Source: Cyanobacterium sp. T60_A2020_053 (lineage in GTDB: Bacteria; Cyanobacteriota; Cyanobacteriia; Cyanobacteriales; Cyanobacteriaceae). Taken from it: a stretch of DNA of 43,033 nucleotides. Under the pieces are notes generated by a model. That model saw nothing but the letters and a program-made list of their open reading frames with translations. It did not search any database and was not told the origin of the DNA. The position numbers and the translations under genes are program-made. The stretch is taken from assembly GCA_015272165.1 (NCBI GenBank), contig JACYMF010000024.1:1-43033 (forward strand), in the 5' to 3' direction. Shown here piece after piece: positions 1-43,033 of this stretch; the first letter of the stretch is position 1; every line of letters starts with the position of its first letter.

Positions 1-233
1 TTACGATCTTCTTTTCCTCAATTAGATTGATGCGATTATATCATAAAGTATCGTTTTGTGTAGAAAACTGGGGATTTAGTAAATCTCTCAGTGAGGGTTA
101 TGTTAATATCGTTGATGTTCGTGGTAGTGGTATTTTGCAAATCGATCCTGATGGTAATGGGGCGGCGCGCGCCGTCAGTTTCCTTCGTTTACAAGGTGTT
201 TCTACTTTAAGTTCTACTGATTTCATTTTCTAA
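1..233 (+). CDS. C-terminal end of a secreted (type I secretion-like) protein, partial
   Basis: The reading frame is open from the left edge of the window to a TAA at 231–233, so this is probably the 3' end of a longer gene. The last ~45 residues contain a D-P-D-G-N-G-A-A-R-A segment followed by L-Q-G-V-S-T-L-S-S-T-D-F-I-F at the very C-terminus. This pattern, an Asp/Gly-rich turn then 'xGVxxLsxxDFxF', is typical of C-terminal targeting segments of RTX or type I secreted proteins. The internal TTG/ATG at 27/30 need not be a real start. The parent protein cannot be identified from the fragment. Confidence in coding is fair, in the secretion role moderate. Confidence 0.5.
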   Translation, partial: TIFFSSIRLMRLYHKVSFCVENWGFSKSLSEGYVNIVDVRGSGILQIDPDGNGAARAVSFLRLQGVSTLSSTDFIF

Positions 234-311
234 CCCTCACCCCAACCCCTCTGCCACAAGAGAGAGGCGTAAGTGTTGTTAGGGGGTGGAGGGCGCCCTC
301 CACCCCAGTTG

Positions 312-427
312 ACAGCGCATTTCAAATGAATAAACCACGTTTTTTGTGTCTCGCCTCGATGCGCAAAGACGCAAAGATAATATTTGTAATAATCTAAAGT
401 GTGGTTTAAGGAAATGAAAACTGCTGT
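312..427. repeat. MITE-like element, copy 1
   Basis: About 116 bp with imperfect terminal inverted repeats (19 of 27 positions match). The left end reads ACAGCGCATTTC..AAACCAC and the right end GTGGTTTAA..CTGCTGT. A second, clearly related copy lies at 12108–12208, including the conserved 'AATGAATAAACCAC' and 'AAGTGTGGTTTAA' blocks and an internal gcaaagacgcaaaga-like stretch. There is no coding capacity. It sits between the left-edge gene and ychF. Confidence 0.7.
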
Positions 428-449
428 ATATGTTTGTTGATGAACAAAA

Positions 450-1544
450 TTAAACATTAAAACGGAAAAGTAATACATCCCCTTCTTGTACTACATACTC
501 TTTTCCCTCAGATCGCACCAAACCTTGCTCTTTCGCAGCGCCCATCCCCCCAGTTTTGACTAAATCATTATAGGCAACAGTTTCCGCGCGAATAAAACCC
601 CTTTCAAAGTCAGAATGAATAACCCCGGCGGCTTGAGGTGCTTTCATTCCAGCAATAATCGTCCATGCCCTAGTTTCTGTTTCCCCTGTAGTTAAATAAG
701 TGCGCAATCCTAATAATTGATAGGTTGCTTTAATCAGAGACTGTAAACCCCCTTCTGTCACCCCTAAAGACTCTAAAAACTCCGCCTTTTCTTCTGAAGA
801 CAAATCCACCAACTCGGATTCTACCTGCGCTGACACCACAATCACCAACGCATTTTCTTTTTGTGCTTCTTCCTTAACTTTTTCTACCCACTCATTACCC
901 GTTGCTAAATCCTCATCGCTCACATTAGCGGCATAAATGACAGGTTTTGCGGTTAATAATCCCAAAGGTTTAATGATTGCCAATTCATCTTCACTTAAAT
1001 CTACTTCCCTCACTGCTTTACCATCGTCTAACACGGGGAAAATACGCTCTAATATCTCCAATTCTTCCGCTGCCTCTTTACTATTACCCCGTGCCTGTTT
1101 TCTCAACCTTTCCAAACGGCGCTCAACTTGACTTAAATCAGCAAGGGATAACTCAAGGTTAATCACTTCCATATCACGCACGGGATCAACTGAGCCAGAA
1201 ACATGGATAATATCATCACTATCAAAACATCTCACCACATGGATAATGGCATCCACTTCCCTAATATTTGCTAAAAATTGATTCCCTAAACCTTCCCCTT
1301 TACTAGCGCCCTTCACCAATCCAGCAATATCCACAAATTCCATGCGCGTGGGGACAACTTTAGCAGAATTAGAAATTTTTGCCAATACTTGTAAACGTTC
1401 ATCAGGAACGGCTACCACTCCCACATTAGGCTCAATGGTGCAAAAAGGAAAATTAGCTGCATCAGCCTTGGCATTAGCCACCACAGCGTTAAATAAGGTC
1501 GATTTGCCCACGTTAGGTAAGCCCACAATTCCTGCTCTTAACAT
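450..1544 (-). CDS. ychF: Redox-regulated P-loop NTPase YchF (OLA1/Obg-family)
   Basis: A 364-aa protein of full family length. The G1 loop GLPNVGKST is at residues 8–16, with a DIAGLVKGAS switch II region and a YAANVSDEDL segment in place of the canonical NKxD guanine-specificity motif. That replacement is the known hallmark of YchF proteins, which hydrolyse ATP rather than GTP. The C-terminus carries the TGS domain (…GVIHSDFERGFIRAETV…, …VQEGDVLLFRFNV). In the family it binds ribosomes and is linked to translation and oxidative-stress responses in the cytoplasm. The ATG start is preceded by AGGAATAG. It is transcribed alone, with divergent and unrelated neighbours. Confidence 0.97.
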   Translation of the reverse strand: MLRAGIVGLPNVGKSTLFNAVVANAKADAANFPFCTIEPNVGVVAVPDERLQVLAKISNSAKVVPTRMEFVDIAGLVKGASKGEGLGNQFLANIREVDAIIHVVRCFDSDDIIHVSGSVDPVRDMEVINLELSLADLSQVERRLERLRKQARGNSKEAAEELEILERIFPVLDDGKAVREVDLSEDELAIIKPLGLLTAKPVIYAANVSDEDLATGNEWVEKVKEEAQKENALVIVVSAQVESELVDLSSEEKAEFLESLGVTEGGLQSLIKATYQLLGLRTYLTTGETETRAWTIIAGMKAPQAAGVIHSDFERGFIRAETVAYNDLVKTGGMGAAKEQGLVRSEGKEYVVQEGDVLLFRFNV

Positions 1545-1731
1545 ACTATTCCTATTCTTTTAATTATCCATGGTCTATTATCTGTGATTTATTGGAAGTA
1601 ACGCAAGTTTTTTATTTTCTCTCTTCCCTCATTAGTTAATATTGCTAATTAGTTGCATTAATAGCAGAGATATATTATTATTTAGTAATAGAAATTATTA
1701 ATAATTAACAGAAAAAAGAGGAAAGTTAGTC

Positions 1732-2439
1732 GTGATTAAAAATAGAATATCTTGGTCATCAAAGCTATTTACCACCATCGGTTTAGCCACTGTCATGGGT
1801 ATAACGGTGACGGGCGCTGTTGATGTATTCTCTCTCAAACCTCTAACTGCTGAAGAATTAACCGCAGGAGAAAAGGCTAACGCTGATTTTAGAGACACCT
1901 TGAATAGTAAGCAATTACTAACAGAATTACAAAAAGGAGGTTATGTAATTTATTTTCGTCATGCTTCCACGGAAAAAGACTACGCCGATCAAGTTAGCGC
2001 CACCATGGGAAATTGTTCTACCCAAAGAACTTTAAGTGAGAAGGGATGGCAAGAAGCTCGAATGATTGGTAAAGCCTTTAATTATTATTCAATTCCCGTG
2101 GGGGAAGTGATTAGTAGTCAGTATTGTCGGGCATGGCAAACGGCTGATTTGGCTTTCGGGCGCTATGTCAAAAACAGCGCCCTCAACTTTCCGAAAGCGG
2201 AAGATTATACCGATGAACAATTGGCAATGATGAAAACGCAATTAATGCCCATGTTAACCAAATTACCACCCCAAGGCATGAATACGGTTATCGTTGGTCA
2301 TGATGACTTATTTGAGGCAACCACAGGCATTTATCCCGATCCCCAAGGCATGGCTTATGTGGTGCAACCTGATGGCGCTGGAGGATTCCGTTTAGTGGCA
2401 AATATGTTGCCCAGTGATTGGATTGATTTAAACCGTTAA
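1732..2439 (+). CDS. Exported histidine phosphatase family protein
   Basis: A 235-aa protein beginning with GTG, with a GAGGAAAG ribosome-binding site about 8 bases upstream. A basic start followed by a hydrophobic segment (residues ~12–30) looks like a signal peptide or membrane anchor. The phosphatase core begins at ~70: YFRHAST holds the phospho-acceptor His77 with Arg76 (RHG-type motif, here RHA). A second catalytic His occurs in VIVGHDDLF near residue 190. The family transfers phosphate through a phosphohistidine; the substrate is unknown. Cyanobacterial relatives of this type are usually annotated only as histidine phosphatase family. It probably acts outside the cytoplasmic membrane. 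No operon partner. Confidence 0.85.
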   Translation: MIKNRISWSSKLFTTIGLATVMGITVTGAVDVFSLKPLTAEELTAGEKANADFRDTLNSKQLLTELQKGGYVIYFRHASTEKDYADQVSATMGNCSTQRTLSEKGWQEARMIGKAFNYYSIPVGEVISSQYCRAWQTADLAFGRYVKNSALNFPKAEDYTDEQLAMMKTQLMPMLTKLPPQGMNTVIVGHDDLFEATTGIYPDPQGMAYVVQPDGAGGFRLVANMLPSDWIDLNR

Positions 2440-2450
2440 ATTTGAGAAGT

Positions 2451-2510
2451 GGAGAAAGGGAGACGGGGAGAAAGGGAGAAGGGGAGAAAGGGGAGAAAGG
2501 GAGACGGGGT
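2451..2510. repeat. Purine-rich tandem repeat (GGAGAAAGG-like units)
   Basis: About 60 bp of strongly strand-asymmetric G/A sequence made of imperfect 7–9 base units (ggagaaagg, gagacgggg). It lies in the ~245-bp gap between the histidine phosphatase and feoB. The rest of the gap includes a pyrimidine-rich partner-like block at ~2628–2660 (cctttgccccttg units). Confidence 0.7.
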
Positions 2511-2685
2511 GGTATCTTCGATATTTTTTTCTAATAATTGATTTTTCATAAATGATTTAGGACTTCTATATTAGTTCGTAAGTCATAATAAATTTAACGG
2601 TAGTTCAAGCTATCTTTTTTAAATTTACCTTTGCCCCTTGCCCTTTGCCCCTTGACCTTTTTACTAATTATTTTACTAATTATTT

Positions 2686-4521
2686 ATGAAAAATTGCCAC
2701 AGCGCCATAACGAGAGTTTCGGGAAATGCTCAAAAACGGATTATTTTGATTGGGCAACCCAACACAGGGAAATCAACGGTTTTTAATCGCTTAACGGGTT
2801 TAAATGCCCATGTGGGTAATTGGCATGGCATTACGGTGGATTTGTTGCAGGGAGAAATTAATCTTGATGATGAGTTGGTAGAAATAGTTGATTTACCCGG
2901 TATTTATGACTTACGGGGTTTTTCAGAAGATGAAACGGTAGTACAAAAGTTTTTTGCTGATTTTGCTTTTGATTTGGTGTTGGTGGTGGTTAATGCTAGT
3001 CAAATTGAAAGGCAGTTAAATTTAATTTTAGAGTTGAGGGCGCTGGGTTTACCTTGTATTGTGCTGTTGAATATGGCGGATGAAGCGAAGCGCTATGGTA
3101 TCGACATCAATCATCATCTTTTAGCTGAAAAGTTAGCTATCCCTGTTTTTTCCGTCAGTGCTAAATATGATAAAGGTTTTCAGCCCTTGTTGCGTGAGGT
3201 GAAGCGAGAGATTCACCGTGAAAAAGACTCTTTTCAAGTACCGGAAATTAAGGCATATTTAGAAAATAACCTCAAGGCTGGAGAAAAAGAGCAAATTCTT
3301 GCCGATACCGTAAAGTTACCCAGTGAAGGCATTAAAACTTTAACGGATACCCTTGACAATATCTTATTACATCCTATTTTCGGCTTACCAATTTTTTTCG
3401 CTTCCATGTTGGGGATTTTCTTTTTAATTTGGTATTTAGGTTTACCCTCCCAAGATGTGATGGATTTTATTACTACTGCCATCGCTGACAAGGTGATTTT
3501 TCCTTTAGTTTCTCCTTTGCCTGATATTATCCAGAGTTTTATTATTAACGGAGTATGGCTAGGATTTGCTACCGTAGCGTCTTTCGTGCCATTAATTGTG
3601 ATTTTCTTTTTTGTTATGGCAGGGGTAGAAGATAGCGGTTATCTTTCCCGTTCTGCTTATTTGATGGATAGTTTCATGGCAAAAATGGGCTTAGATGGTA
3701 GGGCATTTGTGATGCAAATGATGGGTTTTGGTTGTAATGTACCAGCGTTAATGGGTACTAGAATTATTCGTGATTCACGGATGAGGGCGCTGAGTATGTT
3801 AATTATACCCTTTGCGTTATGCTCAGCGCGCCTCGCCGTATTTGTTTTTATCATCTCTGCCATTTTTCCCCCTCACATTGCCCCACTGGTGCTATTTTCC
3901 CTTTATGTGCTGAGTTTTATGGCTAGTTTTGCGGTGGCGTGGGTATTTAGTCAAAGTCAAGAGTTTCAAAGTAAAGAGCCTTTTATTATTGAATTACCGC
4001 CCTATCGTGTGCCTACGGTAAAACAAGTATTATTAAGAGGGTGGGGAGAAGTGAGAGAATTTTTGAGGCGCGCTACTAATTTTATTATTATTGGTTGTGT
4101 TGCCGTGTGGTTTTTAACTTCCTTTCCTACCAATACCACAGGTTTAGATACTTGGGGAGGACAATTAGGGCAATTTCTCGCTCCTATTATGCAACCCATT
4201 GGAATTGATCCCTATTTAACTTTATCATTGATTTTCGGTTTTATTGCCAAAGAAATTGTTATCGGTTCATTTGTGACTATTTATGCTATGAATACCAGCG
4301 CCCTTGCCACTTATTTTGGCGCTACTATTTCCATACCATCCGCTTTATCTTTTTGTGTCTTTTGCTTACTCTATACCCCTTGTTTAACTACCGTTGCCAC
4401 CCTCAAAGCCGAGAGTAAATCATGGAAGTTGACTATTTTTTCTCTCTTATTTTCTTTTGCCTATGCTTGGTTAATGGCATTTATTTTTTATCGAGGAGCA
4501 TTATTAATAATTGATAATTGA
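2686..4521 (+). CDS. feoB: Ferrous iron transport protein B
   Basis: A 611-aa inner-membrane Fe(II) transporter. The N-terminal G domain has G1 GQPNTGKST (residues 23–31), the switch-I GNWHGITVD, G3 DLPGIYDL and G4 NMAD. A membrane domain with about eight hydrophobic segments follows from ~residue 230, including the conserved core motif GFGCNVPALMGTR and a second cysteine motif LYTPCLTTVA. The length fits the short cyanobacterial FeoB rather than the ~770-aa enterobacterial form. No feoA-like SH3 gene is adjacent on either side, and I could not see a convincing Fur box upstream. The gene appears to stand alone. Confidence 0.96.
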   Translation: MKNCHSAITRVSGNAQKRIILIGQPNTGKSTVFNRLTGLNAHVGNWHGITVDLLQGEINLDDELVEIVDLPGIYDLRGFSEDETVVQKFFADFAFDLVLVVVNASQIERQLNLILELRALGLPCIVLLNMADEAKRYGIDINHHLLAEKLAIPVFSVSAKYDKGFQPLLREVKREIHREKDSFQVPEIKAYLENNLKAGEKEQILADTVKLPSEGIKTLTDTLDNILLHPIFGLPIFFASMLGIFFLIWYLGLPSQDVMDFITTAIADKVIFPLVSPLPDIIQSFIINGVWLGFATVASFVPLIVIFFFVMAGVEDSGYLSRSAYLMDSFMAKMGLDGRAFVMQMMGFGCNVPALMGTRIIRDSRMRALSMLIIPFALCSARLAVFVFIISAIFPPHIAPLVLFSLYVLSFMASFAVAWVFSQSQEFQSKEPFIIELPPYRVPTVKQVLLRGWGEVREFLRRATNFIIIGCVAVWFLTSFPTNTTGLDTWGGQLGQFLAPIMQPIGIDPYLTLSLIFGFIAKEIVIGSFVTIYAMNTSALATYFGATISIPSALSFCVFCLLYTPCLTTVATLKAESKSWKLTIFSLLFSFAYAWLMAFIFYRGALLIIDN

Positions 4522-4635
4522 TAATGGACAATTGATAATTCATAATTTATAAGCATTTCACCGCGACACCGCGACACCCGACACCTGACACCTCCCCCTC
4601 ACCAAAATACTTTTTCAGCAACCCCTATCTAAATA
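4505..4635. repeat. Short-tandem-repeat cluster of the ATTGATAATT / GACACC type
   Basis: The feoB–manC gap is filled by repeats: attgataattgataat…cataatt heptamer-like units, then accgcgacaccgcgacacccgacacctgacacct, then ccaaaatactttttcagcaacccc. The same three-part arrangement recurs, in either orientation and with losses, at ~7375–7480, 9985–10035, 14452–14500 and 21510–21585, and in part at 39297–39424. It is an interspersed repeat family of the cyanobacterial STRR kind. Confidence 0.7.
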
Positions 4636-4673
4636 TGCTTAAATAGGTGAAAACTCCCTATAATCCTTGTAAT

Positions 4674-5738
4674 ATGATGAGCAAAAAATTTATTCCTGTC
4701 ATCCTCGCTGGTGGAAAAGGTGAAAGATTCTGGCCCCTCAGTCGCCAAAAGCGCCCGAAACAATTTCTTTCCCTTGATGATAGTGGTACAAGTTTATTAC
4801 AAGCGACCGCCGAACGTTTATTACCCTTAGCAGATGGTTGGGAAAATTTATTGGTGATTACCTCTGCATTGGTGGCAGACAACGTCAGGCAACAATTACC
4901 CCAATTACCTGATAGCAATATTTTAGTCGAACCAGTAGGCAAGGATACCGCCCCAGCCGTAGCATGGTCAAGTCTTATCATAGCGGAAAAATTTGGGGGA
5001 GGGGCGCTGGCTGGTTTTTTTCCCTCCGATCATTGGATTGGTAATCAAGACCAATTTTTAGCTACAATCGAAGCAGGGATTAACTTTGCGCAACAACAAC
5101 AAGCCATCGTCACTCTTGGTATTAATCCTACTTATCCATCCACAGGTTATGGATACATAGAACAGGGCGAAAGTCAAGGAGAAATTAATAATTTACCTGT
5201 TTATAAAGTGAGTCGTTTTACTGAAAAACCAGATCAAGAAACGGCTACTAAATTTATCGCTACTGGTCAATATAATTGGAATAGTGGAATGTTTATTTTT
5301 CCCGTTGATTTAGTTATAGGAGAATTAAACAAATACGCCCCTGAAATTATGAATCCCCTACAAGAAAAGGGGGAGGGCGCTTATGAAGATTTGCCTAAAA
5401 TTAGTATCGATTATGCCTTGATGGAAAAGACTGATTTAGCTTACATTTTACCTGCTGATTTCGGTTGGGATGATTTGGGGGATTGGGGGGCGCTGGAAAG
5501 ACTATTAGATAGTAATGACAGTAATATTTCCAACAGTAATAATATTACTTATGATACTAAAAATTCGATTATTTATAGCAGTGAAAAAGAAGAAATAATC
5601 ATGACTATCGGAGTAGAAGATTTAGTTATTGTTAGAGACGGCAATGCTACTTTAATAGCCCATAAAAATAATACTCAAGATATTAAAAAAGCACTTAAAC
5701 TATTACAAAAAAAACGAGAAAATGATAAATTTTTATAA
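4674..5738 (+). CDS. manC: Mannose-1-phosphate guanylyltransferase
   Basis: A 354-aa nucleotidyltransferase making GDP-mannose from mannose-1-phosphate and GTP. The signature VILAGGKGERFWPLSR then RPKQFLSL at the N-terminus is the GTP/metal-binding loop, followed by PVGKDTAPA, GYGYIE and VSRFTEKP. It lacks the C-terminal phosphomannose isomerase (cupin) domain of the bifunctional ~470-aa enzymes. An upstream in-frame GTG at 4647 exists, but the ATG at 4674 (or 4677) puts the start next to the conserved beta strand, so I chose it. No strong Shine–Dalgarno is visible. Its product would feed polysaccharide, lipopolysaccharide or fucose synthesis. Confidence 0.9.
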   Translation: MMSKKFIPVILAGGKGERFWPLSRQKRPKQFLSLDDSGTSLLQATAERLLPLADGWENLLVITSALVADNVRQQLPQLPDSNILVEPVGKDTAPAVAWSSLIIAEKFGGGALAGFFPSDHWIGNQDQFLATIEAGINFAQQQQAIVTLGINPTYPSTGYGYIEQGESQGEINNLPVYKVSRFTEKPDQETATKFIATGQYNWNSGMFIFPVDLVIGELNKYAPEIMNPLQEKGEGAYEDLPKISIDYALMEKTDLAYILPADFGWDDLGDWGALERLLDSNDSNISNSNNITYDTKNSIIYSSEKEEIIMTIGVEDLVIVRDGNATLIAHKNNTQDIKKALKLLQKKRENDKFL

Positions 5739-5810
5739 CATTGACTGAAAGTAAACAGGTTTTTGTCATAAACTAAAGATAAATTATATTGTGAAAAAAT
5801 TTTTATTCCA

Positions 5811-6116
5811 ATGCCTAATAGTTATCAAGTTCGTTTAGTTAATGCCCAAAAAAATTTAGATAGTACCATAGAAGTCATGGCAGATGAGTACATTTTAGAC
5901 GCTGCGGAAAGACAAGGATTTAATCTGCCCTATTCCTGTCGTGCAGGAGTTTGCGTCAGTTGTACTGCTAAACTAACAGAAGGTAGTGTAGACCATGATT
6001 ATGATTTTTTGAAGCAAAAAGAAATAGATGCTGGATTTTTCTTGACTTGCAAAGCCTACGCTACTTCTGATTGTGTTATTAAAACTCATCAAGAAGACGC
6101 TTTACTTGATTTGTAA
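5811..6116 (+). CDS. Plant-type [2Fe-2S] ferredoxin
   Basis: A 101-aa ferredoxin with the cluster ligands Cys43, Cys48, Cys51 (CRAGVCVSC) and Cys80 (FLTC). The spacing CX4CX2C…C is that of photosynthetic-type ferredoxins. The middle loop reads VCVS rather than the ACSS of the major photosynthetic PetF, and the C-terminus ends HQEDALLDL. It is therefore more likely one of the minor ferredoxins with a specialised redox partner than the bulk electron carrier; the partner is unknown. A second, differently spaced ferredoxin lies at 16800. Neighbours give no functional clue. Confidence 0.92.
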   Translation: MPNSYQVRLVNAQKNLDSTIEVMADEYILDAAERQGFNLPYSCRAGVCVSCTAKLTEGSVDHDYDFLKQKEIDAGFFLTCKAYATSDCVIKTHQEDALLDL

Positions 6117-6213
6117 TGAATTGTGTATTAAACATCTCCGAAAATTAAACTTTCAATGCCCAAAACCATTGCAGAGACGTAAAACTTTACTTCTCTACTA
6201 AAATTATTATTAA

Positions 6214-7266
6214 TTAAAATTTACTGATAATGCCACCGCCTAATAACATCTCACCATGATAAATCACTGCCGCCTGTCCGGGAGTAACTCCAAATTGAGG
6301 CTCATTAAATACTAACTTTATTTTACCTTCCGCTAAAGGGATGACGTTAACTGGTTGAGGAGGTGTACGATAACGAATTTTAGCTTCTGCCGTTAAAGGA
6401 GTGGTGGTGGGCGCTATGGATACCCAATTCATCCTCTCGACAATACATTCACTTTTACCCCCTTCCTCACGGGTGGCAACTACCACACGATTCATCACTG
6501 TGTCTAATTTCACTACATATAACGGCTCTGAATAGGCAACCCCTAGCCCTTTGCGTTGCCCAATAGTATAATGATGTACCCCCTCATGCGCCCCTAACAC
6601 ATTCCCTGATAAATCGACAATTTCCCCAGCTTTGGGTTTAATATATTGATCTAAAAAGTCTTTCATGGAGCCATGGGCTTCAATTAGGCATAAATCTTGA
6701 CTTTCAGGCTTTTCAGCAGTGCTGAGATTAAATTCATTGGCCAGCGCCCTTGTCTCAGTTTTAGTATGATTACCGAGAGGAAATACTAAATGGGCTAAAA
6801 TTTCTTGACTTAAATCGTATAAAAAATAACTTTGATCTTTATTGCTATCTACCGCTTTTAGTAACTGAAAACGATTAGTATTTTCATCATATTGGATTCT
6901 CGCATAATGCCCCGTAGCGATTTTATCAATACCGAGGGTTTCTTGAGCATAACGCAACATGGGGGGAAATTTTACGGTACGATTACACTGAGAACAAGGT
7001 AACGGGGTGATACCATCCTCATAACCAGCGATAACGTAATCAATAATATGGGTTTGAAATAAATCACGGGTATCGACAATATGATGAGGAATGCCTAATT
7101 GTTCACAAATGGCAGCCGCATCTACCATACCTTCTGAGCAACATTGCCCTTTACCTTTCATTAACCAGAGGGTTAACCCTTCCACATGATAACCTTGATG
7201 GTGCAGACTCGCTGCCGCCACTGAACTATCTACTCCTCCTGATAAACCAACTACAACTTTATCCAT
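6214..7266 (-). CDS. mnmA: tRNA-specific 2-thiouridylase MnmA
   Basis: A 350-aa cytoplasmic enzyme that 2-thiolates the wobble uridine of Lys/Glu/Gln tRNAs using ATP and sulfur relayed from cysteine desulfurase. The PP-loop SGGVDSS is at residues 9–15. The catalytic cysteine is Cys94 in [11 protein letters not shown], and a second Cys lies in ESQDLCLI. The C-terminal region with [14 protein letters not shown] and the terminal beta-barrel end [18 protein letters not shown] complete the fold. I start at the ATG at 7266 because AAAGAG lies just upstream and the protein then begins [11 protein letters not shown]. The frame extends to 7356, but those residues do not resemble the family. Confidence 0.95.
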
Positions 7267-7464
7267 ATTCTCTTTATTGTCTTTTAACAACATCCCAAAT
7301 TTTATTATAACCTCGCTAAAAAGCAATTGATAATTGATCAAAAGGGCAAGGGGCAAAAAATTTAGAATTTAGAATTTAGAAAATAATTACTTCTGCGTTC
7401 TACATTCTGCATTCTTTCCATTGTCAATTATCCATTGTCAATTTCCTCTCACGACTCCACTTTC

Positions 7465-8121
7465 TCAGCAACACCTAAAATAGCCTTGTCCTCGTAGTAA
7501 ACCTGTATTAGCACCCGGACAAATATATTTTAGCCCTGATTTTTCGAGACGTTGATAAATTAATTCGCTGTGGCGTAATTGACGGCGCCAATGAAAGGTT
7601 TTTTTGAGCAGGAGGGGCGCTGGTTTGCCGTTTTTATTGGGTAAAAGATGACGACCAGAAAATAAAACCCCTCCCAATGGTTGATAATAGAAACACGATG
7701 AGCCGGGAGAGTAACCACAAGTCCAAATTAGCTCACATTCCGAAGTTAACTGATATTCTGCCTCGAAGGAGTGCGCCCTCAACCCCGGCAATAAGTATAA
7801 CTCTTGTTCTTGAATCACTAATTGACAATCAAGAGCTTGGGTTATTTGCTTGATATGCTTACTTATACCGTCTCGATTAGTAATAAAAAGGTATGTAACA
7901 CCCCCTTGTCGTTGTAAAAATTGTAAATTATCTTCATGATAAGGTGGGCAATCAATTAAAATATTACCCTCATCACTAATAATAAAATACGCTGTACCAC
8001 CGAGAATATCTCGATTAGGAGGAAAAGCCCAAATATTATCTAAAATTTGTTTGGGAGGTTTAGTAGCGCCCTTCCCCTTCGTTAAGATGTTTTTTTCAGT
8101 AAAATTATTAATAGGGTTCAT
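7465..8121 (-). CDS. Degenerate metallo-beta-lactamase-fold protein
   Basis: A 218-aa protein with the general outline of an MBL-fold hydrolase: a strand region NILIDCPPY, then FITNRDGISKH where active enzymes have HxHxDH, then GYSPGSSCFYY where many have GHTPGS, and SGRHLLP. The first two metal-ligand histidines are absent (TNRDGISKH), so metal binding and hydrolase activity are doubtful. Degenerate homologues of this kind are common in cyanobacteria with no assigned role. The start is uncertain: a TTG at 8130 lies three codons upstream of the ATG used here. Confidence 0.7.
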   Translation of the reverse strand: MNPINNFTEKNILTKGKGATKPPKQILDNIWAFPPNRDILGGTAYFIISDEGNILIDCPPYHEDNLQFLQRQGGVTYLFITNRDGISKHIKQITQALDCQLVIQEQELYLLPGLRAHSFEAEYQLTSECELIWTCGYSPGSSCFYYQPLGGVLFSGRHLLPNKNGKPAPLLLKKTFHWRRQLRHSELIYQRLEKSGLKYICPGANTGLLRGQGYFRCC

Positions 8122-8153
8122 GGAGATCAAAATAATTAATTTCTATAGTATCA

Positions 8154-8197
8154 AATAATGAATAATGGATAATGAATAATGAATAATGAATAATGAA
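8154..8197. repeat. Heptamer tandem repeat (AATAATG)n
   Basis: About six imperfect copies of a seven-base unit (aataatg/gataatg) between the divergent MBL-fold and protease genes. It is of the STRR type seen throughout the gaps of this window. Confidence 0.8.
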
Positions 8198-8288
8198 GTT
8201 TTAATACTTAATCATCTCTGCGTAAATCCTAAATTACCAATTTTCCATTACCCTTTGACATTGAGAATAAAAACTTTTTTAAATTAAA

Positions 8289-9797
8289 ATGGAATCAATT
8301 ATTATCTTTCTTGTTCTCAGCGTTGTTATTTACTTTATTATCAATAAAACTGTCAAAAAAATCACCACAACTCCCCCTTGGTTATTATGGTTAGCATTAA
8401 TGACACCGAGTTTGATTTGGTTAGGGTGGCAACTCTGGCATCAAGGTAATGATAATCCCCCCGCAATTCTTCTCTATTTACCCCTCTTAATTTCTCCCAT
8501 TGTTTACCGGTGGTTAATTCAAATTGGTAAACCAAAATCAAATCAGCCAGAGGCAAAAAAGCCTGTTTCTTCTGAAAATAATATGAATAACGATCCTTTT
8601 TCCCCTAAATCTAACTTACCACCCCAGCAAAAATCCCTACCTCGCCCTATTAATGATGAAGAGGAGAGGGCGCTGAAAGATTGTTTTCCTTGGGGAGTGT
8701 ATTATCTACAAAAAATCGACTATTTACCCCAAGCCATCGTCTGTTTAGGAAAACTACGCACAGCGCCCGAAAAAGCCTATCCCACCGTCAAAGCCAACCT
8801 CGAAAAAGTCTTTCAAGATCGTTTTTTTGTCATCTTCCAAGAAACCATGCAAGGTAAACCTTTTTTTGCCCTTGTGCCCAATCCCGACTCCGCCGAGAAT
8901 CAAGCTAAACAACCGACAGAAAAACTAACTAAACCCTTAACCGCACTGGTATTACTAATTTTAACCCTCGTCACCACCACCATCATCGGCACAGAAATTG
9001 ACGGCGTGACAGTGACAGAATTAGAAAATAATGCTCGATTAGTATTCAATGGTTTACCCTACAGCTTATCTTTGTTGCTCATTCTGGGTATCCATGAATT
9101 AAGCCATTATCTATTTGCTGTTTATTATCGCATCAAGACTACCCTCCCCTACTTCATTCCCATTCCCTTCTTTTTAGGCACATTTGGGGCGTTTATTTCC
9201 ATGAAATCACCCATGCCTAACCGCAAAGCGATGTTTGATGTTGCCCTCGCTGGACCTTTGGGGGGATTTTTGATTACCATACCTGTATTAGTGTGGGGCT
9301 TAAATTTTTCAGGGGTAGTACCCATGGCTGAAACCCCTAATATGCTCGATTTTAATGCCCTTGATCCACGTTTTTCCCTAATTTTTGCCATAATTAGCAA
9401 AATTGTTTTTGGCTCTGAATTAGGGGTAGGAGATGCCCTTAGCTTACATCCCATTGCTGTATCGGGATATATTGGTTTAATTGTCACTGCCTTAAATTTA
9501 ATGCCTGTAGGGCAGTTAGACGGCGGACATATTGTCCATGCTATGTTTGGACAAAGTAAAGCGGTGATTATCGGTCAAATTACCCGTTTTCTGATGATTT
9601 TATTAGCATTTGTGCGAGGAGAGTTTTTGTTGTGGGCGCTAATCCTTCTCTTTATGCCCATTGCCGATCAACCGGCGCTTAATGATGTCACAGAATTGGA
9701 TAATAAGCGCGATTTTCTCGGTTTGCTTTCTTTATTATTATTAATTGTCATTTTATTTCCCCTCCCCCGTGCCTTAGTTAGCTTACTTAATTTATAA
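8289..9797 (+). CDS. Site-2 protease-like membrane metalloprotease (EGY family, M50)
   Basis: A 502-aa polytopic membrane protein. N-terminal hydrophobic segments span residues ~1–75, followed by a hydrophilic Pro/Asn-rich linker and a soluble region (~110–215). The protease membrane core has the zinc motif H269-E-L-S-H273 (GIHELSHYLFA), and the third ligand lies in NLMPVGQLDGGH with Asp411. The arrangement resembles the plastid EGY1/EGY2 proteins and their cyanobacterial homologues, which cleave within the thylakoid or plasma membrane. The substrate is unknown; site-2 proteases often release anti-sigma factors or membrane-bound regulators. No substrate candidate is adjacent. Confidence 0.9.
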   Translation: MESIIIFLVLSVVIYFIINKTVKKITTTPPWLLWLALMTPSLIWLGWQLWHQGNDNPPAILLYLPLLISPIVYRWLIQIGKPKSNQPEAKKPVSSENNMNNDPFSPKSNLPPQQKSLPRPINDEEERALKDCFPWGVYYLQKIDYLPQAIVCLGKLRTAPEKAYPTVKANLEKVFQDRFFVIFQETMQGKPFFALVPNPDSAENQAKQPTEKLTKPLTALVLLILTLVTTTIIGTEIDGVTVTELENNARLVFNGLPYSLSLLLILGIHELSHYLFAVYYRIKTTLPYFIPIPFFLGTFGAFISMKSPMPNRKAMFDVALAGPLGGFLITIPVLVWGLNFSGVVPMAETPNMLDFNALDPRFSLIFAIISKIVFGSELGVGDALSLHPIAVSGYIGLIVTALNLMPVGQLDGGHIVHAMFGQSKAVIIGQITRFLMILLAFVRGEFLLWALILLFMPIADQPALNDVTELDNKRDFLGLLSLLLLIVILFPLPRALVSLLNL

Positions 9798-9875
9798 GAA
9801 AGAGGAAATAATATTAAAAATCTTCCCCTCAATTTTGTACCCAAAAAAATTTTTGACACATTTTCAATTTTCGTA

Positions 9876-10193
9876 GGGGTTGAACATTGTTCAACCCATT
9901 AGATCAAGTCCTACATTCCACCGTGTAATGAATTACACGGCTAATAAGTTTACGTTCAATAAATTGAACTAAGATTATTTAGGGTTTGCTAAAAAAGTGG
10001 AGTGGTGAGGTGTCAGGTTTCGGGTGTTAGGTGAAATGCTCATATAAATCAAAGACTTTGCCATAATAATCATTTTCCATAAATTGCTATTTTGTGTCAA
10101 TTATTTTTGATTCCCACACCCAAAATACCCTTTTTTTCTAAAAATCCTCTATGTTTTGCAATACTTTGACCAGATTCGGGCTAGAAGCCCGAA
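9876..10193. repeat. Cluster of palindromic intergenic repeats
   Basis: The 465-bp gap before the GH57 gene has no gene. It holds GGGTTGAACATTGTTCAACCC (9877–9897), then CCGTGTAATGAATTACACGG followed by GTTCAATAAATTGAAC and aagattatt (9918–9980), a gttgctgaaaaag/ggtgtcaggt block (~9985–10035) and TTCGGGCTAGAAGCCCGAA (10175–10193). The second unit recurs at 21745 and 23236 and in decayed form at 42898. The first and last recur near 23392 and 23341. Perfect dyads suggest folded RNA or DNA, possibly serving as transcription terminators. Confidence 0.75.
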
Positions 10194-10262
10194 ATACGGT
10201 GAAAAAGTTTTTTTTTGAGATGTTTAATGCAAAACAAGGGGTTTAAACTCCTAGACAAAAGC

Positions 10263-11852
10263 CTAAAGAGGACGATAAACCCGATAATTAATACTAGGGA
10301 AAATGTTATCAATAGCTTCCACTTTTTCTAACCAACCAGAATCAATTTCACCGCTATAAATATCCTGCTCTAATTTATTCAAACGCAATAAATGACTTTT
10401 CGTGCGCCGTTCGGCATAGGGTACCATTGTACCAGTACGCATAATAAACGCCCAATCAGACGACTGCGCCAATAACAACTCTCTGGCACACTGATTCAGC
10501 GCGCGCCACTCCAAATCGTCTGCGGGTTCTCTTTTTGCCAAATTGATCATTTTTTCAGCACCCTTGTGGAGATGAGGATAAATCCAAGCATTGGTAGTAT
10601 TTAACCAATATTCATGGAAACCTTTATAACCCCAACTAGATTGAGAAGGAATCGCCACCTGTTGTTGAGGATGCCCTTTGAGATAGTCGGCTAAATGAAT
10701 CATAGATAGAGTATCCTGATCAAACCAAGCCTTACGGAACAGAAAATCAATAAATTGAGGACCTTCATACCACCAATGACCATATAACTCAGCATCATAC
10801 GGTGATACTACAATGGGTTCTCGTTGCATAATTCCGGCTAAATGCTGAACCTGTTGCATACGATTATACAAGAAATTTCCAGCGTGTTCAGCGGCTTTTT
10901 CCTTTGCCCAATAAGGATCATATAACGCCTTGTCAGATAAACCAGCTTGACGACTGGTAATCTTATGATACTTTATACCGACATTTTTCCTTTGACCATT
11001 GGGCATAATATAAGGTTTAATGTAGTCGTAATCAGCTTCCCAACCAATATCCTTATAAAATTCACGGTAAACAGGATCACCCGGATAACCCACTTCAGAA
11101 GACCAAACCTGCTGAGAAGACTCATGATCACGTCCAAATACTGCTACCCCTGTTTCAGTAAAAATCGGTGCATAAGTGCCAAAACGAGGGCGAGGGCGCG
11201 CGTAGAGCAAACCATGACCATCCGTTAGGAAGTAACGCAAACCAGCATCAGCTAACATTCTTTCTAAACCTTCATAGTAAGCGCACTCCGGCAACCAAAT
11301 ACCTCTAGGGCGCGCGCCGAAATTTTCTTCATAATGCTGACAAGCCACCTCAATTTGAGCCCATACCGCTTGAGGATACATTTTCATCAAAGGTAAATAA
11401 CCATGGGTTGCACCGCAAGTGATAATCTCCAGATTATTACTATCCTGAAACTGTTTAAAAGCGCTAACTAAATCCCCTTTATAAAATTCCCAGACCTCAC
11501 GAGTGGCTTTAAATTCTTGATCATAATGTTCAGCAAGATATTTAATATGTCCATTGTGTTTATTAAGCTCGATTTCTTTAGTAATTAATTCTTGTAACTT
11601 ACTTAAATGTTCGTCGTAGCGCTCTTGTAGTAGTTTATCTCTTAACATGGACACCAGAGGAGGTGTCATACTCATAGTGATTTTAAAATCAACTCCGTCT
11701 CGTTTTAATCCCTGAAAAACCTGTAACAAAGGAATATAAGTTTCGGTGATAGCTTCGTATAACCATTCTTCTTCGAGGACATAATCACTTTCCGGATGGC
11801 GAACAAAGGGAAGATGTGCGTGTAACACGAGGGCGAGATAGCCGAGAGCCAT
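10263..11852 (-). CDS. GH57-type 1,4-alpha-glucan branching enzyme
   Basis: A 529-aa glycoside hydrolase family 57 protein. The N-terminal LVLHAHLPFVRHPE is the typical first strand of GH57 branching enzymes. The nucleophile is probably Glu189 in IWLPECAYYEG and the acid/base Asp353 in SPYDAELYGHWWYEG. The C-terminal helical domain contains LNQCARELLLAQSSDWAFIMRTGT, diagnostic for the branching-enzyme subgroup (DUF1957). It would introduce alpha-1,6 branches into glycogen or semi-amylopectin in the cytoplasm, alongside any GH13 GlgB elsewhere. Single gene; the upstream gap carries the second MITE. Confidence 0.92.
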   Translation of the reverse strand: MALGYLALVLHAHLPFVRHPESDYVLEEEWLYEAITETYIPLLQVFQGLKRDGVDFKITMSMTPPLVSMLRDKLLQERYDEHLSKLQELITKEIELNKHNGHIKYLAEHYDQEFKATREVWEFYKGDLVSAFKQFQDSNNLEIITCGATHGYLPLMKMYPQAVWAQIEVACQHYEENFGARPRGIWLPECAYYEGLERMLADAGLRYFLTDGHGLLYARPRPRFGTYAPIFTETGVAVFGRDHESSQQVWSSEVGYPGDPVYREFYKDIGWEADYDYIKPYIMPNGQRKNVGIKYHKITSRQAGLSDKALYDPYWAKEKAAEHAGNFLYNRMQQVQHLAGIMQREPIVVSPYDAELYGHWWYEGPQFIDFLFRKAWFDQDTLSMIHLADYLKGHPQQQVAIPSQSSWGYKGFHEYWLNTTNAWIYPHLHKGAEKMINLAKREPADDLEWRALNQCARELLLAQSSDWAFIMRTGTMVPYAERRTKSHLLRLNKLEQDIYSGEIDSGWLEKVEAIDNIFPSINYRVYRPL

Positions 11853-12107
11853 AATATGTCTATGTGTTATTGTCGATTTTTATAGTGGGACAGTTTTATG
11901 ATCCGTCTTCATGAATTGTAAGCTAATTTGTGATGTTTTCCACATTTTCTCTTTAATTGCTTAAAAAGTGCCCTCCACCACACCCAAAACAATTCTCCAC
12001 CTTTGTAAGCAGGAGGTTTTCAAAGTCAGATACAAAATTGATTTGTTTAGCTGGGGAAGCAGAGGAGAAAGGGGAGATTTTTTCTGTTAGCCGATTTATT
12101 TTTATTA

Positions 12108-12208
12108 CAGTGCTTTTCTAATGAATAAACCACATTTTTTATGTCTCGCAAAGTCGCCAAGTCGCAAAGAAGAGTGCTAAGTGTGGTTTAAAGAAATGAA
12201 AATTGCTG
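12108..12208. repeat. MITE-like element, copy 2, flanked by TA
   Basis: A 101-bp element bounded by TA at 12106–12107 and 12209–12210. Left end CAGTGCTTTTC…AAACCACA, right end TGTGGTTTAA…AATTGCTG. It is homologous to 312–427. A TA target duplication is the signature of the IS630/Tc1-mariner superfamily, so this is probably a non-autonomous element of that group; no transposase is in the window. It occupies part of the 400-bp gap 11853–12252, where I see no gene. Confidence 0.75.
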
Positions 12209-12279
12209 TAATGGACACTAGATGAGATAGTAAATGACAAAATGAAATAACATTGATTTTAAATTATTTTGTGAAAAAC

Positions 12280-13410
12280 ATGATTGTTGTTGGCTTAATG
12301 AGTGGTACATCAGTGGATGGTATTGATGCGGTGGTGGTAGAAATTACCGGGCAAGAATTAGACTTAAAAATAGAGATGATAGCCGGGCAAACCTTCCCTT
12401 ATCCTGACGAATTAAGAACAAAAATTTTAGCGGTATGTGAAGGCGCCCTCCACACCATGGCAGAGTTAGCCCAATTAGATCAAGCCATTGCCGAAGAATT
12501 TGCCAAGGCTACCCTGAATGTAATTCCTGAGGATGTGAAAGTGGATTTAATTGGCTCTCATGGGCAGACAGTTTATCATCAACCACCGAGCAAAAATCAA
12601 TTAGGCTATACCCTGCAATTAGGTAGAGGTGAAGTCATTGCCCACATGACGGGAATCACTACGGTTAATAACTTTCGTCAAGGTGACATTGCTTGGGGAG
12701 GGCAAGGGGCGCCCCTCGTCTCCAAAATAGACTTATGTTTATTTGCGCACCATCGCCATCATCGTTGCTTACAGAATATTGGCGGTATCGGTAACGTAAC
12801 TTATTTACCGGCTACCCATAGCCAAAATTTAATCAGTGGTTGGGATACAGGTCCGGGAAATGCTTTAATTGACTTAGCAGTGCAAAAATTTACCGATAAT
12901 CAGCGCACCTACGACAATAACGGCCATTGGAGTCGTCAGGGCAAACCCTGCTTACCTTTAGTGCAAAAATGGTTAAAAGAAGACTTTTTTCAGCAAAAAC
13001 CGCCTAAATCCACAGGAAGGGAGTTATTTGGACATCATTACCTCGCTAAATGTCAACAGGAAGCAGAAAAGTATGATTTAGGTGAAGCGGATTTTTTGGC
13101 AACTTTAACGGAATTAACCGCCCTTTCCATAGTTCATAGTTACCAACATTTTTTACCATCCATGCCCCATGAGATGATTTTAGCTGGTGGTGGTAGTCGC
13201 AATAGTTATTTGATGGAGCGTTTACAGGCTAACTTACTTCACACCAAAGTGTTAACTAGCGATGATTTTCACATTAGTAGTGAATTTAAGGAAGCCATAG
13301 CTTTTGCCATTCTTGCTTATTGGCGCGTGAATAACTATCCGGGTAATTTACCTGCGGTGACGGGTGCGAAAAAAGAAACTTTATTGGGAGAAATTCGTCT
13401 AAACCATTGA
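12280..13410 (+). CDS. anmK: Anhydro-N-acetylmuramic acid kinase
   Basis: A 376-aa enzyme that opens and phosphorylates 1,6-anhydro-MurNAc to MurNAc-6-phosphate in peptidoglycan recycling. The ASKHA-fold phosphate loop [12 protein letters not shown] lies at the very N-terminus. The central [13 protein letters not shown] and the C-terminal ILAGGGSRN are conserved. The frame extends upstream (TTG 12253, GTG 12271), but the ATG at 12280 gives the family's normal [11 protein letters not shown] beginning. No MurNAc-6-P etherase (murQ) is adjacent. The following gene starts 9 bases after the stop but is unrelated in function. Confidence 0.95.
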
Positions 13411-13419
13411 AGATAAAAA

Positions 13420-14451
13420 ATGGTAAAAAGATCAATCATGACGACTTTTATAAAAACCACCTCTCCCAATGGTGACGATAATATTCGCTTAGGCACTTTA
13501 CAAGAAGATCGTAATTTTGGCGAAAATCTCACCCAAACTAATAATAATGATCTTTATTTTTTTAGTTTAGACCGTACCACCACCGTTAATATTTTAATTG
13601 ACTATAATGCCAGCAGTGGCTCAACCGCTCAACCCCAAGGATTTTTTGAGCTAGTTAAAGACGAAAATCGTAATGGTTTTCTCAATTTTGATGAACTGGT
13701 ATTAGATGATTTTTTTCTGGGAGGTAGCGCCCGTAACTCTAATCAAACAGGACTTTTAACCCTTTCACCGGGCGAATATATTTTTGCCGTCAGTCGCAAT
13801 AGTGTTTTTTCTGCTTCTTACAATGTCGCCATTGATGTTAGTAACTCCAACTCTTTTGATGATGATGATTTTTTCAATGATGATAGTGGTTTACAAATCG
13901 GTAGTCTTTATGGATTAATTACCATTCGAGATTTTGACGGTAACGCCCACGGCGTGAGTAATTTTAACGGTGATTTGGCAATTTCCGACAGCTATAAATA
14001 TCAAGGACAATTTGATGTACAAGGTAATGGTAAGCGCGAATTAGTGTTTACCAACCAGTTTACCGGGCGCTGGGCTACCGTAGAAACTGATCCTCTCACG
14101 GGAGAAGTGGATTATTCTCGCTTTGGCAGTAATGGTAGTACCCGTGTAGTGGGAATATACACTGATCCTTTAGTTGCCCAAGGAGTAGTACAAAAAAACT
14201 CAGAGTTGGATAGTCAGCGCCGTTTTCAAAATGATTTATTAATTGATAACTTGGAGTTAAGGGCTTCGGGTGATTATGATAGGGATGGTTTTCAAGAATT
14301 GTATTGGAAAACTGGGGATGGTACGGCTTATTTACGGGCGCTGATGCACGGTGACGGTAATATTCAATACGCCAATTATCAAAGTGAGCAACAAATGAGG
14401 GATTATCTTACCGGTACAGGTAATTTTAATGAAATTCAATTTATTATTTAG
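13420..14451 (+). CDS. Secreted PPC/repeat-domain protein
   Basis: A 343-aa acidic protein. Residues ~15–135 resemble a bacterial pre-peptidase C-terminal domain (D-L-Y-F-F-S-L then S-P-G-E-Y-I-F-A-V), here with a DENRNGFLNFDEL Ca-binding-like loop. Residues ~155–343 have Asp/Gly/Asn loops (DFDGNAHG, DVQGNGKREL, DYDRDGFQELYW) like VCBS/FG-GAP-type repeats, plus RALMHGDGNIQYANYQ, a block I recognise from cyanobacterial exoproteins. There is no classical signal peptide, so type I secretion is likely (inference). The start may be the ATG at 13438 instead. The stop is followed by a repeat block. Confidence 0.7.
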   Translation: MVKRSIMTTFIKTTSPNGDDNIRLGTLQEDRNFGENLTQTNNNDLYFFSLDRTTTVNILIDYNASSGSTAQPQGFFELVKDENRNGFLNFDELVLDDFFLGGSARNSNQTGLLTLSPGEYIFAVSRNSVFSASYNVAIDVSNSNSFDDDDFFNDDSGLQIGSLYGLITIRDFDGNAHGVSNFNGDLAISDSYKYQGQFDVQGNGKRELVFTNQFTGRWATVETDPLTGEVDYSRFGSNGSTRVVGIYTDPLVAQGVVQKNSELDSQRRFQNDLLIDNLELRASGDYDRDGFQELYWKTGDGTAYLRALMHGDGNIQYANYQSEQQMRDYLTGTGNFNEIQFII

Positions 14452-14526
14452 GGGTTGCTGAAAAGTATTTTAGTTAAGGTAGGGAAAAGGAAAGAGGGAA
14501 AAGGGAAGATAATTAACTATCCATTA

Positions 14527-14700
14527 TCATTTATTTTTTTTCCCTTTCCAAGTGCCACCATAGCGATAGAAGGTGTTGTCGGGCGCTACTTCCTGCCAAC
14601 ATTGAGGGCAAACTAATTGCCATGATTGATTTTTTTGCCACTGAATACGATACCGTAGGGATACTAATTGAGAGCATCTAGCGCACTCCGCCGTTTTCAT
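14527..14700 (-). CDS. Small zinc-ribbon protein
   Basis: A 57-aa protein with CARC near the N-terminus and CPQC in the middle, a two-knuckle arrangement that would bind one zinc. The C-terminus is basic (YGGTWKGKKNK). The frame runs upstream to 14748, but the extra residues are hydrophobic and AT-derived, and the ATG at 14700 begins directly before the first zinc knuckle. It is divergent from the outer-membrane protein gene at 14771. The function is unknown; such short zinc ribbons are common, conserved hypothetical proteins in cyanobacteria. Confidence 0.65.
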   Translation of the reverse strand: MKTAECARCSQLVSLRYRIQWQKNQSWQLVCPQCWQEVAPDNTFYRYGGTWKGKKNK

Positions 14701-14770
14701 AATAATTGAGGTCAATAAGTGAATGATGAGATAAAATGCTGAGTACATTTATCAAAATTATTTTACAAAA

Positions 14771-16588
14771 ATGTCTTTAAAATCATCAGCAGTTATTGTT
14801 AATTCTCTATTAATTAGTTCCAGTATAGCTTTTCCAGCTTTAGCGGATGAATCCAGCGCCCCTCGCACCTTAGCAGAAATTAACGCAGAAGGTTTTACGA
14901 GTAAAGCAGAGCAATTACAATTTAACCCTACCGTTGATAAAAACTTTTTTCAAACAGAAAATAACACTCCCACTTGGGAAATCGTGCAAGGAGAAGAAAA
15001 TCGATTTTCTCCTTCCCCCCTACAAGTGGATTTAACCAAAACCATGATTATCCCCAGCGCCGAAATTATGCCCAAAGGGGGAGTAACTATCACCAATGGC
15101 GCCCATGTTTTTACGACGGGCGCTGAGGGATTCGGCACAGGATTACAGATATATGGCGGTTCTGTTGATGTCGGCATCAACGATAAATTACAAGTAGGAT
15201 TAGCTTACACTGATTTTGATGACATTTTAGGACAAAGAGTCAATAATCAACCTGTTTTCTTACAATTGAAGGGATTTGCTCCTAATTTTAAATATCAACT
15301 CATTAATCAACCATCCTATAGCCTTGCTGTGACAGGATCAGCCGAACTATTACAGGTGGGTGGAAATAACGGTTTATTTACCCCCGATAATCAAAATAGA
15401 ACAGATAATATTCTGGCCGCCACCATACAAGCGCCCGTCACCTTTGACTACACCGATAACGTAAAGTTTCATTTCGTAGGAGGTTTAGCCATATTTCCCG
15501 ATACCGTTAATAACGGTGCTGATTTTTACGGGACATTTTTTCACGGTGGCGCTGGCATAACGGCTCGATTTTCCGAACGTTTTGGCGCTTCTGCTGATTT
15601 CAGCTATCCTCTTATTGGTGGTGGCAATAGTGTTAATAATCAAGGGGAAGTTACTAAAAATCCCGTGTGGAGTGCCATGGTTAACTATCTTCATAGCCCA
15701 GCAGTTGCCTTCGATTTATACGTTACCAACACTTTAGGCACGACTCCAGCTACTAAACTATTAACATTTATTCCCGATGGTAAACAAGTTGCTGTGGGCT
15801 TAAACCTGCGCTGGAGTCCAGATTATTTCGGCAAAAATTATCAAGCTAGTTTCTCCGATCGACCTCTTACCCCCCTTACTGCCAGAGATAAACAATTACT
15901 CTTCGATGGTTTTACCCTCAATACCGCCGAAACGTTGCGAAAAGATCGCTTTTTGGTTCAAGGAAACGTGAGCGAAAACTCTGGGTTTCAATTGGCTTAT
16001 GGTTTAAGTGACGATGTGCAGTTAGAACTTTTGGGGCAAAGTTTAGCCGATAATGATCAGAGTTTGGGTAACGGTTTTAAATTGGCAGTGGCTACCAAAG
16101 TTCGATTTTTAAATCAAAGTCAAGGTGATCCTTTTTCCTTCAGTGTGAGAGGAACATTTGATATTTGGAAAGGTACGGTAGATAAGGTAACTAATCTTGG
16201 TAATGGGCAAACCATGACTGAAAGCGTCACCGCACCCGGTAGTTTTACCGCCCAAGCTATTTTTAACTATCAAAATAGTGAGCAATTTGCCTTTTTCCTT
16301 AGCCCCAAAGCCGGTTTATTTGGCGATCAACGAATTTTGGGCGCTGGTTTAGGTGTGAATTATCAACCTATCACGGGTTTACAATTAATTGGCGAGTTAA
16401 CTCCTATGGTAAGTAATGACCCTTTGGTTTGGGCGGTGGGCGCCCGTTATATGCGCCCTCAAACTAACTGGGGTATCGGTGTTTATGGCACTAATGCCAT
16501 CGGTAGCAACGGCATTGGTAATGTCGTTACCCAGTCTAATGATGGTATTACTCTCGGTGTTAATTTACTGTTTTTGCACGGGCGCTAA
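14771..16588 (+). CDS. Exported protein, probable outer-membrane beta-barrel
   Basis: A 605-aa protein with a Sec signal peptide (residues 1–25, hydrophobic core ending FPALADE). The mature part alternates polar and hydrophobic residues with many aromatic-ended strands (GLQIYGGSVDVGINDKLQVG, FKYQLINQPSYSLAVTGSAE, FGASADFSYPLIGGG), as in outer-membrane barrels, and ends in a strand GITLGVNLLFLHGR. I do not recognise a named family. The role may be structural or in transport; this is unassigned. It is a stand-alone gene with repeats on both sides. Confidence 0.65.
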   Translation: MSLKSSAVIVNSLLISSSIAFPALADESSAPRTLAEINAEGFTSKAEQLQFNPTVDKNFFQTENNTPTWEIVQGEENRFSPSPLQVDLTKTMIIPSAEIMPKGGVTITNGAHVFTTGAEGFGTGLQIYGGSVDVGINDKLQVGLAYTDFDDILGQRVNNQPVFLQLKGFAPNFKYQLINQPSYSLAVTGSAELLQVGGNNGLFTPDNQNRTDNILAATIQAPVTFDYTDNVKFHFVGGLAIFPDTVNNGADFYGTFFHGGAGITARFSERFGASADFSYPLIGGGNSVNNQGEVTKNPVWSAMVNYLHSPAVAFDLYVTNTLGTTPATKLLTFIPDGKQVAVGLNLRWSPDYFGKNYQASFSDRPLTPLTARDKQLLFDGFTLNTAETLRKDRFLVQGNVSENSGFQLAYGLSDDVQLELLGQSLADNDQSLGNGFKLAVATKVRFLNQSQGDPFSFSVRGTFDIWKGTVDKVTNLGNGQTMTESVTAPGSFTAQAIFNYQNSEQFAFFLSPKAGLFGDQRILGAGLGVNYQPITGLQLIGELTPMVSNDPLVWAVGARYMRPQTNWGIGVYGTNAIGSNGIGNVVTQSNDGITLGVNLLFLHGR

Positions 16589-16620
16589 TTTTTCTTTTGT
16601 CTAAACTCACGCCTAGATTT

Positions 16621-16654
16621 TGTAGGTTGGGAAGTGCGACAGCGTAACCCAACC
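16621..16654. repeat. Long-hairpin repeat (GTAGGTTGGG…CCCAACC)
   Basis: An inverted repeat, GGTTGGG…CCCAACC with a gcgacagcg-like loop, 30 bp past the 14771–16588 gene. The same element in opposite orientation lies at 18750–18784. This hairpin class is very common in cyanobacterial intergenic DNA and may act as a terminator. Confidence 0.75.
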
Positions 16655-16700
16655 ATCACAGAATTAGGGATACAGGAAGACGGGGACACAGGATGATTAT

Positions 16701-16732
16701 AATTCATAATTCATAATTCATAATTCATAATT
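16701..16732. repeat. Heptamer tandem repeat (AATTCAT)n
   Basis: About 4.5 perfect tandem copies of a seven-base unit upstream of the second ferredoxin gene. The same unit is found at 22013–22038. Confidence 0.9.
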
Positions 16733-16799
16733 GGTCAAAGTTCTTTATAATTCTTTAAGGTTATTATAGAAACTTAATAATATTAGGAGACAAAGAGAC

Positions 16800-17096
16800 A
16801 TGGCTACAATCACCTTTCTCAAAGAAAATAAAGAAGTTATAGCGGCAGATGGAGCTAATTTGAGAGAAAAAGCCCTTCAAAATGGTGTGGATATTTATAA
16901 ATTTAGAGGAAAATTGATGAATTGCGGAGGGGCAGGTCAATGTGCCACTTGTGTAGTGGAAATAGTGGAAGGCAAGGAAAATTTATCTCCCAAAACTGAT
17001 TTTGAGGAAAGAAGACTGAAGAAGAAGCCTGACAATTATCGCCTAGCCTGTCAAACTTTGGTTAATGGACCAATCAGCGTTAATACAAAACCATAG
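16800..17096 (+). CDS. [2Fe-2S] ferredoxin with CX5CX2C spacing
   Basis: A 98-aa protein. Cluster ligands are Cys42, Cys48, Cys51 ([10 protein letters not shown]) and Cys84 (RLACQ). The CX5CX2C spacing and the basic stretch before Cys84 (EERRLKKKP) separate it from photosynthetic ferredoxins and resemble the adrenodoxin-like or cyanobacterial 'ferredoxin-like' group. It probably serves a dedicated redox route; the partner is unknown. A good ribosome-binding site (AGGAGA) lies 10 bases before the ATG. A GGGGTTTAAACCCC palindrome lies ~40 bp after the stop and may end the transcript. Confidence 0.9.
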
Positions 17097-17135
17097 TAAA
17101 TTAGTTCTTGTACAAAGTTAATTGTCAGTAAGCGA

Positions 17136-17149
17136 GGGGTTTAAACCCC
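17136..17149. terminator. Palindrome GGGGTTTAAACCCC, possible terminator
   Basis: A perfect 14-base dyad, 40 bp downstream of the second ferredoxin gene and followed by ttatcat rather than a U-run. It belongs to a repeated palindrome class (a decayed copy lies at ~10238). The terminator function is inferred from position only. Confidence 0.4.
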
Positions 17150-17299
17150 TTATCATAGCTACAGTCAAACTTCATAATTATCCATTCTTCATTATCCATT
17201 ATCCACTATCCTCTAATTACACTGAGGTGATAAAATGGGCGAGTATATCTAAATTAGCTCAGGGTTGGACGAAAATTCCCCTAAAAGTATTTTATTGTG

Positions 17300-18196
17300 A
17301 TGAGTGATTATATTTTTGGTCAAGTTTTAACAGCCATGGTGACACCTTTTCATGGCGATGGTTCCGTTAATTATGCCATGGCTGAAAAACTAGCTAGTCA
17401 CCTAGTGGATCATGGTAGTGATGGTATTGTAGTATGTGGCACTACGGGAGAATCCCCAGCCTTAGAGGAAGGAGAAAAAGAAGAATTGTTAAAAGTGGTG
17501 AAGGGCGCTGTGGGCAGTCGTGGTAAAGTGATCATGGGGACGGGCGCTAATTCTACAACTAAAGCTATTGATTTAACTCGGAAAGCTGAAAAAATAGGCA
17601 TTGATGGCTCTTTACAAGTTGTGCCTTACTACAACAAACCCCCTCAAGAAGGTTTATATCTTCATTTTAGTGCCATTGCTTCTGCTTGTCCTGATGTTCC
17701 CATCATGTTGTACAATATACCCGGGCGCACGGGAAAAAACTGTGAACCGGCAACTATTGCTCAATTGGGAAAAGAATTTGCTAACATAGTAGCGGTGAAG
17801 GAAGCAAGTGGCAATTTAGAACAAGCCATGGAAATTAAAATCCTCGCTGAAGACAGCTTATTGATTTATTCTGGGGAAGATTTTTTGACTTTACCCATGA
17901 TGACGGTAGGAAGTATTGGTGTAGTTAGTGTGGCTAGTCACTTAGTAGGCACAGAAATTCAATCGATGATTAAAGCATATCAGTTGGGCAATGTTAATTT
18001 AGCTCAAAAAATTCAACAAACGTTACATCCTCTATTCAAAATTTTGTTTTGTGATACTAACCCTATTCCCCTGAAAACGGCATTACAACTCCAAGGTTGG
18101 GACGTTGGTGGTGTAAGATTGCCTTTGTCTCCTATTGGTGATAGTAATTATACTGACATTAAATTATTGCTTGACAAAATGAAGTTATTAAGTTAA
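17300..18196 (+). CDS. dapA: 4-hydroxy-tetrahydrodipicolinate synthase
   Basis: A 298-aa TIM-barrel class I aldolase that condenses pyruvate with aspartate semialdehyde in the lysine/diaminopimelate pathway. The pyruvate-binding GTTGESPAL, the catalytic-triad YNIPGRTG, and the Schiff-base Lys167 in IVAVKEASGN are all present. A GTG lies one codon upstream of the ATG used; either could be the start. It is a single gene; the following 657-bp gap carries repeats and the leader of rnj. Confidence 0.97.
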   Translation: MSDYIFGQVLTAMVTPFHGDGSVNYAMAEKLASHLVDHGSDGIVVCGTTGESPALEEGEKEELLKVVKGAVGSRGKVIMGTGANSTTKAIDLTRKAEKIGIDGSLQVVPYYNKPPQEGLYLHFSAIASACPDVPIMLYNIPGRTGKNCEPATIAQLGKEFANIVAVKEASGNLEQAMEIKILAEDSLLIYSGEDFLTLPMMTVGSIGVVSVASHLVGTEIQSMIKAYQLGNVNLAQKIQQTLHPLFKILFCDTNPIPLKTALQLQGWDVGGVRLPLSPIGDSNYTDIKLLLDKMKLLS

Positions 18197-18308
18197 TAAT
18201 TTAAGAATGGAACTCTACAGATATAAAAAGATTTTCTCATGGGAAAAAAGAAGTTTAAGAAAGTGTAAGAATTACAAGGAGGTTTATTTTCATTAATTTA
18301 TAAAAACA

Positions 18309-18484
18309 GGCTCTCTTACTATGAGAAATTATTGGTTAGTACCGAGAAAAGGAAAAAGATAATTATTAAATAATAATTTGTAAACTTTTAACTTTTCTGC
18401 TGCTATAAGTGCTATTCAGTCACGGTTATAAGTATCCTTTCCTAGTAACTTAATACAACTACTGTAAAAAAGCCTAAAAACATT
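18309..18484. repeat. ~175-bp interspersed repeat, copy A
   Basis: It begins GGCTCTCTTACTATGA and ends CTACTGTAAAAAAGCC, and is clearly homologous to 37481–37652 (begins GGCTCTCTTATTATGA, ends CCACTGTAAAAAACC). Shared inner blocks include attattaaataataattt and taaacttttaa. There is no coding capacity. It lies in the dapA–rnj gap. It could be a non-autonomous mobile element, but I do not see clear terminal inverted repeats. Confidence 0.65.
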
Positions 18485-18661
18485 ATCATTTTTAGTGGGT
18501 ATTAAATATTTCACTAAGTCTATGATTATGCCTTAAAAAACAAAAAATTATTTTTTAAGTTGACAGCAAATAATAATTTCTATTTGATATGATAGCTATA
18601 GTAGTTTAGTTGACTAGAACTATTATAATTTACAAAAAAATAGCATTTTTCACAGTATTTC

Positions 18662-18784
18662 AGGGTGACAGCCCGAACACCCTTGATGTGAGTAAACTTA
18701 ATATTAGGTTTACTGGATCAGTTATCAATAAATGAAATGACATTGATTGTTGTTGGGTTACGCTTTCGCTAACCCAACCTACGA
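18662..18784. repeat. Hairpins upstream of rnj
   Basis: Two inverted repeats lie in the rnj leader region: AGGGTG (18662–18667) with CACCCT (18678–18683) around a 10-base loop, and the TTGGGTTA…TAACCCAA hairpin of the GTAGGTTGGG repeat class (18750–18784). Whether either is within the rnj 5' UTR is unknown. The remaining part of the 657-bp gap is AT-rich with no gene that I can support. Confidence 0.5.
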
Positions 18785-18853
18785 ATTGGTTAATTATCTA
18801 TTAGATTATTCCCAGACAAAACATAACAAAACAAGGAAAAATTAGACAAGTTT

Positions 18854-20740
18854 ATGAGTAAAATTTACACCATTCAAGGAAGAAAAAGAAAAAGCAGTAA
18901 TGCACCAGTAAGAATTGACAATATTAAGGAAGTTCCACAAATTAAACCAAAAGTAATTCAAAAGAAAGAGCAAAATAAAGGAGATAGATTAAGGGTAATT
19001 CCCCTTGGTGGTTTACATGAAATTGGTAAAAATACTTGTATTTATGAGTATGGGGAAGAAATAATTTTAGTGGATGCGGGGATTGGTTTTCCTACGGATG
19101 GAATGCACGGCATTAATGTGGTGTTGCCTGATATGACTTATTTAAGAGAAAATAGTCATAAAATCAAGGCTTTTGTGGTTACCCATGGTCATGAAGATCA
19201 TATCGGCGGTATTCCTTATCATCTCAGACAAATTGATACTCCGATAATTTATGGTCCTCGTTTGGCGATGGCTTTATTAAGAGATAAAATTGAGGAAGCT
19301 GGTCTAGGGGAAAGGACTACCATTAAAACAGTTAGTCCTAGAGAGGTAGTAAAAATCGGTCAACATTTTCAGGTAGAATTTATCCGTAATACTCATTCTA
19401 TTGCCGATAGTTTTACCCTCGCCATTCATACACCTGTCGGAATAGTAATTCACACGGGGGATTATAAGGTGGATCATACTCCTGTGGACGGGGAATATTT
19501 TGACTTTCATCGTTTGGCTGAGTTGGGAGAAAAGGGTGTCCTATGTTTATTAGGTGATTCTACTAATTCGGAAGTTCCGGGTTTTACTCCCTCTGAGCGC
19601 TCTGTTTATCCTAACCTCGAAAGAATTTTTAGTCAGACCAACGGGCGCTTGATGTTGACAACCTTTGCGACTTCGGTTCATCGGGTTAATATGGTGTTAG
19701 AATTGGCTCAAAAATATCATCGCAAGGTTGGTATTGTCGGGCGCTCGATGTTGAATGTTATTGCCCACGCACGTAATTTGGGTTATATTCGTTGTCCTGA
19801 AGATTTGTTTGTACCGTTACGCAATTTGTCTAGTTTACCTGATGAACAAGTGTTAATTCTTTGTACTGGTTCTCAGGGGGAAAAATTTGCGGCGATGACC
19901 AGAATTTCCAGAAATGAACATCGTCAGGTCAGGGTGAAAAAAGGTGATACGATTATTTTCTCGGCTCATCCGATTCCAGGTAATACGATTGCGGTGGTGA
20001 ATACTATTGATAATTTAATTATGCAAGGGGCAAATGTATTATATGGTAAGGGCATGGGACTTCATGTTTCTGGTCATGGTTGTCAAGAGGATCAGAAGTT
20101 GATGTTGGCTTTGACTAAGCCTAAGTTCATGGTGCCGGTGCATGGTGAACATCGGATGCTGGTTAAGCATAGTCAAACGGCTCAGAGTGTGGGGATTCCG
20201 GCGGAGAATATCGTCATTATTGATAATGGAGATACCATTGAATTGACTCCTGATAGTATTGGTAAGGGTGAAAGAGTGCCTTCTGGTATTGAGTTGGTGG
20301 ATAGTTCAGGGGTAGTCCATGGTACTAATATTATGGAGGAAAGAAGACAGATTGCTGAGGATGGTGTGATTACGGTGGTGGCTAATGTGAATGGTGAGGG
20401 GCGCTTGTGGGATGAGCCACAAATTAACTTCCGTGGGGTGGTTAGTCAGGTGGAAATGTCGATGTTGGAGCGTTTAATTAGTCGTAATGTGGAAAAAACC
20501 ATTGCTGATCGTCTGAAAAGTGCTTTCTTGTTAAATCCTAATGAGCAGGTTAACTGGTCGAGTATTCGTCTTGATGTGGAGGTTAGTTTAGATCGCTTGA
20601 TTCAAAGAGAATTAAGAAGTAATCCTTTGGTTATTTTTATGCTACAGGTTCAACCTGATTCGACTCAAGATCAAAATGACAATGGTGATGAGGATGGTAA
20701 GTTTACTCGTCGTCGTCGTCGTGTGGTAGCGACCACCTAA
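18854..20740 (+). CDS. rnj: Ribonuclease J
   Basis: A 628-aa beta-CASP metallo-beta-lactamase nuclease with 5'-3' exonuclease and endonuclease activity in RNA decay and maturation. The zinc motif H111-G-H-E-D-H116 (VVTHGHEDHIGG) and LGDSTNSE are conserved. So are the beta-CASP GRSMLNVI and IFSAHPIPGN, and KFMVPVHGEHRML. A basic ~45-residue N-terminal extension (GRKRKSSNAP) and a C-terminal tail with RRRRRVV flank the core. This makes it longer than the ~555-aa Bacillus enzyme and similar to other cyanobacterial RNase J proteins. It stands alone, about 110 bp before ccmP. Confidence 0.95.
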   Translation: MSKIYTIQGRKRKSSNAPVRIDNIKEVPQIKPKVIQKKEQNKGDRLRVIPLGGLHEIGKNTCIYEYGEEIILVDAGIGFPTDGMHGINVVLPDMTYLRENSHKIKAFVVTHGHEDHIGGIPYHLRQIDTPIIYGPRLAMALLRDKIEEAGLGERTTIKTVSPREVVKIGQHFQVEFIRNTHSIADSFTLAIHTPVGIVIHTGDYKVDHTPVDGEYFDFHRLAELGEKGVLCLLGDSTNSEVPGFTPSERSVYPNLERIFSQTNGRLMLTTFATSVHRVNMVLELAQKYHRKVGIVGRSMLNVIAHARNLGYIRCPEDLFVPLRNLSSLPDEQVLILCTGSQGEKFAAMTRISRNEHRQVRVKKGDTIIFSAHPIPGNTIAVVNTIDNLIMQGANVLYGKGMGLHVSGHGCQEDQKLMLALTKPKFMVPVHGEHRMLVKHSQTAQSVGIPAENIVIIDNGDTIELTPDSIGKGERVPSGIELVDSSGVVHGTNIMEERRQIAEDGVITVVANVNGEGRLWDEPQINFRGVVSQVEMSMLERLISRNVEKTIADRLKSAFLLNPNEQVNWSSIRLDVEVSLDRLIQRELRSNPLVIFMLQVQPDSTQDQNDNGDEDGKFTRRRRRVVATT

Positions 20741-20853
20741 TTTTGATTTTGTTTGTTAATAAGCATTTTTTGGGGAGGTAGGATACTACTTCCCTTCGGA
20801 CGGGAGGGCGCTATAATTGTAAGCTGTTGCTTAAACACAGAAATAATCAAAAC

Positions 20854-21492
20854 ATGGGTGTTGAACTACGTAGCTATGTATATTTAGATCGATTACAACC
20901 TCAACACGCTGCGTATATTGGCACGGTGGCTTTAGGATTTTTACCTTTACCCGGTGATGCGTCTTTGTGGATCGAAATCTCTCCGGGTATTGAGATTAAT
21001 CGTATTACTGATATAGCTCTTAAATCGGCTGTGGTGCGCCCGGGTGTGCAATTTGTAGAACGTTTGTACGGATTGTTAGAAATTCATTCTACTAATCAAG
21101 GGGAGACTAAGGCGGCCGGTCAAGCTATTTTGAGGGCGCTGGGGGCTGAAGAAGGGGATAGTATTAAACCAGAGGTGGTATCCAGTCAAATTATCCGCAA
21201 TATTGATCCTTATCAAGCTCAAATTATTAACCGTAATCGGCGCGGACAAATGTTGTTAGCTGGAGAAACTCTTTATGTTTTGGAGGTTCAACCGGCTGCG
21301 TATGCAGCGCTGGCTGCTAACGAGGCAGAGAAAGCTGCGCTGATTAATATTTTAACGGTTCAAGCTGTGGGAAGTTTCGGAAGGCTTTATCTTGGTGGTG
21401 CGGAGAGAGATATTAAGGCGGGCGCTGAAGCGGCGCTAGAAGCTATTGCTTCTATTCGTGGTCGTGCTAAACTCAAGGGAGTTGATGAGTAA
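20854..21492 (+). CDS. ccmP: Carboxysome shell protein CcmP (tandem BMC domains)
   Basis: A 212-aa protein of two BMC-fold repeats, starting [20 protein letters not shown]. The first repeat has [20 protein letters not shown] and [14 protein letters not shown], and the second [20 protein letters not shown] and [14 protein letters not shown]. The sequence matches the permuted tandem-BMC protein CcmP, which forms pseudohexameric trimers with a gated pore in beta-carboxysomes. Like many cyanobacterial ccmP genes it is outside the main ccm operon. The ATG at 20854 is chosen over the upstream frame opening because it gives the conserved N-terminus. Confidence 0.9.
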
Positions 21493-21511
21493 TATTACGT
21501 TCGGATAATTA

Positions 21512-21808
21512 GGTGTTGCTGAAAAAGTATTTTGGTGAGGGGAGGTGTGAGGTTTTGGGTGTCAGGTATCAGGTAAAATGCTTTAAAAGAGCAAAGTGAA
21601 AAGGGCAAGGTGCAAAGGTTAAAAAAGGGTAGAGAAAAAAGATTATTTTTGGCACTTTTTATGGGTTTCATTATGCTTAAAACCTTTGTTTAATAAGGGT
21701 TTTGATTTATTCAGCAAACCCTTATTAGTATCTTTGCACTTTACCCACCGTGTAATAAATTACACGGAACCAACAGAATTACGTTCAATAAATTGAACTA
21801 AGATTATT
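21512..21808. repeat. Intergenic repeat cluster downstream of ccmP
   Basis: The 586-bp gap 21493–22078 has no gene. From ~21512 it holds ggtgttgctgaaaaagtattttgg, then ggtgtgagg…gggtgtcaggtatcaggt; at 21745–21808 the CCGTGTAATAAATTACACGG…GTTCAATAAATTGAAC repeat (see 9918, 23236); and at ~21829 a GATCGCGCAGCGGCAGCC…GGCTGATC hairpin. All are interspersed repeats shared with other gaps. Confidence 0.7.
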
Positions 21809-22012
21809 CTTAATTAATTTGTAAGTGATCGCGCAGCGGCAGCCTTCGGCTGATCAAACGGACTTGATATTAGACCAAATAGTATTTAAAAGACACAGGA
21901 GAAAGCAGGGGAGATAATAGAGTTGTTGCGAAATAGGTTTTTTGCTAAATTTAGTCCTTATTTATTTAATAAGGGTTTCACATACGCAGATATTTAATTT
22001 GCAACAAGTCTA

Positions 22013-22038
22013 ATAATTCATAATTCATAATTCATAAT
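22013..22038. repeat. Heptamer tandem repeat (AATTCAT)n
   Basis: Three to four tandem copies of the seven-base unit also found at 16701–16732, upstream of the broken transporter's 3' end. Confidence 0.85.
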
Positions 22039-22078
22039 CCCCATGAATAGACTTTTTAATCAAATCCTATAGCGCCCT

Positions 22079-22711
22079 TCACCGTAGATGATGAGGACTT
22101 TTGAGGGTAAATTGTGCCACGATAATACCAACAATTGCTAATAAACCCATGACATAGAAACCGTTAGTATAACTACCAAACAAATCTCGTATTTGACCAA
22201 TAAATAATGTCCCAATTAGCGCACCTGTACCATAAGCAGTAAAAACAATACCGTAGTTTTGGGCATAGTTATCAGGGTTAAAAAATTTTAGGGTAATGGT
22301 GGGTGCCATTGCTAAAAATTAGGGTTAAGATTAATAATTTCTTCCCCCACTACCAGCGATGACACCGTAAGCAATAGTAATGATAATAATATTAGAGCCA
22401 AAACTCGCAAGAATATAGCCCAAACCTACCACGATACCACCTATGGCTGTCATTTTTCTTGCGCCGATTTTTGGAATAAAAAAACCAGCAATGGGCATTA
22501 ACAAAGAATAAAAGAGAAGGGCAATGGTGTAGGGTAGTAAACTTTCTGTGGCGCTGATATTAAATTGTGTTTCGAGGGGTTTTCTGAAAATACTCCAAGA
22601 GTAAACACTACCTAAGCATAATAAAACAATAATGCCCAGAGGAATTAGCAACCATCTACCCTGTTGGGCATTTAATCCGAATAACTTTAATTGTGGTGGT
22701 GCTTCATTCAT
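22079..22711 (-). pseudogene. Broken MFS transporter of the OFA (oxalate/formate antiporter-like) family
   Basis: Two fragments in one orientation: 22331–22711 encodes the first ~126 residues (GSVYSWSIFRKPLETQF, typical OFA TM1 region, through TM4 …AYGVIAGSGG), and 22079–22309 the last ~76 residues (NYGIVFTAYGTGALIGTLFIGQIRDLFGSY…, the TM11–12 end). Family members are ~400–430 aa, so about 200 residues are missing between TM4 and TM10, and stop codons separate the parts. This is an internal deletion with loss of frame, not a sequencing slip. It is non-functional as a transporter. Confidence 0.85.
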
Positions 22712-22744
22712 TCTATTTCGTGAGATATTTAGCAGGTGATTTCA

Positions 22745-23155
22745 CTACAATCGTACTAACTTTTGGGCTTCGGTAATCCATTGTTGTATTAGCGAAACCG
22801 ATGGGCATAAATCTCGTCTTTTCAGAGTGGCTACTTGTAAACGAAGAATTTGGCGTTGGAGGGAGGGCGCTTTGGCTTGACTTAAACTTTCTAGGGAAGC
22901 AATTCCAGCGTGTAATAAAAGTCCACAATATTGACTATTAACGCTTTTAACTCCTGCTAAATCAGCTAGGGCAATCCATTTACTAAGTTGTCGGATATTG
23001 ATACTAATTTTTTGAGCTAATAAAATCCGTTTATTTTTTTCATAGCCTTGATTTAATAGATCAAGATTGGTAAAAATTTTGGCATTGTTTAATATTTGAA
23101 TATCTTGATTACTAATGCCGGGTAAATTTTCAATTTTGATCACAAATCGAGTCAT
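22745..23155 (-). CDS. DUF4332 (helix-hairpin-helix-like) protein
   Basis: A 136-aa all-helical protein. Its pattern LPGISNQDIQILNNAKIFT…LLNQG…RILLAQK…QLSKWIALADLAGVKSVNSQYCGLLLHAGIASLESL fits the DUF4332 family, with paired HhH-like segments. The function is unknown. In plants and cyanobacteria such domains occur alone or with other regions. It starts 33 bp upstream of the broken transporter on the same strand. Normal-looking length and frame. Confidence 0.75.
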   Translation of the reverse strand: MTRFVIKIENLPGISNQDIQILNNAKIFTNLDLLNQGYEKNKRILLAQKISINIRQLSKWIALADLAGVKSVNSQYCGLLLHAGIASLESLSQAKAPSLQRQILRLQVATLKRRDLCPSVSLIQQWITEAQKLVRL

Positions 23156-23235
23156 CGTTATTTGCTAGGGAATGAGTGAAACGGAAAAAAGGCAAAGGTA
23201 GCAAAAAAAGAGTTACTGGAATTCAAGTAATTTAG

Positions 23236-23415
23236 CCACCGTATAATGAATTACAAGGAACCAACAGGATTAAGTTCAATAAATTGAACTAAGATTCTTT
23301 TTGGTACTTCTTCTAGTTTGTATCAGGGATCAACCTTAATCGGGCTAGAAGCCCGAAATAAGATTCTTTAAAAATGTTTATAACTTTCTGGGTGGGTTGA
23401 ATACCATTCAACCAC
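23236..23415. repeat. Palindromic repeats upstream of the DUF4332 gene
   Basis: The 299-bp gap contains CCACCGTATAATGAATTACAAGG with GTTCAATAAATTGAAC (23236–23298, decayed copy of 9918/21745), CGGGCTAGAAGCCCG (23341–23355) and GGTTGAATaccATTCAACC (~23395–23413). These are the same three units, in a different order, as in the gap at 9876–10193. Confidence 0.7.
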
Positions 23416-23454
23416 TACTAACAGAAAATAATTTGCCCTCAAATTACTTCCGAA

Positions 23455-25263
23455 TTATTCCAGCGCCCCTCGCCGTGTAATGGCATCATTGATTTTAGCA
23501 ATCACCTCAGCGACGGGTAAAGTACCTAAATCACCCACCGCACGAGTACGAAGACTGAGAGTATTATTTTCCACCTCATTCGCCCCTACCACAGCCATGA
23601 CAGGGACTTTTTGCTTCTCACCGTTGCGGATCATTTTGCCTAATCTCTCCCCACTGGTGTCCACCTCAGCCCTAATTCCAGCCATTAACATTTGCTGACA
23701 AACATCTTGGGCATAGGGTAAAAATTCCTCATTAACCGTGATTAACCGCAGTTGGGTGGGCGCTAACCATAACGGAAAATCTCCAGCGTATTCCTCAATT
23801 AAAATACCGATCAAACGTTCTAATGAACCGAAGGGCGCTCGATGAATCATGATGGGGCGTTGGCGCGCGCCGTCGGGCGCTGTATATTCCAAATTAAATC
23901 TTTCAGGTAAATTATAATCCACCTGCACCGTGCCTAACTGCCATTCCCTTTCCAAAGCATCTTGGAAAATAAAATCTAACTTGGGACCATAAAAAGCCGC
24001 TTCCCCGGGTGCTTCAAAATGTTCCATATCCAACTTTTGCACCGCATTGCGAATGGCATTTTGCGCCTTTTCCCAAACCTCATCAGTACCGATATACTTA
24101 TCAGAAGCGGGATCACGGAAGCTGAGGCGCGCTTTAAAATTCTTTAACTGTAAACTATTGAAAACCGAGAGAATTAAATCAACTACGCTGAAAAATTCTG
24201 ACTCTAATTGATCGGAAGTCACAAATAAATGAGAATCATCCACCGTAAAACCCCTTACTCTAGTTAAACCGCCCAATTCTCCTGATTGTTCATAACGATA
24301 TACTGTACCAAATTCCGCTAGACGCATAGGTAACTGGCGATAAGAGCGCAATTCACTCTTATAAATTTGGATATGAAAAGGGCAATTCATGGGTTTCATG
24401 ACAAAACCAATTTCTTTTTCCGCTTCCTCAGGGTTATCAGCCATCATGGGAAACATATCTTCCTTATAATTCTGCCAATGTCCCGAAATTTTAAACAAAT
24501 CCACCCTAGCAATATGGGGAGTAACTACAGGTAAATAACCACGCTTAACCTGTTCTTGTTTCAAAAAATCTTCTAAAGTGGAACGAATAAGAGTACCTTT
24601 GGGAGTCCATAAAGGCAATCCGGGTCCGACAGAATCAGAGAAAATAAATAAGCCTAATTCTTTACCTAATTTGCGATGATCTCTTTTTAACGCTTCTTCC
24701 TTACGGCGCTTATATTCCGTTAATTGTTCGGGGGTTTCCCAAGCAGTGCCATAAACCCTTTGTAACTGCTGTTTACTGGCATCACCGCGCCAATAAGCGC
24801 CCGCCACCGATTCCAACTCAATAGCCTTGGGGTTCAAATCTGCGGTACTTTCCACGTGAGGACCGGCACACAAATCCCACCATTGATCCGCTAAGTGATA
24901 AATTGTAATGGGTTCTTCTTTAATGCTATCAAGAATTTCCAGTTTGTAAGGTTCGTTAATATGGGCAATGCGTTGGCGCGCTTCTTCTCTGCTAACAACT
25001 TCCCTGACAACGGGTAATTTTTTATTGATGATTTTGGTCATCTCTTTTTTAATTGCTTTGAGATCGCTTTCTGTCAAGGATTCAGGTAAATCAAAGTCGT
25101 AGTAAAAACCGTTTTCTGTCCAAGGTCCGATGGTTACTTGAGCGTTAGGATATAATTTTTGTACTGCCATAGCCATGACGTGGGAGGTGGTATGGCGAAT
25201 TTTTTTTAAATTTTCTGATTCACTGGTGCGAGGTAATTTTATTGATTCTACTTGATTTGACAT
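23455..25263 (-). CDS. thrS: Threonyl-tRNA synthetase
   Basis: A 602-aa class II synthetase. It begins directly with the N2 editing domain (HTTSHVMAMA near residue 25; AGPHVESTADL) and lacks the N-terminal TGS domain, as is usual for cyanobacterial ThrRS. The catalytic core has the zinc Cys in MKPMNCPFH, motif 2 YRYEQSGELGGLTRVRGFTVDDSH and motif 3 HRAPFGSLERLIG. The C-terminal anticodon-binding domain contains DTSGERLGKMIRNGE and VPVMAVVGANE. Intact, with both active site and editing site. It carries the last host-type GGGCGCT/AGCGCCC motifs before the island. Confidence 0.97.
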   Translation of the reverse strand: MSNQVESIKLPRTSESENLKKIRHTTSHVMAMAVQKLYPNAQVTIGPWTENGFYYDFDLPESLTESDLKAIKKEMTKIINKKLPVVREVVSREEARQRIAHINEPYKLEILDSIKEEPITIYHLADQWWDLCAGPHVESTADLNPKAIELESVAGAYWRGDASKQQLQRVYGTAWETPEQLTEYKRRKEEALKRDHRKLGKELGLFIFSDSVGPGLPLWTPKGTLIRSTLEDFLKQEQVKRGYLPVVTPHIARVDLFKISGHWQNYKEDMFPMMADNPEEAEKEIGFVMKPMNCPFHIQIYKSELRSYRQLPMRLAEFGTVYRYEQSGELGGLTRVRGFTVDDSHLFVTSDQLESEFFSVVDLILSVFNSLQLKNFKARLSFRDPASDKYIGTDEVWEKAQNAIRNAVQKLDMEHFEAPGEAAFYGPKLDFIFQDALEREWQLGTVQVDYNLPERFNLEYTAPDGARQRPIMIHRAPFGSLERLIGILIEEYAGDFPLWLAPTQLRLITVNEEFLPYAQDVCQQMLMAGIRAEVDTSGERLGKMIRNGEKQKVPVMAVVGANEVENNTLSLRTRAVGDLGTLPVAEVIAKINDAITRRGALE

Positions 25264-25403
25264 AAAAATTTTATATATTGCTTCGATACCGCATAGTAAT
25301 TGATTTTATCCTAAAACCGTCAGACTTCCGATGGAAAATTCTCTAGTTGCTTGATGGTGTGAGTGTCAAGACATAATCATTTTGCTCAACTGATGATACA
25401 TTT

Positions 25404-25428
25404 TTGGCGTTGCTGAATCAAGGTATGA
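25404..25428 (+). repeat. Left 25-bp inverted repeat of the island (IRL)
   Basis: Begins TTGGCGTTGCTGAATC and is an exact 25-of-25 reverse complement of 37395–37419. It resembles an IS end and is followed at once by a zinc-ribbon ORF remnant. Together the two copies bound the stretch of foreign composition. Confidence 0.8.
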
Positions 25429-25460
25429 TGTAGGGAAAACAAGGATTTGAGGGAAAAAAG

Positions 25461-25538
25461 ATGAAATGTCCAGAATGTGGCTCCGAGCGTATCAATAGAA
25501 ATTACAAACTTTGGGATGATTTCCAATTTCGTCATTAG
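25461..25538 (+). pseudogene. Truncated zinc-ribbon ORF, probable transposase N-terminus
   Basis: A 25-codon frame beginning ATG and MKCPECGSERINRN, then diverging into a TAG. The start CPxCGS is the kind of zinc ribbon that opens IS1-family InsA-like and related transposases in cyanobacteria. It lies 33 bases after the terminal repeat at 25404. Only the first ~14 residues look family-like; the rest is lost where the 16-bp direct repeat starts (25528). IS1 assignment is tentative. Confidence 0.45.
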
Positions 25539-25543
25539 CATCA
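25528..25543 (+). repeat. 16-bp direct repeat, left copy (candidate attachment site)
   Basis: TTCGTCATTAGCATCA, identical to 35903–35918. It lies ~60 bp upstream of the retron RNA. Flanking bases are partly similar too. A pair like this around a cargo block is what site-specific integration or precise recombination would leave. Confidence 0.5.
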
Positions 25544-25601
25544 AATCATTAGTTTTCTTGTTAAGGTAAGATAAGCTAATAGTATGACCTCAAAAAAGGT
25601 T

Positions 25602-25773
25602 AAAACTAAATAAATCACTTGTAGGGTAAGATATTGATTTCCATTGTGGATACTGCGATGGTGTATTTCAAACTTAGCTTTACGATAGAATCTGAGCAGT
25701 AACCAAAGAAGATTCTATAAATATATATGGATAAGGTAGAATACAACCTGCAAGTGATTTTTATTTTAGTTTT
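25602..25773 (+). ncRNA. Retron msr–msd non-coding RNA
   Basis: Upstream of the retron RT, the segment is closed by a long complementary pair: 25602–25625 (AAAACTAAA…ATCACTTGTAGG) against 25747–25773 (CCTGCAAGTGAT…TTTAGTTTT). These form about 24 base pairs with one G·U and a 3-base bulge, as expected for the a1/a2 stem. Inside, ATAGAATCT (25685–25693) pairs perfectly with AGATTCTAT (25710–25718), an msd-like hairpin with a 16-base loop, and CCAT…ATGG and TCCA…TGGA could form short msr hairpins. The branching G is not certain. A possible promoter (TTGTTA, 25558; TAGTAT, 25580) precedes it. The RT starts 43 bases after the stem. Confidence 0.75.
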
Positions 25774-25815
25774 CTTTTTAGTCACAAGTTTTTATTTTTT
25801 AATTTAAGAGTAATA

Positions 25816-26922
25816 ATGACGGCAAATCTTCCTCAAGGGCAATTAATTTCACCAAATCAGGATAAAAAGAATCGTTTATTACTCTCAGACTCTCCTGAAG
25901 AATTAAAACAAAAATTCTATGAATTAAAAACTCCTTTAGATGTTGCTAAACTCTTAAATATTCCTCATAAAAGATTAGTTTATCATCTTTATTTAGTTGA
26001 CTCCCAGAGACGTTATAAAACTTTTACTATTCCCAAAAGATCTGGCGGTGAAAGACAAATATCAACCCCGATTACGGCGTTAAAAATTATTCAACAAAAA
26101 CTTAATCAGGTTTTACAGGCAGTTTATCAGGTTAAGCCTTCAGTGCATGGTTTTGTGCAAGATAAAAATATTGTTACCAATGCCAAAGCCCATGTAAAAA
26201 AACGTTATATTTTAAATTTAGACTTAGAAAACTTTTTTCCTTCTGTCAATTTTGGGCGAGTTAGGGGAATGTTTATGGCAACTCCTTATCATTTACCTCC
26301 TAATGTGGCTACGGTATTAGCTCAAATTTGTTGTCAGAATAATGAGTTACCTCAAGGTGCGCCGACTTCTCCTATTATTACTAATATGATTTGTGGGAAG
26401 ATGGATAGTCAGTTACAACGTCTGGCAAAAGATTGTAAGGCAACTTATACTCGTTATGCTGATGATATGACTTTTTCTACTACTATCAAGGATTTTGCTG
26501 CGGATTTAGCTTATGTTGTTAATGAGGATGAGGGGAAAAAAGTTGTGTTGGGCGATCGCCTTTCGACTATCATCAGAGAGAATGGGTTTAGTGTGAATGA
26601 AAAGAAAACCCGTTTACAAACTAAGGGGAATCATCAAGAGGTAACGGGTTTAACCACTAATCAATTTCCCAATGTGGATAGACGTTATGTGCGTCAAGTC
26701 AGGGCGATGCTTCATGCTTGGGCTAAATTTGGTTTAGAATCTGCACAGAAGGAGTTTGAAGAAAAGTATCATCATAAGGCTAGATTTTCAGGGAAAGAAA
26801 TCCCTCGTTTTCAAGACGTATTAAAAGGTAAAATAGAGTTTATAGGTATGGTTAAGGGTAAGGACGATCTTATTTATCAAAAATATATAACTTTATATAA
26901 CAATCTGATGAGTTTAAATTAA
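25816..26922 (+). CDS. Retron reverse transcriptase
   Basis: A 368-aa RT that would prime on its own ncRNA to make msDNA. The catalytic YADD is at 214–217 (YTRYADDMTFS); LDLENFFPSV carries the first catalytic Asp and LPQGAPTSPI is the RT4 block. Two features mark it as a retron RT rather than group II intron or DGR: the region-X motif NAxxH (N122-A-K-A-H126) after VHGFVQDKNIVT, and the VTG motif at 276–278. There is no maturase or endonuclease domain. The C-terminal ~80 residues (thumb, msr recognition) are present. One HIP1 octamer lies inside (26552). It heads a tight operon: 30, 24 and 2 bases separate the next three genes. Confidence 0.93.
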   Translation: MTANLPQGQLISPNQDKKNRLLLSDSPEELKQKFYELKTPLDVAKLLNIPHKRLVYHLYLVDSQRRYKTFTIPKRSGGERQISTPITALKIIQQKLNQVLQAVYQVKPSVHGFVQDKNIVTNAKAHVKKRYILNLDLENFFPSVNFGRVRGMFMATPYHLPPNVATVLAQICCQNNELPQGAPTSPIITNMICGKMDSQLQRLAKDCKATYTRYADDMTFSTTIKDFAADLAYVVNEDEGKKVVLGDRLSTIIRENGFSVNEKKTRLQTKGNHQEVTGLTTNQFPNVDRRYVRQVRAMLHAWAKFGLESAQKEFEEKYHHKARFSGKEIPRFQDVLKGKIEFIGMVKGKDDLIYQKYITLYNNLMSLN

Positions 26923-26952
26923 TTAGAAAATTAGAGATAGGTTTATTTCTCA

Positions 26953-27522
26953 ATGACTAACAATGAAAAAACAGAAATTGATGAATTAAAAAAACAAATT
27001 CATGAATTACACAGTTTACTCAGTAATTTAGAAACTTATGTAAAAGTTACTGGAGTTCAAAATTATCAAAAAGTTATCAATTATAATATCAATTATTCTA
27101 AAATTAGTTATCTTCAAAAAAATCATAAATTGAGAGAAAAACTTAATGATGATTGTGTGTTAATGATTAAAGCAAGATTAAATGATGATTTTACTGAATT
27201 TTGTCGTCTTTGTTGTTTACAAATTGAGTTAGTTGTCGATCATTTTATTAGATTTTATAGTCATAAAAATTTAATTGATTTAGAACAAACCCCTAATAAT
27301 ACGATCAAATCTATCACTGTTATTGCTACTGGTGAAAAATACAAAAAAGAATCTTATGAATTTCTTCCACTTAGTGATAAAGTTGAATTTTGTTGCAATA
27401 TGATTATGAATAAAAGTAATGAGGAAAAAATCACAAAAATTAAACAAATTATTAATCGTCTCATAAAAAACGAAAGAAATAAAGGCAGTCATAGGGATGC
27501 TTTTGATATTCCATTTATATAG
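26953..27522 (+). CDS. HEPN-like protein of the retron operon
   Basis: A 189-aa, mostly helical protein. Residues ~4–35 are a likely coiled coil (KTEIDELKKQIHELHSLLSNLE). The body is helical with Cys-rich CRLCCLQIELVVDHFIRFY. Near the C-terminus is R175-N-K-G-S-H180, which fits the HEPN ribonuclease motif R-(N/D/H)-x3-5-H; it sits in a helix NRLIKNERNKGSH, as in other HEPN proteins. That suggests an RNase toxin or effector. The gene follows the RT by 30 bases, so it is a prime candidate for the retron effector. The family beyond the motif is not recognised. Very AT-rich. Confidence 0.6.
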   Translation: MTNNEKTEIDELKKQIHELHSLLSNLETYVKVTGVQNYQKVINYNINYSKISYLQKNHKLREKLNDDCVLMIKARLNDDFTEFCRLCCLQIELVVDHFIRFYSHKNLIDLEQTPNNTIKSITVIATGEKYKKESYEFLPLSDKVEFCCNMIMNKSNEEKITKIKQIINRLIKNERNKGSHRDAFDIPFI

Positions 27523-27546
27523 AAGAAAAATGGAGATTCGCATTTT

Positions 27547-27897
27547 ATGACAATTTATGTAAATTTACCTGATGAAGCTACCATAAATGGATTGATAAAA
27601 TTATTTTCTCAACATGGCTTCAATATAAAAGAAAAGTCAATTGAATTAAAAAATAAAGGATATAAATTCTGTTTTATTTATTTAGATAATCAACAATTAG
27701 AGAATGAATTTATTAATCATTTTTATAACATTAACTACCCTGAGACTAACTATCAGTTACGTCCTAAATTTAATCAACCATCTAGTCACAAAGAAATAGA
27801 TCATTGTGCGGAAAAAAAAGATTATGATTTAGTGACGGAAGTTCTCGAAGAATTTATCACTATATTATGCAATAAAATAGATACCCAAAGAAAATAA
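27547..27897 (+). CDS. Unknown small protein of the retron operon
   Basis: A 116-aa protein starting MTIYVNLPDEATINGLIKLFSQHGFNIKEKSIEL, with an alternating strand/helix pattern and no cysteine cluster, membrane segment or motif that I recognise. The C-terminal third is charged (HKEIDHCAEKKDYDLVTEVLEE, written here in two parts: HKEIDHCAEKKD and YDLVTEVLEE). It is 24 bases after the HEPN-like gene and 2 bases before the kinase–WYL gene, so it is surely co-transcribed. It could be an antitoxin or regulatory subunit to the HEPN-like protein; that is only inferred from position. Confidence 0.6.
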   Translation: MTIYVNLPDEATINGLIKLFSQHGFNIKEKSIELKNKGYKFCFIYLDNQQLENEFINHFYNINYPETNYQLRPKFNQPSSHKEIDHCAEKKDYDLVTEVLEEFITILCNKIDTQRK

Positions 27898-27899
27898 AA

Positions 27900-29951
27900 A
27901 TGATTTCATACATTTTAATTGGTTGCCCAAGTAGTGGAAAATCAACTCTAGCTAAACATATTATTAAACAAGACTCAAATTATCAAATTATTTCCACCGA
28001 TAGCATTAGAAAACAACTTTTTGGTGATGAAAATATACAAAGAGATTGGCAATTAATTGAAGCAGAAATATTTAAACAAATTGACAGTTATATTCAAGTA
28101 GGAAAACCGATTATTTATGATGCTACTAACGCTCAAAGATGGTGGCGAATGACTCTTTTAGAAAAGTTAGCAGAATATGAAAATGTCAACTGGATTGGTT
28201 GGTATTTAAAAACTCCTTTAAATGTTTGTTTAGACTGGAATAAAAAGCGTTCTCGACAAGTACCAGATGATGTTATAACTAATTTATATCAATCCCTCAG
28301 AAATTTTCCACCTCTTCCTGCGGAGGGGTTTTTAGCTGTTTATGACATACCATTTAAAGATGGTAAATTAGAAGTTAATGAGTTTAATAATCAACTTTCA
28401 AAACTAAATCGAGTAAAAGTTAATCGCACTAATCGCACCGCCAATAGTAAAATACAATTTCATCCTTATTCAAGGTTACTAGACTTCGATCGCATCTTCC
28501 ACTTAATTAGCCTTATAATTAAATATCCTAACCTCGGCAACTTATCTAAATCCAACCCCGAATTAATCACAGAAATCTTAGGGGAAGAAACTAAATTTGC
28601 CTGTGAAATCGAAGAAATTTGTGCCATTTTAGCCAAGAAAATAAGCCCTATTTATGCCCAACCCGAAGCCATTAAACAAGACTTAATCTGGTTAGAGAAA
28701 ATGGGCATTATTCATCTACAAAATTATGAACTATTACCAGATATTGAAATAGTAAATATTGATGATTTAGTAACCCATCCCTACTCAGATATTGAACCAT
28801 TTACCAGACTAATAAAAACTATTCATTTTATTATCCATCATCCCCTAATTTACAAAAAAAAAGAAGGATGTTTGCAAAGTTTAGTTCAAGCCATGCAAGA
28901 TGAACAAATTATCCATATTAACTGTGGTGATAGTATTCGTAAAGATATAGAAAAAGTTTTAAAACCCTTTGGCATTTTCCCCGATTTTACCATGAAAAAA
29001 GGCTATTTTATCGGCACAGGCATTTTATCTCAAACAGATTTAATTAAAGTTTTTCGCCTATTGGAAGCTCAAGCTAATAGTTTATCAGATCCTGTTGCCT
29101 TATCTATTTATGAAACTTTTAAAAATCGTCTCGGAGATGCTAAAATTGCTCATCCCGAAAGTTATCCCGTCAGGGCAATTTATAATAAAAACATTGTCGA
29201 TTTAAACAGTATTTCTAATGATTCTTTAGCCAAAAAAATTGATGTCTTAGAAGGTGCGATCGCCTCTGGACATTTATTAGAATTAAATCGCTTTTCAGGC
29301 AGTGCCAAATTTAGTCAAACTACCACTAATAACAATTATTTTTTAGCGTATCCATTACAAATAGTTTTTCATAACATTGGTTGGTATTTAGCCTATGAAT
29401 ATGCAGAGGGAATAGACAAAGGTTTATTTAAATTTGAAAGATTAGATAGATTATTTTTAGGCAGAAAAACAGATAAATTAAGGGATGTAAAACAACAGGT
29501 AAACGCTCTAAACAAATTGCAAGAACTATATCAAGCTAGTGGGGGAATCTTTCTCGGTAATAATGTTAAATGGCAAAAAGAATACCTCGATAAAAAACAG
29601 AGAAGTAAGGCTGAAATAACTATAGAATTATGGTTCAACGATTATATTTTTAAGTTTATCAGTGAAGGCACAAATCGCTTTCCCTTACAACAAATGAAAA
29701 TGTCTCCCCCTCTTCATAAAACCAACCATAAAAAACCACCTTTTACCCTTAAAAAGACAGAAGATAAAAATTATCCTAATCGTTTTCAAGTAAAATTACC
29801 ATTATGGTCATTAGAAGACATTGATTTATTACGGTGGATTGTTGGTTTTGGTGGACAAGTTAAGGTAATTAATCCCCCTGAATTAGTGAATAAAGTTAAG
29901 AAGTTAGGAGAAGATATTTCACTATTATATTACGGACATCGAAATTATTAG
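27900..29951 (+). CDS. P-loop kinase (PNK/zeta-like) fused to a WYL domain
   Basis: A 683-aa protein. The N-terminal domain (1–~170) is an AAA_33/polynucleotide-kinase-like P-loop kinase with Walker A GCPSSGKST (8–16), ISTDSIRKQLFGD and IIYDATNAQRWWR, typical of T4 PNK/zeta-toxin relatives. The middle (~190–400) is helical and may include winged-helix segments. A WYL domain lies at ~440–520, with the literal triad in NIGWYLAYEY and a FKFERLDRLFL end, followed by a C-terminal extension. WYL domains sense ligands, often nucleic acid or nucleotides, and regulate many defence operons. The gene holds a HIP1 site (29256). Two bases separate it from the preceding gene. Confidence 0.85.
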   Translation: MISYILIGCPSSGKSTLAKHIIKQDSNYQIISTDSIRKQLFGDENIQRDWQLIEAEIFKQIDSYIQVGKPIIYDATNAQRWWRMTLLEKLAEYENVNWIGWYLKTPLNVCLDWNKKRSRQVPDDVITNLYQSLRNFPPLPAEGFLAVYDIPFKDGKLEVNEFNNQLSKLNRVKVNRTNRTANSKIQFHPYSRLLDFDRIFHLISLIIKYPNLGNLSKSNPELITEILGEETKFACEIEEICAILAKKISPIYAQPEAIKQDLIWLEKMGIIHLQNYELLPDIEIVNIDDLVTHPYSDIEPFTRLIKTIHFIIHHPLIYKKKEGCLQSLVQAMQDEQIIHINCGDSIRKDIEKVLKPFGIFPDFTMKKGYFIGTGILSQTDLIKVFRLLEAQANSLSDPVALSIYETFKNRLGDAKIAHPESYPVRAIYNKNIVDLNSISNDSLAKKIDVLEGAIASGHLLELNRFSGSAKFSQTTTNNNYFLAYPLQIVFHNIGWYLAYEYAEGIDKGLFKFERLDRLFLGRKTDKLRDVKQQVNALNKLQELYQASGGIFLGNNVKWQKEYLDKKQRSKAEITIELWFNDYIFKFISEGTNRFPLQQMKMSPPLHKTNHKKPPFTLKKTEDKNYPNRFQVKLPLWSLEDIDLLRWIVGFGGQVKVINPPELVNKVKKLGEDISLLYYGHRNY

Positions 29952-30048
29952 TATGTAACCCCAAAAATATACCTCAAGTATAAAGCTATAGCGTATATAT
30001 ATTTTGTTATATACCCCCCATAAATACAATCAAAATAGAATTAAACTT

Positions 30049-30201
30049 ATGGTAAACATACTAGACATCCACATTAATGGTTTGCGTGATTTAATTAAAT
30101 CCAAAATCTTGAGTAATAGCGTACATTTATTATTACCTACAGAACTGACCAAGAATAATACAAAATTTCCACATGGCTATTATTTTCCTCATTCGCATTG
30201 A
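30049..30201 (+). CDS. Possible small ORF, weak
   Basis: Fifty codons starting ATG, MVNILDIHINGLRDLIKSK…, in the 320-bp gap after the kinase–WYL gene. There is no ribosome-binding site and no recognisable family; the composition is ordinary AT-rich. It may be spurious. I see nothing else in this gap. Confidence 0.2.
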   Translation: MVNILDIHINGLRDLIKSKILSNSVHLLLPTELTKNNTKFPHGYYFPHSH

Positions 30202-30271
30202 ATGATAGATAATCTCACAAATGTCGGATTATGATAAATATAATCGTTAAAAACTAACACCAAAACCAATT

Positions 30272-31084
30272 ATGACTAATCCTAACACAGAGGATAAAAT
30301 CATTTTTCAGCAACTTATTCAACCTTGGCAATTATCAGAATATTCCTTAACTTCATTAATTGGACAACATACAGCAGTAAGGGATAAATCAGCCGAAATT
30401 CTACAAAGTATTAACAATCAAATTGAGCAAAAATTATTAACAATTAAAATATGTTGTAATGATAAAAATGAGTGCCAAATTTTACCTAAATTAATTAAGG
30501 AACGTGCTTACTATATAGCAGTTTATTTGACTAACGCTACAGACATGGCATTAGTGAATCATTATGATGAGAAAATTGGCGAGGCTTTATCTAAATTAAA
30601 CATTCAAAATCCTGATAAACTTTACTACTACTTAGCCGAGATAGACTACCAACAACATCTATATAATTATTATCAAAAAAGCAGTAATATCCTATTATAT
30701 GTTGGGGCTTGGAATAGTCGCAAAAATATCAAAATAGGAGAATATTTAATTGAAGCCTTACAACTTGATAAAGATAAAATTTCTCCTGAAAAATTGTTAG
30801 ATTTATTAGAAGATCCTATCGATGAAATCGTCAAAGAATTTAGGGATAATGGTTTAGAAGTTTCCCCAATAGAATCAGAGCAGGAAAATAATGATTTTTT
30901 TGACAATGATGTAGAAGATGAAGAAGATTGGGATGAGGAAAAACCAGAACAAAATTATTATCAAGACCATAATGATGATGATGATGATTACTACTATAGT
31001 AATCCAGATCCTTTTGATGACGTAGATTGGGGAGATCCTGATAGTTTTAATGATGCGGCATGGGATCAGTTTCGAGATGATTAA
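30272..31084 (+). CDS. Unknown protein with a very acidic C-terminal tail
   Basis: A 270-aa protein. Residues 1–~195 are helical, with YYIAVYLTNATDMALVNHYDEKIGEAL and LYYYLAEIDYQQHLYNYYQKSS. From ~205 to the end nearly all residues are Asp, Glu, Asn, Tyr or Trp (NDDDDDYYYSNPDPFDDVDW; then DPDSFNDAAWDQ), a DNA-mimic-like acidic tail. I do not recognise the family. It lies 320 bp after the kinase–WYL gene on the same strand, and its stop overlaps the stop of the convergent sacsin-like gene by 4 bases. Confidence 0.6.
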   Translation: MTNPNTEDKIIFQQLIQPWQLSEYSLTSLIGQHTAVRDKSAEILQSINNQIEQKLLTIKICCNDKNECQILPKLIKERAYYIAVYLTNATDMALVNHYDEKIGEALSKLNIQNPDKLYYYLAEIDYQQHLYNYYQKSSNILLYVGAWNSRKNIKIGEYLIEALQLDKDKISPEKLLDLLEDPIDEIVKEFRDNGLEVSPIESEQENNDFFDNDVEDEEDWDEEKPEQNYYQDHNDDDDDYYYSNPDPFDDVDWGDPDSFNDAAWDQFRDD

Positions 31085-34000
31085 ATTTGTAACAAGAAAT
31101 CATCTTTGCTATCTAATAAATTATTCCAATTACTTCCTCTTAAGATACTCATATATGGATTTGTTCTCACATTAAATACTCTAGCAATATAGTAATTATC
31201 TTTATTTTCATCCATAAAAACCCATTCTTGGGGCGATAAATAAAATGGTATTGATTCATTATTAATTTTATCTGTTGTGGTTGCTTTTGAATCAATATAA
31301 ATAACTTGTTCTTTAATTTGTAACCTATTATTTTCTATAATTTTAAAATATTTAATAACTTTGAAGTCATAAGGTTTTGTTGATTCTCCATTTTTATTCT
31401 CCCAAACAATTTCAATCTCTTTCGGACAATTTTCTTTTCTAATCTCTACTCGGCAACCTTTTTCTGTATTTTTAAATTCATTATCTGATACTTGATAATT
31501 TGCTTTAATTATTTCTAATAATTCTTTATACAAAAATTCTTCTCCAAGTTTTCCAGTTTCAGCGTCAAATTGTTTTTGTTCATTTGACCTCGCCAACGAA
31601 TTGTTAATTAAACTATCTGTAGTGGGCAATATAAATTCTTGCTCTTCTTCTAAGTACTGAGACAGAATTTGTGTAGTATCATATCCTTGTTCTTTTAGCC
31701 ATTCTAAACCACTACTTATATTATCTAAAATTAATAAATTTAACTCTTTTTCCATCCTTTTATTTTTTAGGAGACTTCCTAATTCTTCTGTTAGTGAATA
31801 TAAAGTTCTTGGACTATCCCAATTCCCTGAAAAATAAAACTCTTGACTTTGAGGATTAAACCGAGCATTTCTTTTTTGTGTAAATATTTCTACTCCATTT
31901 TGTTCACAAGATATATAAAGTTCGCTTACTTCATAAAAAATGGTTTCATCTAAAATTTTACTCATTTTACTAAACACATTTTGCCAATCTTCTTCTAATT
32001 GAGTAGATGAAACTAAAGCAATAAGAGGTAAACGACTTTTTAATCTTCTTTTTAGATCTGATACTTCATTTTTATCTTCACTTGTAACAAAATTTAAGTC
32101 CTCATCAGTAATTATTTTTACTCCCCATAATCTGAGTAGATTTATAACTTCAGAATCTTTTTTAGGTAATTTTACAAAATTATTAATATTAGCAGGAAGT
32201 TCACAAATTTTTGTGTCAACCCAATATAAATCTTGAGGAGAATAAAAAGAGTTATCAATTGCCATAACCTTATTTGATTCTCCCCATTTCTTGATCATTT
32301 CTTTTTCATAGTCTTGATCATATTTAGTAAGAGCTTGATAAATTAATCCAATGCGTTCAATAATATTACTTATATCTTTATCTTCATCTTGGGTTTCTGA
32401 AATTATCATCAAAACATCAAGATATTCTTCAAGATTAATAGTTTCTCTAAAGTTAAATAATTTTTGTAATTCTGGTTTTATTTCTACTTTTAAATCTAGT
32501 ATTGATAAATCTTTTCCTCCTATTTTCTGAAATTCTTTTCTATTAATAATTACTTCTTCAGCTTTATAACATTCACCTTTAACTGTCGGAATACAACTTT
32601 CATGTGTTAAAAACCAGATAAGATAATTTGGTTCAACATTATCTCCTTGAGATCTACCTGTTCGATTACCATACCCCCAATAATATTGAATTATATTACT
32701 AATTTTTAATAAAAAATTATTTTTAACAATTTTTTCCCAAAAAAAACGAGAAAATTTATAATTTTTTGTTTCTTCTACAAAAGTTAATTTTGTTAATGAT
32801 TTTATTTCATTGTCACTTCTCATTAAATGTGGGTATACAGTGAAAGGATATTGTTGAGTATTTTTCAAAAAATCAAAATATTCAGTAGAAAATATCTTTT
32901 CTAGTTTACTTATCGTTGTTCTTTCTTGTATTTCTTCGATTCCTATCTTTTCCTTTACTCCTATCAAAACAAAAAAATAATTCCAGTCTTTTATATTATC
33001 ATTTTCTCTAATATATTCAGATGATATAAAATATTTTGACTCCAAATATTCTTCCAAATTCAACTCAGGTTCATATTCATCTGATAAATATAAATGATAT
33101 TCTGATAACTTACAAGGTAAACTATTTTTAGTTATCAAATATAAATTTTTTAATTGATATATATTACTTTCATTTATTTCTCCTTGTTTATGAGCATCAA
33201 ATAAATATCTAACAATTTGAATAGATTTTTCAGCAGTTTCACTCAGAGAATCAAGATTTGGTAAAATATTTTTGTCAAGAATATTACTTTGGGTTGGATA
33301 AGTTATATTTAAGTCTTTTTGCAGCCATTGCAATATCAATTTATTCTCAGATATTTGTGCTAATACTTCTTCATTAATAAAAGAAAGTTCTTGGTTATGA
33401 GCAACTAAATCATCATCCTCATCATCCATATCTAATTCTTCTACAGGAAAATAGATAGGTTTATTAGGAGAAGTTAATTGTTGATATTGATTAAAAAGAA
33501 ATGGTAAACTCGGCAGTTTTTCTTTCCAGTATTTTCCTTGTTGTTCATCTTGTGCTTTATTGTATAAAAATTCAATAAGCTGATATGTATCATCTATAGA
33601 TAACTGACTTTGAAAAATATCAGATTCAAATAAATTTGGTATATCTTTTAACGAAAACTCTTTAACCCCAAAATTAATTAATTTATTAACATGAATAATA
33701 TTATGATTAACTAAATAAACAGAAATATTTTTATTAATTGCTATTTTATAATACTCCAAAAATGATTCTTTTCCTATAACATAATTAATATCTGTTTTAT
33801 CAATCAAAGATTCACTTATTTTCAATAATTTATAACTTTCGCTAGGAATAAATGCAATACTATTTTTAGCTTTATTTAATCCATTATTGAATGCCTCTAT
33901 AATTTTATTATAACCTTTTAACTTATCAGGAATCAATTGACTTATTTGATATTTATATCTTGGATTTTTAGCTAATTCTGCTAACCATTCTAATAACTTA

Positions 34001-35040
34001 AAAGCAACTTGTTCAAAAAGATATTGATTCCAAACTCTATCTTCATGGAATCCCTCTCTTGGTGCATTTGTGAGAAAATCTGCATTGATCAGGAATGGAA
34101 AACCTAAACTAATTTTTGTGGGCAGATAAGTAAAAATTAAAGATTCATCATTTTTTAAGGGAATGATTTTATTATTTTCAACTTTTGCGGCAAAAGAAAT
34201 ACTAGAATATTTTGCTTCTTTTAGTTTTTTTGGTGAATATTCATCTCCTTTTAGCTTTTCTTGTATTTCTTTACTAATAGGAAATCCCATAAAATCTTTT
34301 TTTATCCATTCACTTTCAATATATCCATTTTTTTTCAAAGTTATAGTTTCATTTGTGGTTAATTTTTCTACCGTTACAATATCTTTACTATTTTCCCTAA
34401 TAATTATTTTATTTACTTTTCTCAAAAAAAGCATTATTTGGGGATGTTCTAAGAGCTTTAATAAATCTTGTTTTAATTCATCCGTTTTTTCATATTTAAT
34501 AATAGTAGAAACTTTATAAAAATGAATAAAAGACACAGATTTTAATTCTGAAATATTATTTATATCTGTCCAAATAGGAATTATTTGCCAAGGCATTTTA
34601 TATTCTTTATTTTCCCAATGTTTTTTATCAAAGCGAAAACAAAAATCATTTGATTTAATACAAACATAATTTGATTTACCGAAAACAGATTTAAACCCAA
34701 TTCCTTTATATCCTGTTTTATTGGGATCTTCTAATTTTTGACTTTTTCCAACTCCACAAATAGATCTAATATCTTTTTCTGTAAATTCTTTTCCCGTATG
34801 AGAAATAATAATAAAATTATCCGTAAATTCAATAATAACACTGACTCCTTTTGTTGAATCATCAGAAGCATCATCGGCATTTTGGATTAATTCATAGATA
34901 AATCTTTCACTTTCTGAATATATATCATTGGAAAGTATATCTAATGAGTTTGCTGAATCTTCCGCTTGGCTTCGGTATTTATATTCTGACTTTTCTTTTG
35001 ATAATTGTTCAATAAATCTTTGTTTTTCCGATAGACTCAT
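31081..35040 (-). CDS. Sacsin-like GHKL ATPase with DUF3883-type C-terminus
   Basis: A 1319-aa protein. The N-terminal Hsp90/sacsin-type nucleotide-binding fold has E50-L-I-Q-N54-A-D-D (metal-binding Asn), H81-T-G where canonical proteins have DxG, and G113-I-G-F-K (GYKGIGFKSVF). The long middle (~300–1130) has no motif that I can name. Residues ~1155–1290 (AETGKLGEEFLYKELLEI, EIVWENKNG, KPYDFKVIKYFKI, then EQVIYIDSKATTTDK) resemble the DUF3883 'protein NO VEIN' C-terminal domain, thought to be a nuclease-like fold. Large sacsin/NOV proteins recur in prokaryotic defence islands. The mechanism is unknown. It is convergent with the acidic-tail gene. Confidence 0.8.
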   Translation of the reverse strand: MSLSEKQRFIEQLSKEKSEYKYRSQAEDSANSLDILSNDIYSESERFIYELIQNADDASDDSTKGVSVIIEFTDNFIIISHTGKEFTEKDIRSICGVGKSQKLEDPNKTGYKGIGFKSVFGKSNYVCIKSNDFCFRFDKKHWENKEYKMPWQIIPIWTDINNISELKSVSFIHFYKVSTIIKYEKTDELKQDLLKLLEHPQIMLFLRKVNKIIIRENSKDIVTVEKLTTNETITLKKNGYIESEWIKKDFMGFPISKEIQEKLKGDEYSPKKLKEAKYSSISFAAKVENNKIIPLKNDESLIFTYLPTKISLGFPFLINADFLTNAPREGFHEDRVWNQYLFEQVAFKLLEWLAELAKNPRYKYQISQLIPDKLKGYNKIIEAFNNGLNKAKNSIAFIPSESYKLLKISESLIDKTDINYVIGKESFLEYYKIAINKNISVYLVNHNIIHVNKLINFGVKEFSLKDIPNLFESDIFQSQLSIDDTYQLIEFLYNKAQDEQQGKYWKEKLPSLPFLFNQYQQLTSPNKPIYFPVEELDMDDEDDDLVAHNQELSFINEEVLAQISENKLILQWLQKDLNITYPTQSNILDKNILPNLDSLSETAEKSIQIVRYLFDAHKQGEINESNIYQLKNLYLITKNSLPCKLSEYHLYLSDEYEPELNLEEYLESKYFISSEYIRENDNIKDWNYFFVLIGVKEKIGIEEIQERTTISKLEKIFSTEYFDFLKNTQQYPFTVYPHLMRSDNEIKSLTKLTFVEETKNYKFSRFFWEKIVKNNFLLKISNIIQYYWGYGNRTGRSQGDNVEPNYLIWFLTHESCIPTVKGECYKAEEVIINRKEFQKIGGKDLSILDLKVEIKPELQKLFNFRETINLEEYLDVLMIISETQDEDKDISNIIERIGLIYQALTKYDQDYEKEMIKKWGESNKVMAIDNSFYSPQDLYWVDTKICELPANINNFVKLPKKDSEVINLLRLWGVKIITDEDLNFVTSEDKNEVSDLKRRLKSRLPLIALVSSTQLEEDWQNVFSKMSKILDETIFYEVSELYISCEQNGVEIFTQKRNARFNPQSQEFYFSGNWDSPRTLYSLTEELGSLLKNKRMEKELNLLILDNISSGLEWLKEQGYDTTQILSQYLEEEQEFILPTTDSLINNSLARSNEQKQFDAETGKLGEEFLYKELLEIIKANYQVSDNEFKNTEKGCRVEIRKENCPKEIEIVWENKNGESTKPYDFKVIKYFKIIENNRLQIKEQVIYIDSKATTTDKINNESIPFYLSPQEWVFMDENKDNYYIARVFNVRTNPYMSILRGSNWNNLLDSKDDFLLQI

Positions 35041-35186
35041 TGTTTGCCGTATTTTATGACATATTTTCTAATTCAGTCCAAATTATACCATTGAATTACC
35101 ATTTTATACTTATATTTACTTCCTTTTTTCCCCCTTGATCTCCCTCAAAATGTTAACCTAAAAATTAAATTAATGTTTTAACAAAA

Positions 35187-35303
35187 ATGTTACAGGCAAC
35201 ACAATATCGTTATATTGTTTCTGATTCATCAATTCTTAACGGTGAACCAATTATTGAAGGTACTCGTACTTCTGTTAGGGCGATCGCATTTTTTATTAGT
35301 TGA
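35187..35303 (+). pseudogene. DUF433 antitoxin gene, N-terminal fragment
   Basis: Thirty-eight codons: a start then RYIVSDSSILNGEPIIEGTR and TSVRAIA, the typical first half of DUF433 (HTH-containing, often paired with PIN-type toxins). After the HIP1 octamer at 35280–35287 the frame reads FFIS and stops. The second half of a DUF433 gene lies at 35736–35902, so the gene has been split by about 430 bp. Confidence 0.75.
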
Positions 35304-35407
35304 TTTCTGCGATAAATTCTAAAAACTTGCATAGTGGTAGATTGAGAGAAAATCAACGCACTTACTATTACATTCGTGTCAATGACGATTCGTTTAGTTT
35401 TCATCAT
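35210..35407 (-). pseudogene. Truncated PIN-domain toxin
   Basis: It starts MMKTKRIVIDTNVIVSALIF, the first strand of PIN-domain RNases with the catalytic Asp of IDTN, then SQSTTMQVFRI. After ~30 residues it runs into the antisense of the DUF433 fragment, so the remaining ~100 residues, with the other acidic active-site residues, are gone. It is inactive as a nuclease. The start overlaps the antitoxin stop by 14 bases, a normal toxin–antitoxin arrangement. Confidence 0.75.
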
Positions 35408-35615
35408 TGAGAATTGATTGTAAAATTTCTGGAGTCATTCCATTAGAGATCGCTTGTTGACTTGCTTCTTCCATAATGTCTAGCAGTGGTTTTTGATTAA
35501 TAGCCTTTTTTAGCATTACATTGAGAAACATACCAATTTTTTGCTGTTTTTCAGGTTTGGTTTCTCGATAAGCCTTGGCAATTTCAGGATCAACTTGAAT
35601 GGTAATTGTTTCCAT
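35394..35615 (-). CDS. Antitoxin-like partner of the broken PIN toxin
   Basis: A 73-aa protein, METITIQVDPEIAKAYRETK…QKIGMFLNVMLKKAI…, with a ribbon-helix-like start and an acidic C-terminus ending ILNDEN. Size, start motif (ITIQVDPE) and overlap with the PIN frame fit an antitoxin. In the family it would bind and neutralise the toxin and repress the operon. Here the toxin is truncated, so this antitoxin is an orphan. Intact frame. Confidence 0.7.
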   Translation of the reverse strand: METITIQVDPEIAKAYRETKPEKQQKIGMFLNVMLKKAINQKPLLDIMEEASQQAISNGMTPEILQSILNDEN

Positions 35616-35735
35616 CGTTCCTTAAGAGTTAACTAGAGAATATCTTTAATTATAATAGTAAGAATCCGTTAAATGAAGTATTTACAATATTAGAGTTAAA
35701 ATAATTCAGAATGAAATTAAAGTAGATTATGATAA

Positions 35736-35902
35736 TGGGGAATTACACCCGAAGAAATCTCTAACCGAATGCTTCATTTAAGTCCCTTGTCAAGTATTTT
35801 CTGCCCTTGCTTATAGAGAGTGAATTTACAGAAGAAATTAATCATTATATTGAATTAAAACGCATTCCAGACCACTCGATCGTTCCTCTATTAAACACTT
35901 AA
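35736..35902 (+). pseudogene. DUF433 antitoxin gene, C-terminal fragment with frameshifts
   Basis: Reading WGITPEEISNRMLHLSPLS, then in a second frame VFSALAYRE, then in a third frame SEFTEEINHYIELKRIPDHS…NT and TAA. The combined sequence is the second half of DUF433 (GxTPEEI…hLs…vFxALaYY…EIxxxIexxRiP). At least two frameshifts separate the parts. Together with 35187–35303 it makes one ancestral gene missing only a few residues at the break. Confidence 0.7.
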
Positions 35903-35918
35903 TTCGTCATTAGCATCA
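35903..35918 (+). repeat. 16-bp direct repeat, right copy (candidate attachment site)
   Basis: TTCGTCATTAGCATCA, identical to 25528–25543. It begins directly after the TAA of the DUF433 fragment and ~65 bp before the next gene. The retron operon and the sacsin-like gene lie between the two copies. Confidence 0.5.
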
Positions 35919-35982
35919 GAGATCAACTAAATTCTTAATCTTTGAATTAAAGTAGTAGAGTAGCAAAATAAATTGTAACAAA

Positions 35983-36591
35983 ATGAGCCAAAACAGCTAT
36001 TTAGAACAATATCCCCCTATCACTATACGAAATTATTACCGTGAAAAAATTTTGCACAATCAAGCCCACTGGTTTTTAGCTACTGAAACCGCCGTTACTT
36101 TTCCTCCCTTACATCAAAAAGGCTGGTGTCGTTACTACGCTATCCCCGATTTTGTCTCTAGCTATTTTCGTTTATTAGCATTAGGATCAGAAATTGTCGA
36201 ACAAATATTAGAAATTAGTCAGCGAGACTATAGCGTTTCTCCCCAAGATAACCACCCTGTATTGCTATCATTGATGGAATCTGACATTCATCGAGTCATT
36301 GCGCCCATCGCTATTACTGCATGGTTAACTGTAGATGAATTTCGTTGGGAAAAATATATCCCCCAGATACCCCGTGATTTAAACTACGGTTTAGTGACTC
36401 AATACCCTGAAGCTATTTGTGCTTATGGGGCATTTATGGGTAATTTTAACCGCCCTCAATTTGTTAATCTCCTCTCTACAACTTCAATTAATAAATGTGG
36501 GTTACTGGCTAAAAAAGAAGCTAATCGTCAAATACAGGAATTAAAAACCAGAAGATTCTTAAAACATCATAGAGTTCGATCGAACTTTTGA
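35983..36591 (+). CDS. Conserved-looking unknown protein
   Basis: A 202-aa protein, soluble, with many aromatic residues (KGWCRYYAIPDFVSSYFRLL, PIAITAWLTVDEFRWEKYIP) and a basic C-terminal tail (KTRRFLKHHRVRSNF). I recognise no family or catalytic motif. It is followed at 62 bases by another unknown on the same strand. It lacks the host-type GGGCGCT motif, so it belongs compositionally with the island, though it lies outside the 16-bp repeats. Coding is likely from length and composition. Confidence 0.55.
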   Translation: MSQNSYLEQYPPITIRNYYREKILHNQAHWFLATETAVTFPPLHQKGWCRYYAIPDFVSSYFRLLALGSEIVEQILEISQRDYSVSPQDNHPVLLSLMESDIHRVIAPIAITAWLTVDEFRWEKYIPQIPRDLNYGLVTQYPEAICAYGAFMGNFNRPQFVNLLSTTSINKCGLLAKKEANRQIQELKTRRFLKHHRVRSNF

Positions 36592-36653
36592 GGCACAAAT
36601 TTTGATTTTCCTCGACATTTTCCTTAAAAATACTAACTTCTAAGAAATCACTA

Positions 36654-37160
36654 ATGATTAATCATCTCAAAGATTTAGCACGTTGGTTGTATCCTAAACC
36701 TACTGTTAATTATTTATCAGATCATCGAATCGTTTTAATCACATTTCCCCAATGGCAAGAAATAGGACATGATAGGGAGCATCCTACGATCGACTTAACT
36801 TGTATTATGCTCAAATCAGAAGATTCAGAAGTTCCATACTACGCTAGAGAGCCTTTATTTACTATAGTAGATGAATATCAAGACTATATAATGATTGGTT
36901 GTTGGTATATTAACCCGAAAAGAAAAAAATCTTGGAATCAATATTTAGCCTTAGTTCAATTTACCGCTAGTAGAATTCATCCTGATTTAGAAGATGCCAA
37001 AAAAACCTTAGATGCAATAAAAGCATGTGCAACGGAAAAGGAAGAAAAAATATATTTAGATTGGCAACAATTCTATCAATTATTTACAACTTGGCAATGG
37101 ATAGGATTACAGGATTTAGGATTAATTGAAATTATCGATGGAAAAATTATCTATTTATAG
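36654..37160 (+). CDS. Unknown protein
   Basis: A 168-aa soluble protein, MINHLKDLARWLYPKPTVNY…, rich in Trp/Tyr (GCWYINPKRKKSWNQYLALV, YLDWQQFYQLFTTWQWIGLQ). The short C-terminus DLGLIEIIDGKIIYL looks like a beta hairpin. No family or motif is recognised. It may form a two-gene unit with the preceding gene. Inside the inverted-repeat boundary; function unknown. Confidence 0.55.
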   Translation: MINHLKDLARWLYPKPTVNYLSDHRIVLITFPQWQEIGHDREHPTIDLTCIMLKSEDSEVPYYAREPLFTIVDEYQDYIMIGCWYINPKRKKSWNQYLALVQFTASRIHPDLEDAKKTLDAIKACATEKEEKIYLDWQQFYQLFTTWQWIGLQDLGLIEIIDGKIIYL

Positions 37161-37303
37161 CGTTTTTCATGGTTAGGCGTCGTAAATAGAAGGTTCGTGC
37201 AACCAGGGGCAATCTGTGTCTAAAATGCTTAGTATTTAAAGGTTTCAGCCATTATTACTTTGATTTCAGAAATCTTCATTTAAACATTGCAAGTATAAGT
37301 ATA

Positions 37304-37419
37304 TTGGCTTTGCTGATATTGAGTATGATTTCTATTCAGTACCAATCACGAAACGATTAAATAACCATTGTTTGAGATAGTTCGATTTTTCTTTTCATAC
37401 CTTGATTCAGCAACGCCAA
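37304..37419. mobile_element. ~116-bp MITE with terminal inverted repeats; carries the island's right 25-bp IR
   Basis: The left end TTGGCTTTGCTGATATTGAG and the right end (on the minus strand) TTGGCGTTGCTGAATCAAGG match at 18 of 25 positions, and no protein is encoded. The right end is exactly the 25-bp sequence at 25404–25428, inverted. It therefore looks like a non-autonomous relative of the element whose left end and transposase remnant lie at 25404. I see no clear target duplication. Just beyond it, on the minus strand from 37468, a short frame MKITLELPDIPNVDKI runs into the repeat and may be an interrupted gene. The rest of 37161–37303 shows nothing. Confidence 0.65.
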
Positions 37420-37480
37420 TTATTTTATCCACGTTGGGAATATCTGGTAATTCTAAAGTAATTTTCATAAATACAATTTT

Positions 37481-37652
37481 GGCTCTCTTATTATGATAAA
37501 TTGCTGGTTGACATAGGGAAAAGGGAAGAGGGAAAAGAGAATTATTAAATAATAATTTATAAACTTTTAATTTTTATTTTGCTGTAAGTCTTATTCAGTA
37601 ATAATTATAAGCATTGTTCTTTATTAATTTATCATAACCACTGTAAAAAACC
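37481..37652. repeat. ~172-bp interspersed repeat, copy B
   Basis: Homologous to 18309–18484: same start (GGCTCTCTTA), same inner attattaaataataattt and same end (ACTGTAAAAAA). The spacing is equal within a few bases, and single-base differences are spread throughout. It fills most of the gap between the island's right inverted repeat and the RfbD::RmlA gene. Confidence 0.65.
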
Positions 37653-37683
37653 ATAACTTTCCTAGTTAAGTGTTGATAAAAAA

Positions 37684-39252
37684 TTAAACTAATTGAATAT
37701 ATGAATCATCACCGATCATAAAACTGAGAGCTTTCGGGCGCTGGGGTGCTAAAATTAACTTAGCCCGTTGTCCAATGACACTATCGACAATACGATGATG
37801 AATACCTTTTAATTGTGCCGAGTCTAAAATGACACTATGTTCTAAATCTGCATCCGTTAAAATCACATTATTAGCAATACTTGAATAAGGTCCGATAAAA
37901 CAGTTTTCAATATGACAATTATCACCTATTATAACTGGACCTCTTATGGTTGAGTTAATAATTTTTGTATCTTTGCCAATGGCAACTCTACCGATAATTT
38001 GACTATTACCTTGAATAATGCCTTGATTATTTGACGTTAAATTAGTGTCTAAAATAATACGATTTGCTTCTAGTAAATCATCTTTTTTACCCGTATCTAA
38101 CCACCAATCCTTGAGTTGACAGGCTTTAACATTTTTCCCTTCTGTGATTAAACCTTGTAAAGCATCAGTAATTTCTAGCTCTCCCCTTGGGGAAGGTTGT
38201 AAATTTTCAATAATTTCATGGATTATGGGGGAAAAAAAATAAATGCCCACTAAAGCAAGATTTGAAGGAGGATTGGTTGGTTTTTCGACTAATGCTAAAA
38301 TATTACCTTTTTCGTCAATTTTTGCTACTCCAAAAGCGGAAGGATTTGATACTTTTCTCAGCAGAATTAAAGCTGATAAATTATTACTTTTAAACTCTGT
38401 TAAATACTCTTCTAAATCATCAGCAATTAAGTTATCTCCCAGATACATAATAAATGGAGAATCTGCCAAAAAAGGTTGAGCGATTTTCACGGCATGGGCT
38501 AAACCATCGGGGCTTTCTTGTAAGATGTAGGTAATTTTTGCTCCAAATTTTTCCCCAGCGCCCGTCACCCGCTCAATTTCCGTGCCAGTTTCAGGGCTAA
38601 TAATAATGCCGATGTCTGTAATCCCTGCTTTGACGATAGCTTCAATGCCATACCATAAAATTGGTTTATTGGCAACTGGTACTAATTGTTTTGCGCCACT
38701 GTAGGTAAATTGTGTTTTTTCTTGGGCTAATCTTACCATAGTTTTGACAAAATTTTTTTGTCCATAAATACCGTAAACCCATGCCGTTCTTAAAATAATA
38801 TAATCAACATTAGTATTTTGTATGGCTTCTTCTCCTGCTAATTTTGTTTTGCCATACACCCCCAAAGGATTAGTTTTATCTGTCTCTAAATAAGGTGTAT
38901 TTTTACTGCCATCAAAGACATAATCCGTAGAAATATGGATTAATTTTCCTGTTAATTTTGACATTTCTTCAGCGAGGATGGAGGGCGCTATGGCGTTGAT
39001 TTGATAGGCTAATTCTGGTTCTAATTCTGCTTTATCTACGGCAGTATAAGCACCGCTATTAACTACTAAATCTGGTTTAATGGTTTGGATTACTTCTCTA
39101 ATTTGCTCATTATTTGTTAAATCCAATTTAATCATATTTTTTGCATGGGGGTGACGGGCGCCCTCCACCACCTCACCGAGAGATGATAAAGTAAAAGATA
39201 ATTCTCTGCCAACTTGTCCTGTACTACCAATTAATAATATTTTTGCATTCAT
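37684..39252 (-). CDS. In-frame RfbD::RmlA chimera (dTDP-4-dehydrorhamnose reductase / glucose-1-phosphate thymidylyltransferase)
   Basis: A 522-aa frame. Residues 1–~181 are the NAD(P)-binding half of RfbD: GSTGQVGREL, VNSGAYTAVDKAE, HISTDYVFDG and the catalytic YGKTKLAGE. From ~183 (TYSGAKQLVPVANKP) to 522 it is the long-form RmlA with its C-terminal left-handed beta helix. The RmlA part is 340 residues where the family has about 357. The missing ~17 are exactly the GGxGTRxRPL nucleotide-binding loop, and the RfbD part lacks its C-terminal ~100-residue substrate domain. Neither half should be catalytically competent. Best explained by a deletion joining neighbouring rhamnose-pathway genes, in frame by chance. 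The ATG at 39252 starts MNAKILLIGS. Confidence 0.85.
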   Translation of the reverse strand: MNAKILLIGSTGQVGRELSFTLSSLGEVVEGARHPHAKNMIKLDLTNNEQIREVIQTIKPDLVVNSGAYTAVDKAELEPELAYQINAIAPSILAEEMSKLTGKLIHISTDYVFDGSKNTPYLETDKTNPLGVYGKTKLAGEEAIQNTNVDYIILRTAWVYGIYGQKNFVKTMVRLAQEKTQFTYSGAKQLVPVANKPILWYGIEAIVKAGITDIGIIISPETGTEIERVTGAGEKFGAKITYILQESPDGLAHAVKIAQPFLADSPFIMYLGDNLIADDLEEYLTEFKSNNLSALILLRKVSNPSAFGVAKIDEKGNILALVEKPTNPPSNLALVGIYFFSPIIHEIIENLQPSPRGELEITDALQGLITEGKNVKACQLKDWWLDTGKKDDLLEANRIILDTNLTSNNQGIIQGNSQIIGRVAIGKDTKIINSTIRGPVIIGDNCHIENCFIGPYSSIANNVILTDADLEHSVILDSAQLKGIHHRIVDSVIGQRAKLILAPQRPKALSFMIGDDSYIQLV

Positions 39253-39296
39253 GTTAATATCTGACGTTACCCATTGATTCAAATGTTAAGTTAAGG

Positions 39297-39424
39297 GAGG
39301 TTTCAGGTAGCAGGTTTCAGGTTTAAAACCCTTCCCTCCATAGACTCTTGTACAAGAAAAAGATCAATAAACAGAAGTTTCTTGTCAATTCTTTAACCTA
39401 ACACCCGACACCTGATACCAACAA
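39297..39424. repeat. Repeat block (ttcaggt units and acacccgacacctgataccaa)
   Basis: Two facing blocks, ggtttcaggtagcaggtttcaggt (from 39299) and cctaacacccgacacctgatacc (to ~39420), form a loose inverted repeat. They belong to the GACACC/GGTGTC repeat family of the other gaps. The 304-bp gap holds no gene. Confidence 0.6.
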
Positions 39425-39556
39425 TTAATTCTATTTTTGCGTAACATCAGTCAATATCACATTTAAATCTCAAAATCATTTTTCACAATAATTATAATCC
39501 TCACCACAACTGATTTAAGATAGGATTTGACATAAGAGTATCAAGAAAAAATATCG

Positions 39557-41419
39557 ATGAGTAACTGGAAAAAGGGAAAACAGCTGAATCATGGTCAATA
39601 TGTTATTGAGTCTATGTCTTTGCGGGGAGGCGCTGGAATTGCTTATCGTGCCAAAGAAATTGCCAACGGAAAACTCGTTACTATTCAAACTACCCCAAAA
39701 GTATGGCAAGGTCAGCCCCATAGTCAAGATTTAGAACTAAAATTGGTCAAACAAGCCGAAAAAATAGCGCGCTGTCAACATCCCCATCTTGTGAAAATCG
39801 AACCTTATGTCTTACAAGAAGATGAGATTGTTTATATGGTGATGGATTATTTGGAAGGGGATGATTTAGCTACTTATTTGGATACCTACGGTAAATTAGA
39901 TGAGTATTCGGCACTCAAATTAATTACTAAAATTGCTTCAGCCATTAATTTATTACACCAAAATCGCACCATTCATCAAGATATTAAACCTCAAAATATT
40001 ATCATTGAAAAAAAATCCCAAGAACCAATTCTATTAGACTATGGGTTAGCTATTAAGTTATTTTCCTACGACGTGCGCCGGGCAAAAAATGCCATGATGG
40101 ATTATTTCTCGTCTCCTGAAATTTCTGGCACAGGCATGAGGATGGGTTTTTCTAGCGATATTTATTCTTTATCTGCTACTTTATATGTTTTAGTGACGGG
40201 GCAATTACCTACGCCCTCTCAGTTTCGTCAGTATAAAGAGTTAATACCACCCCAGCAGTATAGCCCAACTTTGAGGGATCATACTAATTTAGCTATTCTA
40301 AGGGGTATGAGTTTAGACCCGCAAGATCGTCCTCAGTGTATTCGAGATTGGTTTTATTTGTTTCGGGGTGATACAGCGCCCTCCACCCCTCCCCAACGTA
40401 GTTTTGATGATGATGCTACCACTGTGCCGATGGAGACGGTAAAAGCGCGAGATGAAGAAGTTATATCTGCTTTTGCGCCAGAAGATGACATTATCATTGA
40501 TGATAATGGTATTGTTCTACCATCGGTTACTAATGCTGTTCAGAATGATTTAAACCCTAAAATTGATACTTTTGAATTTGAAACTTTTACCGTTATTCAA
40601 AAGAAAAAGTTATTTGGTTTGATGGAAGGCTTAGAAAAAAATACTGTCACCAAACAAGGACGTTTTTTTGTGGAGTATTTGGGGGAAGCAGTAAATTTGG
40701 ACATGATTGCCATTCCAGCCGGTTCATTTTTAATGGGATCGGGTAGTACAGATGAATCAAAAGAAAAAGATGAAACGCCACAAACGAGAATAAAAATAGC
40801 GCCCTTCTTCTTAGGCAAATATCCCATCACCCAGTTACAATGGCGTGTTGTTAGCAATTTACCTAGGGTGGGGAGGGCGCTGAAAAATAATCCTTCTTCT
40901 TTTAAAGGGGATAATTTACCAGTGGATCGGGTATCTTGGTATGATGCACAGGAATTTTGTTTACGTTTGAGTAATCTCACTAAACGTAGTTACCGCTTAC
41001 CCACCGAGGCAGAATGGGAATATGCCTGTCGTGGTGCTACAAATACATCTTTTTGGTTTGGTGATATTATTACCCCTGAATTTGCTAATTATGACGGGCG
41101 CAAAACATCAAAAGACGACAAAAAAGAAGGCAAATATGACCGCAAAACTACCCCTGTGGATAATTTTTTCCCAAATCCCTTTGGGTTGTATGATACCCAT
41201 GGTAATGTATGGGAATGGTGTGAAGATCATTATGCTCCTACTTATCTACAAAAACCTAAGGATGGTTCAGCTTTTGAGGTTAAAATAAGTAATCAACCCC
41301 GCATTGTCAGGGGTGGTTCATGGTCTTTAGATTCTAGTTACTGTCGTAGTGCTAAACGTAGTAGTTATTCAGCTGATTCTGCCTATAATTTTATCGGTTT
41401 TCGGGTGGTTACGAATTAG
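39557..41419 (+). CDS. Serine/threonine kinase-like protein fused to a formylglycine-generating-enzyme (FGE) domain
   Basis: A 620-aa protein. Residues ~10–265 are a Hanks-type kinase domain with a glycine loop LRGGAGIAYRA, a catalytic loop H140-Q-D142-IKPQN and LLDYGLA in place of DFG. The ATP-positioning lysine of VAIK is Gln44 here (VTIQ), so activity may be weak or absent. A linker (~270–375) leads to an FGE-sulfatase domain (~380–620): MIAIPAGSFLMGSG, PVDRVSWYDAQEFC, YRLPTEAEWEYACRGA, GLYDTHGNVWEWCED and RGGSWS. The fusion is common in cyanobacteria, where the FGE domain is probably a binding module rather than an enzyme. It stands alone. Confidence 0.9.
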   Translation: MSNWKKGKQLNHGQYVIESMSLRGGAGIAYRAKEIANGKLVTIQTTPKVWQGQPHSQDLELKLVKQAEKIARCQHPHLVKIEPYVLQEDEIVYMVMDYLEGDDLATYLDTYGKLDEYSALKLITKIASAINLLHQNRTIHQDIKPQNIIIEKKSQEPILLDYGLAIKLFSYDVRRAKNAMMDYFSSPEISGTGMRMGFSSDIYSLSATLYVLVTGQLPTPSQFRQYKELIPPQQYSPTLRDHTNLAILRGMSLDPQDRPQCIRDWFYLFRGDTAPSTPPQRSFDDDATTVPMETVKARDEEVISAFAPEDDIIIDDNGIVLPSVTNAVQNDLNPKIDTFEFETFTVIQKKKLFGLMEGLEKNTVTKQGRFFVEYLGEAVNLDMIAIPAGSFLMGSGSTDESKEKDETPQTRIKIAPFFLGKYPITQLQWRVVSNLPRVGRALKNNPSSFKGDNLPVDRVSWYDAQEFCLRLSNLTKRSYRLPTEAEWEYACRGATNTSFWFGDIITPEFANYDGRKTSKDDKKEGKYDRKTTPVDNFFPNPFGLYDTHGNVWEWCEDHYAPTYLQKPKDGSAFEVKISNQPRIVRGGSWSLDSSYCRSAKRSSYSADSAYNFIGFRVVTN

Positions 41420-41491
41420 AGTTTTATGAAAAAGTGGTGAAGATAATTTACAATTGATAATTGAAGGAATGTAGAAGTAATTGTTTTCTAA

Positions 41492-41519
41492 ATTCTACAT
41501 TCTACATTCTACATTCTAA
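41492..41519. repeat. Heptamer tandem repeat (ATTCTAC)n
   Basis: Four tandem copies of a seven-base unit that overlap the stop region of rluE. A similar run lies at ~7393–7415. Confidence 0.85.
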
Positions 41520-42120
41520 ATAAATGTTCCAGCGCCCTCCGCTCTTCATCAGTAAGGTAGCGAAACTCACCAATTTTTAAGCCATTTAAAGTTAATTTAA
41601 CTTGAGGATTTATCGTAATACTATAACGGATTAAACGCAGGGTAGGATGATTTATTTGCGCTGTCATGCGTCTCACTTGGCGGTTTCTGCCTTCTGTGAG
41701 GGTTAATTCTAGCCATTGGGTCGGAATACTCTTACGATACCTAATGGGGGGGGTTCTAGGGGCGGTGAGGGGCGCTGGATTTAATAATTTTGCTTTAGCT
41801 GGTTTAGTTTTTTTTCCTTGTATAATTACCCCTTTTTTCAATGTTTTTAATGCTTCTTGATTAGGGATATTTTCCACTTGCACCCAGTAGGTGCGCGGAT
41901 GGGCAAAACTAGGGTCACATAAACGATGTTTTACTCTATTATTATCGGTTAATAATAGCAATCCTTCACTATCTAAGTCTAATCTTCCCACTGAATAAAT
42001 ATCAGGAATTTTAATATAATCTTTTAAGGTTTCTCGCCCATGGCGGAGGGCGCTATCATCAGTGAATTGACACAAAACATTATAAGGTTTATAAAATAAT
42101 AAATAAGTGTATTTAGTCAT
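41509..42120 (-). CDS. rluE: 23S rRNA pseudouridine synthase, RluE-like (RsuA family)
   Basis: A 203-aa enzyme of the RsuA/RluB/E/F family. It starts YLLFYKPYNVLCQFTDDS, has the catalytic Asp in SVGRLDLDSEGLLLLT (GRLD) and ends with LTEGRNRQVRRMTAQINHP. There is no N-terminal S4 domain, which fits RluE, the enzyme modifying U2457 in E. coli 23S rRNA. It overlaps the truncated histidine kinase gene upstream by 8 bases, so the two may be co-transcribed. The last codons run into a heptamer repeat, so the C-terminus may be slightly altered. Confidence 0.88.
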   Translation of the reverse strand: MTKYTYLLFYKPYNVLCQFTDDSALRHGRETLKDYIKIPDIYSVGRLDLDSEGLLLLTDNNRVKHRLCDPSFAHPRTYWVQVENIPNQEALKTLKKGVIIQGKKTKPAKAKLLNPAPLTAPRTPPIRYRKSIPTQWLELTLTEGRNRQVRRMTAQINHPTLRLIRYSITINPQVKLTLNGLKIGEFRYLTDEERRALEHLFRM

Positions 42121-42793
42121 TAAAATACTGATTAAAAACTCTTTCTAATTCATTTAATTTAATTGGTTTAGTAATATAATCTTTCATTCCTGCATCTCGG
42201 CAAATCTGACGTTTTTCTTCATCTTCATGCGCTGTCATCGCAACAATTAAAGGGATTTTACTTTTTTCTATAGTATCATAAATAGTCTTAGTTGCACTAA
42301 TACCATCCATTTCTGGCATTTCTATATCCATAAAAATTAAATCATAATTTTGCTTTTCCAGCGCCCTCAAAACTGCCACACCATCACTAGCAATATCAGC
42401 AGGATAATTAAGTTTTTTGAGTAAACTAACTAGCAGTTTTTGATTCACTCGATTATCTTCTGCTAATTTAACATCAACGGTGATACTACCTTCCTCAGTA
42501 AATTTTAAAGCATTACTGATCAAATTAAGTAAAATTTGTCTTAATTTACGCTCATCACTAACGATATATTCTGGGATGTCGGGCGCTATTTTAAAGTCTA
42601 AATCAAGATATTTTTCATTAGCTTTCATTTGTAACATTGAACGTAAAGAGTTTAATAGTTCTACTATATTAAAAACCGTTTTATTAACTTTAATTTGCCC
42701 TGCTTCTATTTTTGATAGCTCTAAAACTTCATTAATTAGCGATAATAAGTGATCACCACTATTAATAATTATTTTAATAATTATCAAGAGCAA
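42113..42793 (-). pseudogene. Truncated hybrid histidine kinase/response regulator
   Basis: A 226-aa frame. It begins inside the dimerisation domain (INSGDHLLSLINEVLELSKIEAGQ) without the H-box. It contains the ATPase N-box (LRQILLNLISNALKFTEEG) and TVDVKL, then jumps directly to AEDNRVNQKLLVSLL, a receiver domain with phospho-acceptor Asp in LIFMDIEMPEMDG and Lys in YITKPIK. The ATP-binding G1/F/G2 boxes (~80 residues) are missing, yet the frame is kept. The start used is a TTG; an in-frame stop lies just upstream at ~42812. It cannot autophosphorylate, but the receiver may still fold. Confidence 0.85.
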
Positions 42794-42897
42794 ATCAATG
42801 TAAAAAATTAATTATTTTATCTAAAATTTTTTCAGCATCTTTTAAAAGAGTTTGGTGGAGGGCGCTGGGTTTTGTAATTTTGGGTTAGTATCGTTAC

Positions 42898-42992
42898 CCA
42901 CCTTGCAATAAATTACACGGCTAATAGCAGGTTGTTTAATGAATTGAACGTTCGTTGCGACAGTCCCCAATCTCAGCAAAGCGGATTGGGGA
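42898..42992. repeat. Palindromic repeats at the right edge
   Basis: A decayed copy of the CCGTGTAAT…ATTACACGG unit (42898–42950, CCACCTTGCAATAAATTACACGG) is followed by a perfect 9-bp inverted repeat TCCCCAATC/GATTGGGGA (42964–42992) with an 11-base loop. No gene is visible from 42812 to the window end. Confidence 0.65.
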
Positions 42993-43033
42993 AGGATAGC
43001 GACACCCTTATTTATTTCCCCCCTTCTTGATTT

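Follow-up and report, generated by a model that had tools for sequence, protein, structure and literature searches.

A retron msr–msd RNA upstream of a stand-alone reverse transcriptase and a candidate HEPN ribonuclease gene in a Cyanobacterium genome

A contig of 43,033 nucleotides from Cyanobacterium sp. T60_A2020_053 (the whole stretch analysed, referred to here as the window) carries long inverted repeats between positions 25602 and 25773, which the initial annotation read as a retron msr–msd RNA. We asked whether this reading holds in related genomes, where such an RNA would be primed, and which of the genes that follow might encode the effector of the system.

Structure and covariation of the RNA

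Reading of the sequence confirmed the closing stem of about 24 bp formed by 25602–25625 and 25747–25773 that had been described at the outset. Its core is 14 contiguous bp (25612–25625 with 25747–25760), including one U·G pair (25622·25750), and a further 10 bp are formed outward of the core by 25602–25611 with 25763–25773, with positions 25761, 25762 and 25767 unpaired on the 3′ side. The minimum-energy fold shows 22 of these 24 bp (14 + 8). The segment 25590–25790 folded at -48.9 kcal/mol, compared with -33.9 ± 4.1 kcal/mol for 200 shuffled sequences, none of which was as good (z -3.65). The perfect inner 9-bp hairpin of the initial annotation was also found, ATAGAATCT (25685–25693) pairing with AGATTCTAT (25710–25718). 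By itself this hairpin is unremarkable, as the 68-nt msd region has a z of -0.91 in the window and of -4.58 to +0.56 across the 26 copies described below. An Rfam scan of the window gave no family at gathering score, and a promoter scan returned two sites, both on the minus strand, versus 2.6 expected. A short open frame just 5′ of the RNA, MKCPECGSERINRNYKLWDDFQFRH (window 25461-25538, plus strand), resembles by eye the start of an insertion-sequence protein. The parts of the RNA are as follows.

25602..25611, plus strand: a1 outer extension; partner 25763–25773 with three unpaired bases on the 3′ side; absent from most copies
25612..25625, plus strand: a1 inverted repeat of 14 bp, family-wide; partner 25747–25760; 11 of 14 pairs doubly changed
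25632..25635, plus strand: 5′ side of the inner helix, UAUU; partner AAUA at 25740–25743; abuts the predicted priming G on its 5′ side
25636..25636, plus strand: predicted priming (branching) guanosine, the G of UUGAUUU; invariant in 24/24 copies; by analogy with rG15 of Eco2
25641..25661, plus strand: msr hairpin of 7 bp, CCAUUGU-loop-GCGAUGG; 100% of cells paired, 3 of 7 pairs doubly changed
25662..25670, plus strand: putative msr linker of 9 nt, from the Eco2 layout; equal in length to Eco2 ssRb
25671..25738, plus strand: predicted msd template of 68 nt, from the Eco2 spacing; contains UUAGC (25674–25678) and the 9-bp hairpin
25740..25743, plus strand: 3′ side of the inner helix, AAUA; from covariation
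25747..25760, plus strand: a2, 14-bp inverted repeat; from covariation
25763..25773, plus strand: a2 outer extension; from the sequence and minimum-energy folds

Relatives of the RT were sought in 100 related genomes, 48 of which gave a match at E 0.001, many of them distant, and in further searches of genome contigs (15 loci), plasmids and phages; the DNA upstream was then read. This yielded 26 copies of one RNA in 24 loci. Alignment A2 comprised 24 copies, L034 and L035 being omitted because their joined pieces are identical to those of L033; L035 was likewise omitted from alignment A1, where it is the same as L033. Across A2, 89.1% of 760 cells held standard pairs, and 21 of 32 pairs showed at least one change on both sides. 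For all five pairing measures the observed value exceeded that of every one of 500 shuffles, and pairing fell to 34–52% when the partners were displaced by one to three columns.

Compensatory change between a1 and a2 in homologous loci, the check proposed in the initial annotation, was observed at 11 of the 14 pairs over the 24 copies, a count favoured by the anchoring of the 3′ pieces of A2 on their complementarity to a1. An unanchored alignment gave the same columns except for L040a and L052. Because their register in A2 is shifted, L051 and L052 counted against the a1/a2 stem. The stems of L053 and L059 are largely rewritten, and so is that of L051, in which CTGTAGACATCC lies opposite GGATGTCTACAG, off register by one in A2. 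In the inner helix, 93.3% of cells were paired over five pairs, three of which (the flanking pair included) were doubly changed, as UAUA/UAUA in L050b and L057 and as CUAUU/AAUAG in L053 and L059. The window forms four of the five pairs, and its msd-base helix has a G·G mismatch. An alternative helix, in which GUAUU after the msr stem pairs with the same AAUAC (A2 columns 68–72 with 112–116), was also considered. It paired in 87.5% of 120 cells, a value reached by 12 of 500 shuffles, with one of five pairs doubly changed, and it drops at least two pairs in L050a, L050b, L051, L052, L053, L057 and L059; the inner helix was preferred.

The closing stem had also been called unusually long, which the family does not support, as its members share the 14 bp and an inner helix of 4–5 bp. 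In the minimum-energy folds of the 26 copies, the outer extension has 8–9 pairs in five (the window, L031, L046, L047 and L048), 3–5 pairs in seven and 0–1 in fourteen. The stem is thus not unusual, since its 24 bp lie within the range of about 8–30 complementary a1/a2 bases given for known retrons in PMC6868368, and since the long extension occurs in 5 of 26 copies only.

The RNA is closely linked to this RT in other genomes. A search of 291 genomes with a sequence pattern for the msr core gave matches in 12, each of them followed by the RT (12/12), and the reversed control pattern matched in none. A covariance model matched one place in the genome of the window; in a scan of 388 genomes of the order, it matched 31 places distributed over 29 genomes. 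The RT followed on the same strand at all 30 model-matched loci that were fetched, in broken form in G070 and G160; 13 of these 30 were outside the model-building set, one of which, G234, scores like L059 and may be a near copy. Applied to 43 loci, the model gave 29 matches below 1e-8 in 27 loci, including two with RTs fused to AAA_5 (L053 and L059), and a weak match in L058, upstream of an RT-Toprim gene (E 0.054). In the same set, nine loci whose fused RTs are more distant gave no match, and neither did L044 (where the contig starts with the RT), L045, L060, L061, L062 and L063. L053 and L059 (L059:3983-8346) each carry a 696-aa gene adjoining the RT–AAA_5 gene, and their msd would be only 22 nt by the Eco2 spacing. 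L145 and L146, with RTs of 52–53% identity, have the RNA family upstream and a different neighbour of about 220 aa (MYYQIWNFFLKED...).

In the window, the RT open reading frame begins at 25816, and the RNA lies directly upstream of it, as first annotated. With the covariation, an RT downstream of every checked match and the RT motifs NAXXH, YADD and VTG, the original reading stands: on this comparative sequence evidence, 25602–25773 is a genuine retron msr–msd RNA.

Genes downstream of the reverse transcriptase

Four genes follow the RNA on the same strand.

25816..26922, plus strand: stand-alone retron RT, 368 aa; from profiles, structure search and motifs
26953..27522, plus strand: predicted HEPN-domain RNase (candidate effector), 189 aa; RNKGSH at residues 175–180
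27547..27897, plus strand: 116-aa partner protein, weakly matching the C-terminal half (RRM fold plus helices) of a fused Nostocales form of about 290 aa
27900..29951, plus strand: AAA_33 (P-loop kinase-like) and WYL protein, 683 aa; third gene in some loci, not retron-specific

The 189-aa protein carries RNKGSHRDA near its C-terminal end. We counted neighbours at those loci where the RT was unbroken and 57% identical or more, and where the sequence read extended 1 kb or further downstream. An adjacent downstream ORF with Rx4-6H was present in 23 of 25 such loci, and one with the stricter R[ND]xx[STAE]H in 20 of 25 (18/18 and 16/18 in a first batch, then 5/7 and 4/7). L055 and L043 (too little downstream), G364, G326 and L044 were omitted, and L071, L072 and L074 were counted after extension, as L135, L136 and L137. 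No Rx4-6H gene adjoined the RT in two of the counted loci, L135 and L144, or in the broken-RT loci L049 and L142, and the more distant L052, L145 and L146 (RT 51–53% identity) have other neighbours or none. By computation, then, a conserved and covarying RNA comes with an RT in every checked locus and frequently with an Rx4-6H neighbour. Rx4-6H is a loose pattern, which the unrelated 696-aa neighbour in L053 matches as well. The constant position of the motif in the sequence alignment is a stronger point than its presence: R175, S179 and H180 (window numbering) are invariant in 9/9 aligned members. A profile of the HEPN family matched in nine of 120 genomes and adjoined the RT in seven; of the other two, the match in G093 lies at a contig end, with the RT contig ending there too, and that in G085 is weak (E 0.001) and elsewhere.

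The structural model of the window protein is mostly helical (pLDDT 77.8, below 50 over residues 177–189, H180 included). Its top two VIA alignments were to 7bxo_H (Z 6.5, rmsd 3.0, 95 residues aligned) and to 4rgp_A, Csm6 (Z 5.9, rmsd 5.6, 157 aligned), both in the possible-chance range, as a Z below 8 may reflect a common helical arrangement. 7BXO is a complex of HepT(Y104A) with MntA–AMP-PNP (PMC7641770), whose chain H we assume to be the HEPN toxin HepT rather than MntA, and PMC13405049 counts Csm6 among the HEPN RNases. Pfam, PADLOC and NCBIfam gave no match to the 189-aa protein, Pfam DUF4145 was found on L033 only and weakly (E 0.43), and Foldseek with the window model returned nothing below E 0.001. 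When the HEPN alignment was run as a profile against solved structures, two matches appeared at E 0.4 (AlkD2 and an uncharacterized protein). We regard the gene next to the RT as likely to encode a HEPN RNase that serves as the retron effector, the HEPN assignment within this being weak.

HepT, of the HEPN/MNT pairs, resembles the window protein in its Rx4H RNase motif (PMC7641770) and as the top structural alignment, whereas the window protein lacks the HxY tyrosine after the motif, reading SHRDA instead. A Pfam scan of nine window proteins found no nucleotidyltransferase. The HEPN RNase and second small protein described for the type IX retron Retron-Kva2 (PMC13405049) offer another parallel. 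However, the partner there is a winged-helix protein and the fused partner here has an RRM fold (L036); no canonical HEPN motif is described there, whereas R(N/D)xxSH occurs in most members here; and the genes lie downstream of the RT here. The PADLOC RT_IX profile ranks 25th of the 64 families that matched the RT (5e-53), so that the window RT is not of type IX, by profile ranking only.

The 116-aa partner ORF begins 24 nt after the HEPN-type gene, in the same frame. A profile spans both window ORFs with one stop between them, and the Nostocales protein of about 290 aa appears to cover both. By BLAST, the partner of the window matched the second ORF of L033 (E 0.002), which in turn matched residues 193–292 of L039 (E 0.005). 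The genes are split at about the same place in L032 (as L054) and L033, in different frames, and in L040, in the same frame; the split in the window is therefore not simply a nonsense mutation. The model of a fused relative, L036 (pLDDT 87.2), has an RRM fold at residues 171–256 (Z up to 9.3), and in L040 Pfam finds RRM_1 on the second ORF (4.4e-8). Foldseek with the fused model returned nothing below 0.001, its best matches being RRM domains from E 0.085 up. Our guess is that the RRM half might bind RNA or tether the protein to the RT–msDNA particle.

The third gene bears on the choice of effector. It follows in seven loci by BLAST (the window, L054, L046, L047, L048, L040 and L050), and L057 has an ATP-binding protein of like size by annotation. 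An AAA_33–WYL copy of 85% identity also lies near a short RT remnant in G010 (G010:C1:2215243-2217725), apparently a decayed copy of the locus. These occurrences would suit a scheme in which the retron RNA and RT are real, the AAA_33–WYL protein is the effector and the HEPN-like protein a regulator or antitoxin. We consider this unlikely: of 60 genomes, 49 contain matches to AAA_33–WYL, often partial, and most of those genomes lack this RT, so that we treat the protein as an optional partner, and nine Nostocales loci (L033–L039, L041 and L042) have no such ORF while keeping the HEPN-type gene. In L137 the third gene is a different one that encodes a protein of about 800 aa whose start looks cold-shock-like by eye, and L138 has a similar gene after its HEPN-type gene.

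The reverse transcriptase and its predicted priming site

The hallmarks of retron RTs are NAXXH in region X, YxDD and VTG in region Y, as set out in PMC6868368. The window RT has NAKAH at 122, YADD at 214 and VTG at 276, and among 24 RTs of more than 58% identity NAXXH and YxDD are present in all 24 and VTG in 23. The closest solved structure is that of retron Ec67/Eco2 (E 2e-60). Close relatives include RTs of Geminocystis, one of them plasmid-borne and 85% identical, and of Nostocales, and one member of the family, L057, lies on plasmid pAQ5 of Picosynechococcus sp. PCC 7002; by the Eco2 spacing its msd would be about 91 nt, with the G of UAGAUUU (L057:3828) as the predicted priming base. 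No RT relative turned up in viral_contigs.

The best PADLOC profiles, RT-Protease_XI (9e-141), RT-TIR_XII and RT-Toprim_I-C, matched with their RT part alone. Types XI (RT-Protease) and XII (RT-TIR) are single fused genes, but the fused domain is absent here: the 368-aa protein stops after the RT part, Pfam gives RVT_1 only, and the RT scores under the NCBIfam cut-offs (393.5 versus 600 for the TIR model). Such profiles could mean that the RT is a decayed type XI, XII or I-C fusion now without its C-terminal effector, with unrelated cargo as neighbours. In an RT tree of 48 rows, however, all stand-alone RTs but one form a group (23 of 24; 90/95), the exception being L052, and the RT–AAA_5 fusions L053 and L059 stand next to this group (93/83), neither fork reaching the strict mark of the tool. 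The catalytic motifs are also kept, and an Rx4-6H-type neighbour accompanies the RT in 23/25 loci, so that we hold a decayed fusion to be quite improbable. The tree omits L049 and L062 (each broken or not in frame in the extracted sequence) and L029 (the shortest ORF of the fused group, 392 aa), and long branches make the deep placement of L060, L061, L063, L045, L058 and L052 unsure. The RT of L045 is fused to TIR, and that of L058 matches RT-Toprim over its length.

Eco2 provided the frame for locating the priming site. As described in PMC12405507, its RNA has the branched rG15, rA16–rU19, a stem-loop at rG20–rU42, a 9-nt linker and a DNA-paired part, with an msd of 67 bases; rA16–rU19 reads AUUU by eye in the Ec67-family locus L060. 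The window presents the same order, with G25636, AUUU, the stem 25641–25661, 9 nt and the template. By its position relative to a1 and the msr stem, G25636 is the predicted priming guanosine; it is unchanged in 24/24 aligned copies and lies directly 3′ of the inner helix. The msDNA is predicted at about 68 nt, from template 25671–25738. We infer that copying would start from A25738, with G25739 skipped, which would make the first base dT, as in the msDNA of Eco2 (dT1; PMC12405507).

The initial annotation had suggested that the priming site may differ from the usual one. This holds for the context, which is UUGA at the predicted G25636 and not the common TAGC, but not for the place, which is the same as in Eco2. 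Similarly, UUAGC is absent from the predicted priming site, as had been stated, but the motif is present elsewhere, at 25674–25678 on the side of the msr hairpin that faces the msd. As a priming site, this second position was rejected: it is variable (UUAGC, UCAGC, UCCGC and others) and sits past the msr hairpin.

Retron-Eco2 (Ec67), of type I-C, thus shares with the window the RNA order a1, priming G, 4 nt, one msr stem-loop, 9-nt linker, msd of about 67 nt and a2, and the E. coli plasmid locus L060 of the Ec67 family also reads a1-G-AUUU-stem by eye. The two differ in that the window RT has no fused Toprim and a separate HEPN-type gene lies downstream, in the priming context, UUGA here (UAGA in L050b and L057) versus CAGA in Eco2 (PMC6868368), and in that the covariance model finds no match in L060.

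In the distant loci L058 and L063, no G is found by eye between a1 and the msr stem at the place of G25636; their RTs are fused and may prime elsewhere. This would be expected of a DRT-type RT, which uses its RNA as a template without 2′-OH priming. For the window RT we judge this very improbable in view of the retron motifs, the Eco2-like RNA and NCBIfam Drt2 and Drt4 scores well under the cut-off. Least credible of all is that the stem-loops serve solely to terminate or attenuate transcription passing from the upstream region into the RT, a reading that draws on the T-rich run after a2 (25758–25767) and on a terminator scan that calls the msr hairpin 25641–25661 (one found versus 0.2 ± 0.4 expected; loops of 3–8 only, with a1/a2 beyond its reach), because covariation of a1/a2, inner helix and msr hairpin together with an invariant G25636 exceeds what a terminator needs.

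Proposed mechanism and tandem RNAs

The locus probably encodes a retron–HEPN abortive-infection system, with the retron RNA and RT as sensor and the HEPN protein and its partner as effector. By analogy with Eco2, the RNA would be transcribed upstream of the RT, and the a1/a2 stem and short inner helix would present G25636; the RT would bind the msr hairpin, prime on the 2′-OH of G25636, skip G25739 and copy from A25738 to about 25671, yielding a branched msDNA of about 68 nt. The RT–msDNA particle would be the sensor. From what is described for other retrons, type IX especially (PMC13405049), the HEPN protein and partner ORF would form an RNA-cutting effector kept inactive by the particle, and a phage that alters the particle would release the HEPN RNase, so that RNA is cut and growth stops. 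For a group of cyanobacterial retrons with Eco2 as the nearest solved relative, this reading points to a predicted priming guanosine, the template and a likely effector, and the pAQ5 member in Picosynechococcus sp. PCC 7002, a strain in wide laboratory use, makes the proposed steps open to testing. The effector of the cyanobacterial loci would likely be an RNA-cutting toxin, unlike those known for the closest relatives. If the HEPN link is true, the occurrence of one RNA family before both HEPN-neighboured and AAA_5-fused RTs would make effector swapping behind one sensor RNA testable.

Two loci, L040 and L050, have two complete msr–msd copies in a row before a single RT.

L040, 5339-5565 and 5784-5967: tandem msr–msd copies, with the conserved G at 5379 and 5824
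L050, 9282-9480 and 8988-9154, minus strand: tandem msr–msd copies

This arrangement was found in 2 of 27 model-matched loci (2 of 29 genomes). The L040 pair is 87% identical in the leaders, 98% in the cores and 27% in the msd loops; the L050 pair is 83% identical in the cores and 27% in the leaders. The tandem RNAs raise the question of whether one retron can watch more than one trigger. It is quite possible, though we lean slightly the other way, that these loci represent an uncatalogued cyanobacterial retron type, in which an Eco2-like RNA and an unfused RT are joined by a HEPN–RRM RNase encoded whole or in two parts depending on the lineage, and which in some members (L040 and L050) has two tandem RNAs per RT with alike priming parts and unrelated msd loops, so that two DNA sensors could guard one effector. 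Among the titles and first lines of abstracts returned by literature searches on retrons and on HepT, we found no cyanobacterial retron with HEPN and no tandem msr–msd.

A second candidate defence gene lies near the retron, on the minus strand of the window (31081-35040); it encodes a 1319-aa protein with sacsin-like and NOV_C domains and has a PADLOC TmtA score of 1066.
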